Shown here piece by piece: positions 1 to 64,000 of a stretch of DNA of 64,000 bases; the first letter of the stretch is position 1; every line of letters begins with the position of its first letter. The notes beneath the pieces are model-generated. The model ran no database searches and was not told where the DNA came from. It worked only from the letters and a program-made list of their open reading frames with translations. This DNA is from Opitutaceae bacterium EW11 (GTDB taxonomy: Bacteria; Verrucomicrobiota; Verrucomicrobiia; Opitutales; Opitutaceae). The stretch is from positions 1 to 64,000 of the forward strand of contig QAYY01000020.1 of the NCBI GenBank assembly GCA_003054665.1, written 5' to 3'. A program made the position numbers and the translations under genes.

Positions 1-87
1 GTGTCCCCTTCGGCTCGGCTTTCGGCTCCACGCGTCCGGCGTTTGGGCAACACGCCCTTGAGACGTGTCCCCTTCGGCTCGGCTTCG
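1..87. repeat. Structured intergenic repeat (tandem GTGTCCCCTTCGGCTCGGCTT plus 35-bp element)
   Basis: A segment beginning GTGTCCCCTTCGGCTCGG occurs at 1-22 and again at 65-86. Between them, positions 28-62 form a 35-bp element that reappears without mismatch at 42771-42805. Within it GGCGT and ACGCC can pair across a nine-base loop. No coding capacity is evident. It looks like a genome-interspersed REP-like element lying just downstream of the immunity gene, but two copies in one window cannot settle its class. Confidence 0.6.
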
Positions 88-142
88 ACACGAAAAGACC
101 GTCTGCACGGAACCCTAGCGCACGACTCTCTGCGGCAAGAAA

Positions 143-490
143 TCATGCTTTGAAAGTTTCCAAGCTAGTTACGAAAATATCTAATTCGTTTTCGCTCTGT
201 TTGAACGCCGCTGCCGCCACCAGGGATCGTTGGTTAGCGCTGATCAGCACGAATACTTTTACCTTTTTGATTCTGTCGGGTATTTTCATGGCAACCTTGC
301 GAGTCTCTTCTTCTGTAGCGTCTGCTACTTCTAGTCCTGAAAAATAACGCGGGATTTCCATAAATTCGACGCCGTGAAAAATGACGTCTTGGTTCGTGGG
401 ATCTGATTTGCCCTTAGGACTGCGAATCAGCAGCTGGCCATGGCTTACTCTGAATTCCCAAGTTTGAAACACGCGGGTCGATTTCATCAT
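143..490 (-). CDS. Putative immunity protein for the upstream RHS toxin
   Basis: This is a small protein of 115 residues with no signal peptide or membrane segment, so it should be cytoplasmic. I do not recognise its family. Its start codon overlaps the stop of the RHS gene by four bases (ATGA) and I see no separate Shine-Dalgarno sequence, so translation is probably coupled. A small cytosolic gene directly after a polymorphic RHS toxin is the usual place for a cognate immunity protein, and that position is the whole basis for the call. The gene and the last part of the RHS gene are visibly AT-richer than the rest of the operon, as expected of an exchanged toxin/immunity cassette. Confidence 0.6.
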   Translation of the reverse strand: MMKSTRVFQTWEFRVSHGQLLIRSPKGKSDPTNQDVIFHGVEFMEIPRYFSGLEVADATEEETRKVAMKIPDRIKKVKVFVLISANQRSLVAAAAFKQSENELDIFVTSLETFKA

Positions 491-3400
491 TTGAAAGGAT
501 TAGCTGCAGCCCCACCATTTTCCATAAACTGAATGCGAGGCCACCATTGAGGGTTTTGTGAGATTTGGAACAACTCGAAATCGGTCGCACCGCCGACGCC
601 AGCTGCCGCACGTTGAACGCCGGGCCAGACCTCAACGTTGTTGAGGTTAAAAAATATTTTATTGTTAGGATTACTCATGACTTCAGGAAACGCCGCCTTC
701 CACTCCTGAGCAAAAACACCGTTCAGGGTCTTAGCATTGAGTGACTCGGCAAATGCATCAAGGCCAGCAGCATCAAGCCCAAGCGCGTAGCGACCTTCAA
801 TGGCGGCTCCTCTTTGACTCAACACATTGAGTAGCGCCTGCCGCTGTGACGCTAAGGATGTGGTCTCTGCGGCGAACAAAGACGTGAATTTCGCAACGAT
901 AGCTGGCCCAAACACTAACAACGCATCTGGGACATATGACGCGCTTCGCGCGCCTTTTTGGTAAGCACTCAGATGTGCCCAATCCAGCCGCCAGTCCGGA
1001 GCCGCTCTCACCCTGCGACTCTGACGGCCGGTGGCTATACTGTACGACATGGCATTAGACACGGTCGACCGCCAGTACTGAACCTCATCCCAAACCCCGC
1101 CCCAAAAACCGGCACCCGAAGCTGCCGTTATTTCTCCGTATCCGGCGCCAGAGCTGTCCGCATCCGAAATCGCCTCACTCAGCGCTACGGCGGCCGCCCG
1201 AGGGGATCCCGAACTGGCAAGTGAAAGCGCCTTCCCGTGGGCCCTGGCCAGCCTTTCGAGAGCAACTACATTCCTTTCCTGCCTAGCTTTGGCGACCGAG
1301 CGCCAGAAATCCTCCATGACACTTCGGCGGAAACGCATGCCGCCCGGCGGAACAAGGTATTGCCCTCTCTCAGCAAAAGAAACCGTGCTACGGAGCGATA
1401 GCCCGAGCGCCACGCCGTTGCCCGCATTGCCCCCGCCACTCCAGCCTGCGGAAAATGATCCTGAGCTGGAATCATCGTCTGGTCTGACGAAGAATCTATC
1501 CATCACGACGGTGTCGATGTCCAGCATACCGAGATAGTCCGCTCCATACACCGGGTGATTTCCAACGAACCCATATAGGTTCACGCCGCCAGATTCCTGA
1601 ATCGGATCACGGCTTATAAATCGACCAAGATTAGCGTCGTAGTACCTCCGACCGTAATAATAAAGGCCGCTCTCCAGATCCTGATACTTAGTGGAATGCC
1701 GGAAAGGATTGCCGAGCGCGTTCTCGTCCCCGCCCTCCGCGCGGAGCAGCTGTCCGAAAGGATCGTATTCATAACTCACGCTAGCCTGCGCTTCACCGGG
1801 CTTGATCAGCGCAATCACATTTCCGTTTCCATCTGAGGCGACATTGAGTCCGAGGAGCGAAGAGTCCGAATGCACGGCCTCATAGATCAGCGCCCCCACA
1901 CCCCCCGTACGCGATAGGCTGCTGTCCACATCCAGGCCCCATACGTAGCTGCGGCAAACCTTGGGCAAGGAGCCGGCAAATTCGAACTCTGCGATCAAGC
2001 TCCATCCCTGATAGACGTACCTGCGGCTGTAGACCACCGCCTGCCCTTCCCAAACGGTCTTTTCGACGCGACGCCCCAGATAGTCGTACCGGAACTCCAT
2101 CCGACGGCTGGGCGTTCCCCATGCGATCGCCGCATCGCGCGTCGACATGCTTATGAGGCGATTCTCCGCATCCCAGCCATAGTGCCACACCGAATCGTCC
2201 GTGAGGTTTCCATCCGCATCGTAAGCGAGAGTCTCGCTTGCCGGACGGAGCAGAATGTTAGCACTGCGCTTGGAAGTCTCCACCCCGCGTGCAGCAGAGA
2301 TCATCAGCTGTTTGTATTGTCCGAACCTGTCGAGCGCGATATCCCAATAGCGCCCCTGCCGCGCAACGGCGGCACCATCTACCGTCACCGTCGCTTCGGC
2401 GCTCGCTGTACCGGAGCTGCGACCGCGCAACGTCCCGCGTTGCTTCACCTGATTGAGGGCATTGCCACCCGTATTCCCTTGGCCATCCGTATAGCTTACT
2501 GACTCCGCATCCACACCCACCGACTTGCGGTTCCCAGCTGTATCATAGGAGAAGGAGTAACCTCGTCCCGGGAGCGGGCGTGCTGTGTCACCCACGGCCG
2601 CGCCGGCATATCCTTGAGCGTTGGTCAATTCGCCCGTGTGCGCGTAGGCGTACTTGAAAAACGTCGGCGATCCATAGTCAGCAAAGGCACTTCCGGACTG
2701 CAGCACACTCTCCCGTTCGCCCGATGTATTCGTGGTATATGCGTAGGCGGCGACCACGGTACTGCCCGCATAGGTTGCACAGGACTGCAGTGCATCGCGG
2801 CGAGGCTCCAAACGCCGCTGCACCGTATGCCCGCCACTGGACATCCGGTCCCAAAACGAACTCCCGGGCGTGTATGAATAGCTGAAGGCAGCGCTCGATC
2901 CACCTCGCGCTCCCTGGGCTGGGTAGGTCGCCGCCACGCTGTCAACTCGGCCAAAGGCGTCATAGCCGATATCCACCGCCATTTCTTTCGACAGATCTGC
3001 CGGTACTCCTGTGATGTAACCCAAACCGAAACCAGCGTACCTGCCTGGAACGCCGCCAGATTCCGGCGCGACCGCGTCAAACCTCGTCGTAACTGCCAAC
3101 CCTCCGTACCACTGCGCATCCAGTGCTTCGGACGCCACCTGTTCGTAATCGTAGACGATATCGCGTGTTCCCGTGGCGTCCGTCACAGACTCCACCTTGC
3201 CAGTCCGAGTGTAGCTAAAGGAAACAGCAGGCGTACCGTCGCTGTATGCAGTGGAGGACAGTTCTCCGGTCGCGAGGCTGTACTTATTTGTGGTCTTAAC
3301 ACCCCTGGCAGAAGTCTGGGTGATAATCTTGAAGCCGTCTGCGTAGCTATAACTGAAGGATATCTCCTGGCCTGTAGCATCTCTCCTGGACTTCAGTAGG

Positions 3401-6400
3401 CCCGTGGCCTCATCGTAGGTAAACACGGTCTTGTCCGCCGTGCCGGTCGGGCCATTGCGATAGGTCCAAAGCTCAGTCCGCTGACCGTAGCCGTCATAAA
3501 CATGATGGACAGGATAGCATCCGGTCCCTGTTTGATTTTGTACGAGACCATTGAGGTAGTAAGTGGTCGTCGAGGTGGCGCCCTTCGCGTCCGTAACCGT
3601 ATCCACGCGTCCCATGCTATCGTAGGTGTAGGACGCCAGAAGTATGGCTTGGTTATTCCGATCATGTCCCACGTAGGTGCGATATACCCTCGGAGTCCCG
3701 GGATAGTACTCATGGGCAGTGACCACGCCGCGGGGGTCGGTGATTGTTGAGACACGTCCACAGCCGTCATAGGTATAGGTAGTCGTCTGCTGGCTGCCCG
3801 CGCTTCCCCCGCGCGGATAGGACTCCTGTGTTTTAACCAGCCCACCGACGGCGACTGTCACCTGAGTTCCGCCGTTAGCGGCGACAACCGAAATGATACG
3901 CGCTTTTGCGTTCCTATCAATGCTCGTAACGCTAGCCGTGAGATTGCCGCGAATGTCATAGCTATTGACCCGAGCCACAACACCGTCCGGCAAGCCGCTG
4001 ATCTCGGTGTACGTACTCGAGGTATAGCTGTCCTGGCTATTCTCTTTATAGTAAACCTTGGATGAACTCATAGCCCACCACACTCCGGCGGGGTCTTTGT
4101 AAAAACTCGTCTCGGTCGTACTGAACCGATCCACGGAACCAGCCTGAAGACCGGCCACACCGTCGAGATTCAGACCGGACGATTTGACAGAGCCAAACTC
4201 ATCGTACTCATAGGCCTCGTCGGCCGACAAGCTGCCAACGCCGCCTTCTTCGACAACACGTTTCTGCTCCAGCAGACCCCGGCTGTTGTAGGTGCTCGTT
4301 GTGACGACCGGATGTGAGCTGCCGTCCGGCTGCGTAAACCCGTCTGCCCGTTCTTCAATTGTTCGACCTAGAGGGTCCGTCGTCACCTGCCGCTTGCGCC
4401 CAGTCTCGATCCCAAGGTGAACGGTCTTTCTCACGCGGCTTTGGCTGTCGAAATCGTAGGAATAATACTCGGGCGTCACGACGGAAGTTCCGGTCACCGA
4501 CTTGGTCCTGCCGTCTAGATACAGCTTCGTCACCTTGGTGGAACCATCTTGCCGTGTCTCTGTGATGGTCCGGTTGTCCGCAGAGTACGTATGGGTCGTG
4601 ACCACTCCAGCCGAGTCGGTCTGTTGCCTGACGCGTCCGCTCCCATAATACGCGGTGGTAGACGTCATCGCGCTGCCCTCTTGCCCTATCGAGGAGGTCA
4701 ACACTCGATCCGCCGCGTCATAAGTCATTGACGTCACCTGTGCCGGTATCCCTCCTGCCGCTTCACGCGTAATCCGCGTGATTCGATCAGCATCGTCATA
4801 GAGCATGCTTGTAACGAGCCCGGTCTCATCTGTCTCCTCCGTCTTCCGGGAGCCGAGCCAGGTTGCTTCACTCAAAGAACCGTTGCTTGCCAGATGTTTC
4901 CTCAGGCGACCGTCAACCGTGTACTCAAAAGCCTCCCACGAGACCGGTCCCGTCCCAGCTCCCTCGAAGACCGGCGCGGAACCGGAGCCACCTGTAAAGA
5001 CCCACAGTTCCCTGCGGACCAGCCTGCCAAGGTGCAGAATTTCGACAGCCTTCGTCGAGCGGTACGGTACCATTCCCAGGGAGTCGACCCTGAGCGATCC
5101 AAGACCCGTCACGGTATTCCCGCCCCCAGCGACTCCAGAGAGGGTTGTGACGCGCAGGTCGGTGCCGGCGGAATCAACTGTAAACGTGCCGCCGGACCCG
5201 TAGGTGCCATGCTCGTAGGCATAAGACTGCTTCGCACCAGCGGGCGACTTGATGGAGTAAGGACGGTTTCTCAACGACAAGTCGAGGATGTCAGGACGGT
5301 AATTCTTGGCTACCGTCTCTATATAGGCCGAGTCATCATCCGTTTTGTAGTAGTTTCTTCGAGCAGCCACGACGACCTTCAAGTCGTCGTCCGAGCGAGA
5401 TGGGTCTCCGGCATCGACCGTTTCCTCATCATAGTTTACGACGGTTCTGGAGATCACCAGATCTCCAATCTGCTGGGTTGTCTGCTTTGGCCAATGGAAG
5501 TCCGCCCAACGCGCATCCCGTTCCTGACTCACCGTCGTGGCAATACCACTGTTTGCACCCATCACTGGACTCGGAAATAGGCTTGGCCTATAAAAAGGCG
5601 CCTCTGCATCCAGCCAGTTCTCGTAGAGGACCTTCGTATAGTTGCTCGATGACACCGCATCCGTCTCGATATGTATTTTACCTTCCGGAGTGACTGAGCC
5701 GTGCGTCTCCGGGAAATTCGGATCATCGAGCACCGATGTCAGTAGGTTGTCATCGCCAGCGCCTTCGACCGTGCCGCCAGGCAGATAAGCGTATTCAAAG
5801 CTGAGACCACCGTTCACGCCCTTGACGAAACCATTATAGTTCGTCTTGCGAGCGGCGACTAAAGCATAGGGCGCGGTGCCACTTCGGACCTCCACGGTAT
5901 CCGTATAGACCGCGGAATGCTGAAACCGATCGGAAAGAAGCCCCATATCGACCGTTTCCTTGGTTCGGCAGACTGTGACGCGTCTCACGGCTGGTTTCTC
6001 AATCACGTGCCAATCCTCGATCGTCACAGGGAACCCAATGCCCAATCCCGTGTGAGAGAACCTACCTGCGACAGTGATCTCGTACGGATTCTCTGAACCA
6101 CTCAGACTCTTGATCACACGCGCACGCTTGCTCGTGGTCATATCCGCATTTGATTTCCACTCCGGGAAAGTGAAGCGGTAGCTTGCGAACGCCTCTTGCC
6201 CCCCACGCGGATAGAACCGAACATAAAATCCACCTGGATTGGAGGCATCGGTATCCAAATCCAGTCTGACAGTCACCTCGGTTACCCGGAGTTCGAAGGC
6301 TCCATCTGCTGGAATATAGCTCGATCCGGCAATATCCGGCACAACCAGCGGTTCAGAGGCAGACGTACGTTGAAGGAGCGGAATGCGAAGAGGCGGGAGG

Positions 6401-6939
6401 CCATCGCCATTCTCCGCGTTTCCCAGGTTGAACGAAAGGTACGGAGCCTCAGGGCTGCCCAAGTCAGGACGCGTATTGGATACCGGGTACCATGAGACCG
6501 AACTCGCTTCCCCCAAGGGGGCAGTGCTCGACGCGATGGTCTCGCGACGCGCAAGTGACACTTTCAGGGTTCGACTAGCCAACTCCTCTGTCGGAGTTTC
6601 CGTGTAAGCCTGGCGCCGGACACCGTCTATAGTTACGACATAGCCGGAGGGGGCGCTGATCTGGACGGAGTAGGTGCCTGTATGATAGGTTTGAAAATAG
6701 AGCAAAGCCGTGCTGTCCGGCTGTATATCATAAAGCATCCTGCCCGACTGATCACCACTTCCGGCAAGCGAAATAGTACCCAACCGCATCATGGCCTCGC
6801 CCTGACCACCTGCGTAACTCGCCGTTATCGTCACGTTGACGGCACTCGCCTCCGAGAGGGCCGAGAGCACAACAAGCACGAGCGCGAGAGCCCTTAGCAT
6901 GCTTCCCAGAGAACCTCGTGGATCAATGCCCTTACTCAT
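487..6939 (-). CDS. Secreted YD-repeat/RHS protein with orphan C-terminal toxin-like domain
   Basis: A 2150-residue giant. An N-terminal signal peptide (about 1-33) is followed by roughly 600 residues of beta-rich sequence, then YD repeats from about residue 666 to 1800, recognisable from recurring motifs such as YDAFGRV, YDADGNL and WDAENRL. The RHS core closes with YDPFGQL, GLYYYGRRYYD, GRFISRDPI and a terminal GADYLG motif. In RHS proteins this core forms a shell around a cleaved C-terminal effector. The last ~347 residues here are not repeat-like and I recognise no toxin family or catalytic motif in them. The start overlaps the upstream stop by four bases, with AGGTGG just before the ATG. 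A Sec-type signal rather than a PAAR or T6SS adaptor suggests surface or outer-membrane delivery, which is inference. Confidence 0.9.
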   Translation of the reverse strand: MSKGIDPRGSLGSMLRALALVLVVLSALSEASAVNVTITASYAGGQGEAMMRLGTISLAGSGDQSGRMLYDIQPDSTALLYFQTYHTGTYSVQISAPSGYVVTIDGVRRQAYTETPTEELASRTLKVSLARRETIASSTAPLGEASSVSWYPVSNTRPDLGSPEAPYLSFNLGNAENGDGLPPLRIPLLQRTSASEPLVVPDIAGSSYIPADGAFELRVTEVTVRLDLDTDASNPGGFYVRFYPRGGQEAFASYRFTFPEWKSNADMTTSKRARVIKSLSGSENPYEITVAGRFSHTGLGIGFPVTIEDWHVIEKPAVRRVTVCRTKETVDMGLLSDRFQHSAVYTDTVEVRSGTAPYALVAARKTNYNGFVKGVNGGLSFEYAYLPGGTVEGAGDDNLLTSVLDDPNFPETHGSVTPEGKIHIETDAVSSSNYTKVLYENWLDAEAPFYRPSLFPSPVMGANSGIATTVSQERDARWADFHWPKQTTQQIGDLVISRTVVNYDEETVDAGDPSRSDDDLKVVVAARRNYYKTDDDSAYIETVAKNYRPDILDLSLRNRPYSIKSPAGAKQSYAYEHGTYGSGGTFTVDSAGTDLRVTTLSGVAGGGNTVTGLGSLRVDSLGMVPYRSTKAVEILHLGRLVRRELWVFTGGSGSAPVFEGAGTGPVSWEAFEYTVDGRLRKHLASNGSLSEATWLGSRKTEETDETGLVTSMLYDDADRITRITREAAGGIPAQVTSMTYDAADRVLTSSIGQEGSAMTSTTAYYGSGRVRQQTDSAGVVTTHTYSADNRTITETRQDGSTKVTKLYLDGRTKSVTGTSVVTPEYYSYDFDSQSRVRKTVHLGIETGRKRQVTTDPLGRTIEERADGFTQPDGSSHPVVTTSTYNSRGLLEQKRVVEEGGVGSLSADEAYEYDEFGSVKSSGLNLDGVAGLQAGSVDRFSTTETSFYKDPAGVWWAMSSSKVYYKENSQDSYTSSTYTEISGLPDGVVARVNSYDIRGNLTASVTSIDRNAKARIISVVAANGGTQVTVAVGGLVKTQESYPRGGSAGSQQTTTYTYDGCGRVSTITDPRGVVTAHEYYPGTPRVYRTYVGHDRNNQAILLASYTYDSMGRVDTVTDAKGATSTTTYYLNGLVQNQTGTGCYPVHHVYDGYGQRTELWTYRNGPTGTADKTVFTYDEATGLLKSRRDATGQEISFSYSYADGFKIITQTSARGVKTTNKYSLATGELSSTAYSDGTPAVSFSYTRTGKVESVTDATGTRDIVYDYEQVASEALDAQWYGGLAVTTRFDAVAPESGGVPGRYAGFGLGYITGVPADLSKEMAVDIGYDAFGRVDSVAATYPAQGARGGSSAAFSYSYTPGSSFWDRMSSGGHTVQRRLEPRRDALQSCATYAGSTVVAAYAYTTNTSGERESVLQSGSAFADYGSPTFFKYAYAHTGELTNAQGYAGAAVGDTARPLPGRGYSFSYDTAGNRKSVGVDAESVSYTDGQGNTGGNALNQVKQRGTLRGRSSGTASAEATVTVDGAAVARQGRYWDIALDRFGQYKQLMISAARGVETSKRSANILLRPASETLAYDADGNLTDDSVWHYGWDAENRLISMSTRDAAIAWGTPSRRMEFRYDYLGRRVEKTVWEGQAVVYSRRYVYQGWSLIAEFEFAGSLPKVCRSYVWGLDVDSSLSRTGGVGALIYEAVHSDSSLLGLNVASDGNGNVIALIKPGEAQASVSYEYDPFGQLLRAEGGDENALGNPFRHSTKYQDLESGLYYYGRRYYDANLGRFISRDPIQESGGVNLYGFVGNHPVYGADYLGMLDIDTVVMDRFFVRPDDDSSSGSFSAGWSGGGNAGNGVALGLSLRSTVSFAERGQYLVPPGGMRFRRSVMEDFWRSVAKARQERNVVALERLARAHGKALSLASSGSPRAAAVALSEAISDADSSGAGYGEITAASGAGFWGGVWDEVQYWRSTVSNAMSYSIATGRQSRRVRAAPDWRLDWAHLSAYQKGARSASYVPDALLVFGPAIVAKFTSLFAAETTSLASQRQALLNVLSQRGAAIEGRYALGLDAAGLDAFAESLNAKTLNGVFAQEWKAAFPEVMSNPNNKIFFNLNNVEVWPGVQRAAAGVGGATDFELFQISQNPQWWPRIQFMENGGAAANPFK

Positions 6940-7457
6940 CGTCCACCTGCCTTTCGCCTCAGTTTCTCGGCAACACCCCGTTTCCGAGCGTTATTCAATG
7001 GATCAGATGGTTCCAGACTAGCAGCCGCCTCATACAAGACCTGAGCTGATTCGAGATCCAGCAGCACAGTTTCCGAGAGCAAACCCAGGCTGCTGTACAG
7101 AGACGCCTTCCGCGGGCTCGGCACCGCACACGTGCCTTTCAATATAGGCTCCGCCTCGATCAATGCTTGTTGAGCCGCTCCCTGCGCCAATGCGAGCTGC
7201 CTCTGGTTATAAAATCGCCCACTTACCTCCGCGAGTTGTTGTACCAAGGCGACTTCCGTCGTAGTCACACCCGAACCAGGCTCTGGCCTCAAATTGGTTC
7301 TCAAGTACGTCAGAGCATCTGCAGACTTACCATCCTGGAATAGAACGACTGCTGCGTCGGTCACGCGTCCGTTATGGGCAAGATCCTCGGCCGGAGTTGC
7401 CCAAGACAACTGCGCAAAAAGAAAGATGCTCGATACTAGAAAGATGGTCCGTGCCAT
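6936..7457 (-). CDS. Small exported helical (TPR-like) protein
   Basis: 173 residues with a clear Sec signal peptide (about 1-20, ending SWA). The mature part is alanine- and leucine-rich and helical, with the final third (residues ~125-170, containing ESAQVLYEAAASLEPSDP) reading like a degenerate TPR. It has a cysteine in the middle (GTCAVP). The stop overlaps the RHS start by four bases, so the two are translationally coupled and probably cooperate, for example as a periplasmic adaptor for RHS export or assembly. That role is inferred from position only; I recognise no named family. Confidence 0.7.
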   Translation of the reverse strand: MARTIFLVSSIFLFAQLSWATPAEDLAHNGRVTDAAVVLFQDGKSADALTYLRTNLRPEPGSGVTTTEVALVQQLAEVSGRFYNQRQLALAQGAAQQALIEAEPILKGTCAVPSPRKASLYSSLGLLSETVLLDLESAQVLYEAAASLEPSDPLNNARKRGVAEKLRRKAGGR

Positions 7458-7473
7458 TGGCTGTACGATGGTA

Positions 7474-8409
7474 CTAGGGCTGAATAGCCTGAATTGAAGG
7501 GCGATGCACTCTGAGCTGTGGGGTTTTGCCGTCGTCCACAGGGTCCACCGGAGGAGAACCTACGTCCGTGACCACAAACGTGGCGGTGATATCCGCGTTG
7601 GTGTTGAACGTACCGTTCAGATCCTGCGCCCTTACGCGAACGGCATATGCGCCCGGGGCGAGAGCCGGCACAGGATCCCAGATGAAATACGCCGTGGCTG
7701 TTCCAGCCGCAGGACTAATCGTGGAGCTAGAGACAAGGGTCCAGGCCCCACTCCCCGGCGCCAGCACGTCAAAGTATACTGTAGCGAGGTCGCCGTCCAC
7801 ATCGGAAGCAGAACCGGCGAATACAATCGGGCCAATAGCCGGCGCATCGTTTGTCGGGGAGACCGCGACGCCTGTGGTCACGGGCGGACTGCCCAGCACT
7901 TCCGCGCTCGTTGCTGCAAACCGTACATCCACCGCAGCATCCGAGGCCCCCATGACAAAGATCGTGTTCACCGCCCTGGTGTTTGTAATGCTGCCCGCAC
8001 CAGACAAGATCATCCAACGATCAAAGAACATGCCCCCCGGCGGAGGATTTGCCGCGATGGGCACTTCAGCGCCTTCTGTCCATCCCGAGCCGCCTCCGAC
8101 CCCATTCGTTACGGTGAGCGTATACGTCGGGGACGCGCCAATTTCGGCTCTGAAATAGCCACCAGAACGCGCGGAGAATCCAGGTCCTAAGGTAATCTTG
8201 CTGCCGGCCCGATATACAATGCGCGCAGAGGCGGGGACGGTCACGTTAGGCGTCGCCGTGATTGAACGAACCGCTCGAACGGTTCTCGCTCCTGCGGCGC
8301 CGTAGGTCACATTCTGAACGGACAGATCCGTTTGAGCGCGCGATAGCGAACTCAGCGCAAAGGCGCCCGCAAGCGCGCACCAACAAAGTGGACTCCAGCG
8401 GAGACTCAT
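7474..8409 (-). CDS. Exported 3-coathanger-stack / Ig-like surface protein
   Basis: 311 residues with a signal peptide (about 1-25, ending SRA). Residues ~45-90 match the pattern of the 3-coathanger-stack domain, with motifs such as VYRAGSKITLGPGFSARSG followed by FRAEI. Residues ~95-165 resemble bacterial InlB-type repeat domains (GGSGWTEGAEVPIAANPP, FDRW). Residues ~175-280 look like an Ig-like or cadherin-like domain that ends in VTDV. There is no catalytic signature. These modules are typical of surface and adhesion proteins of Bacteroidota and Verrucomicrobiota. It starts four bases after the fibre gene stop, within the same operon. Confidence 0.75.
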   Translation of the reverse strand: MSLRWSPLCWCALAGAFALSSLSRAQTDLSVQNVTYGAAGARTVRAVRSITATPNVTVPASARIVYRAGSKITLGPGFSARSGGYFRAEIGASPTYTLTVTNGVGGGSGWTEGAEVPIAANPPPGGMFFDRWMILSGAGSITNTRAVNTIFVMGASDAAVDVRFAATSAEVLGSPPVTTGVAVSPTNDAPAIGPIVFAGSASDVDGDLATVYFDVLAPGSGAWTLVSSSTISPAAGTATAYFIWDPVPALAPGAYAVRVRAQDLNGTFNTNADITATFVVTDVGSPPVDPVDDGKTPQLRVHRPSIQAIQP

Positions 8410-8413
8410 GAGA

Positions 8414-11400
8414 TCAGCGGGAGACTTCAGCCCTCAACTGTGCGTTCTCCTGTTCCAGCTTCTGGAGCCGCTTTTCTTGGTTGATGAGGTGCAGGGTCAG
8501 CTCTTCCACCTTGGCTAGAAGGGCAGACTGCATTTCACCGACGTTCACGCCTTTCGCCGCTACTTCATCTGCCGTAGGAATGCCCGGCAAGTGCTTATGC
8601 TCCTTGATATGGCTCTCCACTTCTTGCAGGGGCATGGGGCGGTAGCCGTCCTCGAACACATAATCAGCCCAGCCGGTTTCCACAACGATCTCCTCGGCGT
8701 GGATCTTGCCTTTCACAGCCAGCCGGTAGTCACCTACAGCCGTCGTTCCGATTCCTACGTTGCCGGTTCCGCTTTCGATATAGATGCGCGGCGCGGAAGG
8801 AGCGAACTTGGCACCACCTTCCGGATGCGGATCGTAAGTGGCCTCTCGAATAGCAAAACCGTTGACACTGCCGTCGCCAAGCGGACCTTGAACCGAGAGA
8901 TCCCATCCCCCAGCATTTGGATTCTGATTCAAGATGCGGAGGAACATACGCTGATTGGCCGACACAGGCTGAGGTGGTGAAATGTACAGAAGATCCTTAG
9001 CTACACCTTCCACGGCATGCGCTGCGCGAAGAGCAAAGCCATTGAATTTTCCCCCCGCGTATTCGTCTTGTGCGGAGAACTCCCACCAATACGACGGATT
9101 CTGATTGGATAGCCGCAAATAGCTCCGCATTTCCAGGTTCGCATACCGACCGCCTGCCTCGAAACGAGCCACTTCCCCAAATTCTCCCGAATTTATGACG
9201 TGCAGTGGCGCAAACGGTGTGTCTGTGCCGAGACCCAGCCAATCGGAAGCGTTCTTCGCCGTGATGAAGTGTGTTGCGGGGCTCCATAGGAACGGCATGT
9301 TTTCATCAAAGTAGTTTTTATTAACCGCGTCCGTCGCTGATACGGGTGCACTGGTGACTGTTACTTGCTGGGCAGTTACCCGGCCGGAGGCAGTCATATC
9401 GCCATTCTGCAGAAAGCTGACCGCGGTCATCCCAGCCGAGTGCAATGTCGCACCTACATACATATTCAGCGCGCCCCCTTCGTTGCTAAGATTCCAGCGG
9501 TTGGAGCTGCTCAATAGTTGGATATTGCCTCCGCTAGCAGTTGTCGCAGAGCCGACATAGAGTCCTTTATCTCCCCCTCCCGACCGATTGACATAAACGC
9601 TGGTCTCAAATGCGCCTTCACCGGCCACGGTTAAGCGTTTATCAGGAGTGGACGTACCGATGCCAACGTTGCCTTGGGATTTGACCGTTAATGACTCAAC
9701 GAATGCCCCCCCCGCAGATTCGCGGGTAAGGACTGCAAGGTCGTTACCAGTCTGACCGTTGTCCCGGCCCTGAATCCGCACGCCATAGTCGCCGCCGTAG
9801 TAGCCATTCGCGAGATGGATGTAGCCGGTGTCTGCCGCGCCCGCATCGCTACCCGTAACCCAGATGCCGCCGGGGCCGTTGACATGCAGTGGCGCATTCG
9901 GCGGCACAGGCAATCCGATGCCGAGGCGGCCGTTGGGAATAAAAGCGCTGCCGAGAATCGTGGCGTCGGTTGCGACACCTAGCGTTCCCGTGTTAGTCGC
10001 GCCGTTGACTGCAATATTGCGACCTATCGTAGCATCGGTCCCAACCGCCAGTGTGCCTGTGGAAGTCTGGCCGGCCACCGTCGCGTTGCTGGTGACCGTG
10101 AGGCTGCCGGAGACCTTGGTATTGCCGGCGACCTCCAGTTTGGCGTTGGGGTAAATCGTGCCGATACCGACGTTGCCGAAAACGTCGATCGCCATGCGAG
10201 TTCCGTTCGAAGTGCGATCAATCAACTCGAAACGGCCGGCCACCGAAGGGCCGCCCGTCTGAAAACTCCAGCGACGGTTCCCGTCCGTGCTTTGGATACT
10301 CAAGTCCACGGCGCCGGTCCCCGCCAGGTGCAGCTTTGAAGCCGGGGCGGAGGTGCCGATACCGACATTGCCGTTGGGAGCGAGGAGCAGGATGCCGGTG
10401 CCCGAGAGCGGATCGGGATTGCTGGCGCTGCTCGCGCGGAAGGAAAGACTGCCGATGGCATCGAAGTTCGTCGCGGCCACCCAGTTTCTGGCGCTCGCGT
10501 TCGTGGAACCGCTGCTCAAGTACACGGCTGCGGTGCCTGACGTGCCGTCCTCGCGAACGGTGAGGCCGTCGCCCGCTCCCGAGGTGGCGATCGTCATCTT
10601 GGTCGCCGGCGCGTTTGTGCCGACGCCGACACGTCCATTGGACGCGACAAATACGTGCTGCGCGCCATCGCTGCCTCCGAGCGCGAGGCCGGACCCCACA
10701 CCGGAAATCGTTCCGACATTGCCGGGCGCGCTGAGGCGAAGGCGCGTCGCTCCGCCCCGGGTGACTGCGATGGCCGGATCGCTTCCGGCCACGCCGCCGT
10801 CGTCCACGGTGATGCCTCGTCCGGTCGCGTCGGCCTGGACGTGAAGCTTGTCGGTCGGCGAACCCGTGCCGATGCCCACCTTGCCGTCGCTCTGGAAGGT
10901 TACGTTGGTGGTGAACGCACCGCCTGTATCCAGCCAGGAATCACCACGGCCGAACTGAAGGTGACCGTTGAACGCCCGGATGATCGACGGATTTCCCGCT
11001 CCTGTGTCATCCTGGTTGCCCATCAGCAGGTACTGGATTCCGGTTTGGTTCGTCACCGCGAGGACATCGCGCACCTCGACCCGGCCGGTGCCGCTGGCTT
11101 CAAGGACGACACTCTGGTCCGCTGCGCCCGCGTTGATGGTCAGCCCGGTTGAACCGCCGGTCAGTCCGCCGCTGAGGGACAGATTGCCCGAGACGCTGCC
11201 GCCCGACTGGCGCATGAAGTCGTTGGGGTTGAAATTGCCCGCGTGCCATACCTGCTGCCCGCCCACAAGCATGTTTCCCGCCCTCATCGTCCCACCCGCA
11301 TTGACGTCGGCCCCCGCATATAGGGTTTTCGCAACGCCCACGCCGCCCGAAACTGTCAGCGCGCCATCGGTGGATCCCGTGGCATCGGTCGCCGAGGTGA

Positions 11401-12334
11401 TGTGGAGCGTGTCGCTAGTGTTATCGCGGAGCACCTCGCCGTTGCGCACGTGAAACTCGCCGTTGATGGTCAGAACGCCTTCGATCACGGCGTTCTCGGC
11501 CACGTGAAGCGACGCGCCCGGCGTACTCGTGCCCACGCCGATGCGCGTTGCGGTCAGATCGCCCTGGGTGTGGATATCGCCTCCCACGCCGAGCCCGCCC
11601 GCGACGGTCGCTGCCCCGGTCGTGGGTGAACTCGAGACCGTCGTATCAGCAACGGCGAGAGAACCCTGGATTCGCGTATTGCCGCCGACGTCGAGCTTGG
11701 CTCCGGGCGTCGGCGCGTTGATGCCGACGTTGCCCGAGGCATCGATTTTGAAACGCCCTCCGGGGACTCCGGGTCCGTCGACATTCACGACGCCGGGAGC
11801 GATGGAGAGGAGAACGTTGTTGGTCTGCGCACTGTAGTCGGTGCTGCCAATGCGCACGAGGCCAACGGCGGGTATGCCGGCCAGCTGCGCATCGACGGCC
11901 AGCCGAGCGCCGGGAGAAACGGTGCCCAGGCCCACGTTGCCGTTGAGAATGGTATAGCCCGTGCCCGAAGGGGTGAGCGTGATATTCTGATTCGTACCAC
12001 CGGCCTTGAGCGTCAGCCCGGACGCGCCGCCCGTGAGATTGCTACCGTTAAAGTTGGCGGCGGAGAACGTCCCATTCACGATCAACCCCTGCTGCACCGT
12101 GACGTTGCCATCCTTATCGATCACCAGCCGCTGGCCGACGCCGGACTTCACGATCGAAAAAGAGCCATCCTTCCCCGCCACCCCCAGGTCATAACTCACA
12201 CCGGGGGCGTCGGTGGAGGTGAGGCGCTGGAATGCATCGGGCGCCACGAATTGCGCCAAGGCCGGCACGCAGGTGATCAAGAGTCCCGAGAGGAGCTGGA
12301 TGCGTTTCATGGACGAGGGCTGGACGGTTTTCAT
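8414..12334 (-). CDS. Giant exported fibre protein with GIGT repeats and C-terminal coiled coil
   Basis: About 1306 residues from the ATG at 12334. An open frame extends to 12529 but would overlap the upstream gene, and the signal peptide (MKRIQLLSGLLITCVPALA, from a second ATG at 12310) lies at the downstream start. The body is a long series of phage-tail-fibre-like repeats of the form GNVGIGTxxPxxKLxV, with glycine/threonine-rich beta-helix segments. The C-terminus carries the module found on many Bacteroidota and Verrucomicrobiota tail-fibre-like proteins (DYVFEDGYRPMPL, HKHLPGIP, GVNVGEMQ) and a leucine-rich coiled coil that probably trimerises it. It lacks the S74 auto-chaperone seen in the first gene of the operon. 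Confidence 0.85.
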   Translation of the reverse strand: MKTVQPSSMKRIQLLSGLLITCVPALAQFVAPDAFQRLTSTDAPGVSYDLGVAGKDGSFSIVKSGVGQRLVIDKDGNVTVQQGLIVNGTFSAANFNGSNLTGGASGLTLKAGGTNQNITLTPSGTGYTILNGNVGLGTVSPGARLAVDAQLAGIPAVGLVRIGSTDYSAQTNNVLLSIAPGVVNVDGPGVPGGRFKIDASGNVGINAPTPGAKLDVGGNTRIQGSLAVADTTVSSSPTTGAATVAGGLGVGGDIHTQGDLTATRIGVGTSTPGASLHVAENAVIEGVLTINGEFHVRNGEVLRDNTSDTLHITSATDATGSTDGALTVSGGVGVAKTLYAGADVNAGGTMRAGNMLVGGQQVWHAGNFNPNDFMRQSGGSVSGNLSLSGGLTGGSTGLTINAGAADQSVVLEASGTGRVEVRDVLAVTNQTGIQYLLMGNQDDTGAGNPSIIRAFNGHLQFGRGDSWLDTGGAFTTNVTFQSDGKVGIGTGSPTDKLHVQADATGRGITVDDGGVAGSDPAIAVTRGGATRLRLSAPGNVGTISGVGSGLALGGSDGAQHVFVASNGRVGVGTNAPATKMTIATSGAGDGLTVREDGTSGTAAVYLSSGSTNASARNWVAATNFDAIGSLSFRASSASNPDPLSGTGILLLAPNGNVGIGTSAPASKLHLAGTGAVDLSIQSTDGNRRWSFQTGGPSVAGRFELIDRTSNGTRMAIDVFGNVGIGTIYPNAKLEVAGNTKVSGSLTVTSNATVAGQTSTGTLAVGTDATIGRNIAVNGATNTGTLGVATDATILGSAFIPNGRLGIGLPVPPNAPLHVNGPGGIWVTGSDAGAADTGYIHLANGYYGGDYGVRIQGRDNGQTGNDLAVLTRESAGGAFVESLTVKSQGNVGIGTSTPDKRLTVAGEGAFETSVYVNRSGGGDKGLYVGSATTASGGNIQLLSSSNRWNLSNEGGALNMYVGATLHSAGMTAVSFLQNGDMTASGRVTAQQVTVTSAPVSATDAVNKNYFDENMPFLWSPATHFITAKNASDWLGLGTDTPFAPLHVINSGEFGEVARFEAGGRYANLEMRSYLRLSNQNPSYWWEFSAQDEYAGGKFNGFALRAAHAVEGVAKDLLYISPPQPVSANQRMFLRILNQNPNAGGWDLSVQGPLGDGSVNGFAIREATYDPHPEGGAKFAPSAPRIYIESGTGNVGIGTTAVGDYRLAVKGKIHAEEIVVETGWADYVFEDGYRPMPLQEVESHIKEHKHLPGIPTADEVAAKGVNVGEMQSALLAKVEELTLHLINQEKRLQKLEQENAQLRAEVSR

Positions 12335-12422
12335 GGGCGGCGTTCGCCTAAGATAGGTGGCTAATCTCGATTGCCGTAGTTCTGGTGCCGCTACGTGAGT
12401 ATCGGGAAAGTGAGGAGTTAGT

Positions 12423-12911
12423 TCAGGAGGAAGGCCGCTCCGCAGGGGCGCTGTGATCGGGCTCTTTGCCTGCCGGCGGTTTTGCTTCGGGCGACGCCGT
12501 GGATCCCGCGGCGGGAGCCGGTTTCCCAAGCGCCTTTTGCCGCGCTTCGATTTCGCTCAGGCGCGCATCGATCAACGCAACGGAGGCCGGCCGAGCTTTG
12601 CGCAGTTTCGCGAGCACCCGAGTCTCGAAAGCGAGCTGAGCGGCCTCTGCTTCCGACGCGAGCGTTAGGTCTTCCGGCTTGGCCTCATGCCGCTCCCGAG
12701 CAGCCCGGGCTTGCGCTGAAGCTTTCTGCACTTCCGCGTCGGAACGGGTTGTGGCGAGCCCTTCTCCCAGCAACTGCATGTAGTCAGGCCGGGCCGCTAT
12801 GGGTATTTTGGTGGAAGCCTCCGGCTGCGCATTCGCTGCCGGTTGGGTTGCGACACCCAAGAAAAGGGCGCACCCGAAAACGACCACTCCGGACCAGAAA
12901 CGACGTTTCAT
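12423..12911 (-). CDS. Small exported helical protein of the fibre operon
   Basis: 162 residues. I chose the ATG at 12911 because GGAGG sits seven bases upstream of it and it leaves a four-base gap after the preceding gene. A longer reading from 12929 would overlap that gene. A signal peptide (about 1-28, ending ANA) precedes an alanine/glutamate-rich helical region (about 50-130) and a proline/alanine-rich tail. I recognise no family. Its position between the two fibre genes suggests a periplasmic accessory or chaperone-like role, which is inference. Confidence 0.7.
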   Translation of the reverse strand: MKRRFWSGVVVFGCALFLGVATQPAANAQPEASTKIPIAARPDYMQLLGEGLATTRSDAEVQKASAQARAARERHEAKPEDLTLASEAEAAQLAFETRVLAKLRKARPASVALIDARLSEIEARQKALGKPAPAAGSTASPEAKPPAGKEPDHSAPAERPSS

Positions 12912-12915
12912 AGGA

Positions 12916-14433
12916 TTACCTCCGAGCACGACGACGACCGATGAAAAACCCGAGCCCCAGCGCTACGGCTATGGCGCCCAAATAAACCCACCGCGTCGCA
13001 GCAAGCTGTTCCGAGCGAAGCTCCAGGGCCGCCATCTGTGTGCGGATCGCCAAAAGATCGGCCGCAGCCACGCTGTTCTTCTGGTCGAGAGACTTTACCG
13101 CCTCAACCAGCACGGCGCTCATGCGACTATAGTCGATCGAACTCGCCTTGCCTTCGGCATCATGCCCGACGATTTCGGGCAGGACTTGGTCGACCTCCTC
13201 TGCCAAGAAACCGACGTCCTTCTGCCCTGCCAGCGATGTTCCCTTTTTCCATTGATAGGTGACGCCTCGCAACGACCTGACGACATCGAGGGCCGACGCC
13301 ATTGTCGCAATGTTCTCTTTCCACCGGGCTGAAGACGTGCTGCGAAAGGTTGCGGCCTGAACGGTCGCGCCGACAAAAAGGTTGTTCGTCACGCGTACGT
13401 TTCCGTCGCCGTCGCCTACGGAAAAGATCATATCCGTGCTCCGGGATGGATGATCGGAATAGAATCGGGTGCCACCGTAGCTATAATTGGCTCCGAACTT
13501 GAGCCCGGTGTGATATCCGATCACCAGGTCAGGATATGGGTACGTCCACGGTCCGCCTTCCTGATAGCCCCATTCATACGGGCGGTCACCTGAGCGGCCA
13601 GAATCGTATCCCACATACGTTCCGAGCATGGAGCTCACCAGCACTTCGTGCAGGCGGGACTGGCCATTGAGGTCCAGGACAAAATTCGAATTATTGGAAT
13701 CGTGAATCCACGGCACCCAAAGATCTCCGTAGATCTCCGTGGCGGCATTGGTCGTCCGTACCGCCCAGTTTCCGCTCTTGTTCAGCAAACCAAAATTCTC
13801 GGACCCGTCATAGTATACCCAGCCGCGCGCAGTCCCGTCGCGCTGCGCCACACTGATCCCATACGGACTACGAGTCCGGAAATAATACCCATCGAAGTAT
13901 GCGTAGTCGCCACCTGTGCTGAACAGCCCAGTTCCACGAATGAAGTTATCCAAATACAGGAACCCATCACCGCCGGTCCTCAAAAGCACGTTGGCACCGC
14001 TCAATCCCGACGGCGTAAGCGACACGTTACCGGATCCATCTGTCGCCAACACACCCGCTCCGAGGTACGACAGCTTCACCTGACCAGCGAAGGTATTCGA
14101 ACCCGCCCATTGGTTTGTCCCGTTGTTCTGCAGCTGGTTGATTTCGCCCCAAAGCAGGATCTTGCGGTAGGTGTTATCGTTGTTAATACCCACCAAGTTC
14201 AGTCCTTGGCCGAATATACTATTGCAGATCTTTCCATCATTGGGATCCGCCGACGTGTTGGTGAACTTCAGATAACCCGTGAGGCGCTCATTCCCGACCA
14301 GATCCAGTTTTTCCCCGGCTGCCGCAGTGCCGATACCAACGTTGTTGTTATAGACCTGGATCGCCTGCGGATAGAGTTCGGGCGCCGTCAGGAGAAGCGG
14401 TAGAAGCAGAGCGAAACCGGATTTAACTTTCAT
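12916..14433 (-). CDS. Exported fibre protein with S74 auto-chaperone domain and C-terminal membrane anchor
   Basis: About 505 residues from the ATG at 14433, which begins a clean signal peptide (MKVKSGFALLLPLLL). Upstream in-frame starts at 14454 and a TTG at 14496 are less likely. A short tail-fibre-like beginning (NNNVGIGT) leads into beta-rich sequence. Near the C-terminus is a Peptidase_S74 / endosialidase chaperone domain: SSARWKENI, GVTYQWKKG, DVGFLAEEVDQVLPEIV and IDYSRMSAVLVEAVKSL. In the family, the Ser and Lys of the first motif mediate autocleavage that releases a trimerised fibre. Unusually, a transmembrane helix (WVYLGAIAVALGLGFFIG) and a basic RRRARR tail follow. This predicts periplasmic processing next to the inner membrane. 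It is the first gene of the surface operon. Confidence 0.85.
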   Translation of the reverse strand: MKVKSGFALLLPLLLTAPELYPQAIQVYNNNVGIGTAAAGEKLDLVGNERLTGYLKFTNTSADPNDGKICNSIFGQGLNLVGINNDNTYRKILLWGEINQLQNNGTNQWAGSNTFAGQVKLSYLGAGVLATDGSGNVSLTPSGLSGANVLLRTGGDGFLYLDNFIRGTGLFSTGGDYAYFDGYYFRTRSPYGISVAQRDGTARGWVYYDGSENFGLLNKSGNWAVRTTNAATEIYGDLWVPWIHDSNNSNFVLDLNGQSRLHEVLVSSMLGTYVGYDSGRSGDRPYEWGYQEGGPWTYPYPDLVIGYHTGLKFGANYSYGGTRFYSDHPSRSTDMIFSVGDGDGNVRVTNNLFVGATVQAATFRSTSSARWKENIATMASALDVVRSLRGVTYQWKKGTSLAGQKDVGFLAEEVDQVLPEIVGHDAEGKASSIDYSRMSAVLVEAVKSLDQKNSVAAADLLAIRTQMAALELRSEQLAATRWVYLGAIAVALGLGFFIGRRRARR

Positions 14434-14908
14434 ACTGGGTGCAAGAAAAGGCATCGGGAAGTACTCGCGCCAGAGGGAGATCCCGCCAATAAACAACGCC
14501 AGTGTCTATGACACGGTGTGTAGAAACACACACGTACCCTATAGACCAAGGAATTGTTAGTTGAACGGATCCCACCCGGACACGACAGGACCAGAGTCGT
14601 GTATCAGGAGCTTTGCACCGCCAGCATCAAGACCTCCCGCCAATAGACGGCTGTGATGCAGCGACCGTGGTTGAAGCTGGAGCTAACGGCGCACGCGACA
14701 TGTCTGGAAATAGACAATCGCTGTCAATACATTTCCCGTCGTTCGCCTCAATTTCCAGGTGTTTTTTTCCTAACATTCCTCTGCCTGCGTTTGAGCGTTG
14801 CGAAGCATCTCAGAAGCGCTGGGCGCCTCACGTTCGCTCATGCGCGAAAACGCCGCGCCCCACTTGAGAAGAGCATGAACGCCTCCTGTAGAGCCGTCCG
14901 GCCCTCGC
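14434..14908. promoter_or_regulatory. Upstream region of the surface operon with two back-to-back hairpins
   Basis: About 475 bases without a supportable gene. Two tight inverted repeats sit side by side: GTGTC-TAT-GACAC (14502-14514) and GTGTGT-AGAA-ACACAC (14516-14531), about 70-100 bases upstream of the fibre start. They could be operator half-sites or a 5' leader structure of the operon reading leftward. I see no convincing sigma-70 promoter. The remainder (14600-14908) holds nothing recognisable. Confidence 0.4.
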
Positions 14909-15319
14909 CTAGTTATACACCCGCCAGGGCCAGCGGACGCAGCCTTCGATGTCGCGGATGAGGGCGAAGTCCACTTTGCCTTTCATCACGAAGGGGAGGA
15001 CTTCCACCTCTGCAGGCAAAAGCGCGCGGGCAGCGTGCCAGGATTTTCCGGAAACATATACGTCGTCGACGAGCAGGACGCGGCGCCACGTCTTCAAATC
15101 CGGCGCGGGAGCCAAGGCACGCGGTTCGGAGAAACGGGGTTCGTTCGTTTCGTCGCGGTAGTTCACCGCGACAATTTTCAGGCCCACGCCGAGGCGCTGT
15201 GCCACGAGCGCGGCGGGGACGATACCGCCCGAGGCGATGCCTACAACGCCGTCGATTCCGGCGGGAAACGAGTACGCCGCGAGCCGCGCGGCAATCGTTT
15301 CAAAATCCAGGTCCTGCAT
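14909..15319 (-). CDS. Phosphoribosyltransferase-family protein
   Basis: 136 residues. The PRTase type I signature for PRPP binding is present as VLLVDDVYVSGKSW (about residues 81-94), with a glycine-rich GIASGGIVPAAL segment near residues 27-38. The protein is short compared with full orotate or xanthine PRTases, so substrate cannot be assigned. It would transfer a phosphoribosyl group between PRPP and a nucleobase, or act as a regulatory homologue. It follows the ECF-like membrane protein by 15 bases on the same strand, suggesting joint uptake and salvage of a base. Confidence 0.75.
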   Translation of the reverse strand: MQDLDFETIAARLAAYSFPAGIDGVVGIASGGIVPAALVAQRLGVGLKIVAVNYRDETNEPRFSEPRALAPAPDLKTWRRVLLVDDVYVSGKSWHAARALLPAEVEVLPFVMKGKVDFALIRDIEGCVRWPWRVYN

Positions 15320-15334
15320 CCGTTGACGCGGCGC

Positions 15335-15898
15335 TCAGGTCGCGTCCCAATCGTCCGGCAGAGGCCGGATTTTCACCAACGCGAGATGAATCAGCGCCAG
15401 CGCTAGCATGCCGGGGAGAGCCGTCTGCACGGAGCGGATGAAGAAAGCGCCGGGCTCGCCCATGCCGCCGAAAACCGGGAAGAAATATTGGACCGTGGTC
15501 GAAGCCACCTTCGCCGCCACATAGCCAAACGGGCCGCTCAGCCAGAAGCCCGGCGAGTTGCGGATCAAGCCGCGTGCCACGATGGCGAATACGGCCAGCT
15601 CGAACGCCAGGATCGATAGCAACTGCGCGCTCGGAAACCCCGTGATCATTCCGTTCAGAAGCGGCGCCGTGAGGCCGACCAGCAATCCGGCGCCGGCGCC
15701 GAAAAGGTAGGTCGCGACAAGCGTCACCCAAAACATCGGGAGCAGGTACGCGCCCAAAGGGGCCGATCCCGACCAGGGGATGAGATGGATCCCGACGGGC
15801 ATGAGCCAAACCACCACCATCAAAAGCGCCGAATCGCGCGTGCCTGACCGCCTCAACACCTTCTCCGCCACTGGAGCAACCGATGTCATTTGATTCAT
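15335..15898 (-). CDS. Integral membrane protein resembling an ECF transporter S component
   Basis: About 187 residues from the ATG at 15898; longer readings run into the divergent aldo/keto reductase gene. Five or six hydrophobic segments are visible, in the size range of ECF S components. A glycine-rich segment (FGAGAGLLVGLTAPLLNG) and a polar loop (FFPVFGGMGEPGAF) fit that fold. S components bind a vitamin or base and need an energising ECF module, which is not in this window. Neighbouring a PRTase suggests a nucleobase-type substrate, but this is inference. Confidence 0.6.
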   Translation of the reverse strand: MNQMTSVAPVAEKVLRRSGTRDSALLMVVVWLMPVGIHLIPWSGSAPLGAYLLPMFWVTLVATYLFGAGAGLLVGLTAPLLNGMITGFPSAQLLSILAFELAVFAIVARGLIRNSPGFWLSGPFGYVAAKVASTTVQYFFPVFGGMGEPGAFFIRSVQTALPGMLALALIHLALVKIRPLPDDWDAT

Positions 15899-16032
15899 AG
15901 GATTCTGAGCGGGGACAGGTGACATTTGGGAACCCGCGCACCGGAAGCAACCCTCAATCCGGGTTGTAAAAACTGTACGAGCCGCGTTACCTCGCCTTTC
16001 GGCTCGGAGCTCCCCTAGGTCGTCCTTTTCCC

Positions 16033-17028
16033 ATGGCCCATCAACCGTCTCCACAACGTTACGACAACCCTGCCCTCTACCGCCGCTGCGGCCGGAGCGG
16101 ACTGAAACTTCCGCTCCTTTCGCTGGGGCTCTGGCATAATTTCGGCGACACCGAGGTCTATCAGAATTGCCGCGCGCTCGTGCTGAAGGCCTTCGATCTG
16201 GGCATCACTCATTTCGATCTGGCCAACAACTACGGCCCGCCCCCAGGAGCGGCCGAACGCAACTTCGGTCGCATCCTCGCGGCCGACCTTCGGGAATTCC
16301 GCGACGAACTCATCATCTCCACGAAGGCCGGCTACGACATGTGGCCCGGGCCGTACGGCGATTGGGGTTCGCGGAAATATCTGCTCGCCAGTCTCGATCA
16401 GAGCCTGAAGCGGCTGGGCCTCGAGTACGTCGATATCTTCTACCACCACCGCTTCGATCCCAACACTCCGCTCGAGGAAACGATGGGCGCCCTGGATCAC
16501 GCGGTGCGCTCCGGCAAGGCCCTGTACGCCGGCATCTCCAACTACGGTCCGGAGCAGACGGCGCGCGCCGCCGAGATTCTGCGCAAGCTCGGCACGCCTC
16601 TTCTGATCCATCAGCCGAAATACCACATGTTCGACCGTACGGTGGAAAACGGCCTCCTCGACGTGCTCTCGCGCGAGGGCGTCGGCTGCATCCCGTTCTG
16701 CCCGCTCGCGCAAGGTCTCCTCACCGGCCGTTACCTCAACGGCATTCCGGCGGATTCCCGGGCGGCGCACGATCCCCGCTTCCTCAAGCCCGAGCACATT
16801 ACCGAGGAGAAAGTCGGAAAGATCCGCCGGCTCAACGAACTGGCCCAGGCACGCGGGCAATCGCTCGCCCAGCTGGCCCTCGCCTGGGTGCTCCGCCAGC
16901 CAGCCGTGACCACGGCGTTGATCGGCGCCAGCAAGGTCAGCCAGCTCGAGGAAAACCTCCAGGTCGTCCGAAACCTGGGCCTTTCGCCGGACGAGGTCGC
17001 GACCATCGATCGCATCCTGGCGAGCTGA
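16033..17028 (+). CDS. gpr: Aldo/keto reductase, L-glyceraldehyde 3-phosphate reductase (YghZ) type
   Basis: 331 residues, the normal length for this AKR14-like group. The sequence closely follows E. coli YghZ: FDLANNYGPPPGAAE, ISTKAGYDMWPGPYG and LEYVDIFYHHR are all characteristic. The AKR catalytic tetrad is present as Asp62, Tyr67, Lys98 and His138. The C-terminal NADPH-binding segment contains LIGASKVSQLEEN. The family reduces L-glyceraldehyde 3-phosphate and methylglyoxal-like aldehydes in the cytoplasm, a detoxification role. It is followed by rsmE after ten bases and probably cotranscribed with it. Confidence 0.92.
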   Translation: MAHQPSPQRYDNPALYRRCGRSGLKLPLLSLGLWHNFGDTEVYQNCRALVLKAFDLGITHFDLANNYGPPPGAAERNFGRILAADLREFRDELIISTKAGYDMWPGPYGDWGSRKYLLASLDQSLKRLGLEYVDIFYHHRFDPNTPLEETMGALDHAVRSGKALYAGISNYGPEQTARAAEILRKLGTPLLIHQPKYHMFDRTVENGLLDVLSREGVGCIPFCPLAQGLLTGRYLNGIPADSRAAHDPRFLKPEHITEEKVGKIRRLNELAQARGQSLAQLALAWVLRQPAVTTALIGASKVSQLEENLQVVRNLGLSPDEVATIDRILAS

Positions 17029-17038
17029 GCGTGGGATC

Positions 17039-17773
17039 GTGAACCTGATTCTCTTCGAGCCCGAAGAAACCGCTCAGCCGCTTCCCCGGAGCGACCCACG
17101 GGCGCTTCATGTATTGAATGTCCTGCGACGGGAAGTCGGCGACAGTTTCGACGTCGGCCTCGTCGACGGCCCGCGTGGGAAGGCCATGCTGGTCGAGATC
17201 GGGCGCGACACCCTCAAACTGTCGTTCAGTTGGGGCGTCCCGCCCCCGCCGCTCGATCCGATCACGCTGATCGTCGGGCTCCCCCGCCCCCAGACCGCGC
17301 GCAAGATCCTCCAGGACGCGACCGCTCTCGGCGTGTCCTCGGTTCATTTCGTCCGGACCGACCGCGCCGAGCCTTCGTACGGCCAAAGCACGCTTTGGAA
17401 CTCGGGCGAATGGCGCCGGCACCTGATCGCGGGAGCCGAGCAGGCATTCTGCACCCGACTGCCCGCCGTCACGTGGAACCGAACGCTGGCAGACACCCTC
17501 GCGCTGCTCTCGCACGAAGCGGGCCGGGTGGCGCTCGACAACTACGAGGGCACCATGCCGCTGCTGCAGTATTCCGTTTCCGGCTACAATCCCTCCAACC
17601 CGCCGGAAGTGGCGCTGGCGGTGGGCAGCGAGCGCGGCTGGAGCGCGGAGGAGCGCCACGCGCTGCGCCAGCAGGGTTTCGCCCTCGCCCACCTCGGCAC
17701 CCGCGTGCTGCGAACGGAAACCGCCATCGTCGCCGCGCTCGCCATCCTCAAGGCGAAACTGGGGCAGATCTAG
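17039..17773 (+). CDS. rsmE: 16S rRNA (uracil(1498)-N(3))-methyltransferase RsmE
   Basis: 244 residues starting at a GTG ten bases after the aldo/keto reductase. An N-terminal PUA-like domain (about 1-70, with HVLNVLRREVGDSF) is followed by a SPOUT methyltransferase domain. The family motifs are LIVGLPRPQTARKILQ, the SAM-binding GSERGWSAEE and the C-terminal LRTETAIVAALA, which in SPOUT enzymes form the trefoil knot. It methylates U1498 of 16S rRNA in assembled 30S subunits using SAM. A housekeeping gene with no unusual features. Confidence 0.93.
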   Translation: MNLILFEPEETAQPLPRSDPRALHVLNVLRREVGDSFDVGLVDGPRGKAMLVEIGRDTLKLSFSWGVPPPPLDPITLIVGLPRPQTARKILQDATALGVSSVHFVRTDRAEPSYGQSTLWNSGEWRRHLIAGAEQAFCTRLPAVTWNRTLADTLALLSHEAGRVALDNYEGTMPLLQYSVSGYNPSNPPEVALAVGSERGWSAEERHALRQQGFALAHLGTRVLRTETAIVAALAILKAKLGQI

Positions 17774-17812
17774 CGGCCGTCCTTCGCTGGAGCCGGGAGG
17801 TGCGCTGACGGA

Positions 17813-18316
17813 CTACTGCGGCATCGGCGGCTCGCCGGAACAGGGGCCTGCGGAGCGCGATTGCTCGTAAGCGGTGCGCGGAACCGGCTCGTTCACGACC
17901 AACCAATAAAAACCGAGCTGAGCGACGATTTCCTGGAAACGGTCGAAACTCACCGGCTTCTGAATGTAGCTGTTCACGCCAAGGCGATAACCCTCGACGA
18001 GATCGCGCTGCTCGCTCGACGACGTCATGACGACGACCGGGATCATCCGGAGCACCGGGTCGGCCTTCACGATTCGCAACACCTCGAGCCCGTCGATCTT
18101 CGGCAGTTTCAGGTCCAGGAGCATCACCCGCGGCGGGCGATCAAGCCGGCGTCCGGCGTGGATGCCGCGGCAGTACAGAAAATCGAGCGCCTCCTCTCCG
18201 TCGCGGGCAACGTGAACACGGTTGGCAAGCTTGCTGCGGCGAAATGCCTGCAGGGTCAGCTCGACGTCGTCGGGGTGATCCTCGACGAGCAGGATTTCGA
18301 TGTCGTTTGTCTCCAT
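17813..18316 (-). CDS. Single-domain response regulator (Rcp1-like)
   Basis: 167 residues: one receiver domain (about 5-140) and a short C-terminal extension without DNA-binding or enzyme domain. The phosphoacceptor lies in LLDLKLPKIDG, acidic residues in LLVEDHPDD, the conserved Thr/Ser in VVMTSS and Lys in IQKPVSF. The long alpha4 loop with RGIHAGRRLDRPP is typical of regulators paired with phytochrome-like kinases. It lies nine bases after the histidine kinase and should receive its phosphate. With no output domain, it acts by protein contact or as a phosphate relay. Confidence 0.88.
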   Translation of the reverse strand: METNDIEILLVEDHPDDVELTLQAFRRSKLANRVHVARDGEEALDFLYCRGIHAGRRLDRPPRVMLLDLKLPKIDGLEVLRIVKADPVLRMIPVVVMTSSSEQRDLVEGYRLGVNSYIQKPVSFDRFQEIVAQLGFYWLVVNEPVPRTAYEQSRSAGPCSGEPPMPQ

Positions 18317-18325
18317 GATCGAATC

Positions 18326-19804
18326 TCAGCGAGTCTCCTCCGTCGCGGGAGGCCTTTCCGGCAGGGTGAAGCGGAAACAGGCGCCCTGCCCCAGCGCCGA
18401 CTCGGCCCAGACGCGGCCGCCGTGTTTCTGCACGATGCGCTGAACGATGGCGAGTCCCACACCGGTGCCCTCGAAGTCCTCAACGCGGTGGAGGCGCTGG
18501 AAGACGCCGAAGAGTTTATCCGCATACTTCATCTCGAAACCGACGCCATTGTCGCGAACGGAGATCACGTGTTCCCCATCTTCCTTCATCGCGCCGATCT
18601 CGATCACGGAGGTGGGCCGGGTACGGCTGTATTTCACCGCGTTCGAGAGAAGATTCGTGATCACCTGCCGGACGAGCCCGATGTCGCACAGGACCGAGGG
18701 CAGCTGCCCCACCCGCCAGTCGATCACGCGGCCGTCGCACTCGGCGTTCAATTCGTGTATCACCTGCTCCACGACATCCTGCAGCGGCCAGGTCTGATAC
18801 ATGAGCTGCTGCCGGCCGACGCGCGCGAGCCGCAGCAGGTCGTCCACCAGCTGCCCCATGGTGCGCGCGCCGAGGCGAATCCGTCCGAGCAGTCGTTTCG
18901 CCTCGGGCGGAAGGCTGGGCGAAAACTCCTGCTCCAGCATCTGGGCGAAACCGTTAATGTGGCGAAGCGGCGCCCGGAGATCGTGGGAGACGGAGTAGGT
19001 AAACGCCTCCAGCTCCTTGTTCGCCTGCGCCAGTTCCGCCGTGCGCCGGGCAACACGCTGCTCGAGCTCCTCGTTCAGCCGCCGGACCTCCTCCTGGGCC
19101 CGCTTCGCCTCGAGGTCGCTCTGCTGGATTCGCGCCATCATTCGGTTGAACGAGTCGGTCAGCTGGCCCAGTTCGTCGTCGCTGTGTTTCGTCGCCCGAG
19201 CCGCGTAGTTGTTGTTCAGCGACACTTCGCGCGTCGTCTGCGCGAGCTCCATGATCGGCTGCGCGATCCGCCTCCTCAGGGCGGTGGCGATGAGGAAGGC
19301 CACGACGAACGAGACGATCAGAATTCCCAGCGCGATGCCGAGGTAGGTGCGGAGCCCCGCGTAAATCTGCTCCATGGAGGCCCGGACGTGCAGGGTCCCG
19401 AGCCTCTGGCCGCTTTCGCTCACGGCATGCGTGTAGGTCAACTCGTCGCGCTCGAAGCGGAGCCCGAGCGGAGGGGGCTTGGCCGGCAGCTCCGCCGCGC
19501 GTCCGTACACCGCGAAAAGCTTCCCCTCGGCGTCAAAGAGCGCAGCGCCGATGATCCTCGGATCGGCCTGCAGCGACTGGAGCGTCCGCTGGGCGTCGAA
19601 TCTGCTCTCGAAGGCGATCGCCGCCGTGCTGTTATCGGCCGCGATCGAAGTCATCGTGCGGACGGTGTTAGCCAGTTCGCGCCGCGACGCGAAGTACTCG
19701 TTTACCACAAACGCCCCGCTCGAAAGCAGCAGCACGAGCGTGCACACGGAAAGAATGACGGCGCTCAGCTTGCGTTTGATCGGGAGATCCTTGAACGCCG
19801 GCAT
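18326..19804 (-). CDS. CHASE8-HAMP sensor histidine kinase
   Basis: About 492 residues. I chose the ATG at 19804 because GGAGG precedes it by five bases and it begins just after the yfiR stop. Order: TM1 (~10-32), periplasmic CHASE8-like sensor (~33-148, with NSTAAIAFESRFDA and LFDAEGKLFAVY), TM2 (~150-173), HAMP (~175-228), coiled coil, HisKA with SVSHDLRAPLRHINGF, and HATPase with DNGVGF and GTGVGLAIVQRIV. CHASE8 is the periplasmic domain of the diguanylate cyclase YfiN, which YfiR controls. Here the same sensor half is joined to a kinase, directly after a yfiR homologue. Confidence 0.9.
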   Translation of the reverse strand: MPAFKDLPIKRKLSAVILSVCTLVLLLSSGAFVVNEYFASRRELANTVRTMTSIAADNSTAAIAFESRFDAQRTLQSLQADPRIIGAALFDAEGKLFAVYGRAAELPAKPPPLGLRFERDELTYTHAVSESGQRLGTLHVRASMEQIYAGLRTYLGIALGILIVSFVVAFLIATALRRRIAQPIMELAQTTREVSLNNNYAARATKHSDDELGQLTDSFNRMMARIQQSDLEAKRAQEEVRRLNEELEQRVARRTAELAQANKELEAFTYSVSHDLRAPLRHINGFAQMLEQEFSPSLPPEAKRLLGRIRLGARTMGQLVDDLLRLARVGRQQLMYQTWPLQDVVEQVIHELNAECDGRVIDWRVGQLPSVLCDIGLVRQVITNLLSNAVKYSRTRPTSVIEIGAMKEDGEHVISVRDNGVGFEMKYADKLFGVFQRLHRVEDFEGTGVGLAIVQRIVQKHGGRVWAESALGQGACFRFTLPERPPATEETR

Positions 19805-19805
19805 G

Positions 19806-20393
19806 TCAGCCTCCAATCACCCGCGCAAGGCGGAGCAGTTTAGAACTGACGGTGAGCCCTGCGTCGCGGACCGACGCGACGTTGATCGCCAGCTGGACGC
19901 GGGACTCGGCCGTGGTAAAGCCGATCATCCCCCCTTCCGCGGGAAACCGATCGATATCCGACACGAGCAGAATCGGGCGTCCGTGGAGGGCTCGGACGAT
20001 CTGGCTGACGCGTCCGGCTTCGGAACGCGACACGAACAGAATGTGGCAGTCCCTGACGTCTTGAATGTCGGCGAAGCGGCGAACCTGGATGGGGCGGTTC
20101 CGCGCGGTTTCGGAACGGACGACGTCTTCGAGCGCACCGCCAAACGGGTCCTTTCCGAGAATGCCGATCACCAGCGGCTCATCGGGAGAACGAAAGGCCG
20201 AGTCGGGCCATTCTACGAAACTGGCGAAACGGAAGATGAAGACCGCCTTCAAATCGTATTCCCGCGTGCCCTGCGCCGAACCGGAGCTGGAAAACACGAG
20301 CAGGCTCACGGCGGCCGCCACGAGCCAGATCCTGCTCCGTGCGAGGATGGCCCTGGAAACCCCGCGTATCCAAGAAATGATCACCGCTGCCAT
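19806..20393 (-). CDS. YfiR-family periplasmic protein
   Basis: 195 residues with an N-terminal signal or anchor (about 20-40) ahead of a YfiR (DUF4154) domain. Typical motifs are YDLKAVFIFRFASFVEWP near the start, ILGKDPFG, the CHILFVSRSE strand and ILLVSDIDRFPAEGGMIGF near the end, plus LRLARVI at the C-terminus. In Pseudomonas, YfiR is a periplasmic repressor of YfiN that senses redox or membrane state. The gene overlaps the TonB receptor stop by 13 bases and abuts the CHASE8 kinase, so its likely partner is that kinase's periplasmic domain. Confidence 0.88.
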   Translation of the reverse strand: MAAVIISWIRGVSRAILARSRIWLVAAAVSLLVFSSSGSAQGTREYDLKAVFIFRFASFVEWPDSAFRSPDEPLVIGILGKDPFGGALEDVVRSETARNRPIQVRRFADIQDVRDCHILFVSRSEAGRVSQIVRALHGRPILLVSDIDRFPAEGGMIGFTTAESRVQLAINVASVRDAGLTVSSKLLRLARVIGG

Positions 20394-22393
20394 GTCAGGA
20401 CCAGCTCCACCGCGCGTTGGATCTCATGGGGTGCGGGAAACGACGAAGCCTCCCGGTGCTGGTCGTGGAGAAGATTCCGGCCGACCAAGGCGACGGACCA
20501 ATCCCGGCCCGCCTGCCAGCCAATCCGCGCGTCGCATTCCTGGTAGGCCGGCACGGCGAAAGCCGGATCGTCGGTCATCGAGGACAATCGGCCGACCCAG
20601 CGCCAATTCAGATCCACCGTCCACCGCGGCGCGGGATTCCAGGAGACTCCGGAGACGAGCTGCCAGTGCGGGTCGTTTCCCTCGGCCCGCCCGGCGTTCA
20701 CGTCGCGGCTCCAGGGCTTCAGATGATTCGTGCGATGCTGCAGCAGCCCTCCAACACGCCACCTCACGTCCGGGGCGATCTGGTAGTCGAGATTCACTTC
20801 GGTGCCGTAGACCGTCGCGCCACCTCCGTTGGCCACCACCGACGGCGGGCCGGGCTCCAGCGTTCGCAGGCTGTAGTATTTGTGGACATACGACGTGACC
20901 GTGGTGGCGATCTTCGAGCCGAGGCGGCCGCGGCACCCCACCTCGTAGGCCCACAGTTTCTCCGACTCGAAGTTGCGGCCCCCGGCGATCGAGTACGGGC
21001 GGGACACGGGGACAAAAAAGTCCCGGTCGATGCGCGAGGGCGAACGAACCGCGCGGGAAACCGCAGTCCACAGGCTGTGCTCCGGCGCAACCCTCCAGGC
21101 GAGCCGCAGGCTGGGGGCCCAGTCGGTCCCGCTGAAATCGTTGTGCTCGCCCCGCACCGCTCCCGTAAGCCGCAGCGCTCCGTGCAGTAAATCCACCGTG
21201 TCCTGCGCGAACAGGCTGTAGAGGTGGCTCGTCAGCTCGGGCGGAAGGAACGCCAGCCGGTCGGAATTCCGAACATCGTCGAGCATGGCTCGAAACCCGG
21301 CTCCGACGACGACGGCGTGGCGCGCGCCAGGGGAAAACTCGTACTGGGTGTCGAGATCGAGCGTGCGAAGCCGCTCCCCGAGCACGAACGGAATGTCGCG
21401 CCGCGTTTCGTCGTAGTAGAGCCTCGTCGTCAGCTGCCCGCCGGAGGCCGCGAAATGTAACCAACTCGCGGTGACATTTCCTCCGGAGAACCCCGTGGGC
21501 GACGGCCCCGGCGTGCCGGCCCTGCCGCGATAGAGATCGCCCTGCACCGTCAGCGCGTCGTTTTCGCCGGGTTGCAGGTCCGCGCGAAAACCGCCCTGCC
21601 TGAAATGCCAGCCGTCGTTCGCCTCCACCCCGTCAGGCAAGACCGAATCTCCCCGTGCAGCGGTCTTCGCGTAGACGCGGAAGTACCCCAGTTTTCCCGC
21701 GCGGCCACCATAGCGAACACCCGCCCTTCCGGGATCCTCCGAGCCGACTCCGCCATAGACGTAGGCACCCTGCGTCTCGGCGGCCGATTTGGTCACAACG
21801 TTGATCACGCCGTTCACCGCGTTGGCCCCCCAGGCGGCGCCGCCCGGGCCCGACACCGCTTCGATGCGATCGACGTCGGGCAAAAACACGTCCTGCGCGT
21901 CCCAAAAGACGCCGGAAAACAGCGGCGTGTACACCGATCGGCCATCGATCATCACGAGAAGCTTGTTGGCGATGATACCGTTGAAGCCGCGCGCGCTGAC
22001 GGCCCATTGCCGCGAGTCGACCTGCGCGACCTGGAGATTGGGCGCGAGCCTCAGTGCAGCGGGAAGCGAGTTCGCGCCGGACCGCCGGATCTCGTCGCCG
22101 CCGATCACCACCACGCCACTCGGCACTTCCGTCCACGACTCGGCCCGGCGCGAGGCGGTCACGATCTCCTGCTGGACCAGATCCTCGATGGACAGCGCCT
22201 TGAGCTCCTCGCGAGAGCGCCGACCGGCGGCGTCCTGCGCCCAGGAGCCGGTGGCGAAAACACCCGTGAGGACCAGCAGACACAGGCCCGTGCCCGGACG
22301 GATACGGGCACGCGGGCGCTGGGAGACCGAGGCAACAGCCCGGCCCCCGGCGTTCTGTCGATGGGGGTACTCCTCCGCGCAGACAAACCGCAT
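20381..22393 (-). CDS. TonB-dependent outer-membrane receptor
   Basis: About 670 residues from the ATG at 22393; the exact start is uncertain because no Shine-Dalgarno sequence is clear and the signal sequence (CLLVLTGVFATGSWAQ) lies some 35 residues in. The plug domain follows (about 70-190: ASRRAESWTEVPSGVVVIGG, SARGFNGIIANKLLVMIDGR, GPGGAAWGANAVNGVINVV), then a beta-barrel ending in ELVLTWQR. The TonB-box region is EELKALSIEDLVQQEIVTA. It would transport a siderophore, vitamin or glycan, with substrate unknown. It is the first gene of the receptor-YfiR-kinase-regulator operon, so it may feed a signal to that module. Confidence 0.9.
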   Translation of the reverse strand: MRFVCAEEYPHRQNAGGRAVASVSQRPRARIRPGTGLCLLVLTGVFATGSWAQDAAGRRSREELKALSIEDLVQQEIVTASRRAESWTEVPSGVVVIGGDEIRRSGANSLPAALRLAPNLQVAQVDSRQWAVSARGFNGIIANKLLVMIDGRSVYTPLFSGVFWDAQDVFLPDVDRIEAVSGPGGAAWGANAVNGVINVVTKSAAETQGAYVYGGVGSEDPGRAGVRYGGRAGKLGYFRVYAKTAARGDSVLPDGVEANDGWHFRQGGFRADLQPGENDALTVQGDLYRGRAGTPGPSPTGFSGGNVTASWLHFAASGGQLTTRLYYDETRRDIPFVLGERLRTLDLDTQYEFSPGARHAVVVGAGFRAMLDDVRNSDRLAFLPPELTSHLYSLFAQDTVDLLHGALRLTGAVRGEHNDFSGTDWAPSLRLAWRVAPEHSLWTAVSRAVRSPSRIDRDFFVPVSRPYSIAGGRNFESEKLWAYEVGCRGRLGSKIATTVTSYVHKYYSLRTLEPGPPSVVANGGGATVYGTEVNLDYQIAPDVRWRVGGLLQHRTNHLKPWSRDVNAGRAEGNDPHWQLVSGVSWNPAPRWTVDLNWRWVGRLSSMTDDPAFAVPAYQECDARIGWQAGRDWSVALVGRNLLHDQHREASSFPAPHEIQRAVELVLTWQR

Positions 22394-22536
22394 CCGGAAT
22401 TCTAGCCGCGCCGCCGCGCCGATGCAACGGGCCACCGTCAATTCTTGCTCTCAGAATGTGTATTCAACAGAAGGCTACCCACCTGCAACAGGACCGGAAG
22501 AAACAATGGTGCAAAATGCCCGTATTCGGCAAACCA

Positions 22537-23238
22537 TTACATGAGGAATTCGGCTTGCTCCCCCTTTTCGGGCCCATTCCAGGGCTGCATGCACTCGGGA
22601 CCCTCGTTTCGGGCATCGTTCACACGCGTGTCCACCCGGACAGCCCTCATCCTTTCGGCGGCAAACGGGCGGAACAGGCGGCGGCGACTCGCTTCGCTTT
22701 GTCCCGCCGGACCAAGCCATTGCTCCGCGTCGTCGGGAGTAAGCAGGACCGGCATGCGGTCATGAATGGGATCCATGCATTCGTTCGCCGAAGTGGTCAG
22801 GACCACACACGCCGCGTCTGCCGAGTCCCAAAGTCCCGCCAGGAAGAACGGCTCGTCTTGCTCCAGCCGGAAAAGCCAGGGCTCGGAACCGGACGCCGAC
22901 CGCCGCCATTCATAAAACCCGCTGGCGGGAAGGGCGCAGCGCCGTTCCGCCAGCGCTCCACGGAAGGCCGGGCGCTGAGCCACGTTCTCCGAACGGGCGT
23001 TGACGACAAAATGCGTCCGATCCGGTGCCTCGGACGACGGCAGTTTCATGCCCCATGTGAGCGGCGCGACCTCCAGGCCGGTTGGACCGGCTTCGCTTTG
23101 CCGGATTCCCAACACCCGTTGCGACGGTCCGATGTTGTAGCGGGAGTCACCCGTGAGGCTGGCGACGAGTTCTTCCAGCCGCAGCCGTTTCAGGAGGGCT
23201 CGGATGTCGGGGCGGAGAAGTACGTAACGACCGCACAT
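22537..23238 (-). CDS. SOS response-associated peptidase (SRAP/HMCES/YedK family)
   Basis: 233 residues. The protein begins MCGRY, placing the catalytic Cys at position 2 after removal of Met1. NARSE (80-84), SGFYEW (106-111, with Glu110) and HDRMPV (159-164, with His159) complete the SRAP active site. The family forms a thiazolidine crosslink with abasic sites in single-stranded DNA, shielding them during replication. It is a complete copy and monocistronic as far as I can see, located between the receptor operon and a divergent hybrid kinase gene. Confidence 0.92.
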
Positions 23239-23318
23239 GGATTTGGTTTAGAATTAGCAGCTTCCAATCGCCGGGAGCCGTTTCAGTCTCCACAGGCTGT
23301 ATCCAGATTAAGAAGATT

Positions 23319-26402
<3,084 letters not shown>

Positions 26403-26464
26403 CCGGCTCGACCGGCAGGCAGCCGCCAGCGCGAATCCGACAGCTCCCCGCCCGAACCGTCCCG

Positions 26465-26914
26465 CTATTGGGGAAGCTGGGCGGATTGGTAGGCCGCCAG
26501 CCGCCAATGTCCGTCCTCCAGCAGGTACACCGCGAGGAACCGAAGGGTGAACGTGAGGGGTTGTCCCTTGGACGCGACGGAAAACGTCGCCACGCCCGTG
26601 ACCGCGCGATTGTCGCCCAGTGGGTGGACTTCGCGCTCGATGTAGCGAACGGATCGATACTGCACCCGATTCGAGGCGAGGGCCGCCAGTAGCTCCTGCT
26701 TGGTCTGCACTCGGCCGTCGGAATGTCCGTAGATCAGCTGCTCGGAGAGGCTCTCCGACACGGCTTTCGCGTCGTTCCGAATCATCGCCTGGATGCGCTC
26801 GTCGTCCACCTGGAGCACGAGCCGGGCCGTCGCGTCCGGCTCAACAGCCAGGCAGGGACGAAACGCCGCCGAAAAGAGGAGCAAGACCGAGAGAAAAGCC
26901 GCGTGCAGTTTCAT
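26465..26914 (-). CDS. Exported NTF2-like (DUF4440/SnoaL-fold) protein
   Basis: About 149 residues from the ATG at 26914, which starts a good signal peptide (MKLHAAFLSVLLLFSAAF). The mature part has the NTF2-like pattern: helical start (DDERIQAMIRNDAKAVSE), HSDGRVQTKQELL, then beta strands ending in FLAVYLLEDGHWRLAAYQS. Such domains bind small ligands or act as simple enzymes; no catalytic residues can be named. It is convergent with the hybrid kinase and divergent from the cyclophilin gene. Confidence 0.78.
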   Translation of the reverse strand: MKLHAAFLSVLLLFSAAFRPCLAVEPDATARLVLQVDDERIQAMIRNDAKAVSESLSEQLIYGHSDGRVQTKQELLAALASNRVQYRSVRYIEREVHPLGDNRAVTGVATFSVASKGQPLTFTLRFLAVYLLEDGHWRLAAYQSAQLPQ

Positions 26915-26992
26915 GAGGTTCAGGGGGTCGATTTCAGGTGTAACGAACCGGCGCGGGTTGGGAATAGATCTTTCAAGGCCCAAGCCGCCAGC

Positions 26993-28174
26993 ATGAGTTC
27001 AAGTTCCGCAGTCGGGAGGTATGCAGCATCGCCGTCATCCGTTCGCCCGTCCGCCCTCGCCGGTTCCGCGAAGCGCGGCATCGGGGGCCGTCGCGGCGCA
27101 TCCGCGGTATGGATCGCGTTCATCTGTCTGCTCCTGCTTGGCGGCTCCGCCGGGCGGGCGGCGGCCCGGACGGTCCCGTCGGAGCCAGGCATCTACGCGG
27201 AATTCGACACCCCCCGGGGGCTGATCGTGGCCCGGCTTTTCTACGAGCAGGCTCCGCTGATCGCGGCCAACTTCGTCGGCCTGGCGGAAGGTTCGCTCGG
27301 TCCCCGGCCCGGGCGGCCGTACTTCAACGGGCTGACGTTTCACCGCGTCGTACCTGGATTCGTCGTACAAGGCGGCGATCCGCTGGGCACGGGAGAAGGC
27401 GGACCGGGCTACACCATCCCCGACCAGTTTTCGCCCGGGCTGACGCACGACGCCGTCGGCGTGCTCTCGATGGCGAACAACGGTCCCGACAACAACGGTT
27501 CCCAGTTTTTCTTCACCCTGGCGCCCGCTCCCCGACTCGACTACCTCCACTCGGTCTTCGGCAAAGTCGTGAGCGGCCTCGAGGTGCTCTCGAAGATCCA
27601 ACAGGGAGACCGCATGCGCGTCTCGATCCGGCGCGTCGGGCAGGCGGCGGCAAAGTTCGACTGCCGGCGCGGCAACCTGGCTCGGCTCGCCGAATCGGCA
27701 CGCCGGGCGCGCGACATCTCCGACGCGCCGCCGCATTTCGCGGACCCGGACGGCGTCCTGCCGACGGACGTTCCCCGGGCGCAGTACTTCGACACGAAGC
27801 TGGTGAACGTGGAGCGCGCCGCCGGAAAGCGCCTGTACGCCCGGCTCGCTCGCGACGGAGCCGATCCGATGCAGGCCGCCGCGCGCGAGGCGGCGGCGCT
27901 GGGGCTCGCTCCGGATTGCGCGCTGGCCGTCTACATCGTCAGCGAGGGCGCCTGGGGAATATGGACCGGCGACGGGTTGCGGCGGACCGTGGGAGCGGGC
28001 AGCGCCGCGGAATTCGCCGATCGGATACGACGGCGGGCGGAACTCCTCGCCAGATCGCGCTCGGTCGCCCCGCCCGCGCCGGCAGTTTCGGCCGAGGCCG
28101 AGAACGCCCGCCGACAGACCGACGCGATGCTTCAGGCCCTGGTGGAAACCGTGACACAGCCCGGCAAATCGTAA
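26993..28174 (+). CDS. Exported cyclophilin-type peptidyl-prolyl isomerase
   Basis: About 393 residues from the ATG at 26993. An open frame reaches back to 26723 but would overlap the divergent NTF2-like gene. The signal or anchor (WIAFICLLLLGGSAGRAAA) is followed by a cyclophilin domain (~58-205) with FHRVVPGFVVQGGDP, which holds the catalytic Arg, Phe and Gln, and MANNGPDNNGSQFFF. Cyclophilins isomerise X-Pro bonds, here in the periplasm. The C-terminal ~190 residues are not cyclophilin, are Arg/Ala-rich, and match nothing I recognise. An FKBP gene follows after 84 bases. Confidence 0.88.
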   Translation: MSSSSAVGRYAASPSSVRPSALAGSAKRGIGGRRGASAVWIAFICLLLLGGSAGRAAARTVPSEPGIYAEFDTPRGLIVARLFYEQAPLIAANFVGLAEGSLGPRPGRPYFNGLTFHRVVPGFVVQGGDPLGTGEGGPGYTIPDQFSPGLTHDAVGVLSMANNGPDNNGSQFFFTLAPAPRLDYLHSVFGKVVSGLEVLSKIQQGDRMRVSIRRVGQAAAKFDCRRGNLARLAESARRARDISDAPPHFADPDGVLPTDVPRAQYFDTKLVNVERAAGKRLYARLARDGADPMQAAAREAAALGLAPDCALAVYIVSEGAWGIWTGDGLRRTVGAGSAAEFADRIRRRAELLARSRSVAPPAPAVSAEAENARRQTDAMLQALVETVTQPGKS

Positions 28175-28258
28175 GGACATCCCGGAAGGCAACGATGGGG
28201 CAACGAACCGCCTCCCCCGCTTGCTTCGCCGCAGCTCCCGGTTTCATGTGCGGGTCGC

Positions 28259-28783
28259 ATGCGCTCTTTCGTCGTCCTGATCGGGCTCGGCCTCATCCTC
28301 ACCACCATCGCCATCGTGGTCCGCACCGGCGTCCTTGCGCGCCGGAACCCGGGACGTCCGATCAACGCCGCGATGCGCGCAGCCATGGAGACTCCGCAGC
28401 TCAGCACGCAGGATGCGGCCGTCATCGAGCAGCGTTTTCCCAATGCCCATCGGAATCCGAGCGGCTTGATGTACGTCGTTCATGCTCCGGGGGAAGGACC
28501 CATCCCTCGGCCCGGCGCCACCGTCTCGGTCAACTACGATGGCCGCCTTCTCGACGGCACCGTGTTCGACAGCAGCAACGCACGCGGCCGCCCCTTCACG
28601 TTTCGCGTCGGGACCGGCGAGGTGATCCCAGGATGGGACGAAGCCTTCCTCAGCATGCGAAAAGGCGAGCGACGCACGCTCATCATTCCCTACTGGCTCG
28701 CCTATGGAGATTCGGCCGCGGGCAAGATTCCGGCGCGAGCGACTTTGGTCTTCGACGTCGAGCTGCTTGAGATCAGTCCGTAG
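28259..28783 (+). CDS. Membrane-anchored FKBP-type peptidyl-prolyl isomerase
   Basis: 174 residues. One N-terminal transmembrane segment (about 3-23) anchors a periplasmic FKBP domain (~75-174) with VSVNYDGRLLDGTVFDSS, FRVGTGEVIPGWDEAF and GERRTLIIPYWLAYGD. These contain the Tyr, Asp, Val-Ile and Trp residues that line the FKBP active site. It catalyses prolyl isomerisation of exported proteins. It lies directly after a cyclophilin, so two unrelated isomerase folds may be co-expressed. Confidence 0.9.
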   Translation: MRSFVVLIGLGLILTTIAIVVRTGVLARRNPGRPINAAMRAAMETPQLSTQDAAVIEQRFPNAHRNPSGLMYVVHAPGEGPIPRPGATVSVNYDGRLLDGTVFDSSNARGRPFTFRVGTGEVIPGWDEAFLSMRKGERRTLIIPYWLAYGDSAAGKIPARATLVFDVELLEISP

Positions 28784-28912
28784 AGGCTGCCACACGCTCG
28801 GATTCGGCATACGAAATTTTGCGTAATTCGCCGGATCGACTAGCCTAAACGCGGGTCTTTCGGCGCCCGTTTTGCGGGCGGAGACCGCCTGTATCTGTCG
28901 CTCACCTCCAGT

Positions 28913-31084
28913 GTGCCCAGTCAGGCCCGTCGGCAGTTCGGTCAACGTCTGGCTCCTAACACACTTTCGATGCTGGCACTTTCTTCACTGTGGGTGGCAG
29001 AGTTCGGAGCGGCCCTCATGCCGCACGGGCAATGCTTCCTCTGGGACGGTGGGCTGATCTCGCTTCACGCCATTTCCGACGGACTCATCGCGCTGGCTTA
29101 TTACGTGATCGCGGGAACGCTGCTGTACATTCTGCGGCGACGCCGAGACATGCCGTTCTCGACGATCGTGCTGCTCTTCGGAGCGTTCATCATCGCGTGC
29201 GGGACGAGCCACCTGATGGAAACGATCACCATCTGGCAGCCCTACTACTGGCTCTCGGGGTGGGTGAAGGCGGTCACCGCCGTCGTTTCGTCGATCGCCG
29301 TCGTCGCGCTCTTCAAGGCCATCCCTTCCGCGCTCCAGCTCCCCAGCCCAGACCAGCTGCAGGAGATCAATGTGATCCTCGAACAGCGCGTGAAGGAGCG
29401 CACCGCCGACCTCTCGGCGTCGAACGAACGTCTCGCGCGCGAGGTGCAGCAGCGCGAGCAGGCCGAAGCGGAGGTGCGTCGCCTGAACCGTTCGCTCGAG
29501 CTCCGACTTCACGAACAGCAGGCGCTCTTCGATCTTCTCCCGGTGGGCATAGCCATCGCTCGCGACGCTGAATGCCGCGAGATCCAGGCCAACCAACGCT
29601 TCGCGGACCTGCTGGGAATCCAGATGGGGACCAACGCCTCGCTCTCCGCGGCGCCGATGCGGGTCCAGCCGTTCCGCGTCTTCCAGAACGGCCGGGAGCT
29701 GCAGCAGGACGAGCTGCCGATGCAGCGCGCCGCGCGGGAAAACCGCGCCGTCCTCAACTTCGAGGAGACGCTGCTGCGCCGCGACGGCACGCAGGTCCAC
29801 GTGGTCCTCAACGCCGTGCCGCTGCGCGACGCCGAGGGCAACGCGCACGGTTGCGTCGCCACCGTGCAGGACATCACCGCGCAGACGGTCGCGACCGAAG
29901 ACCGTCTCGCCTTCGAACGGCGCCTCCAGGAGACGCAAAAACTCGAGAGCCTCGGCGTGCTCGCGGGCGGCATCGCCCACGATTTCAACAACCTCCTCAC
30001 CGGCATCCTCGGCAACGCCAGCATCGCCCGCCTCGAGCTGCCGTCGGGGCACGCGCCGGTGCGCGCCGCGCTGGACAATCTCGAACACGCCGCGATGCGC
30101 GCCGCCGATCTCTGCAAGCAGATGCTGGCCTACGCCGGCAAGGGGCGTTTCGTCATCCAACCGCTCAGCCTCAGCGGCCTGATCAAAAACACCGCGGAGC
30201 TCCTCGAGGTTTCGATCAGCAAAAAGGCAACCCTCCAGCTCAACCTGGCCGAAGGTCTTCCGGCCGTGCAGGGTGACGCCACGCAGATCCGGCAGGTGCT
30301 GATGAACCTCGTGATCAACGCGTCCGAGGCGATCGGCGACCGGTCCGGCGCGATCCTGGTCCGCACCTCGCTCGTGCAGGCCAACCGCGAGTACCTCGAA
30401 ACAAAAGCGTTTCGCGAGCAGGTAGAGGAGGGGTCGTATGTTTGTCTCGAGGTTTCGGATACCGGTAGCGGCATGGATCGCGAGACGCTCGCGCGCGTGT
30501 TCGATCCGTTTTTCACCACGAAATTCACCGGGCGCGGCCTCGGCCTGGCGGCGGTTCTCGGCATCGTCCGCGGCCACAAGGGCGCGATCCGCGTCACGAG
30601 CCAGCCCGGGAAAGGCACGGAGTTCGAAATTCTCTTCCCGGCCCTGGGCCAGCTCGCGACCCCGCCCGACCCGCTGATCCACGCCGGGGCGGAAGGGGCG
30701 CGCAGCTCGATGCCGGTCATGGTGGTCGACGACGAGGAGGCGGTTCGCGCGGTCGCCGTCCGCGTCCTCCGCAACTCCGGCTTTCGCGTCGTCCCGGCGG
30801 AAAACGGTGTCAAGGCCCTCGAGATCCTCCGGGCGGATACCGAGAAGTTCGCCCTCGTGCTCCTCGACCTGACGATGCCCCGGATGGACGGCGAGGAAGC
30901 GTTCCGCCTCATTCGTGAGATCAAGCCCGACGTGCCCGTCGTCATCATGAGCGGCTTCAGCGAGCAGGACATGGCCGACCGGTTTTCCGGCTTGCGCCTG
31001 GACGGCTTCGTCGAAAAGCCGTTCAGCGCCGAGACGCTCCTCACCAAAGTGCGCGCCGTGCTCGGGCGGCAGGTCCCCGCCTAG
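28913..31084 (+). CDS. Hybrid histidine kinase with ethylene-receptor-like copper-binding sensor
   Basis: 723 residues from a GTG; an ATG at 28970 is an equally good start. Three transmembrane helices (~48-72, 84-105, 115-136) match the ETR1 sensor. ISDGLIALAYY contains the counterparts of ETR1 Asp25 and Tyr32 (Asp56, Tyr63), and FGAFIIACGTSH contains those of Ile62, Cys65 and His69 (Ile93, Cys96, His100). Cys and His are the Cu(I) ligands for ethylene. ETR1 Pro36 is Ala67 here. A coiled coil, PAS (~200-325), HisKA (GGIAHDFNNLLTGIL), HATPase (DTGSGM, GRGLGLAAVLGI) and receiver (LLDLTMPRMDG) follow. Ligand binding is inferred, not shown. Confidence 0.88.
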   Translation: MPSQARRQFGQRLAPNTLSMLALSSLWVAEFGAALMPHGQCFLWDGGLISLHAISDGLIALAYYVIAGTLLYILRRRRDMPFSTIVLLFGAFIIACGTSHLMETITIWQPYYWLSGWVKAVTAVVSSIAVVALFKAIPSALQLPSPDQLQEINVILEQRVKERTADLSASNERLAREVQQREQAEAEVRRLNRSLELRLHEQQALFDLLPVGIAIARDAECREIQANQRFADLLGIQMGTNASLSAAPMRVQPFRVFQNGRELQQDELPMQRAARENRAVLNFEETLLRRDGTQVHVVLNAVPLRDAEGNAHGCVATVQDITAQTVATEDRLAFERRLQETQKLESLGVLAGGIAHDFNNLLTGILGNASIARLELPSGHAPVRAALDNLEHAAMRAADLCKQMLAYAGKGRFVIQPLSLSGLIKNTAELLEVSISKKATLQLNLAEGLPAVQGDATQIRQVLMNLVINASEAIGDRSGAILVRTSLVQANREYLETKAFREQVEEGSYVCLEVSDTGSGMDRETLARVFDPFFTTKFTGRGLGLAAVLGIVRGHKGAIRVTSQPGKGTEFEILFPALGQLATPPDPLIHAGAEGARSSMPVMVVDDEEAVRAVAVRVLRNSGFRVVPAENGVKALEILRADTEKFALVLLDLTMPRMDGEEAFRLIREIKPDVPVVIMSGFSEQDMADRFSGLRLDGFVEKPFSAETLLTKVRAVLGRQVPA

Positions 31085-31184
31085 AGGCGTTCGGTCGCGG
31101 CGGGAGACCGTCCCGCCGACGCGCGAAGATTCTCTCGTTTTCCCACTCGCCGAGGCTCCGGGCATCCGTTTACTCGGACGGCCA

Positions 31185-31919
31185 GTGGACCAGGAATCGC
31201 AGCAGCAAGATCTCTTCGGCCTTTTTGCGCCGGAAGCCGGCGTGCACAAGAGCCCGCCCGACGTGATCTTCCGCCGCAGCGCGCAGGCCAATCGCTATCG
31301 CCTCACGCTGCGCCGGGACGGTGTCGCCGTCGCGACAATACCGTCCCGCGGCTCCGAACGCGAGGCGGCCCGCTTCGTCGAACAAAACCGCGAATGGCTC
31401 GAGCGCGCTCGCGAGCGGCAACGGCAGCGTCCCCGCGGCGCCGCGGTCTGGACGCCCGGCACGCATGTGCTCTGGCGCGGCGAGCTCTTCGAGATTCGCA
31501 AGGCCGCCGAGGGAGAACGCCCGATGGTGTGCCTGGGCGCGGACGTCTTCCGTGTATCCGGTTTTCACGGCGATCTTCGTCCGACACTCGAGGCCCATTT
31601 TCTCCGACGCGCCAAGGTCGAACTCCCCGCCCGCACCTGGGAACTCGCCGCAGAAACCGGAGTGGACGTGAAGGAAGTCACCGTGCGAAACCAGCGGACG
31701 CGCTGGGGCTCGTGCAGCAGCGGAGGCGTGATCTCGCTCAACTGGCGCCTGATCCAGGCACCGCTCTTCGTGCGGGACTACATCATCTACCACGAGCTGA
31801 TGCATCTCCGGGAAATGAACCACTCCGACCGCTTCTGGGCGCGGGTGGAAGAAGTCTGCCCCGGCTGGCGCGACGCAGAACACTGGATCAAGCAAAACGG
31901 CAGCTTGGTCGGGTTGTAG
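31185..31919 (+). CDS. YgjP-like (M48/DUF45) zinc metallopeptidase-fold protein
   Basis: 244 residues from a GTG. The C-terminal half has the family signatures RTRWGSCSSGG (171-181) and a HEXXH motif, HELMH (203-207), with a third ligand in the following MNHSDRFW (His213). The N-terminal half is a beta-rich domain with charged linker. The fold is that of SprT/YgjP zinc proteins. E. coli YgjP has been described as a UTP pyrophosphatase, so either activity is possible. No signal peptide, so cytoplasmic. It stands alone, convergent with the ACT gene. Confidence 0.85.
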   Translation: MDQESQQQDLFGLFAPEAGVHKSPPDVIFRRSAQANRYRLTLRRDGVAVATIPSRGSEREAARFVEQNREWLERARERQRQRPRGAAVWTPGTHVLWRGELFEIRKAAEGERPMVCLGADVFRVSGFHGDLRPTLEAHFLRRAKVELPARTWELAAETGVDVKEVTVRNQRTRWGSCSSGGVISLNWRLIQAPLFVRDYIIYHELMHLREMNHSDRFWARVEEVCPGWRDAEHWIKQNGSLVGL

Positions 31920-31991
31920 GCTCGCCGCGGCAGCGCGCCGAGCGGGGCCGTCGCCGTCGAGTCGCTCGCGGACGAATCGCCGCAAGGCAGG

Positions 31992-32447
31992 TCAGCGCGA
32001 AATATCCCGCTGCGTCAGGACCTTGAAGCCGTGCGTGCTGAGACACTGCGCCGCCACGTCGGCGTCCTCGATGTTCAGCGCCAGGCCCGACTTGCCCTCG
32101 GGGCGTTTGATGAAGCTGTAGACGTAGTGGATGTTGATCTCCGCCTCGAACAGCGCCGCGAGCACGGACTTCAGGTCGCCCTCGTCGGAAATCTCCACGC
32201 CGAGAACGTCGCATTCCGAGTAGGCAAAATCGTTGTTGATGAGAAGCTCCCGGGTCTTCTCCGGGTCGTCCACGATCATGCGCACGATCGTGCTATCCGT
32301 CGTATCCATGGTCGTGAGCGCCATGATGTGGACGTCGTGCGTCTTCAGCACCGCCACGAGATCGTACAGCCGACCCACCCGGTTCTCGGCGAAAACCGAA
32401 AACTGCTTCACAGGATCAGCGGCGATGGAGGTGGCGCGAGTTGCCAT
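31992..32447 (-). CDS. Tandem ACT-domain protein
   Basis: 151 residues comprising two ACT-like halves (about 14-80 and 84-148). The first holds FSVFAENRVGRLYDLVAVLK, a typical strand-loop-helix with Gly at the ligand site; the second holds ISDEGDLKSVLAALFEAEIN. ACT domains bind amino acids and regulate partners. With no fused enzyme it is probably a stand-alone regulator. It lies 80 bases downstream of the EpsI-like gene on the same strand, but nothing links it functionally to the exosortase system. Confidence 0.85.
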   Translation of the reverse strand: MATRATSIAADPVKQFSVFAENRVGRLYDLVAVLKTHDVHIMALTTMDTTDSTIVRMIVDDPEKTRELLINNDFAYSECDVLGVEISDEGDLKSVLAALFEAEINIHYVYSFIKRPEGKSGLALNIEDADVAAQCLSTHGFKVLTQRDISR

Positions 32448-32527
32448 GGCGGGAAATAGGCCACGGCACCGTGAACTGCGGGTTCACGAGGGTCAACCCG
32501 TCATCGGGTGCGCAGATCCGCCGCGCT

Positions 32528-33043
32528 TCACCGCGGCTGAGGTTCGATCCGAGTGAGCGCCCACCAGGGCCCCTGCGAGCGGCCGATCAACGCCGCCCAA
32601 TACCACGCCGAGACGTCGGCCCACACCCGGCCGTTTGCGTCGAGGATCCTCTCGCAAACTCGGTAGCGCTCGGAGTCCCGCCGGGCGGTGCAGCTGGCCC
32701 AAATCGTTCCATCCGCGTCCTGCCAAGCGGGCGCCGGTGCGACGGTAAAACCCGCACCTCGCAAACAGTCGCCCGCCGGATGCAGTTTGCGGGTAGGCTG
32801 ATCGACCCAGCGTATGACCCAGCTCACCCGGCCTTGCTCGAAAACACCGACGCGTCCGGGAAACTGCTCCGCAAACCGCCGCTCGCGCGGCCCGAGGTTT
32901 CCCGGCGAAAGGTCCCCACGCACGGGCGCCTGTGTCCAGCCGGGGAAACGCGTCCCGGTTTCCGGGCGCGTCCGCGACGCCGAGAACCAGGGCAAAACCG
33001 CCGCAAGGGTCGCGAGCGCGAAGACCGCGAGTCGTGCGTTCAC
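32528..33043 (-). CDS. Exosortase-associated EpsI-like protein
   Basis: 171 residues with an N-terminal membrane segment (about 3-22) and an extracytoplasmic domain. VIRWVDQPTRKLHPAGDCLRG (in parts) matches the EpsI signature, in which a conserved Cys follows HPxxxC. EpsI-like proteins accompany exosortases and are needed for processing of PEP-CTERM substrates or linked polymer export. The start overlaps the exosortase stop by four bases, so the pair is translationally coupled and surely works together. Confidence 0.8.
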   Translation of the reverse strand: MNARLAVFALATLAAVLPWFSASRTRPETGTRFPGWTQAPVRGDLSPGNLGPRERRFAEQFPGRVGVFEQGRVSWVIRWVDQPTRKLHPAGDCLRGAGFTVAPAPAWQDADGTIWASCTARRDSERYRVCERILDANGRVWADVSAWYWAALIGRSQGPWWALTRIEPQPR

Positions 33044-33849
33044 GGCAACGCCTCCCGAGGTGCGGTCGCACAGACGCCGCGTCTCCAGTCAAGCGCCGCC
33101 CATGCGGCGAGCGCGAAGAGCGTGAGCCCGATCGCATCGTGCACCCCCGGCGACGAGGCGACGGGCCAAAGGCGCATCTCGACGCAAAACAGCGCCACTG
33201 CGCGAACCGTGTTGGCGGCGAGCACCGCGGTGCCGGCGCGGCGGAAAAGCCGAAGCGACTCCCTCGCGCCGGCTCCGCGCGCCACCGCCGTCGTGGCGGC
33301 GATCGCCAGGAGCGTCCAAGCCATCTGGATACCACTGCACGGCGCGTCGATCAACACGCGTTCTCCCGCCCAGCCCAGCACCGTGCCCTGCGCGTGCACG
33401 GCAAGCCCGCAGAGCCGCAGGATGCCGGCCGCCGCCAGCGTGGTGACGCAGCGCAGCGGATATCCCAGGTAGAACTGAACCGTCGCGACCCAGGGCAGCG
33501 AGAGCGCGAGCAGCGTCGACCAGGCCAGCGCCGCTTTCGGCGCCGCACAGCAAGCCAGCGCCAGAACCCAAATCGCGGCGCGGAGAAGCGGGGGGACGAA
33601 GGCGTACGCCAGCGAATAGGCTGCGAGCGAAAGCGCCACTCCGTGCAGCCGGCGTTCGGCCAGCGGCTCGAGCCAGCCTGCCCTCGGTGCGAAAGCCAGC
33701 GCGGCGCCAAGAGCGAGCAGCCCGAGCGGCTCGTCCGAGCCGTCGCCCAATCGCAGTCCGTACCAGCGCAGCACGGGCCACCCCGCGAGGAGCACCGCGG
33801 CGAGGATCGCCAGCCGCGTGGAAACCGGCGAGACGCGCGGAGCGGTCAT
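33040..33849 (-). CDS. Exosortase (XrtA-related transpeptidase)
   Basis: 269 residues with about eight hydrophobic segments. The catalytic triad is complete: Cys171 in DAPCSGIQM, Arg216 in NTVRAV and His237 in GVHDAIG, each at the periplasmic edge of a predicted helix as in other exosortases. The enzyme cleaves C-terminal PEP-type signals and transfers the protein to an acceptor. The upstream neighbour carries just such a tail and the downstream neighbour is EpsI-like, so this looks like a dedicated exosortase. I do not assign an Xrt subclass letter. Confidence 0.92.
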   Translation of the reverse strand: MTAPRVSPVSTRLAILAAVLLAGWPVLRWYGLRLGDGSDEPLGLLALGAALAFAPRAGWLEPLAERRLHGVALSLAAYSLAYAFVPPLLRAAIWVLALACCAAPKAALAWSTLLALSLPWVATVQFYLGYPLRCVTTLAAAGILRLCGLAVHAQGTVLGWAGERVLIDAPCSGIQMAWTLLAIAATTAVARGAGARESLRLFRRAGTAVLAANTVRAVALFCVEMRLWPVASSPGVHDAIGLTLFALAAWAALDWRRGVCATAPREALP

Positions 33850-33913
33850 GGCGTCGGTCGGACGGAACGGCGAAGCGGCTGGGGCGCGAGCGGCGGACGC
33901 GAGATGCAGGAAG

Positions 33914-35959
33914 TCATTTCGTCTTCGTCTCGCCCCACGACTCCTGCCCGGCCTCCTGGATCTTCAGCCGGCGATTCCGCCAGAGCGCCGCCAGGAGCAC
34001 GATGAGTCCCACGATCACGAGCGCGACGGTGCTCGGCTCGGGTGCCGCGGCAACCGGGTAGCCCACCGCGCTATTCTCCACGCCTGCCGGGAGCGGCAGC
34101 GGTTGTTTCACCGTTTGAAGCGTCGGGCTCGACCGACGCACGATCTCGTCCACCGCGACGAACGACGTGTATTTGGTCAGCAGATTGTACGTCAGGCCGA
34201 GTTGGGTGATCGCGGCCTTCTGGTCCCCGCCGTCGCGCGCCCCTTCGAGGTCGCCCAGTTCGGCGATGCGGGCTCGCGCCCACAGACGGGATAATCCCCC
34301 GGCGTCGGGCAGCACGGTCGCGGTCGTCATGTCGTGCTCGGAGCGATACGGAGCGGTTCCCGTGTTGCCGGTGACCACGACGTGTCCGGTGCGCTCGCCG
34401 CGCCATTTTCCCATCACGATCAGCGGGCGCTCCGCGAGCAGATCGGCGCAAGCGCCCGGCTCCAGATCGTACGCCTCGAAACCCTCCATCTTCACTCGCA
34501 CGCCGGTAAGCAGCGGCATGCTGACATAATCCCGGAAACGCCCCGCCGCCTCGTGCCCCGCTTCCGGATCCGTGACGACGAACGGCTCGCCCTGCCCCGA
34601 CCGCGCGAGTCCCTCGATCAGGAACCGGTTCACCGAAGAGCCGATGCCGAAGGCGAACAGATTGGCCCGGCCGGCATTTTCGCGGACGAGGCGGAAACTC
34701 TCCGCTTCGACGTCCACATAACCGTCGGTGATGACGACAAAACTGCGGGAGACGCCTTCGGACTGAGGCAGCGACAGCGCGCGTTTCAGCGCCGGCAACA
34801 ACTCGGTGCCGCCCGAGCCCTGCTGCTCGTCGATCCGTTGCAGCGCCGCGCGAATCGCCTCGGGAGTGGCGGGCACGGAAGACGGCGAGAACAGGTCGCT
34901 GGCGCCGGCAAAAAGAAGGACGTTGAACGAGTCCTGCGGCCGGAGCGATTCGAGCAGTTCGCGGATCAATCCTTTCGCCGTCTGCAGCGGGAAGCCGTTC
35001 ATCGAGCCCGACACGTCGAGAATGAAGACGAACTCCCGCGGCGGTACCTGTGCCAACGTTGGCCGGGCCGGCGGCTGCACCATGAGGAGAAAGAACTTCT
35101 CGTCTTTGCCTTCGCCGAGGAAAAGTCCGGACTGAATCGCCCCGCCCGCCAGGCGGTACGATAGAACGAAATCACGGTTCGCCCCGGCAGGATCGTCGAG
35201 CGACACCACCGCTTCGTTTTGCCCGCGGTAATCGACCTTGGGCGCGTGCGAACGGCAGCGCACGTCTTGCAGCGGCATCGACCCGGCGACGTCCACTCGC
35301 AGCGAATAGCCGGTCGGATCCTGCTCGCCTTTGTGCAGGTACGGATTCTGCACCCAGGTGTCTTCTGGAGGCGCACCCGGGGCCGGCTTGTTCGAATAAC
35401 GCGGGCCGACGACCCCGGGGTAAACGAACTCGTACACTCCGTGATCCGGCACCAGCAGCTCGGTGTAGCGGAGTTCCACCGAAACGTCGTCCCCCGGGAG
35501 GATGTTCGCGACGTTCATCTGAAATACGTTGGGGCGCTGCTGCTCCAGCAGCGAAGCGGTCTTGCCCGCCGACTTGGCCGCCTCGTACGTGCGCCGGGCC
35601 TCTGCACGCTCCTTCGTCTTTGCCTCGAGTCGGCGGTCGCCGACAAAAAGCGTGAGCCCGTGGACGGCGGCGCGCGTCGAACCGGGGAATACGTACACCG
35701 CCTCGAGCGGCACGGTCCCGGTGTTCGCATAATGCTGCGTCACCTTCACGTCGGCGAACACGCCGGCGATCGTCGCTTCGACGCGCGTGGATTTCAGCGG
35801 CAGCGGATCGGCTCCGACACCGGGGCCATCGGAGCCCGGGCCCGTGGTTTTGACCCAGAAGTAGGGAGAAAGGGTGCGATCGCCCGAGGTCGTCTCGGCC
35901 GACCAAGCGGCGGACAGGCCTGCAAAGAGTATCCAGAACAGCGTGACAGCGGTTTTCAT
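33914..35959 (-). CDS. VIT/VWA-domain surface protein with PEP-CTERM sorting tail
   Basis: 681 residues. Signal peptide (1-20), VIT domain (~45-175, with VKVTQHYANTGTVPLEAVYV and FPGSTRAAVHGL), then a von Willebrand A domain (~305-490) with an intact MIDAS start DVSGS (Asp315, Ser317, Ser319). The tail carries a sorting signal: PEP (640-642), a hydrophobic helix to ~660 and a basic RNRR patch, followed by 15 more polar residues, longer than usual. The exosortase gene 64 bases downstream is the obvious sortase. Related VIT/VWA proteins resemble inter-alpha-trypsin inhibitor heavy chains and act on the cell surface in adhesion. Confidence 0.92.
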   Translation of the reverse strand: MKTAVTLFWILFAGLSAAWSAETTSGDRTLSPYFWVKTTGPGSDGPGVGADPLPLKSTRVEATIAGVFADVKVTQHYANTGTVPLEAVYVFPGSTRAAVHGLTLFVGDRRLEAKTKERAEARRTYEAAKSAGKTASLLEQQRPNVFQMNVANILPGDDVSVELRYTELLVPDHGVYEFVYPGVVGPRYSNKPAPGAPPEDTWVQNPYLHKGEQDPTGYSLRVDVAGSMPLQDVRCRSHAPKVDYRGQNEAVVSLDDPAGANRDFVLSYRLAGGAIQSGLFLGEGKDEKFFLLMVQPPARPTLAQVPPREFVFILDVSGSMNGFPLQTAKGLIRELLESLRPQDSFNVLLFAGASDLFSPSSVPATPEAIRAALQRIDEQQGSGGTELLPALKRALSLPQSEGVSRSFVVITDGYVDVEAESFRLVRENAGRANLFAFGIGSSVNRFLIEGLARSGQGEPFVVTDPEAGHEAAGRFRDYVSMPLLTGVRVKMEGFEAYDLEPGACADLLAERPLIVMGKWRGERTGHVVVTGNTGTAPYRSEHDMTTATVLPDAGGLSRLWARARIAELGDLEGARDGGDQKAAITQLGLTYNLLTKYTSFVAVDEIVRRSSPTLQTVKQPLPLPAGVENSAVGYPVAAAPEPSTVALVIVGLIVLLAALWRNRRLKIQEAGQESWGETKTK

Positions 35960-36143
35960 GTGGCTTCACGCACGCTACCCTTGCCGCATGAAGCCCGTGT
36001 GAAGCGCGCATGAAATCGCCGCGAAGTATCGCGTTCCGCGCTCCCGTCAGCCGACCATGAGCGAAGGTGCGGCGCCGTTCGCGCTTCGGCATCCGGATCG
36101 GATGCCGGTGAGATACTCGTTGCCGCCCCGCGGCACCGTCTCG

Positions 36144-36908
36144 CTACAGCGCGTTTCCCGCCACGATCACGTTCACGCCGAGCTTCCGGTACGGTTCGAT
36201 CAGTTCTTCCGATACGGGGCTCGTCACCAGATGCGTGATACGCGTGATCGGCGTGATGCGATGCGGTGCGATGGTCCCGAGCTTTTCCGCCGCGGCGACC
36301 GCGATCACGGCCGCGGCGTGTTCGATCATCGCGCGTTTCACCTGCGCCTCCTCCGGGTCGAAGGTGGTTGCGCCCGCCTCTGGCTCCAGTCCGGCCAAAC
36401 CCAGTACACAGAAATCCGCCCTCACCTCGCGATACGCGTCCACCGCGGTCACGCCTCCGCAGGCCCGCGCCAGCTTCTGCAGGGTGCCGCCGAAAACCAA
36501 AACGTCCGCGGCGGGGTGTTCGCAGAGCGCGAGCGCGACGGGAAGGCTATGGGTCACCACCGAAATCGGGACGTCCATCGGCAACGCCTCGGCGACGGCG
36601 AGCGGCGTCGTACCCGCGTCGAACGAGACGGTCTGCCCGGGACGGAAAAGCTTCACCGCCGCGGCGCCGATCGCGCGCTTGGCCGCGGGCGACTGGTTCT
36701 GGCGATTCGCGTAGACGAGCGACACGGGCGGACGCAGCAGCGCGCCTCCATGGACGCGTTCGAGCAGCCCTTCCTTCGCGAGTTGTCGCAGGTCCCGGCG
36801 GACCGTGTCCTCCGACACCCCGAAACGTCGGGCGAGTTCGTCGGCGTGCACCTGCCCGTCGGTTTTCAGGACGTTGAGAATCAGCCTTCGACGTTCGGCG
36901 GTGAGCAT
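36144..36908 (-). CDS. DeoR/GlpR-family transcriptional regulator
   Basis: 254 residues from the ATG at 36908; an in-frame extension to 36956 is not needed. The N-terminal HTH (about 4-55) contains RRRLILNVLKTDGQVHADEL and VSEDTVRRDLRQL, and a sugar-phosphate-binding domain (~75-235) contains FDAGTTPLAVAEAL. These regulators repress sugar or glycerol metabolism genes until a phosphorylated sugar binds. It diverges from a HAD sugar-phosphatase gene, and the shared gap holds a palindrome, so that gene is the likely target. Confidence 0.92.
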   Translation of the reverse strand: MLTAERRRLILNVLKTDGQVHADELARRFGVSEDTVRRDLRQLAKEGLLERVHGGALLRPPVSLVYANRQNQSPAAKRAIGAAAVKLFRPGQTVSFDAGTTPLAVAEALPMDVPISVVTHSLPVALALCEHPAADVLVFGGTLQKLARACGGVTAVDAYREVRADFCVLGLAGLEPEAGATTFDPEEAQVKRAMIEHAAAVIAVAAAEKLGTIAPHRITPITRITHLVTSPVSEELIEPYRKLGVNVIVAGNAL

Positions 36909-37012
36909 GTTGGGGCAAGTTAAGAGGGGAAAGAGGCGACGCGGCGCACTTGGCACTCAGGCGAATGGAAGCGCAGCACAATCGGGGGTAGGCCTTGCGA
37001 CTTCTTCCTGGG

Positions 37013-37050
37013 CGTGCATCTTTATGCACGAAGTTGCACGTTTATGCCGA
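37013..37050. promoter_or_regulatory. Candidate DeoR-family operator
   Basis: Positions 37013-37030 read CGTGCATCTTTATGCACG: perfect 7-base arms around a 4-base spacer. A partial second copy with shared words (TTGCACGTTTATGCC) follows at 37034-37048. The element lies between the divergent DeoR regulator and HAD genes, 49 bases or more from the HAD start. It is the natural binding site for the regulator, though binding is inferred. Confidence 0.6.
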
Positions 37051-37098
37051 ATATTTCAAGTTCGGCCGCGCGATCTCGAAACTGATTTCTCTCTCAAC

Positions 37099-37950
37099 AT
37101 GGGCACCGCCTCTTTTCCTTACCAACTCTGCGCCATCGACATCGACGACACCTTGATCGGTCTCGACCGCGAAATCAGCCTCCAGAACCGGGAGGCAATC
37201 GCCGACTTGCGGACTCGGGGCTGCGAGGTGCTTCTGGCTTCGGGTCGGCGGCACGAAAACATGCTTCCGTTCGCGAACGAGCTGGGCCTGACGGGCTGCC
37301 TCGTCTCCTGTCAGGGAGCACGAGCTCAGGAACTCTCGACCGGCCGCGTGCTGCATCGCGCGGAGGTTCCCCGCAGTGTCGCAGACGGTCTCGTGGCGGA
37401 AGGCGTCCGCCGCGGCTTCACCGTTTTCGTTTGGTTGGAGAAAGGAATCTACGCGACGGAGGCCGGTCGCTGGGTCGACGTCTACCGCCACGAAAGCGGT
37501 GGCGACCCCGTGACAATCGTCGACCCGGGTCAGCTCGCCGGGCAGGACGCCGAAAAAATCGTATGGTCCGGCTCTCCGGAAAAAGTCGCCGAAGCGGCGC
37601 GCGGGATGCGCGGTTCCACTCCGGCCGGCGTGCACGGCATGATCACCAACGACTGGTACCTCGAGTTCACCGCCAGCGAAGCGACCAAAGCCGCAGCAGT
37701 GGCCGCCGTCGCCCGAGATCGCGGAGTGCCGCGCGAGGCCGTGCTTGCCTTCGGCGACGGCAACAACGACGTCCCCCTGCTCTCCTGGGCCGGTCTCGGC
37801 ATCGCCATGCCCCACGGCCGCGAGTCCGCTCGAAAAGCGGCGGCACGCGTTGGCCCTCCCGGAAATCCTGAGACGGCCCTGGCGCGAGCCATCCGCACGC
37901 TGCCTGGACTCGCCTCGCGCGGACGGCTCGCGGCGGAAGCGGCGGGCTGA
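37099..37950 (+). CDS. Cof-type HAD-superfamily phosphatase
   Basis: 283 residues from the ATG at 37099; an open frame to 36805 overlaps the divergent regulator and is discarded. HAD motif I is DIDDT (nucleophile Asp then acid/base Asp), motif II LLASGR, motif III the Lys of ATKAAAVAA, and motif IV FGDGNNDVPLL. This is the Cof/type IIB layout with a cap between motifs II and III. Such enzymes dephosphorylate sugar phosphates or flavin-type substrates in the cytoplasm. Pairing with a DeoR regulator favours a sugar phosphate. Confidence 0.9.
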   Translation: MGTASFPYQLCAIDIDDTLIGLDREISLQNREAIADLRTRGCEVLLASGRRHENMLPFANELGLTGCLVSCQGARAQELSTGRVLHRAEVPRSVADGLVAEGVRRGFTVFVWLEKGIYATEAGRWVDVYRHESGGDPVTIVDPGQLAGQDAEKIVWSGSPEKVAEAARGMRGSTPAGVHGMITNDWYLEFTASEATKAAAVAAVARDRGVPREAVLAFGDGNNDVPLLSWAGLGIAMPHGRESARKAAARVGPPGNPETALARAIRTLPGLASRGRLAAEAAG

Positions 37951-38128
37951 CGGCGCGGGGACGTCTGCGCCACCGCGCCCTCGCTTCGGATGGCGGCGGG
38001 ATGGGCTCCGTTGGAAAACTCCAGCTCGACGCAACGGCTCGCGAGGAGATTCGACGGCGCACTGCCGCAAAACACACCGGAGGCCGTTGCGACGTAGTGC
38101 TCGCTCGGCTACCGTGGGGCGTCTTCCC

Positions 38129-38824
38129 GTGCCGGCGCCCGCTCTCCCCGTCCGCTTCTTCTCCGTCTTCAAGCGCCTACTCTTGCTGTGCGCGATCCTC
38201 GGCGCATTCGCCTCTTCGCAGGCGGCTTCCGGCCCTGAAATCTCGATCGACAAACGGCCGGCCCGCCTGGAGCGGAAGACGTTTCCCATCGGGCAACCGC
38301 CCTCCCATCCATCGTTCAACCCGAAGGAAGAGGCCGCGTTCTGCGACTCCCGGTTTGGCTGCGTGTGCGACGTCGGAGCGGAGGGCCGGCGTTTCTCCAC
38401 CAGCGAAGAACCTGCCAAGATCAGCCGCGTGAACCTCACGCTCACCTTGGACATCGCCGTGTGGACGCCGAAGAACGGCCCGAGGATGTACGTGGATCAC
38501 GAGGAGCATCACCGCGCGATTTCCGAGCATTACTACCAGGATGCGGAAGGCATCGCCCGCCGCGCGATCGACCGGGAGCTGCGAGTCCTTGCCCCGCTTC
38601 CGCCGACCTCGCAGCGCGCGGCGCTGAACCGCGAGTTGCGCGCCCTGCAGAGGCGGGTGATGGACGCCTACCTCGTCGAGACGCATGGCCGAGCCTCGTA
38701 CGCCCAGGATCGCTTCGACGACATCACGAAGCACGGCCGGGCCCCGGTCTCGAACGCCTCCGCATTGGCCCGGGCCATCGCCGACGAAGAAGCGCACTGG
38801 GCGGCGACGGCAGCCAAACGGTAG
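38129..38824 (+). CDS. Exported protein with HEXXH zinc-protease-like motif (DUF922-like)
   Basis: About 231 residues from a GTG at 38129 (another in-frame GTG at 38114). The reading frame is open back to 37745 but that part overlaps the HAD gene. A signal peptide (KRLLLLCAILGAFASSQA) is followed by a domain with YVDHEEHHRAISEHYY, where HEEHH fits HEXXH, preceded by the beta segment VNLTLTLDIAVW. This resembles DUF922 secreted zinc-dependent proteins. Two Cys (CDSRFGCVC region) may form a disulfide. Activity is not established and the family match is from memory of its pattern. Confidence 0.6.
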   Translation: MPAPALPVRFFSVFKRLLLLCAILGAFASSQAASGPEISIDKRPARLERKTFPIGQPPSHPSFNPKEEAAFCDSRFGCVCDVGAEGRRFSTSEEPAKISRVNLTLTLDIAVWTPKNGPRMYVDHEEHHRAISEHYYQDAEGIARRAIDRELRVLAPLPPTSQRAALNRELRALQRRVMDAYLVETHGRASYAQDRFDDITKHGRAPVSNASALARAIADEEAHWAATAAKR

Positions 38825-38881
38825 CCGCAGGCGGGCAAACGCCCGCGGCACCCGAGCCGACACACGTCGCGAGAGGCGGCG

Positions 38882-39622
38882 CTACGTTAGCCGCACGCCG
38901 CCGTCGACGGTGATGTCGGTTCCGACGACAAAGCTCGACGCGCTCGAGAGGAGAAACCCTGCAAGTTTCGCCACCTCTTCCGCCTCGCCGAACCGCTTGA
39001 GGAGCGACTGCGACGCCATCCGCTCCTCGAACGAACTCCGCGCTTCCGTGGGCAGCCCGAGCTTGTCGAAGATCGGCGTCCGAATCGGGCCGGGGCTGAG
39101 CGTATTCACGCGGATACCACGCGGCGCGAGCTCGAGGGCGAGCGTCTTCCCGAGCGACACGATCGCCGCCTTCGTCGCGGAGTAGACGCTCGAGCCCGCC
39201 AGAGCCAATTCCGCCGCCACCGAGGCGTTGAAGACCACGGAACTCGGGTTGGCGAGCAGCGGCAGCAACGACTGAAGCTGGAAGAATGGCCCCTGTACGT
39301 TGACGCCAAACAGCTCGGCGAAGTCCTGTTCCGACACGTTCTCGAAGGGTGAAAACCGAGCGACACCCGCGTTGAAGAAAACGCCGTCCAGTTGGCTGGC
39401 GTGAGGACGAACCAAGTCACCGAGCGCGAGAGCGTCGGAGACGGCGGCTGAGTCGGAGCGAAGCACGACAGCCTCGGGCCCGAGGGTCTTCCGGGCAGCG
39501 TCCAGCGTCTTCTCGTTCCGGCCGGTGACAATGACCCGCGCGCCTTCGGCTTGCAGGTGTTGAGCGGTCGCCAAACCGATGCCGGTCGTGCCGCCTGTAA
39601 TCAGGATTGTGGTGTGTTTCAT
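38882..39622 (-). CDS. Short-chain dehydrogenase/reductase under TetR control
   Basis: 246 residues, a classical SDR. The Rossmann glycine motif is ITGGTTGIG, the NAG-equivalent is NAGVARF, the catalytic pair is in YSATK (Tyr, Lys) preceded by a Ser in NASVAAELALAGSS, and the C-terminus has DITVDGGVRLT. It would oxidise or reduce an alcohol/carbonyl with NAD(P). A palindrome shared with the adjacent TetR gene lies 18-36 bases upstream of its ATG, pointing to repression by that regulator. Such TetR/SDR pairs often respond to reactive aldehydes or quinones. Confidence 0.92.
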   Translation of the reverse strand: MKHTTILITGGTTGIGLATAQHLQAEGARVIVTGRNEKTLDAARKTLGPEAVVLRSDSAAVSDALALGDLVRPHASQLDGVFFNAGVARFSPFENVSEQDFAELFGVNVQGPFFQLQSLLPLLANPSSVVFNASVAAELALAGSSVYSATKAAIVSLGKTLALELAPRGIRVNTLSPGPIRTPIFDKLGLPTEARSSFEERMASQSLLKRFGEAEEVAKLAGFLLSSASSFVVGTDITVDGGVRLT

Positions 39623-39639
39623 GAGGAAAAGCGCCGTTT

Positions 39640-39658
39640 CCGGAACGTTCGTTCCAGA
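39640..39658. promoter_or_regulatory. TetR operator upstream of the SDR gene
   Basis: CCGGAACGTTCGTTCCAGA contains the perfect inverted repeat GGAAC-GTTC-GTTCC. A 19-base element identical at 16 positions occurs 12-30 bases upstream of the tetR start (40264-40282). Two copies in front of exactly these two genes make an operator very likely. Confidence 0.72.
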
Positions 39659-39673
39659 ATAACCAAAAGAATC

Positions 39674-40252
39674 TCAGTCGAGCGTGCGCAAAGCCAAGCG
39701 GACGGTGTCGCGCAGCCCCTCGCGGTCGCCGAGCCCTCGCGCCGCCACGCCGACGGCGAGAAGGATGTGAAAAAGGTACCGGGCGAGCGCGACGGGATCC
39801 TTTTCCGCCGCGAGATCGCCTTCGCGTTGAGCCTGCGCGAGCCGTTGTGCGAGCAAGCCCTCGATTTCCCGCGCGTTGGCCAGAGCTTCGGCCTGGGTGT
39901 CGCCATCGTGCGGCGCCTGCTCGATCATCGAGTTGATCATCAGGCAGCCGAGGCTGCCCTGGGAGCAGATGTAGGAGAGATGGGAATCGAACAGCTCCTG
40001 GAGCACCGGCCGCACGGGGCCGGGCGTGGCCAGCACCTGGCGGAAGTGGCCGATGGCCTTCTGGCGGTATCGGCGGAGCGCGGCGTGAAAAAACGCGTGT
40101 TTGTCGCCAAACGTATCATACAGGCTCTGCCGGCTGACGCCCAACTCGGACGTGAGCTCGCCGAAGGAAGTCGCGTTGAATCCGCGCTTGCGAAACAGGC
40201 AGATTGCCCGGTCGAGCACCTCGTTTTCATCGAATTCCTTCGTCCTAGCCAT
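39674..40252 (-). CDS. TetR-family transcriptional repressor
   Basis: 192 residues from the ATG at 40252; in-frame sequence further upstream lacks family features and would include the operator. The N-terminal HTH (about 5-55) contains VLDRAICLFRKRGFNATSF and LGVSRQSLYDTFGDKHAFF. The C-terminal part (~75-190) is the ligand and dimer domain, with a Cys in LGCLMINS typical of the TetR_C_16-like group. It lies 51 bases upstream of the SDR gene and both share a palindromic motif, implying autoregulation. Confidence 0.93.
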   Translation of the reverse strand: MARTKEFDENEVLDRAICLFRKRGFNATSFGELTSELGVSRQSLYDTFGDKHAFFHAALRRYRQKAIGHFRQVLATPGPVRPVLQELFDSHLSYICSQGSLGCLMINSMIEQAPHDGDTQAEALANAREIEGLLAQRLAQAQREGDLAAEKDPVALARYLFHILLAVGVAARGLGDREGLRDTVRLALRTLD

Positions 40253-40263
40253 GGCGATGGCTA

Positions 40264-40282
40264 CCAGAACGCTCATTCCAGA
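40264..40282. promoter_or_regulatory. TetR operator upstream of tetR (autoregulation)
   Basis: CCAGAACGCTCATTCCAGA matches the element before the SDR gene at 16 of 19 positions; the outer GAAC and TTCC arms are the conserved part. It ends 12 bases before the tetR ATG. Confidence 0.7.
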
Positions 40283-40413
40283 AAACGCAAGCTTCCGGGA
40301 AGAATGAGCCGTTTGAGCACCCCGTCGCGATTCCATGGGCACAGGGAGACTCTGGAAAAAAAGACTTGCCCGACCCCTGGGGCAACCTACCGTACGCCCC
40401 TTTTCCGAGGTTA

Positions 40414-40491
40414 GTCCCCATCGTCTAGCCCGGCCTAGGACACCACCCTTTCACGGTGAGAACCGGGGTTCGAATCCCCGTGGGGACGCCA
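40414..40491 (+). tRNA. tRNA-Glu (anticodon TTC)
   Basis: The acceptor stem GTCCCCA pairs with TGGGGAC, the T-arm is CGGGG-TTCGAAT-CCCCG, and the anticodon stem CACC/GGTG encloses the loop CTTTCAC, giving anticodon TTC. The discriminator G and an encoded CCA end the gene. The 3' end of this gene is repeated twice further downstream. Confidence 0.95.
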
Positions 40492-40834
40492 TCGAAGCGA
40501 ATGACGCCAACTGAGTTTGGCGTTTTTTTGTGCTCTCTCGTCGCGGGATGAGAACCCCGGAGGGGCTCGACGACTGAGCGAAGCGAAGGAGATGGGGCGC
40601 ACTTCAAGTGCGATCCCGCGCAGCGGGACGAGGGCAAAGCCCGAAGCCAATCCCCGTGGGGACGCCAATTTTCGCAAAGAGCGCCAACTAAGTTTGGCGC
40701 TCTTTGCGTATCAACCGGCGAGGGGATTTGAAACCCGGAGGGGTTCGACGGAGCGAGCAAAGCGAGCGGAGAAGGGGCGCGCGAAGCGCGAGTGCGTAGC
40801 GCCTGCCGCAGGCAGCCAATCCCCCTGGGGACGC
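40473..40834 (+). repeat. Tandem array carrying the tRNA-Glu 3' end
   Basis: The tRNA 3' end AATCCCCGTGGGGACGCCA occurs at 40473-40491, again identically at 40649-40667, and with one substitution (losing the last bases) at 40818-40834. The units are about 176 and 169 bases long. Each starts with the tRNA tail, then a GCCAACT-AGTTTGGC hairpin, then a GC-rich spacer that also aligns between units (CCCGGAGGGG-TCGAC and GAGCGA motifs). Only the first copy is a complete tRNA. The array lies between tRNA-Glu and hipA. It could be a relic of repeated site-specific integration or a tandem duplication. Confidence 0.75.
40505..40529 (+). terminator. Rho-independent terminator of tRNA-Glu
   Basis: CGCCAA (40505-40510) pairs with TTGGCG (40517-40522) across a six-base loop and is followed by seven T residues. 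It lies 14 bases past the encoded CCA. Confidence 0.85.
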
Positions 40835-40887
40835 GGCGGAAACTTGGAATGTCATCTCGGTAATGCCCAATCACGTGTCGTTCGGCG

Positions 40888-42201
40888 CTACTTCTTGAGC
40901 AGATCAACGCTGCGTCGAACGCCTTCGAAAATGCGATCGGCGACACGTGCCGGAAAACCCCGGGGGACTTCGGCCTCAGCAGCGGCCAATGCTGCGGGTG
41001 CTTTATCGATCAGTTCGGAAAGTATGGACTGCGCATCACCGATACCGGCGAGCTTTGCCACCGAATCCCAGTGCCGCGCCGTTATCTCCCTGAGTCTCCA
41101 GTGCGGGTTTTTGCCGCGGACCGCCATCGCAAGCTTCACCTTCCGTTCATCGAGTTGGTTCGGGCCGCGGCCGATAATCGGCCACGCTGACAACACGTCG
41201 TAGAACGGAGTCAGCCGGTAAGTGCCGCCGCGCTCGTGGAACAAAGAGAAGTTTTTCGCATGGCCGTCCGTTGCCGCTAGCATCCAGAAGACGATCTGCG
41301 CCCGGACAAACGCCGTTTTATCCCGGATGGTCTGTGAGCTGTTATCCAGCACGCGGAAAATCTCACGCATCCCTGGACCACCGTCGGACTCGTATTTCAG
41401 CGACGAAGGCAAGCCGAGTGCCTGGCAGAAATCTTCCTGCGGCAGTCGAGCGATCCAGCCGTCGGGTTGGAGTGCACGGTCAAACCGAGTAACAACGAGG
41501 ACCTTTCGAGCGCCGAACTGCGCCATTTCACAGTGCGCGACATCGAGGCCGAAAGCCCGTAGCAGTCGCAAACTCAACCACTCGTTTTCGATCGAGTCTT
41601 TCATATCGGCTCGGAGATTGCCGATCAGACCGAGAGGGAGCTTCAGGATGTGCGTCGTCGGTGTCGCTCCACGTGGAGCGCACCAGCGCCCACGATGAAA
41701 GAGCAACGCGGTCTTCTCTTGAGCGCCTGCGATTGAAAGGCGGAATTCTTCGTCCTCCTTTTGCCCGAGCACGCGGGTGCCAGAAATCGCCGCGTTAATG
41801 GCGTGCTCGACGGCCTCGTCAGTCAGGGGGTCTGCATCAATCTCATGAACTCGCTCTGGCGTCTCGTCCCCAGGTAGTAGTTGCACCGCACCCACGCAAT
41901 CTCTGCCAATCGCTGCTAGTAGGTCGAACGCGTCGGTTGATTCGGTTGAGAACCGTGAATGAATTCGACGGCGAATCGCATCACTATCCGGCAAAAGATT
42001 GTCGAAAAAGTTGGCGACGACGTCACCACGGTGCGGGACGTTACCCGGAACGAAGGGTATCGAGAGTGACAGCACCCGTGCGGCCGGGTCAGCCACCCAA
42101 GCAGCGTCATACTGGAAACTGTCGCCTCCGCGTTTGCTCTGATTCCACGTCCCGACCCGGATGCCATTCATCCATACAGCGAGTTCGCTTGGCGTAGCCA
42201 T
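40888..42201 (-). CDS. hipA: HipA-type serine/threonine kinase toxin
   Basis: 437 residues from the ATG at 42201, four bases after the hipB stop; a longer reading overlaps hipB. Residues match E. coli HipA: SIAGAQEKTALL contains Ser156, the autophosphorylated serine (Ser150 in E. coli), THILKLP the ATP-contacting Lys187, TDGHAKNFSLF the catalytic Asp312 and Asn, and TPFYDVLSAWP the Mg-binding Asp335. HipA phosphorylates glutamyl-tRNA synthetase, halting translation and producing persisters; target identity here is assumed from the family. The active site is complete. The module sits beside tRNA-Glu. Confidence 0.92.
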   Translation of the reverse strand: MATPSELAVWMNGIRVGTWNQSKRGGDSFQYDAAWVADPAARVLSLSIPFVPGNVPHRGDVVANFFDNLLPDSDAIRRRIHSRFSTESTDAFDLLAAIGRDCVGAVQLLPGDETPERVHEIDADPLTDEAVEHAINAAISGTRVLGQKEDEEFRLSIAGAQEKTALLFHRGRWCAPRGATPTTHILKLPLGLIGNLRADMKDSIENEWLSLRLLRAFGLDVAHCEMAQFGARKVLVVTRFDRALQPDGWIARLPQEDFCQALGLPSSLKYESDGGPGMREIFRVLDNSSQTIRDKTAFVRAQIVFWMLAATDGHAKNFSLFHERGGTYRLTPFYDVLSAWPIIGRGPNQLDERKVKLAMAVRGKNPHWRLREITARHWDSVAKLAGIGDAQSILSELIDKAPAALAAAEAEVPRGFPARVADRIFEGVRRSVDLLKK

Positions 42202-42205
42202 GACG

Positions 42206-42514
42206 TTACCAGCTGGGTTGTTTCTTGGAATTGCGTGTTGCTTTCGATGCACCCGACGGCGTCGGCGCTGTTTTTGCCTGAATCACGTTTGCAGCTAAGT
42301 CCTGGACGGCAACGCGACCACCGAGGGCGGAGATCAGCCGGACGACCTGATTCCAACTGGTGACCCCGGGATCGGCCTCGATTTTGGCAATCCGCTTTTG
42401 GTTCACACCCAGCGAGCGTCCAAGATCCGCCTGACTCAACCCGCGAGACTTTCGAAGGGCTCTAATCACCGCTCGGAGCTGTGCGACGGTATCCACATTG
42501 TAGGTCATTGGCAA
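42206..42514 (-). CDS. hipB: HipB-type antitoxin, XRE-family repressor
   Basis: 102 residues. The Cro/CI-type HTH (about 12-70) contains LRKSRGLSQADLGRSLGVNQ and RIAKIE. The C-terminal 30 residues are basic and unstructured-looking, as in HipB where the tail contacts HipA. It is upstream of and translationally close to hipA. Two copies of TACTA-N8-TAGTA lie within 50 bases upstream of its start, in the style of the E. coli HipB operators TATCC-N8-GGATA. Confidence 0.9.
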   Translation of the reverse strand: MPMTYNVDTVAQLRAVIRALRKSRGLSQADLGRSLGVNQKRIAKIEADPGVTSWNQVVRLISALGGRVAVQDLAANVIQAKTAPTPSGASKATRNSKKQPSW

Positions 42515-42517
42515 CCG

Positions 42518-42563
42518 TTACTATCGCAGAGTAGTAATGTCAAACTACTAGTTTTAAGTAGTA
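42518..42563. promoter_or_regulatory. Twin hipBA operators
   Basis: TACTA-N8-TAGTA occurs at 42519-42536 and again at 42546-42563, centre-to-centre spacing 27 bases. The first extends to TTACTA/TAGTAA. The spacing and N8 gap match known HipB operators although the bases differ. Repression of hipBA by HipB and HipAB is inferred. Confidence 0.7.
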
Positions 42564-43108
42564 AACAGCAATCACCACTCGTAGATGGTAATTTCCCTCA
42601 AAATCCGGAGCTTCTCGTGGACGAACACACCCCATTCCGATGCGAACTGGAGGGCCTGTTAAGGTCTATAATTCCAGGGCCTTAGTAATCTAGTCTTCCT
42701 GCTAATCGAGTCCTCCCCGACGAAGTCGGCACGCTATAGCCCTCGGGGGATGCTTGGGACATCTGCCCTCCCACGCGTCCGGCGTTTGGGCAACACGCCC
42801 TTGAGTCTTGTCCCTTTGGGCGCAGCCTCAACTTCCGTCGCAGTCCGTCATGTCTCTTCTCCGCCTCCATCTAGTCAAGAGTCACGCATCGACCCCTTTG
42901 GTCCTTCGCGCGAGGGCGAGGAGTTCTTCGCCATCATGCCGCAGAAGCAGGCGGAAATCATTCCGCTGCCGGATCAGGGAGTGGATGAGCGGCTCGCCGT
43001 CTAGCGGCCGGTCGAGTTGCTAGCGACGAAGCAGCCTTTGTTCTGCCTGAACTTAATGAGGGGCTTGTCCAAAAATGAAGCCTTCGTTCGTTGCTTTCCT
43101 CACAAGCC
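42564..43108. other. Intergenic region with repeat, no supportable gene
   Basis: About 545 bases without a convincing gene. Positions 42771-42805 are a 35-base element identical to 28-62. An open frame ending at 43004 has an unremarkable C-terminal sequence (IMPQKQAEIIPLPDQG) that could be a gene remnant, but nothing supports it as an intact gene. Confidence 0.5.
42771..42805. repeat. Second copy of the 35-bp intergenic repeat
   Basis: Identical over 35 bases to positions 28-62. It lies in the gap between hipB and the atypical SDR. The flanking sequence (TTGTCCCTTTGGGCGCAGC) is only loosely similar to the GTGTCCCC flank of the first copy. It can form the same short hairpin. Confidence 0.7.
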
Positions 43109-43834
43109 ATGTCGCTACAGAACCAGAAAGTCATCATCGTGGGTGGTAGCTCAGGAATCGGTTTCGGAGTTGCCGCCGAGCTGTTGTCGCGCGGTGCCGA
43201 GGTCGTGCTCGTTGGCCGCTCGGCAGAAAAACTGAAACGGGCGCAAGAGCGCCTTGGCTCCGAGTCTCGGGTCCGAGTAGCCGCCACTGACGCGCGCCAA
43301 GAAGACCAGGTTGTCCAGTTGTTTGCCACCATTGGGACGTTCGATCACTTAGTCACAACCAGCGGAATCCTGCCGTATAACGCGCCGATTGGTGCCGTAG
43401 ACGCAACGAAGGCACGCGAATTGATCGATACAATAATGATGATTCCGCTCTTACTAACGAAGCACTCACAGGGAAGGCTGCGGACCGGAGGGTCGATCAC
43501 GTTTACTTCCGGAATATCAAAGGATCGCCCAGGTCCCGGTGGGGCGGTGGTTGCGGCAGCCGCTGGCTCGCTTAGCTACTTGGCGCGTGCACTCGCCCTT
43601 GAACTGGGTCCAACTCGGGTGAACGTTGTTTCGCCCGGCTGGGTAGACACGCCAATGTGGGATGCAATTGTCGGTGAAGCGAAGAAAGGCATGTGGGAAC
43701 AGATGGGAAAACGTCTTCCCGCCGGCCGAATCGCGTCGCCGGCCGACGTGGCTAAGGCTTATGTATATTTGATCGAGAGTGAACTCACGACCGGGACGAC
43801 GCTCAGCATCGATGGCGGTCACGCTTTGATCTGA
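43109..43834 (+). CDS. Atypical SDR-fold protein lacking the YxxxK motif
   Basis: 241 residues from the ATG at 43109. The cofactor motif IIVGGSSGIGFG, the TTSGIL segment in place of NAG, and the C-terminal GTTLSIDGGHALI identify an SDR. Aligned on LALELG, the catalytic region reads VAAAAGSLSYLARA, so Tyr and Lys of YxxxK are replaced by Val and Ala. Related SDR-like proteins with VVAA at this site are known to me from database browsing, so this is a family trait and not damage. It probably binds NAD(P) without classical catalysis. A SnoaL-like gene follows after 28 bases. Confidence 0.85.
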   Translation: MSLQNQKVIIVGGSSGIGFGVAAELLSRGAEVVLVGRSAEKLKRAQERLGSESRVRVAATDARQEDQVVQLFATIGTFDHLVTTSGILPYNAPIGAVDATKARELIDTIMMIPLLLTKHSQGRLRTGGSITFTSGISKDRPGPGGAVVAAAAGSLSYLARALALELGPTRVNVVSPGWVDTPMWDAIVGEAKKGMWEQMGKRLPAGRIASPADVAKAYVYLIESELTTGTTLSIDGGHALI

Positions 43835-43862
43835 TCGGAGCGATCCAACCCGACTTCCAACC

Positions 43863-44234
43863 ATGACCACCAAAGAAATCGCTGACCGCCTCGTGGCCCT
43901 CTGTCGGCAAGGGCAATTTGAAACTGCTCAGCGCGAGCTTTTCGCCTCCGACGTAATCAACATCGAGCCTTACGGGACGGAAGCGTTCCCCAAGGAGACG
44001 CGCGGACTAAATTCACTCCTGGAAAAAGGCCGGAAGTTTACCGCGAGTATTGAGCAGGTCCATGCAATCGCCATTTCGGAGCCGCTTGTCGCGGGTGATG
44101 CTTTTGCCTGCACGATGAGCCTCGACCTTACGCTGAAAGGCCATGGGCGCGTGAAAAACGAGGAAGTGTGCGTTTATGAGGTGAAAGGCGGGAAAATCAT
44201 CTCTGAACGGTTTACCTCCCGATTCCCGGGTTAG
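43863..44234 (+). CDS. SnoaL-like / NTF2-fold protein
   Basis: 123 residues without signal peptide. The NTF2 pattern is clear: helices at the start (DRLVALCRQGQFETAQRELF), IEPYGTEAFP, then four strands ending in VYEVKGGKIISERFTSR. SnoaL-like proteins are small cyclases, isomerases or binding proteins; no catalytic residue can be named. It is cotranscribed with the atypical SDR and ends before a 10-bp inverted repeat. Confidence 0.82.
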   Translation: MTTKEIADRLVALCRQGQFETAQRELFASDVINIEPYGTEAFPKETRGLNSLLEKGRKFTASIEQVHAIAISEPLVAGDAFACTMSLDLTLKGHGRVKNEEVCVYEVKGGKIISERFTSRFPG

Positions 44235-44558
44235 CTGGGAGCGATGCTCCTCGCGCGCCCACCATCTCCATTGGCGATCAAGGCGAAATCACTTAATCAT
44301 TTCGCTCCCAGAGCAAGGGATCGAATGCCCGCTTGGCCGGTTGAGCGGTAAAGTCAGTTAAGCTCACTGAAGGGGGTATGGAAACGAAACCACCTGCGTC
44401 CAACCTCCTCAGCCTGTTCATCGATATTATCGGACTTCGCGCCTGCGGCATTTGTCCCCGCGAGGTGGGTCGAAGGGGACACGCCGGTCTGAACGCTGCG
44501 CAAGCAGCTGAATCCGTGAGATGATCTGCCGACAGGCCTCAGCGTTGAGGCAGATCGT
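44235..44558. other. Intergenic region with a long-loop inverted repeat
   Basis: CTGGGAGCGA (44235-44244) and TCGCTCCCAG (44302-44311) are perfect 10-base arms with a 57-base loop, immediately after the SnoaL-like stop. There is no T-tract. The rest of the stretch up to the hydrolase stop at 44559 shows nothing I can call. Confidence 0.5.
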
Positions 44559-45620
44559 TCATCCGGTCGCGAATTGATCGGCGGCGATGATCGCTTCGAC
44601 AAAGGCCTTGGGAGCCTCCTGCGGAGCGTTGTGGCCAATCCCACCTTGAAAGAGGCGGTGCTCGTATCGTCCGGAAAACTGCCGAGCGTACGCACTCGCG
44701 TCCGGATGAGGCGCTCCATTGGCGTCGCCTTCGATGGTGATGGTCGGAACACCGATGATCGGCGCGTGAGCCAGCCGATTTTCAAGTTCGTCGAAGCGGG
44801 ACTCTCCCTCGACCAGACCCAGCCGCCACCGATAGTTGTGGATTACGACAGCGACGTGATCCGGGTTGTCGAACGACGCCGCGCTGCGATCGAACGTGGC
44901 ATCGTCGAAGTCCCATTTCGGCGAGGCGAGCTGCCAGATGAGGCGACTGAAATCGCGGCGGTTCTCCGTGTAGCCGAGGCGTCCGCGTTCCGTGGCGAAG
45001 TAGTATTGATACCACCACAAAAGCTCGGCCTTCGGCGGCAGCGGCTTCTTGTTCGCTTTCTGGCTCCCGATCAAATACCCGCTCACCGAAACCAACGCGC
45101 GGCACCGCTCCGGCCAGAGCGCCGCCACGATACCCACCGTCCGCGCGCCCCAATCGAATCCGCCGAGAACGGCCTGCTTGATATTGAGCGCATCCATAAA
45201 CGCGACGAGGTCGACGGCCAGGGCCGCCTGCTGTCCGTTGCGGACAGTCGTGTCCGATAAAAACCGAGTCGATCCGTAGCCACGCAAATAGGGCACCAGC
45301 ACGCGGTACCCTTCCGCAGCAAGCAGGGGCGCCACGTCGATATAGCTGTAGATGTCGTACGGCCAGCCGTGCAGCAGGATCACAACGGGACCCTCTTTCG
45401 GACCGTCTTCAGCGTAACCGATATTGAGAACGCCGGCGTCGATCTGCTTGAGCGATCGGAATTGGGAAACGCGAGCCGATCCAGGCGTGCCTTTGACCGC
45501 AGTGTTCGCCTCGCGCGGCTGACCTTTCACGGAACGAACGACTCCCAGGTTGATGGCCGTAGCGCCGCACGCGGCGAGTTCCAGGAAGCGGCGACGGTTG
45601 ATGGAATGCGATGATGTCAT
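44559..45620 (-). CDS. Tat-exported alpha/beta hydrolase, epoxide hydrolase/dehalogenase type
   Basis: About 353 residues from the ATG at 45620; upstream ATGs at 45662 and 45695 are possible. A twin-arginine signal (NRRRFLELAACG) begins the protein. The alpha/beta fold has the oxyanion segment HGWPYDIYSY, the nucleophile elbow GGFDWGAR (Asp, as in epoxide hydrolases and haloalkane dehalogenases) and a catalytic His in GGIGHNAPQE. Residues ~200-270 form the helical cap. The substrate is unknown. Export through Tat suggests folded, possibly periplasmic, action on an external compound. Confidence 0.85.
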   Translation of the reverse strand: MTSSHSINRRRFLELAACGATAINLGVVRSVKGQPREANTAVKGTPGSARVSQFRSLKQIDAGVLNIGYAEDGPKEGPVVILLHGWPYDIYSYIDVAPLLAAEGYRVLVPYLRGYGSTRFLSDTTVRNGQQAALAVDLVAFMDALNIKQAVLGGFDWGARTVGIVAALWPERCRALVSVSGYLIGSQKANKKPLPPKAELLWWYQYYFATERGRLGYTENRRDFSRLIWQLASPKWDFDDATFDRSAASFDNPDHVAVVIHNYRWRLGLVEGESRFDELENRLAHAPIIGVPTITIEGDANGAPHPDASAYARQFSGRYEHRLFQGGIGHNAPQEAPKAFVEAIIAADQFATG

Positions 45621-46224
45621 TGGAGGAATGGGAGGAAGGGGGCGCGATGATCGCTCGCTCATGAGTTTCGACGGATTCGGTGCGGTGCAGGGCAAGCCTC
45701 ACGAAAACGCAGGCGACGGTTTGCCAAATCGCTCGAGCGAGTGGCCCGAATCGGCACCAAGCCCGGCATCTGCCTGTAGATTCGTTCAGTCCCGCCGGAG
45801 TGCCCGTTGGGATGCGGTAAAACCTGCGCACTACCACGGATTGATATACGCTGCGTCGTTCGATTCCGAAAAAAGCCCGTGCAGGACCAACATGCCGCGT
45901 CCAGCGATCTCACCTGACGGGCCCCCGTATCGCCGGCTTCCCGCCGGAACTGGACGCAGTTGCAGGCGGAGATGCGATCAAGCCGGAGCAGCATGGGTCC
46001 CGACATTCGCCGTACACGGCCGCTTGGTCGGGATACATTCACATCGATCTATTCAGTCGCTCGCTACGCCTCAGACGGAACGGCCGGCGGGCCGTGTCAT
46101 GAAAATGAATACATCCGGGAATTGACGCGGGAAACCGGTCCCTTCAGACAAACACCCGCCCCACCGCGAAAAGACCGCTTCAGCGGCGACTTTTCGGCGA
46201 ATCGCGCTTTATTGCCCACCCCCG
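45621..46224. other. Upstream region of nrfHA, no gene recognised
   Basis: About 600 bases. Open frames here are high-GC artefacts with no recognisable protein sequence. I looked for a consensus FNR/Crp site (TTGAT-N4-ATCAA) before nrfH and did not find one; regulation of nrfHA is not visible from sequence. Confidence 0.5.
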
Positions 46225-46740
46225 ATGCCCCTCTTCAGGTCCAGCCGCTGGAGCGCGCCGATCGTGTTCCTTGCCCTGCTTTCGACGGTTTTGACCGGGG
46301 TGCTGTTCGGGTCGGGACTGTTCACGTTTTTCACCGCGCACGGCACGTCGTACCTGTCCAACGATCCGGCGGTATGCGTGAACTGCCATATCATGCGCGA
46401 CGAATACAACGGCTGGAGCCACGCGTCGCATCACGCGGTGGCGACGTGCAACGACTGCCACCTCCCACACGACAACGTCGTCCACAAGCTCTTCGTCAAA
46501 GCCAGCAACGGCTACCATCATTCGAAGGCGTTCACGTTCCAGGATTTCGCCGAGCCGATCCGCATCAAACCCGGAAACGCCAAGGTGCTCGAAGATAACT
46601 GCCTCCGCTGTCACAGCGTGTTGACCGAGGCGATCACCGCCCATGGCACGCTGGGCGTGCCCACGGACCCGACGTTGAAGGCCGACCTGTACGGCTGCGT
46701 GCGCTGCCACGCCGAAGTCGGCCACGGTCCGCGCCGCTGA
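46225..46740 (+). CDS. nrfH: Cytochrome c nitrite reductase small subunit NrfH
   Basis: 171 residues. One N-terminal transmembrane helix (about 12-37) anchors a NapC/NirT-type domain with four haem-binding motifs: CVNCH (51-55), CNDCH (75-79), CLRCH (126-130) and CVRCH (158-162). NrfH takes electrons from the quinone pool and passes them to NrfA. The length is normal for NrfH. nrfA follows after 25 bases. Confidence 0.94.
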   Translation: MPLFRSSRWSAPIVFLALLSTVLTGVLFGSGLFTFFTAHGTSYLSNDPAVCVNCHIMRDEYNGWSHASHHAVATCNDCHLPHDNVVHKLFVKASNGYHHSKAFTFQDFAEPIRIKPGNAKVLEDNCLRCHSVLTEAITAHGTLGVPTDPTLKADLYGCVRCHAEVGHGPRR

Positions 46741-46765
46741 ATATCCCCGAAAGCCCGTTCCCTCC

Positions 46766-48256
46766 ATGAACGAAAACCCTAACTTCCTTTTCCGCCGGCC
46801 GGTCCTGAGTCTGGCCGTCGTGGCTGCGGTCTCGGTGGCGGCCACGGTCCTCGTGCTCGCGCTCTACAACAACGTCCTGGAGCGGAAGGCCGAGGCCCGA
46901 CAGACCACGGTCAAACTGGTCGAGCTCGACGACAAAACCGTCGACCCCGCGCAGTGGGGCAAAAACTTCCCGCGGCAGTACGACGCGTATTTGCGCACCG
47001 CCGACAACTACGGCACGCGCTACGGCGGCGCCGGCAGCGAAGGCGTACCGATCAGCAAACTGAAGGAGGACCCGCGACTCCCCGTCATCTTCGCCGGCTA
47101 CGCGTTCGCCTTGGACTACAACCAGCGCCGCGGTCACGCGTACATGTTGCTCGATCAGCGCGCGACGAAGCGCGTCACCGAGCGTCCGCAGCCCGGCTCG
47201 TGCCTGCATTGCCACGCGAGCAATGTCGTCCTCTACCGGCAGGAAGGTCTTCAGCGCGGCGCACCCGGCACGCTCGACGACGCCTTCGACAGCTCGAACG
47301 GGCGCGCCCAGCTGATGGCCGGGTTCGAAGCGGTCTGCAAGATGCCGTACAACGAGGCGACCAAGTTGGCGAAACACCCGGTGGCGTGCATCGACTGCCA
47401 TCAACCGGAAAACATGCGGCTCCGCGTGACCAAGCCGGGTTTTCTCCGCGGGATCGACGCCCTGGCGAAGAGCAACGAACCCGTCCCTCACCTTCCCTCG
47501 ATCGAACGCTGGCGCGCCGGCGACCGCCAGTCGCCGTACGATCCAAATCTCGACGCGTCGCGCCAGGAGATGCGCTCGATGGTCTGCGGCCAGTGCCACG
47601 TGGAATATTACTGCGGTCCCAAGACCACGCTGTTTTTCCCCTGGGACAAGGGCCTGAAGGTCGAGCAGATCGAAGCCACGTACGATGCGTACAAGTTCCC
47701 GGATGGGCACCGGTTCTACGACTGGTCGCACGCGAAAACCGGAGCCGAGCTGCTGAAAGCCCAGCACCCGGAATTCGAGATGTGGAGCCAGGGCATCCAT
47801 GCGCGCTCCGGTGTCTCCTGCGCCGACTGCCACATGCCGTATATCCGCGAGGGCGCGGTGAAGAACAGCAACCATCATGTCCGCAGTCCGCTGCTCAGCA
47901 TTTCACAATCGTGCCAGACCTGCCACCGCTTCCCCGAGGCCGAACTGAGGGCGCGCGTCGAGGCCATCCAGGACCGCACCCACGCGCTGATGGGCCGCGC
48001 GGAAGACGCGATCGTCGCGCTCATCGGCGACCTGGAAAAAGCGAAGAAGGCCGGTCTCACCGCGGACCAGCTGGAGCCGATCTACGAGTTGCAGCGCAAA
48101 GCCCAGTGGCGCGTCGATTTCGTGAACGCCGAGAACTCCATGGGCTTCCACGCTCCGCAGGAAGCGGCGCGCATCCTCGCAGAATCGATCGACTACGGCC
48201 GCCAGGGCCAGATCGGTCTGAAGGATCTGAACCCGCCAGCCGTATCCAAACCTTAA
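46766..48256 (+). CDS. nrfA: Ammonia-forming cytochrome c nitrite reductase NrfA
   Basis: 496 residues with an N-terminal hydrophobic signal/anchor (~11-35). Five haem motifs: CLHCH (146-150), CIDCH (208-212), CGQCH (274-278), CADCH (352-356) and CQTCH (383-387). NrfA reduces nitrite to ammonium by six electrons. The VCGQCHVEYY segment and KAQHPE (Lys331, Gln333, His334) preserve the calcium-site and catalytic residues of E. coli NrfA. The first, active-site haem normally has CXXCK; here it is CXXCH, marking the less common subgroup. Paired with NrfH as the membrane complex. Confidence 0.93.
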   Translation: MNENPNFLFRRPVLSLAVVAAVSVAATVLVLALYNNVLERKAEARQTTVKLVELDDKTVDPAQWGKNFPRQYDAYLRTADNYGTRYGGAGSEGVPISKLKEDPRLPVIFAGYAFALDYNQRRGHAYMLLDQRATKRVTERPQPGSCLHCHASNVVLYRQEGLQRGAPGTLDDAFDSSNGRAQLMAGFEAVCKMPYNEATKLAKHPVACIDCHQPENMRLRVTKPGFLRGIDALAKSNEPVPHLPSIERWRAGDRQSPYDPNLDASRQEMRSMVCGQCHVEYYCGPKTTLFFPWDKGLKVEQIEATYDAYKFPDGHRFYDWSHAKTGAELLKAQHPEFEMWSQGIHARSGVSCADCHMPYIREGAVKNSNHHVRSPLLSISQSCQTCHRFPEAELRARVEAIQDRTHALMGRAEDAIVALIGDLEKAKKAGLTADQLEPIYELQRKAQWRVDFVNAENSMGFHAPQEAARILAESIDYGRQGQIGLKDLNPPAVSKP

Positions 48257-48687
48257 CCTCAAAGATCCGCAAACCGGTGCCGGCTCCCCCCAGCCGGACG
48301 GTCGCGAGGCTTCCGACGGTTCAGATGGAGTATGACCCGTTGTCGCAAGATACGGGATACGTGCGCACCTCCGTCGGTGGCGCAACGCGTCCCTGCACGC
48401 GGAAAAACGCGAGCCTGCGCTGGGAGCGAAATCGAAGCCCGACGCGGGCAGAGCCAAGGTGTCGTCGCGGGGACGCGCCGACCCACCCGCAAGCGTGCGT
48501 TGATGAAACACGACGTGCCCATGGACGGCGGCTTCTTCGTGCCGGCCCGACGGGTCGGACGGCCCGCGCGGAGACGACAGTTTCCCACCGGCGCTGTGCG
48601 CCGCCGGGAAACTCTGCTCAATAATCAGTACACGGAAACGCGCCGGCTAGATTGAGTTGAGAGGAAGGAGCGGTTTCATCCGCATCT
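48257..48687. other. Intergenic region downstream of nrfA
   Basis: About 430 bases. No gene, RNA or clear terminator is supportable. A GAGGAAGGAG run at 48661-48670 lies 17 bases upstream of the next gene's first ATG, too far to be a normal ribosome-binding site. Confidence 0.5.
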
Positions 48688-49617
48688 ATGTTCACCCCGA
48701 TCCGCCTGTGTCCTCCCCGCTCCGCCGACGATGGCGACGTGCGCCTGATGCCAACGCCTAAGTCGTGGGGCTTCGCCGCAACGCCAACGCGCCTCTTCGG
48801 AAACACGAAAACCGCGTTCATCCAATCGTTCTGCCTCCTCTTCGCTTTCTTCGCCTGCGGGTTCCTTCGCGCGGCGGATCCTTCCGGGAAGCTCACCTTC
48901 GTCGTCGTGCACGGCGCCACCGCCGGAGGGTGGGAGTGGAAGCGAGCCGGTCAGTGCCTGCTCGACGACGGGCACACGGTCTACCGGGTGACCCTCACCG
49001 GCCTGGGCGAGCGCGAGCACCTGAACAGTCCCAACATCGATCTCGAAACGCACATCAACGACGTGGTGAACCTCATCTTGTATGAAGATCTCCACGACGT
49101 GGTGCTCACCGGACACAGCTATGGCGGCATGGTCATCACCGGTGTCATGGACCGTATTCCCGATCGGATACGGCACGTCGTCTTCCTGGACGCCGCGGTG
49201 CCCGACGACGGCATGTCGATCTGGGATCTCTTCGGCGGCGCGCGCCCTCCCGGCTCCAAGATCGTCGACGGAATGATGCAGGTGCCCTGGGTGAAACCGG
49301 GCACGCCTCCGCCGCACAACGTCGCCCAGTCCATCAAGTGCTTCAGCCAGCCCGTCTCCTACAAAAATCCCGAAGCCAAAAAGCTGCCGGTGACCTACGT
49401 CGCCTTTATTCCGAAGGACAAATCCGCCGACGAACGTGCGGCCAACGATCCGAGCTGGAAACGCGCCGTCGCGCGCGGCTGGACGATCCGCACTTTCCCC
49501 GGAACGCACGTCGCCCACCAGGAAGACCCCCGCGGCGTCGCCACGCTGATCGAGCAATCCGTCCAGGATCAGAACAAACCCGTTCCGGATCAGACGGCTC
49601 CTTCGGAAACGAAGTGA
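48688..49617 (+). CDS. Exported alpha/beta hydrolase (esterase-like)
   Basis: 309 residues; an ATG at 48748 is an equally good start because the signal peptide (FIQSFCLLFAFFACGFLRA) begins after it. The mature enzyme has FVVVHGATAGGWEWK (oxyanion strand), GHSYGG (nucleophile Ser), an Asp in LDAAVPDDG, and THVAHQEDP (catalytic His), in the order of the EstC/pyrethroid-esterase group. Substrate unknown. Monocistronic and convergent with the radical SAM gene. Confidence 0.85.
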   Translation: MFTPIRLCPPRSADDGDVRLMPTPKSWGFAATPTRLFGNTKTAFIQSFCLLFAFFACGFLRAADPSGKLTFVVVHGATAGGWEWKRAGQCLLDDGHTVYRVTLTGLGEREHLNSPNIDLETHINDVVNLILYEDLHDVVLTGHSYGGMVITGVMDRIPDRIRHVVFLDAAVPDDGMSIWDLFGGARPPGSKIVDGMMQVPWVKPGTPPPHNVAQSIKCFSQPVSYKNPEAKKLPVTYVAFIPKDKSADERAANDPSWKRAVARGWTIRTFPGTHVAHQEDPRGVATLIEQSVQDQNKPVPDQTAPSETK

Positions 49618-49669
49618 TCGGCGCGAAACGCGCCCGACTCTCCGACAGCCCGAGTTCCGCGCGCAGCGT

Positions 49670-50665
49670 TCAACGTCCGCACTGCGCGCAACGGATCGCG
49701 GGCGGCACCTGTTGAGTGAGGTTCATCGCTTCCAGTCGGGCGCGGCGGGCGGGGAGGCAGCGGGGACAGGTCGAGCTGGGTTCCAGCGCCCAGGTATCGG
49801 CAAAAACGCGGCCACGGCGGAGATCGAGCGCCGCCGCATGCGCCGCCTCCAGCGAGTGCACCATCGGCGGTATCCATTCACCGGAGTCGCGCAGGCGTTC
49901 CATCGCGCCATTGCCGGCTCGCGTCGCGATGAGCGTCACGGCGGTCGCTCCACAGTCGAAGGCAAACTGGGCGGACTTCACCGCCCACGCCACGCCGGCG
50001 GCGTGGGACTCGGCTTCCGTGGCGCCCAGTAGGAACGGTGGATTGACGAGGAGAAAAACGCGCAGGGCGATCCGCTCGCGAGCGAGAAACTCCGCGGCCC
50101 GGGCGAAGCGCGACAGGTCGAACTTCTTGTTCAGTTTCTCGAGCACCTCCGGGTGTGCGGTTTCCAGGCCCATCGCGACTTCGAGCGAACCGTTGAGTAG
50201 GTCACGAAACGCGAGCGTGCGGTCCCCGATCAGTGTCGGATGCGACTCCACCACGACGTTGCGCGCGAACGCCACCTGCCGGGCCACGGGCGCGTAGTCG
50301 GCGGGCGGAATCGCTCCGGGATCGAAGAAACTGCCGCTGTTGTAGAGCTTCACCTGGGCGGGCAGGGGTCCGGACTCCGTCCAGGTCCGTACGGCACGCT
50401 CCACCTGCCGTGCGATCGCTCCCTCCGGCACCGGTTCGGTCGTGGTGTGCTGCCAAAGATCGCACATCACGCAGCGCCAGGGGCACTCGCGGTTGGTCAG
50501 CAATACGACGCCGGAGTCGGCGAGTTCGCCCGAGGCCAAACGTTCACGCTCCCGAAAGACGCCGTTCGGCACGTCGGGGTCCGGCGGGGCCGGATGCGGC
50601 GGGCGCTGCGCGAGGATCCACGCGGTGCGATCCCGCGCCGGGTAGACCGGGGCGGAGCCGCTCAC
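49670..50665 (-). CDS. Radical SAM protein of the RaSEA/TIGR01210-like type
   Basis: 331 residues starting at a GTG that overlaps the asparagine-synthase-like stop (GTGA), so the two are translationally coupled. The frame is open further upstream but that part is the neighbour's antisense-frame shadow. The 4Fe-4S motif is CPWRCVMC (Cys61, Cys65, Cys68). VKLYNSGSFFDPGAIP and VAMGLETAHPEVLEKLNK resemble archaeal-type RaSEA and related enzymes. Paired Cys at the end (CPRC, CAQC) may bind zinc or an extra cluster. It would cleave SAM to a 5'-deoxyadenosyl radical to act on a partner's product or substrate, which is unknown. Confidence 0.82.
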   Translation of the reverse strand: MSGSAPVYPARDRTAWILAQRPPHPAPPDPDVPNGVFRERERLASGELADSGVVLLTNRECPWRCVMCDLWQHTTTEPVPEGAIARQVERAVRTWTESGPLPAQVKLYNSGSFFDPGAIPPADYAPVARQVAFARNVVVESHPTLIGDRTLAFRDLLNGSLEVAMGLETAHPEVLEKLNKKFDLSRFARAAEFLARERIALRVFLLVNPPFLLGATEAESHAAGVAWAVKSAQFAFDCGATAVTLIATRAGNGAMERLRDSGEWIPPMVHSLEAAHAAALDLRRGRVFADTWALEPSSTCPRCLPARRARLEAMNLTQQVPPAIRCAQCGR

Positions 50666-51981
50666 TGGTAAATCGCGAGGTACTGCCGGCGGTAATCTGT
50701 CTCCAGGATGCCGAGGCGGCGGCGCAACCCGTCGACCGGGATCGCGCCGTGCTGGAAACGCCGCTTTTCGAAGATCGGCATGTCCACGCCGAAAACGGCT
50801 TTCATGCCGCGGCGGGCCACCTCGCCTTTCAACGAGTACAGACGATCGACGGACATGCCGCTCAGGGTCGCGAAGGGAATGCCCTCCGCGACGGACACCA
50901 CGGCCGGCCGGGTGAACGGGCTGAAGCCTTCGAACCCGCACCGCTGCGCCGGCGCATAGGTACGCGCATAGCTGCGGCTGAGGCCGCCGCTGTAGGTCAG
51001 GGAATGTTTGATCCGGCCGACGCCCCACCCTTCGTGGTACAGCATGAGGTTGTTCACCACGCTGCGGATCGTGAGCTCCGGATTTTCCTCGATCGGGTAG
51101 TCCTTGAGATTTTCGTCGCCGCCGTCGCCGTCGACGAGGAACCGCCAGTCCGGATACAGAGCGCGGATGCCGCGGCACAGCGCCAGCACCATCGAGGCAC
51201 ACTCCACGTCGAGCGGCTTGTAGTCTTCCAACACGCGCACGGTCTCGGACGCGTCGAGCGCCGATGGATCGGCGTCGATCGTCTCGAGGAACAGTCCGAG
51301 GCCGAGCCGCTCGAGGAAATCCCGCGCCTGGCGCACGTCCGGTCCGTCGCCGAAGTTCAACGTGAACGCCTTCAGCCGGGCCGGGCTGAGCCCGAGCTTC
51401 CGCATGACGTGGTAGACCGTCAGGAACACGGCGCCGCTGTCGACCCCGCCCGAAAAACACACGCCGATTGGCTCGCGCTCCGGCACGGTGCGCAGCCATT
51501 TCGCCGTCTCGTCGGCCAGCGCCCCGATGTAGTTCCGGCCAATCACATCCAGATCCGCCGGGAGCGAGTTGCGCTGCGGGGTGAAGTACCGCGTGTAAAC
51601 CGGATCCGGGTCGGGGCAGCCGATGAGCTGCAGCTCCACGACGTAGTGCGCCGGCACCATCCGCGTGTAGCTGGGGTGAAACTGACGCGCGAGTCCTTCG
51701 CGTTTGAGCTGCTCGTAGATCGCGTCGATCCGGTCCGCGACGATCAGCGCCGGCCCCTCGCGGCGCTTGGCCAGGAAGTACCGCATCGGGCGATCCATCG
51801 AGCGGGCCATGCGGACACGTTTGCCTTCGCGTGCGACGATCGCGAACGAGCCGTCTATGCCGAGCACCGACTCCGGCGAGCCGTTCAGGACCCGCTCCCG
51901 CGCTTCGTCGAGCGTCAGGTTGAGGATCGCGTTCTTGGCGGGAGCGAGGAGGTCGACGAGCCGTTCGATATAGTCGTCCAT
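50662..51981 (-). CDS. Asparagine-synthase-like ATP-dependent amide ligase lacking the glutaminase Cys
   Basis: 439 residues from the ATG at 51981. The C-terminal part is an asparagine-synthase ATP-pyrophosphatase domain with the PP-loop FSGGVDSGAVF (~176-186) and a DGDGGDENLKDYP region equivalent to the AsnB SGEGGDELFGGY. The N-terminal part keeps the shape of the class II glutaminase fold (IDGSFAIVAREG, ADRIDAIYE) but starts MDDYIE, with no Cys2. That pattern is shared with beta-lactam synthetases and lasso-peptide cyclases, which use the adenylation half to form amide or lactam bonds. A radical SAM gene is translationally coupled. Confidence 0.85.
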   Translation of the reverse strand: MDDYIERLVDLLAPAKNAILNLTLDEARERVLNGSPESVLGIDGSFAIVAREGKRVRMARSMDRPMRYFLAKRREGPALIVADRIDAIYEQLKREGLARQFHPSYTRMVPAHYVVELQLIGCPDPDPVYTRYFTPQRNSLPADLDVIGRNYIGALADETAKWLRTVPEREPIGVCFSGGVDSGAVFLTVYHVMRKLGLSPARLKAFTLNFGDGPDVRQARDFLERLGLGLFLETIDADPSALDASETVRVLEDYKPLDVECASMVLALCRGIRALYPDWRFLVDGDGGDENLKDYPIEENPELTIRSVVNNLMLYHEGWGVGRIKHSLTYSGGLSRSYARTYAPAQRCGFEGFSPFTRPAVVSVAEGIPFATLSGMSVDRLYSLKGEVARRGMKAVFGVDMPIFEKRRFQHGAIPVDGLRRRLGILETDYRRQYLAIYQ

Positions 51982-52332
51982 GGAAGCAGAAGGGTTGGAG
52001 GAACCTGCCGGGTCGGCGCGCAAGGGGCGGACGCGAGCCCAGCCGGGGGCCGTCCGGGAAGCCAGCCGCATGTCGCGGCGAAGACAATACGAAACCCGCC
52101 TGTGCGGCCGTCATGAATACAGTCGCCCGACTGGCCACACGACCGCGGCGGTTCACCCCTTTTCCATTGCGTCCCGCCGCGGGAAGCCGTCTTGACGGCG
52201 TTCCCCAAAACAGCCGCGCCTCGCTCCGTGCCCTCCCCGTTCCGGCGTGCCGCGGACAAGCCACCAGCGACCCATCGATGAAGCGCGCCGAGTACCTCCG
52301 AACTAGACTCCCCCAAAGCGGCTGGTAGCACC
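51982..52332. other. Intergenic divergent region
   Basis: About 350 bases between the asparagine-synthase-like gene and the TPR/FG-GAP gene, which diverge. It must contain both promoters, but I see no consensus promoter, operator or RNA. No gene is supportable. Confidence 0.5.
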
Positions 52333-55300
52333 GTGAGTATGTCCAAGCGCCTGCTCTGGGTTGTCGGAGTCGTCCTGGTCCTGGCGGTCGCCGCCGGGAT
52401 TCTTAGGCAGCGTCGCTCATCCGATGCGTCCGCCTTCACGCAACTCGTCACCCGCGGCAACGGGCTGCTCGAGCGGGGCGACACCGCCGGGGCCATCGAA
52501 ATCTATCGGCGCGCACTCCAGCTTTCGCCGCAAAGCACCGACGTCCGCTTGAATCTGGCCAACGCGCACCTGCTCGCGGACCGGCCGGCGGACGCCGCCG
52601 ACGCTTGCCGTCAGGTGCTCGAACTCGATCACAACAGCGCCGCCGCCTACTACCTGCTTGGCTGCGCCCTGCTGCGTCAGAATCAGGCGGAGTCTGCGGC
52701 GGCCGCGTTCCAGCAGTCCTGGAAGATCAACCCGGGCGTGCCGGCGCTGGATTTCCAGATGGGCATGGCGCAGCAGGAGCTCGGGCAGATCGCCGACGCG
52801 ATCCGCGATTTCGAAAACGCCGTGCGCGCGGTGCCCGACCATCCCTCGGCGCACTACCAGCTGAGCCGGCTCTACCGCCGCGTGGGTCGCGGAGACGACG
52901 CTGCCCGCGCGCTGCAGGAGCACCAGCGGATCATCTCCCGCTCTCCCCCGCCGGTTGCGACCATTGCCGCGCTGGAGCGCTGCGTGTACACGCAACCGCT
53001 CGCGCCGTTCGTTCTCGCGCAGCCCGACGCCCGCGGCATTCCGGTGCGGTTCACCGACACAACCGCCGACGCTTTCGGCGCAACTGCGGCCGACGCCCGC
53101 GCGCCGCTCGCCGTGCTCGACTACGACCGCGATGGCCGGCTCAGCCTGTTCGCGCAGGAGAAATCGGGAGGGTTTTTCCTCCTCGACAACCACGGCGGCA
53201 AGTTCTCCCCGCTCGGCCGGCCGCTGCGGTCACCCGCCGGCGCGACCTACCACAGCGCGCTCGTGGGCGATCTCGACAACGACGGCTTCGACGACGTCGT
53301 GGTGCTCGGAAACCAGGATACGCGCGTCTTCAAACTCTATGCTCAAGGCCGGATGCGCGACGCAACGCGCGCCGCCGGGCTCGAGGGCGTGCAGGCGTCC
53401 GCCGGTGTGCTCGCGGACCTCGATTTCAGCGGCAACCTCGACCTCGCCATCGTGCTGGCCGACGGCTCCGGGCTCGGCGCCTACCGCAACCTGGGCAATT
53501 TCTATTTTGAGCCCAACTGGACCGAAGCGGGCCTGCCGAAGACGCTGCCGCACGCCACACAATTGCTGACCGAGGACTGGAGCAACGAAGGCCTGCCCGG
53601 CCTGTTCGTGGCCCGCGCCGACGCCGCGCCGGAGTTTTTCGAGAAGAAACGCGCCGGAGCCTTTGCGCCCAGCACCCTCACACAGGGTTGGCCGGCCGGC
53701 GCCGCGATCGCGACGGGAGACCTCGACAACGACCTTCGCGTCGAAGTGGCGATCGCAACCGCAACGACGATCGAGATCGTGCATCGCGACCCGAAACGAC
53801 GCCTGACGCTGCCGCTGAACGGATTCGCCGTCGCGGGCCTGCTGCTGACCGACTACGACAACGACGGCTGGCTGGATCTCGTCGCGTTCGGCAGCGCAGG
53901 AGTGCGCGTCTGGCGCAACGCGGGCCAGGCGGGGTTCACCGACACGACCGAAGCGCTCGGGCTCAAACAGACCGGGCCGGTCACGGGCGTGGTCGCGGGC
54001 GACTTCGACGCCGACGGCGGCACGGACCTCGTCACGAGTTCGGACGCCGGTCTCCGTTTCTGGCGCAACGACGGCGGCAACCAAAACCGGCAGTTGAAGC
54101 TGCGGCTGGTGGGCAACCGCTCCAACAGCAGCTCCCTCGGGGTGCGGGTGGAAGTCACCGCCGGCAACTGGCGCACCCGCCGCACGGTGCGGCGCTCGCC
54201 GCTCGAGATCGGCGTGGGCCAGCATGCTCAGCTCGATGCGGTGCGGGTGCACTGGTTCGACCTCTCGACCGCGCTCGTGGACGTACCGGTCGGCACGGCG
54301 ATCACGAGCGTGAACGAGCCGACGCTGCCCAGCGGTTCGTGCCCGTACCTCTACACGTGGAACGGCGAACGCTTCGAATTTGTCACCGACATCCTCGGCG
54401 CCGCGCCGCTCGGCCTGCCCATGAACGAGAAGATGTACGTGCCCGCCGACGAGGAGGAATTGCTCGTGTTGGGCGACGAGAAACGGTTCCCGCCCCGCAA
54501 CGGCGCGTATGAAATCCGCATCACCGACGAACTGCGCGAAGTTCTCTACCTCGACGAAGCGCACCTCATCGCGGTCGACCATCCGGACGGCACGCTCGTG
54601 TATCCCACCAGCAAGATGCATCCGGGCGGGCCGTTCCCCCCGCATGAGCTCTGGACCCTCCGCCCGCTCGTCACTCCGCGACAGGCCACGCGCAGCGACG
54701 GGATGGACGTGACCGCGCTCCTCAGCGCGATCGACAACCGGATGGTCGAGCCCGTGAACCTCCGGCGCCCGCAGCTCCGCGGTCTGGCCGAGCCCTTCAC
54801 GATCACACTCGACTTCGGAGCATTGCCGGAAGGACGTCCGCTCGTGCTGGCCCTCACCGGCTGGCTGCATTTCGGCGGCGGGATGGCCAACATCTCCGGC
54901 TCGATCGATCCCACGCTGCCGTTCCCCTTCCCGATTCTCGAAGCGGAGAGCGCCGACGGCTCCTGGCACAAGGTCGACGTCGACGTCGGCACGCCCGCGG
55001 GCAAGACCAAAACGATCCTCGTCGACCTGGAAAACAAACTGCCTGCCGGCACGCGCCGCCTGCGGTTGTCGCAGGCGTATGAACTTTATTGGGACCGGGC
55101 GCTGCTCTGCGAAAAGGCCGACGCGAGCGGTAACCGCGAACATCACCTCGCGGCCTCGCATGCCGACCTGCACGGACGAGGCTTCGGCCGTTTCGCGGAT
55201 CTGCCGCGCTCGTTGCCGCTCACGCCCATTTACGACCAGGTGTCGCCCACGCCGCCGTGGGACCGAACCCCCTCCGGCTGGTTTACACGTTACGGCGCGG

Positions 55301-55638
55301 TCGAGGAACTCATCGCCCAGCGCGACGACCGGCTGGCCCTGCTGGCGGGCGGCGACGAGGTGGCGCTGTCGTTCGACGCGGCGGCGCTGCCACCTCCGGC
55401 GCCTGGCCTGAAGCGCGACTTTTTCCTGCACGTCGTCGGATGGGACAAGGACGCCGACTTCCACGTGGGCGAGGGCTGGCAGCTGGAGCCGCTGCCTTTC
55501 CGCGGCATGAGCGATCAGGACTACGGTCGCGAGCCGCGTCCGAGCCGCATCAATGACGCGTGGATCAAGCAGTACAACACGCGCTGGGTCGACCCGGTCG
55601 TGGTGAGCCCGGGCGGCAAGATCCGTCCGACGCCCTGA
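52333..55638 (+). CDS. Exported TPR and FG-GAP/VCBS-repeat protein
   Basis: 1101 residues from a GTG (ATG at 52339 two codons later is equally likely). A single N-terminal transmembrane segment (~7-25) leads into TPR repeats (~33-200: GDTAGAIEIYRRALQLSP, NSAAAYYLLGCALLRQN). FG-GAP/VCBS repeats (~235-600) show DxDxDG calcium-like motifs in DYDRDG, DLDNDG, DYDNDGW and DFDADGG. The last ~480 residues hold beta-rich sequence including GTAITSVNEPTLPSG and no recognised domain. This resembles CRTAC1-like proteins but carries a TPR front. It is followed 18 bases later by a second FG-GAP gene. Confidence 0.85.
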   Translation: MSMSKRLLWVVGVVLVLAVAAGILRQRRSSDASAFTQLVTRGNGLLERGDTAGAIEIYRRALQLSPQSTDVRLNLANAHLLADRPADAADACRQVLELDHNSAAAYYLLGCALLRQNQAESAAAAFQQSWKINPGVPALDFQMGMAQQELGQIADAIRDFENAVRAVPDHPSAHYQLSRLYRRVGRGDDAARALQEHQRIISRSPPPVATIAALERCVYTQPLAPFVLAQPDARGIPVRFTDTTADAFGATAADARAPLAVLDYDRDGRLSLFAQEKSGGFFLLDNHGGKFSPLGRPLRSPAGATYHSALVGDLDNDGFDDVVVLGNQDTRVFKLYAQGRMRDATRAAGLEGVQASAGVLADLDFSGNLDLAIVLADGSGLGAYRNLGNFYFEPNWTEAGLPKTLPHATQLLTEDWSNEGLPGLFVARADAAPEFFEKKRAGAFAPSTLTQGWPAGAAIATGDLDNDLRVEVAIATATTIEIVHRDPKRRLTLPLNGFAVAGLLLTDYDNDGWLDLVAFGSAGVRVWRNAGQAGFTDTTEALGLKQTGPVTGVVAGDFDADGGTDLVTSSDAGLRFWRNDGGNQNRQLKLRLVGNRSNSSSLGVRVEVTAGNWRTRRTVRRSPLEIGVGQHAQLDAVRVHWFDLSTALVDVPVGTAITSVNEPTLPSGSCPYLYTWNGERFEFVTDILGAAPLGLPMNEKMYVPADEEELLVLGDEKRFPPRNGAYEIRITDELREVLYLDEAHLIAVDHPDGTLVYPTSKMHPGGPFPPHELWTLRPLVTPRQATRSDGMDVTALLSAIDNRMVEPVNLRRPQLRGLAEPFTITLDFGALPEGRPLVLALTGWLHFGGGMANISGSIDPTLPFPFPILEAESADGSWHKVDVDVGTPAGKTKTILVDLENKLPAGTRRLRLSQAYELYWDRALLCEKADASGNREHHLAASHADLHGRGFGRFADLPRSLPLTPIYDQVSPTPPWDRTPSGWFTRYGAVEELIAQRDDRLALLAGGDEVALSFDAAALPPPAPGLKRDFFLHVVGWDKDADFHVGEGWQLEPLPFRGMSDQDYGREPRPSRINDAWIKQYNTRWVDPVVVSPGGKIRPTP

Positions 55639-55656
55639 AGCCCCGCATCCTTTTCC

Positions 55657-58600
55657 ATGCTTCGTACCCCGACCCCCAGGAAAAAAAACGAAACCGAGTC
55701 TCGGAGGCGCACGCTGCGCTTCGTGGCGTTGGCCGCGCTCGGCGGCGCCCTGACGGCCCATGCCTGGGGAGCGACGCCGGAGGGTCTCGCAGTACAGCCG
55801 TTGGCTCCGCGTTCGGGACCGCGCGGAGCGACGCTGTTCGTCGTCGTCGCGCCGGAGGAGAGCGGCGTGCGCACGGAAAACAACTACAACGACCCGGAGA
55901 TGTGGGGTCGGCGGGCGCGCGAATTCGATCTCGGAGGAATCGGCACCGGCGTGGCGATCGGCGACTACGACGGCGACGGCCGCCCCGACCTCTTCGTCGT
56001 CAGCAAAACCGAGAGCTGCCGACTGTTCCGCAACCTCGGCAACTGGAAGTTCGAGGATGTGACGGACAAGGCAGGGGTCGGCGACACCGCCGATGCCGCG
56101 CGGATCTGGAAACAGGGCGCCACGTTCGCCGACGTGAACAACGACGGGCGTCTCGACCTGTACGTGTGCCGGTTCAACGCGCCGAATCTTCTCTACGTGA
56201 ACCAGGGCGACGGCACCTTCCGGGAGCAGGCCCACGCGTACGGGCTCGATGTGAAGGACGCGACGGTCATGGCGGTGTTCGGCGACTACGACCGCGACGG
56301 CTGGCTCGACGTCTTTGTCCAGACCAACGTGCTCGACGCGGTCGCGAATCCGGAAGGCCAGCGCGATTACCTCTTTCACAACAACCACGACGGCACCTTC
56401 ACCGATGTGACGAAGCAGTCGGGAGTGGCGCCCGGGCCCACCCACGGCAACTCCGCGCTCTGGTGGGATTTCGACGGCGACGGCTGGCCCGATCTGTACG
56501 TGGCGAACGACTTCTCGATCGCCGACGCACTCTACCGCAACAACCACGACGGGACCTTCACCGACGTGCTCGCCCGCGTCGCTTCACGGGCACCGTATTC
56601 GTCGATGGGGTCGGATCTCGGCGACGTGAACAACGACGGACGACTCGACCTGCTCGTCACTGACATGGCCGCGACCGGACACGAGAAGGATCAGCGCACG
56701 ATGGCGGAAACCCGGGCGCGGATGAGACTGCCGGCCGACGGCTCGAACGAAATACGCCAGTTTCCCTACAGCGCCGTGTACCTGAACACCGGCGCCGGGC
56801 AATTCCTCGAGGCGGCCCACCTGACCGGACTCGCCGCGACCGACTGGACCTGGTCGCCCCGGTGGGAGGACTTCGACAACGACGGCCGCGCGGACCTGCA
56901 CGTGACGAACGGCATGTATCGGGAAATCCACAACCAGGACCTGATCGGGCGCCGCGCCGACGCGGGCAGCGCGCCGATGCGCGAGCAGGTCACGCGCAAC
57001 AGCCCGGTCCTCGCCGAACAGAACCTCGCTTTTCGCAACCTCGGCGATCTCCGTTTCGAGAACGTATCGGCCGCATGGGGACTGGACCAGAAAGGCGTGA
57101 GTTTTGGCTCCGCCACCGGCGACCTCGACGGTGACGGCGATCTCGACCTACTCTTCAGCAACTATCAGGCGGGCGCGACGCTGCTGCGGAACGACAGCGA
57201 CTCGGGTCACCGCGTCGTCTGTGCGCTGCGCGGCACGCAGTCGAACCGTTTCGGCATCGGCGCTGACGTGACCCTCGAGACGGCCGCCGGCCCGCAGATC
57301 CGCGTGGTAACCCTCGGGCGCGGGTTCATGTCGAGCAGCGAACCGATCGCGCATTTCGGGCTCGGCGAGGAAACCCAGATTCGCCGCCTCACCGTCCGCT
57401 GGCCGAGCGGCGCCGTGCAGATCTTTGAGAACCTGCCTGTCGATCGTCGATTCACGATCACGGAGCCGGCGGCGCCCCACTCGCCCACGCCCACATCCAC
57501 GGCGGCGGAAGCGGCGTCCGCACCGAAACCGCCACCGCTTTTTACCGAGATGAGCGCGACAACGGGGTTGTCCGTCCGCTCGCCCGAAGAGCCCTTCGAC
57601 GAGTTCCTCGATCAGCGGCTGCTGCCATTCGGGTTGAACCGCCGCGGTCCGGCTCTCGCTGTCGGCGACCTGGACGGCAGCGGCCGCGATGCCGTGTGCC
57701 TCGGCGGCACCACTCGGGAGGCTCTGCGCATCCTGCTTCCCAACGCGGCTCGCGCCTGGATCCCGGCGGCCTCGCCGGCCCTCGCGACGGCGCCCGCCGT
57801 GGATGACGGACCGCTCCTGCTTCTGGATACGACCGGCACCGGACGCCTCGACCTGCTCGTGACTGCCGGCGGCACCAGTCAGCCGGCCGATGCGCCGGAG
57901 TACCAGCCACGGCTTTTTCTGAATGACGGCCATGGGCATTTTCAACCCGCGCCGGAGGGCACCTTGCCGGCGCTCGCCATCAGTGCGGGCGCGGCCTGTG
58001 CGGCCGATTTCGATCGCGATGGGCGCCTCGACGTCTTCATCGGCGCTCGGGTCTCGCCGGGCCTTTACCCGGCGACGCCATCAAGCGCACTGCTGGCGTG
58101 GCGCGACGGCAAGTACGTCGACGTCACGGATACCGTCGCGCCCGCGCTTCGGAAGCTGGGCATGGTTTCCGCCGCGATCTGGAGCGACGTGGACGGCGAC
58201 GGCTGGGCCGACCTGCTCGTCGCACTCGAGTGGGGGCCGGTGACGTATTTCCACAACGACCGCGGCACGCGGTTTGAGGATCGCACCGAGGTCGCGGGGT
58301 TCGCCGCCGCCGGCACGGGCTGGTGGCGCTCGCTGGCCGCGGGGGACTTCAATGGCGACGGGCGCCCGGATTATGTCGTGGGTAATGTGGGCCTGAATAC
58401 GCCTTACCGCGCCGACGCGGCGCATCCGGCTCTGCTGTTTTCCGGCGACTTCGGCCGGCGACGTCCGGAGCTGGTCGAGGCGTACTACGAAGGCGACCGC
58501 CTTTATCCTCGCCGGAGCCGCAGCGATCTCGGCGCAGCGATTCCGACCGTGTTCAGGCGATATCGCGCCAACAACGACTATGCGCGCGCCACGCTCTCGG

Positions 58601-59310
58601 AGATCGTGGGCGCGGACAAACTCGCCGCCGCGACGCGGCTCTCGGCGACAGAACTGCAGAGCGGCGTTTTCCTGAGCCAGCCCGACGGGCGCTATCGCTT
58701 CGAACCCTGGCCGCGGTTCGCGCAGATCGCTCCGGCGGATGGAATCGTCGTCGCCGACTTCGACGGAGACGGCTGCCTCGACCTGTACGTCGCGCAAAAC
58801 TCCTATGCTCCTGCGACGGCTATCGGCCGGTTCGACGGCGGAGTCAGCCAGCTCTTGCACGGCGACGGCCACGGACGCTTCGTCGCGGTGCCGGCCATCG
58901 AGAGCGGATTGATCGTCACCGGCGATGCCAAAGCCGCAGTGCTTCTCGATCTCGACGGCGACAGTCGGCCCGACTTGCTCGTCTCGCGAAACAACAATTC
59001 GACGCTCGCGTTTCGCAACCGCGGGTCCGCCGCCACGCGTCCGCTGCGCGTGAATCTCCAGGGCAAGCCCGGCAACCCGCAGGCAATCGGGGCGCGAGTG
59101 ACGGCGGAGTATGCGGACGGGACGAGGCAGTCCGTCGAGATCGCCGCAGGCTCCGGCTACTACAGCCAATCGACACCCGCCGCATTTTTCGGATCGCCGG
59201 AGCGGAATCCCATTCGGCGGGTGCAGGTGCGATGGCCCACGGGCGAGACGACGAGCGGCCCGGAGTGGAACGGAGAAGTGCCTGGCACCGTCCGGCTCAG
59301 CGCGCCGTAG
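55657..59310 (+). CDS. Exported CRTAC1-type protein with FG-GAP repeats and ASPIC/UnbV domains
   Basis: 1217 residues with a signal region (~20-40). Two FG-GAP/VCBS arrays appear, each followed by an ASPIC/UnbV domain: the first around 500-600 (GIGADVTLETAAGPQ, FGLGEETQIRRLTVRWPSG), the second at the C-terminus (GARVTAEYADGTRQSV, IRRVQVRWPTG). DxDxDG repeats are frequent (DYDGDGRPD, DFDGDGWPD, DLDGDGDLD). It looks like a duplicated CRTAC1 protein. Such proteins are surface-exposed beta-propellers, with possible adhesion or polysaccharide roles; no enzyme motif is seen. Cotranscribed with the TPR/FG-GAP gene. Confidence 0.85.
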   Translation: MLRTPTPRKKNETESRRRTLRFVALAALGGALTAHAWGATPEGLAVQPLAPRSGPRGATLFVVVAPEESGVRTENNYNDPEMWGRRAREFDLGGIGTGVAIGDYDGDGRPDLFVVSKTESCRLFRNLGNWKFEDVTDKAGVGDTADAARIWKQGATFADVNNDGRLDLYVCRFNAPNLLYVNQGDGTFREQAHAYGLDVKDATVMAVFGDYDRDGWLDVFVQTNVLDAVANPEGQRDYLFHNNHDGTFTDVTKQSGVAPGPTHGNSALWWDFDGDGWPDLYVANDFSIADALYRNNHDGTFTDVLARVASRAPYSSMGSDLGDVNNDGRLDLLVTDMAATGHEKDQRTMAETRARMRLPADGSNEIRQFPYSAVYLNTGAGQFLEAAHLTGLAATDWTWSPRWEDFDNDGRADLHVTNGMYREIHNQDLIGRRADAGSAPMREQVTRNSPVLAEQNLAFRNLGDLRFENVSAAWGLDQKGVSFGSATGDLDGDGDLDLLFSNYQAGATLLRNDSDSGHRVVCALRGTQSNRFGIGADVTLETAAGPQIRVVTLGRGFMSSSEPIAHFGLGEETQIRRLTVRWPSGAVQIFENLPVDRRFTITEPAAPHSPTPTSTAAEAASAPKPPPLFTEMSATTGLSVRSPEEPFDEFLDQRLLPFGLNRRGPALAVGDLDGSGRDAVCLGGTTREALRILLPNAARAWIPAASPALATAPAVDDGPLLLLDTTGTGRLDLLVTAGGTSQPADAPEYQPRLFLNDGHGHFQPAPEGTLPALAISAGAACAADFDRDGRLDVFIGARVSPGLYPATPSSALLAWRDGKYVDVTDTVAPALRKLGMVSAAIWSDVDGDGWADLLVALEWGPVTYFHNDRGTRFEDRTEVAGFAAAGTGWWRSLAAGDFNGDGRPDYVVGNVGLNTPYRADAAHPALLFSGDFGRRRPELVEAYYEGDRLYPRRSRSDLGAAIPTVFRRYRANNDYARATLSEIVGADKLAAATRLSATELQSGVFLSQPDGRYRFEPWPRFAQIAPADGIVVADFDGDGCLDLYVAQNSYAPATAIGRFDGGVSQLLHGDGHGRFVAVPAIESGLIVTGDAKAAVLLDLDGDSRPDLLVSRNNNSTLAFRNRGSAATRPLRVNLQGKPGNPQAIGARVTAEYADGTRQSVEIAAGSGYYSQSTPAAFFGSPERNPIRRVQVRWPTGETTSGPEWNGEVPGTVRLSAP

Positions 59311-59759
59311 ACGTAACCGTTTCCCCTTTCGACCGCGGAGATCGCCGCGTCTCACCGCTGCAGGCGACAGCGGACGCAGCCCTCGGTGGATACAGGAGCA
59401 TTGCCGCGCGGCGTGCGCACACCACCCGCGACACGTCGCGCTGAATTCACGGAGTGGCGCGCATGCCGCGCTCTGAACGTCGCTCGTTTACCGGTGTGCG
59501 GGGCACCTCACGCTTCGCCCCGGAGTTGCTTCCATTCGCCACACCAGACTGGCGGTCGCCCCGGCTAGCTGCCACGAGGGCGTATTCAGTATGTCCGGCG
59601 CCGTAGACCGAACCCCGAGGTCGAAGTGCGCGCACAGCGCAGCAACGCCCGGACCGGCACCGAGAGCATCAGCCCCGCTACTCGCTCGAATTAGGCGCAG
59701 CGGCGCGCCGAGTCTCGGCCACCACCACCGCGGGGGTTGTGCGATTCGACTTTGAACCT
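59311..59759. other. Intergenic region between the FG-GAP pair and the HzsA-related gene
   Basis: About 450 bases. No gene is recognisable and no terminator hairpin with T-tract follows the FG-GAP stop. The next gene probably has its own promoter here, though none is clear. Confidence 0.5.
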
Positions 59760-61655
59760 ATGACCCCAAGCGAACTGCATCCTCGCTGGTCCCTGCCCCC
59801 CATCGTGTGCGCCCTCGCCGTGGCGGTGGCGTGCATCGGCACGGCGGCCAACGCGGCTCTCGACACACCGATCGTCGTGACCCTGGTGCCCAAATCCACG
59901 GCGGCAGCTCCCGCTACCCGGAATTCAGGAGGGCTGGCGCGCGACGACCGCTTCGACGGCGGCCGCCTTGTGCTCGTCGGTCCGGGCGGCGATGCGCGCG
60001 TCCTCACGGAAGGCTTCGAATCCGCGTGCGACCCGAGCGTCTCGTTCGACGGCAAAACTCTCCTTTTCTCCGGCCGCAAGACAGCCGGCGCTCCCTGGCG
60101 GGTCTGGGAGATGGGCGTGGATGGCACCGGGCTGCGCGCCATCACGCCCGAAACGATGGACGCGCGCCATCCGATCCACGTCTCCACGCTGTTCACCCTC
60201 GATTCACCTCAGCCCTGGAAGACGCTGGTGTTTGTCGGACGCGACGCCGCGACGCACTCGGACACTTCGCCGACGAGGAACCTGTACAACATCACGCTCG
60301 ATGGCCGTGAACTGCGGCGCCTGACCTACCAGCCCGGCGAAAGCCTGGATCCTTTCCAGATGTGGGACGGCCGCGTGCTGTATGTGGCGGAACGATACTC
60401 GCAGGAACCGCCCGCCCGCGCGGGGCGCCTCGGACTTTTCGCCGTCCACTTCGAGGGCGCCGACATGGAACTCTACGGCGCGGAGCTCGGCCGGCGCGTG
60501 CAACAGATGCCGTGCGCCACCGAAAAGGGACTGGTCCTGTTCATCGAGAGCGACGAGGCGAGCTCCGACGGCGCGGGCCAGATCGCCTGGGTCGAGCAGC
60601 GGCGCCCCCACGTGACCTACCACGCGCCGAAAAGGACCGATGCCCGGCGCTATCGTTTTCCCTCGCCACTGCAGGCCAACGAAGTGCTGGTCGCGCAACA
60701 CGACCCGCGGGGAAAAAGTCGCTGGACCATCGTGCGATTCGACGCGGACAGCGGCGCCGTTTCGCCGGTCTTCGCCAGCAAGGACCAGGACGCGGTGCAG
60801 GCGGTCGCCGTGCGAGCCCGCCGCGTTCCCGACGGCCACTCCACCGTCGTCACCAGCAACGACAACTTCGGCACGCTATATGGACTCGACTGTTACACCG
60901 CCGACGCCGCCCGCAGCGGCAAGCTCCGGCCGGGCGAGGTGAAACGCGTTCGCCTGATCGAAGGCCTCGCGTCCGCTTCCGCCGGGGCCTCGTCGCCCCG
61001 CCGGCTCATCGGCGAAGCCGCCGTCGAAACGGACGGCTCGTTCAATCTCTTCGTGCCCTCCGACACCCCGCTGCTCCTGCAGACCGTCGACGAAAACGGG
61101 ATGGCGCTCGGCACCTGCGGCTGGATCTGGGTGAAACCGAAGGAAAAGCGGGGCTGCATCGGCTGCCACGAAGACCCCGAGCGTGTGCCGGAAAACCGGT
61201 TCGTGCTCGCACTGCATCACGACTCGGTCCCGCTGCTGCCGCCGGTGGCGGAACGTCGCACGGTCACGTTCACCCGCGACGTCGCTCCAATTCTCCAGCG
61301 CGCCGGCGGCGCCGGACTCGTCGACGCCCGTCAGCGTCCGCTGCGGCTCGCGCTCGACACCCCGGCTGGCCGGCTGGCGGCCTACCAGACTCTGACCCAG
61401 GGTCGGGGCGCGCTCGTGGAGCCAGGCCGGGCCCGCACCAGCCCCCTCGTCTGGCAGCTGCTCGGCCGCAACACCTCGCGGCCGTGGGACTCCGCCGCGA
61501 AGAACGCCGGTCCCGCGCAGAGCCGCCCCACAGCTCCGGGCTCGCACCTCAGCGCCGAGGAGCTTCGCACCCTGATTCTCTGGATCGACCTGGGCGCCGC
61601 GTACGACGCGCCGACCTTCCCCGCCCCAACCGAAACGGACACCGCCGGAAAATGA
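59760..61655 (+). CDS. HzsA-related exported monohaem protein
   Basis: 631 residues from the ATG at 59760. A signal peptide (PPIVCALAVAVACIGTAANA) is followed by a beta-propeller-like middle region with PD40-type repeats (SFDGKTLLFSGRK, WRVWEMGVDGTGLRAIT) resembling the middle domain of hydrazine synthase alpha subunit. Near residue 466 lies one CXXCH motif (GCIGCHED), and the C-terminal part (TFTRDVAPILQR, ELRTLILWIDLGA) resembles the planctomycete-cytochrome-like ends. HzsA-related proteins outside anammox bacteria have no assigned reaction. The start codon of the next gene overlaps its stop (ATGA). Confidence 0.8.
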   Translation: MTPSELHPRWSLPPIVCALAVAVACIGTAANAALDTPIVVTLVPKSTAAAPATRNSGGLARDDRFDGGRLVLVGPGGDARVLTEGFESACDPSVSFDGKTLLFSGRKTAGAPWRVWEMGVDGTGLRAITPETMDARHPIHVSTLFTLDSPQPWKTLVFVGRDAATHSDTSPTRNLYNITLDGRELRRLTYQPGESLDPFQMWDGRVLYVAERYSQEPPARAGRLGLFAVHFEGADMELYGAELGRRVQQMPCATEKGLVLFIESDEASSDGAGQIAWVEQRRPHVTYHAPKRTDARRYRFPSPLQANEVLVAQHDPRGKSRWTIVRFDADSGAVSPVFASKDQDAVQAVAVRARRVPDGHSTVVTSNDNFGTLYGLDCYTADAARSGKLRPGEVKRVRLIEGLASASAGASSPRRLIGEAAVETDGSFNLFVPSDTPLLLQTVDENGMALGTCGWIWVKPKEKRGCIGCHEDPERVPENRFVLALHHDSVPLLPPVAERRTVTFTRDVAPILQRAGGAGLVDARQRPLRLALDTPAGRLAAYQTLTQGRGALVEPGRARTSPLVWQLLGRNTSRPWDSAAKNAGPAQSRPTAPGSHLSAEELRTLILWIDLGAAYDAPTFPAPTETDTAGK

Positions 61656-63295
61656 AGACTCTCCTCGCCACTGCCGCCACGCTCCTCGCCTGCGGTTCCG
61701 GTCTCGCCGCCGAACCAGCCTGGCCGCACTTCACCGACATCACCGCCGCGGCGGGCATCACGTTCAAGCACAGTTTCGGCGACCAGGAGATGAGCAACAT
61801 CGTCGAGGCCACCGGCCCGGGCTGCTGCGTCTTCGACTACAACAACGACGGCCGGATGGACGTCTATTTCGTCAACGGCCGCTGGCACCCCGACATCAGC
61901 GACAACCGGGGCCGGAATCTGAAGGGCAGGCTGACAAACGCTCTGTATCGGAACAACGGGGACGGCACCTTCACCGACGTCACGGCGGAGGCGGGCGTGG
62001 CCGGCCGGCCCGACAGCTACGGCATGGCGGCGTCGGCCGCCGACTACGACAACGACGGGAATCTCGACCTCTACGTCTGCAATTACGGGACGAACATCCT
62101 GTATCACAACAACGGCGACGGCACGTTCACCGACGTCACCGAGAAGGCGGGCCTGCTCAGCCCCGGCTGGAGCCTCGCGGCGCCCTGGTTCGACTACAAC
62201 GGCGACGGCAAGCTCGACCTCTTCGTGGTGCACTACCTCGAGTACGACAAAGGCGCCTTCCAGCAAGTGGGTGCGTACTACAAGGCGGACAACTTCCCCG
62301 GTCCGCTCTCCTACCCCGGACTGCCCGATCACCTCTACCGCAACAACGGCGACGGCACGTTCACCGATGTCACCCGCGAGGCCGGCCTCTGGGAGCCGAC
62401 CGGCCGCGGCATGGGAGCGGTCGCCTGCGACCTCAACGGCGACGGCTTCGTCGACCTCTACGTCACGAACGACGCGATGGCGAACAACCTCTGGATCAAC
62501 GACGGCCACGGCCATTTCACCGACGTCGCCACCGAAACCGGCACGGCGTTCGGCGAGGGCGGGCAGGGCGTGTCGTCGATGGGACCGTTCGTCGCCGACG
62601 TCGACCGCAACGGCCTGCTCGACATCCTGGTTCCCGACATGGGCTACAGTTCGCTGCTGCTGCAGAAGCGGCCGGGCTTCTTCACCGACGTCACCGCGCA
62701 GTCGGGCGTCGCCCTCCTCTGCGGCCAGTACACCGGCTGGGGCGGTCTGCTCAACGACTACGACAACGACGGTTACGTTGACCTGTTCATCGCCAACGGC
62801 GACCCGCACCACCTTTACGTCGAGGAGGCCACGCTCGCGCGCTACGACGGCGCCGGCAAGTTCGTCGACATGACCGACGTGTCGGGCGAGTTCTTCGCGC
62901 GCAAGTTCGTCGGCCGCGGCGCCGCGTTCGCCGACTTCGACAACGACGGCGACATCGACATCGTGGTGAACGTGATCGGGGACGCCCCGCACCTCCTGCG
63001 CAACGACGGCGGCAACGCCCGTCACTGGCTGAAGATCGTGCCGCTCCGCACCGACACCGGCATGGTGACACTCGGCGCCACCGTGACGGTGAAGGCAAAC
63101 GGCCTGACGATGGTGCAGCCGGTCGTCGCAACCAACGGCTACCTCACCGGCAGCGATCCGCGCCCGAACTTCGGACTCGGCGACGCCACTCGGGCCGACT
63201 CGGTCGAAATCCGCTGGCCCGATGGCACCCGGCAGGTGCTCAACAACGTGAAGGCCGACCAAATCCTGACGGTGAAGCCGTCGACGACGAAGTAA
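61652..63295 (+). CDS. CRTAC1-family FG-GAP/ASPIC protein
   Basis: 547 residues starting at the overlapping ATGA; the frame open to 60362 is a shadow of the neighbour. Signal peptide (MKTLLATAATLLACGSGLAA), then FTDITAAAGITFKHSFGD, the standard CRTAC1 start. Repeated VCBS/FG-GAP motifs (YNNDGRMDVYF, NNGDGTFTDVT, DYDNDGNLDLYV) build a propeller, and an ASPIC/UnbV domain ends the protein (VTVKANGLTMVQPV, FGLGDATRADSVEIRWPDG). Translational coupling to the HzsA-related protein suggests a complex. A multihaem cytochrome gene starts 17 bases later. Confidence 0.9.
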   Translation: MKTLLATAATLLACGSGLAAEPAWPHFTDITAAAGITFKHSFGDQEMSNIVEATGPGCCVFDYNNDGRMDVYFVNGRWHPDISDNRGRNLKGRLTNALYRNNGDGTFTDVTAEAGVAGRPDSYGMAASAADYDNDGNLDLYVCNYGTNILYHNNGDGTFTDVTEKAGLLSPGWSLAAPWFDYNGDGKLDLFVVHYLEYDKGAFQQVGAYYKADNFPGPLSYPGLPDHLYRNNGDGTFTDVTREAGLWEPTGRGMGAVACDLNGDGFVDLYVTNDAMANNLWINDGHGHFTDVATETGTAFGEGGQGVSSMGPFVADVDRNGLLDILVPDMGYSSLLLQKRPGFFTDVTAQSGVALLCGQYTGWGGLLNDYDNDGYVDLFIANGDPHHLYVEEATLARYDGAGKFVDMTDVSGEFFARKFVGRGAAFADFDNDGDIDIVVNVIGDAPHLLRNDGGNARHWLKIVPLRTDTGMVTLGATVTVKANGLTMVQPVVATNGYLTGSDPRPNFGLGDATRADSVEIRWPDGTRQVLNNVKADQILTVKPSTTK

Positions 63296-63312
63296 CCCGC
63301 CCCTCGCCGACC

Positions 63313-64000
63313 ATGAAATCTCTTTTCCGCGATGGGCCGGGCCTCGCCGTGGCTCTGCTGGCTTCCGCGCTCGCCGCCCACGGCGCCGACAACTACGCCG
63401 ACGCTCCGATCCGGGATCCCATCTACATCGGCGCCCAGGCCTGCGCGGAGTGCCACGACAGCCCCGACACAGGCGCGCAGTACAGCCAGTGGCGCACCAC
63501 CGCGCACTCCCGCGCCTTCGAGGCGCTGACGATGCCGGAGTCGAAGGAAATCGCGCGCCTCAGCGGCATCACGGAGGATCCGCTGAAGTCCCGCATGTGC
63601 CTCGGCTGCCACACCACCGCCTCCGACGAGGAGGACTGGCGCAAGGACGCCGGATTCCAGGCGCGGGACGGCATGCAATGCGAGACGTGCCACGGTCCAG
63701 GAAGCGAATACGCGTCCGACGGCGTGATGAAAGACCGCGCCGAGGCGATGAAGCGGGGCCTGAGAATCATCGCCAAGGACGACTGCCGGCAGTGCCACCG
63801 TCCCAAAGGCTCGCACGACATGGTCCTGAAAGGCCGCAAGCCGTTCGATCTCGAGGAGGCCTGGCGCACGATCGCGCATCCGGTTCCCAAGGACAAACAT
63901 ACCGCCTCGACCGCGGCCAAACTCCCGGCGCGCGCGGCTGTGCCGATGCCTGCCGCGACAACCACGCCGTCCGCGCCGCCGCCGGCGCACGTCGAACCTA
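63313..64000 (+). CDS. Multihaem cytochrome c (c554-like), 3' end beyond window
   Basis: Partial, 229 codons visible. A signal peptide (LAVALLASALAAHGA) precedes at least four CXXCH motifs: CAECH (44-48), CLGCH (96-100), CETCH (123-127) and CRQCH (158-162). The opening IGAQACAECH, QYSQWRTTAHSRAFEAL and CETCHGPGSEY match the cytochrome c554 type. It shares the operon with the HzsA-related and CRTAC1 proteins, so it probably carries electrons for them in the periplasm. The last 30 visible residues are Ala/Pro-rich. The end and total haem count are not visible. Confidence 0.85.
   Translation, partial: MKSLFRDGPGLAVALLASALAAHGADNYADAPIRDPIYIGAQACAECHDSPDTGAQYSQWRTTAHSRAFEALTMPESKEIARLSGITEDPLKSRMCLGCHTTASDEEDWRKDAGFQARDGMQCETCHGPGSEYASDGVMKDRAEAMKRGLRIIAKDDCRQCHRPKGSHDMVLKGRKPFDLEEAWRTIAHPVPKDKHTASTAAKLPARAAVPMPAATTTPSAPPPAHVEP

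Follow-up and report, generated by a model that had tools for sequence, protein, structure and literature searches.

Putative ethylene receptors are in print for several bacterial phyla (PMC11819568), and for two of the bacterial proteins, SynEtr1 and AzoEtr1, ethylene binding has been shown experimentally (PMC6682694; PMC11819568). Bacterial ethylene receptors are therefore not new. AzoEtr1 of Azospirillum brasilense has an N-terminal three-helix ethylene-binding domain, a PAS domain and a histidine kinase. It keeps all seven of the residues without which, according to alanine scanning, ETR1 does not bind ethylene, is 525 aa long and has its receiver in a separate downstream gene (PMC11819568). 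The cyanobacterial proteins SynEtr1, GeiEtr1 and GeiEtr2 share the domain and a single N-terminal cysteine, and SynEtr1 has a phytochrome-like domain (PMC6682694).

A hybrid histidine kinase of Opitutaceae bacterium EW11, here called the EW11 kinase, resembles these bacterial proteins in its sensor domain. Like AzoEtr1 it continues with a PAS domain and a histidine kinase, whereas it carries its own receiver and has Ala at the position of Pro36; the phytochrome-like domain of SynEtr1 is a further difference. The plant receptor ETR1, which signals to CTR1, shares with the EW11 kinase the PF25487 domain, the copper ligands and the form of a hybrid kinase with receiver, but has a GAF domain where the EW11 kinase has PAS, and Pro36 where the EW11 kinase has Ala67. 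We take the seven residues of ETR1 to be D25, Y32, I35, P36, I62, C65 and H69. The Lys, Thr, Ser and Pro of helix 3 are also common to ETR1 and the EW11 kinase.

The features of the gene are listed in Table 1, with positions given in the window, that is, the whole stretch of 64,000 nucleotides of EW11 DNA that was analysed. The table also lists the phage loci discussed below.

Table 1. Features of the EW11 kinase gene (window positions), and phage loci with the same domain and their neighbours
Feature	Position	Strand	Basis or match value
Hybrid histidine kinase gene, 723 aa	28913..31084	+	ORF list, translation; open frame, GTG start; in-frame ATG at 28970 (Met20) a plausible alternative
Ethylene-binding domain ETR1_N (PF25487), three predicted membrane helices	29054..29341	+	Pfam E=3.5e-36 in genome search; AF2 helices
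Cys41, lone N-terminal cysteine, as in cyanobacterial receptors	29033..29035	+	script-checked numbering
Asp56 (ETR1 Asp25)	29078..29080	+	script-checked numbering, alignment
Tyr63 (ETR1 Tyr32)	29099..29101	+	script-checked numbering
Ile66 (ETR1 Ile35)	29108..29110	+	script-checked numbering
Ala67 in place of ETR1 Pro36, the only one of the seven binding residues not kept	29111..29113	+	alignment, script
Ile93 (ETR1 Ile62)	29189..29191	+	script-checked numbering
Cys96 (ETR1 Cys65), predicted Cu(I) ligand	29198..29200	+	script-checked numbering
His100 (ETR1 His69), predicted Cu(I) ligand	29210..29212	+	script-checked numbering
Lys119, conserved helix-3 lysine	29267..29269	+	script-checked numbering
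PAS domain, residues 206-324	29528..29884	+	PAS_4 E=2.1e-10
HisKA dimerisation domain, residues 350-408	29960..30136	+	23.9 bits vs Pfam cut-off 26.9; H-box by sequence
Phospho-acceptor His356 (within HisKA)	29978-29980	+	H-box by sequence
HATPase_c catalytic domain, residues 454-577	30272..30643	+	E=3.7e-20
Receiver domain, residues 602-714	30716..31054	+	E=1.1e-24
Receiver Asp652	30866-30868	+	by sequence
Domain-bearing phage locus, Molly_1 gp65	L136:5890-6759
Domain-bearing phage loci, IMG/VR	L028-L031, L033-L035, L139, L144, L148, L150-L152, L154, L155, L159, L168, L169, L173
Molly_1 neighbour: endolysin	adjacent		2.7e-27
L155 neighbour: holin	adjacent		1.2e-6
L169 neighbour: holin	two genes on		1.1e-19
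L035 neighbour: endolysin; plus weak spanin-like neighbour	about 2 kb off		6.4e-16 lysis category; 4e-88 to endolysin family filed under head and packaging
L139 neighbour: Rz-like spanin			1.1e-4
L029 neighbour: endolysin	two genes on		4.1e-5
L031 neighbour: large terminase			1.9e-158

The Pfam domains of the EW11 kinase stand in the order ETR1_N, PAS, HisKA, HATPase and receiver. This bears out the initial annotation, which had described a three-helix sensor at 28913-29350 (codons 1-146) followed by PAS, kinase and receiver domains; the H-box GGIAHDFNN is present although HisKA falls 3 bits below the Pfam cut-off. Both the phospho-acceptor His and the receiver Asp of a hybrid kinase are found in the core that follows the sensor domain, together with the catalytic motifs searched for. 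PF25487 matches the stretch 28913-29350 with 125 bits against a cut-off of 27 (E=1.1e-36), which places the sensor in the family, and with the whole protein as query it covers residues 48-143 (E=2.6e-35). An AlphaFold2 model of the sensor domain, built on 36 aligned domains for the stretch from Met20, predicts three long helices, as expected of three membrane helices (26-56, 63-88 and 92-121, numbered on that stretch), with mean pLDDT 87.3, pTM 0.73 and 86 of 134 residues at a pLDDT of at least 90. No solved structure of an ETR1_N domain was found by sequence profile, and none at E<=0.001 by fold search. Searched against NCBIfam and the PDB, the kinase half has CckA-type hybrid kinases among its best matches (CckA models at 276 and 249 bits; 5idj). 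Identity with CckA was rejected: the 276 bits compare with an NCBIfam equivalog cut-off of 1000, and the sensor differs.

The CGTSH motif of the sensor does not serve as evidence by itself. The pattern TGYGGNACNWSNCAY occurs 6 times in the genome and its reversed control 8 times, which is the level of chance. A five-residue motif at chance level could be taken to mean a coincidental match in an unrelated three-helix domain. That reading is already refuted and retains a vanishingly small probability, as the 125-bit match spans the whole PF25487 model and the EW11 domain is 46-60% identical, mostly over 110-130 residues, to the best 80 of at least 557 loci. These best 80 relatives come from cyanobacteria, Verrucomicrobiota, Pseudomonas and a few others.

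The EW11 genome contains one ETR1_N match at E<=0.001, the EW11 kinase, and the 14 control genomes contain none. Within the family Opitutaceae, a search with PF25487 at E<=0.001 gives matches in 18 of 150 genomes (16 above the cut-off), and one with the EW11 domain as query in 32 of 252; for the phylum the PF25487 figure is 24 of 387 (23 above the cut-off). The genus is represented in the collection by the EW11 genome alone. Orthologues from other Opitutaceae and Verrucomicrobia (L067, L058, L057, L056, L060 and L012) have their domains arranged as in EW11 and kinase halves 49-58% identical to its own, and all of them align with it through the receiver apart from L012, which ends at the end of its locus. 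The same gene is thus found in relatives, in the 32 Opitutaceae genomes and as these orthologues, and judged by sequence the EW11 kinase is a member of an established, scattered family and not an oddity. The orthologues make it a further bacterial ethylene-receptor-like kinase of the SynEtr1 and AzoEtr1 type. A literature search, judged by title and the start of the abstract, found no verrucomicrobial ethylene receptor. One of the orthologues, L057, comes from a MAG record labelled Akkermansia muciniphila; it groups with an Opitutaceae MAG (100/91), and the label may be wrong.

The EW11 kinase has D Y I A I C H at the seven ethylene-binding positions of ETR1. Six of the seven residues are kept; the full set of seven that would mark an ethylene receptor is broken by Ala67 at Pro36, and the Cu(I) ligands Cys65 and His69 have their sequence equivalents in Cys96 and His100. 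The initial annotation had numbered Asp56, Tyr63, Ala67, Ile93, Cys96 and His100 correctly, as a script check confirmed, and had called the ethylene-receptor copper site intact. The copper part of that description stands, with Cys96 and His100 in place, as do six of the seven residues. With Pro36 replaced by Ala67, and Pro kept in the nearest relatives, to call the whole site intact says too much: the copper part looks complete, and the part for ethylene lacks one residue. Ala67 is encoded by GCG and the following Gly68 by GGA. Because both differ from the usual Pro and hydrophobic residue, a single-base sequencing error is a poor explanation. I35, P36, I62, C65 and H69 have been described as essential for ethylene binding and as near modelled ligand sites (PMC6586836), and P36L is among the gain-of-function ethylene-receptor mutations in squash (PMC8012379); a literature search did not find P36A by name. 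When the conserved Asp is changed to Asn, affinity drops about 100-fold; the pairing partner of this Asp is a conserved lysine (PMC13012798). By alignment, both are kept in the EW11 kinase.

Conservation was counted over 112 bacterial domains, EW11 included, 77 of the rows being drawn from the best 80 of at least 557 relatives that were found by either of two patterns, an N-terminal Cys motif or an Asp...Tyr motif. The duplicates L056, L070 and L102, nine viral loci and the weak matches L022, L023, L024, L052 and L053 were left out of the 112, and the same three duplicates were left out of a seven-site count over 77 loci. As the survey patterns ask for the N-terminal Cys or for Asp...Tyr, conservation of those residues is biased; the positions of Cys96, His100 and Pro36 were not asked for. 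Near-identical strains, among them 11 Pseudomonas, count several times among the survey rows.

Of these 112 domains, 77 of them drawn from the best 80 of at least 557, 97 have D Y I P I C H. At the Pro36 position 102 have Pro, 7 have Ser, 2 have Ala (the EW11 kinase and L083, a Microcoleus) and 1 has Thr. On the same 112 domains, again with the best 80 of at least 557 included, the Cys96 equivalent is kept in all and the His100 equivalent in 110; the Ser98 and Pro110 equivalents are each kept in 112 and the helix-3 Lys (in EW11 Lys119, which we take to be ETR1 Lys91) in 106, all three being present in EW11; the N-terminal Cys (EW11 Cys41) is found in 109, a figure inflated by one search pattern; and Gly follows the Pro36 position in 2. 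The 77 named loci (the best 80 of at least 557, minus three duplicates) include 74 with D Y I P I C H; the three exceptions are cyanobacterial, L065 with Thr, L083 with Ala and L094 with Ser and Tyr. The Tyr of L094, found also in L044, stands in place of the copper ligand His69, and the Ser of L094 in place of Pro36. The positive control, L109, aligns with the EW11 domain throughout, and its seven sites are D Y I P I C H, as PMC6682694 says of its receptors; by record coordinates it lies at the GeiEtr2 position of that paper, assuming that the same record was used.

Thirty Opitutaceae loci were fetched with the EW11 domain as query, L203 being EW11 itself. The 15 nearest to EW11 (L204-L218) keep Pro. 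The initial annotation had asked whether close homologues lose the Cys or the His; all 15 keep both. The more distant of the fetched loci have Pro in 4 and Ser in 9, and L219 could not be read by the script. Ser at Pro36 characterises a kinase sub-family in Opitutaceae (L013, L014, L016, L018, L020, L221, L223 and L225-L231), of which the one scanned, L014, has HisKA and HATPase domains and no receiver match. A domain tree of 111 rows, which also leaves out L021, places EW11 among Opitutaceae and other verrucomicrobial rows at an open, weakly supported fork (92/72). On this 111-row tree the ten non-Pro rows represent six changes, three of them forced by well-supported branches, and five of the seven Ser rows are one starred clade.

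The replacement of Pro36 may be read in several ways. The bundle might keep Cu(I) and have no useful ethylene binding, so that it reports copper, redox or a different Cu(I) ligand, for instance CO or acetylene. The protein retains the metal ligands and has lost a residue on which ethylene binding by ETR1 depends, while Ser stands at Pro36 in a sub-family of the same family (L013, L014, L016, L018, L020 and nine loci of the further survey) and Thr, Ala or Ser in three cyanobacterial loci among the best 80 of at least 557; such variants suggest that change at this position is tolerated by evolution. However, the equivalents of Asp25, Tyr32, Ile35 and Ile62 are all kept in the EW11 kinase, and we regard this reading as rather unlikely. 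It is possible, if doubtful, that the protein is an ordinary ethylene receptor in which compensating neighbouring residues of helix 1 make Ala67 neutral. In the Ala and Thr rows, only three in number, the usual Ser two residues before this position is replaced by Val or Ile (V/A, V/T and I/A), which could be compensation. But Val or Ile also precedes Pro in five rows of the 112 domains (best 80 of at least 557 included), the nearest relatives of the EW11 kinase keep Pro, and alanine scanning found Pro36 necessary in ETR1 (PMC11819568; PMC6586836). Finally, the sensor could be decaying, the kinase being kept for input through PAS or a partner and the membrane domain serving as an anchor only. 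Ala67-Gly68 replaces Pro and a mostly hydrophobic residue, and among the 14 rows of the weakly supported group just one has a longer end branch than EW11 (0.55). Such decay is improbable in a gene with an open frame that keeps the other bundle signature residues and the catalytic motifs looked for.

The explanation that we favour, and consider probable as a whole, is that the EW11 kinase is a bacterial ethylene-receptor-like membrane sensor kinase, with a Cu(I) bundle, most likely ethylene as its ligand, and a phosphorelay. The match to the family model, the existence of orthologues and the retention of the Cys/His pair all support its being a putative copper sensor kinase of the ethylene-receptor type. 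By analogy with the described receptors, Cu(I) is most likely bound and the signal is most likely ethylene or some comparable small ligand, for which the affinity may have changed; with Pro36 replaced by Ala67, we expect ethylene to bind less well than to ETR1 or AzoEtr1, or in a different way, without binding necessarily being lost.

Domain order, kept copper ligands and orthology are results of computation; copper binding, the ligand, the direction of signalling and the partner we infer. A dimer of three-helix bundles would hold Cu(I) between Cys96 and His100 in the membrane, with one Cu(I) per monomer by analogy with ETR1. A small ligand coordinating Cu(I), most likely ethylene, would alter the bundle, and this change, acting through helix 3 and the PAS domain, would alter phosphorylation of His356. 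Phosphate would then pass from His356 to Asp652 of the protein's own receiver and on to a separate phosphotransfer and output protein. The copper could plausibly be supplied by a CopA-type Cu ATPase of the EW11 genome (580 bits against a cut-off of 397), a family that matches all 14 control genomes.

Among the neighbours scanned (FKBP, cyclophilin, YgjP-like and ACT proteins), no response-regulator or ethylene gene adjoins the EW11 kinase, and as candidates for a functional partner none of these neighbours was informative. A second hybrid histidine kinase is encoded at 23319-26402 of the window; its 1027 aa include two receivers and three stretches of PAS type. It lies 2.5 kb upstream of the EW11 kinase, upstream of the cyclophilin and FKBP genes, and has no ETR1_N match.

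Azospirillum, the genus of AzoEtr1, is a diazotroph. EW11 is likewise predicted from its genes to be a nitrogen fixer, since nifH scores 446 bits and nifD 669 bits, both above the NCBI cut-offs. The nif cluster (L239:8830-19675, EW11 contig C8 from 16829) holds nifH and nifD, then by eye nifK, nifE, nifN, nifB and nifV. A link between ETR1_N and nitrogen fixation was considered and rejected. The domain is found in 4 of the 16 Opitutaceae genomes with nifH above the cut-off versus 28 of the 236 without it (Fisher p=0.13), and we therefore claim no association between nifH and the domain.

Phages encode kinase-less ethylene-binding domains, some of them beside lysis genes, and this is less expected than the EW11 kinase. 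Viral contigs scanned with the EW11 domain gave nine loci, mostly short proteins with the domain and little else. A pattern scan of viral contigs gave 35 matches, of which our own profile keeps 27 and rejects eight (E above 1e-6). Thirty chosen records, 29 IMG/VR contigs (some near-copies) and Maribacter phage Molly_1, match PF25487 above the cut-off; they were chosen as matching, and 30 of 30 is thus not a sample. ETR1_N is the only Pfam family above the cut-off in all 12 whole phage proteins scanned, so that these contain no kinase. Longer domain-bearing proteins also occur on viral contigs: L147, L170, L172 (481-aa frame), L165, L171 (390-aa frame), L149 and L027. Beside two of the longer viral domain proteins lies a gene that is receiver-like by sequence (L197:5896-6237 and L198:7405-7836).

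Among the IMG/VR contigs there may be prophages or host DNA wrongly classed as viral; the phages of Maribacter have been isolated. The domain is present in eight Maribacter phage records, corresponding to six phages (Molly_1 to Molly_5 and Colly_1), where the protein that contains it is annotated as hypothetical. A tblastn search of 50,697 phage records with four phage or EW11 domains as queries found 8 records, all of Maribacter phages; the queries L029, L144 and L159 found none in these 50,697. The three phage domains given to PHROGs matched no PHROG family, and literature searches, judged by title and the start of the abstract, found no phage-borne ethylene-binding domain. In 23 aligned phage rows the Tyr32 equivalent is present in 22 and the Ser98 equivalent in 23, neither being part of the search patterns; the Asp25 position is Asp in 15, Asn in 7 and Gly in 1, and the Pro36 position is Pro in 14. 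The phage patterns ask for Phe-Ile, Cys-Gly and Thr-His, and conservation of the phage Cys and His is thus by selection; Molly gp65 and L139 were found without such selection.

In Molly_1 the domain is carried by gp65, a protein of 289 aa (ETR1_N E=1.5e-16 at residues 36-125), of which the remainder has no assignment. The gene directly precedes gp66, an N-acetylmuramoyl-L-alanine amidase, and follows gp64, whose sequence shows a single helix and a tail of coiled-coil-like character. In PMC8776804 the amidase is the sole lysis gene listed for Molly, membrane proteins are noted near the lysins of the phages described, and the word ethylene is absent. The model of the L029 domain has a pLDDT of 88.6. 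With both the EW11 and the L029 models the best viral structure match, and the sole one at E<=0.001, is a 289-residue protein of the length of gp65, and we infer that it is gp65 or a near-copy. PHROGs gave a lysis-category neighbour at E<=0.01 in 6 of the 14 phage records examined (Table 1) and none in the other 8. An adjacent, same-strand, one-helix charged protein of 60-200 residues accompanies the domain in 8 of 20 short-domain records versus 9 of 240 control frames taken from the same contigs (Fisher p=4e-6); because the one-helix criteria were set after the contigs had been viewed and the controls include spurious frames, this is a lead and not a test.

A joint interpretation of the bacterial and phage proteins would be that the copper bundle known from ETR1 serves generally as a switch for small ligands or copper, with uses beyond ethylene, retuned by the change of Pro36 to Ala in EW11, and that its kinase-less phage form, in or near the lysis module, could be or control a holin and so time lysis by copper, redox or gas. 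We regard this as a long shot. If real, the phage proteins matter more than the EW11 kinase, and Maribacter phage Molly_1 with M. forsetii offers a cultured phage and host for the phage domain. With the EW11 kinase itself, the bacterial ethylene-receptor-like kinases gain a member from Opitutaceae, and the survey yields natural variants of the site, with Ser, Thr or Ala at Pro36 and Asn at Asp25. With Ala at a position found essential by scanning in ETR1, in a gene that looks to be working, the EW11 kinase provides a natural test of the need for Pro36.
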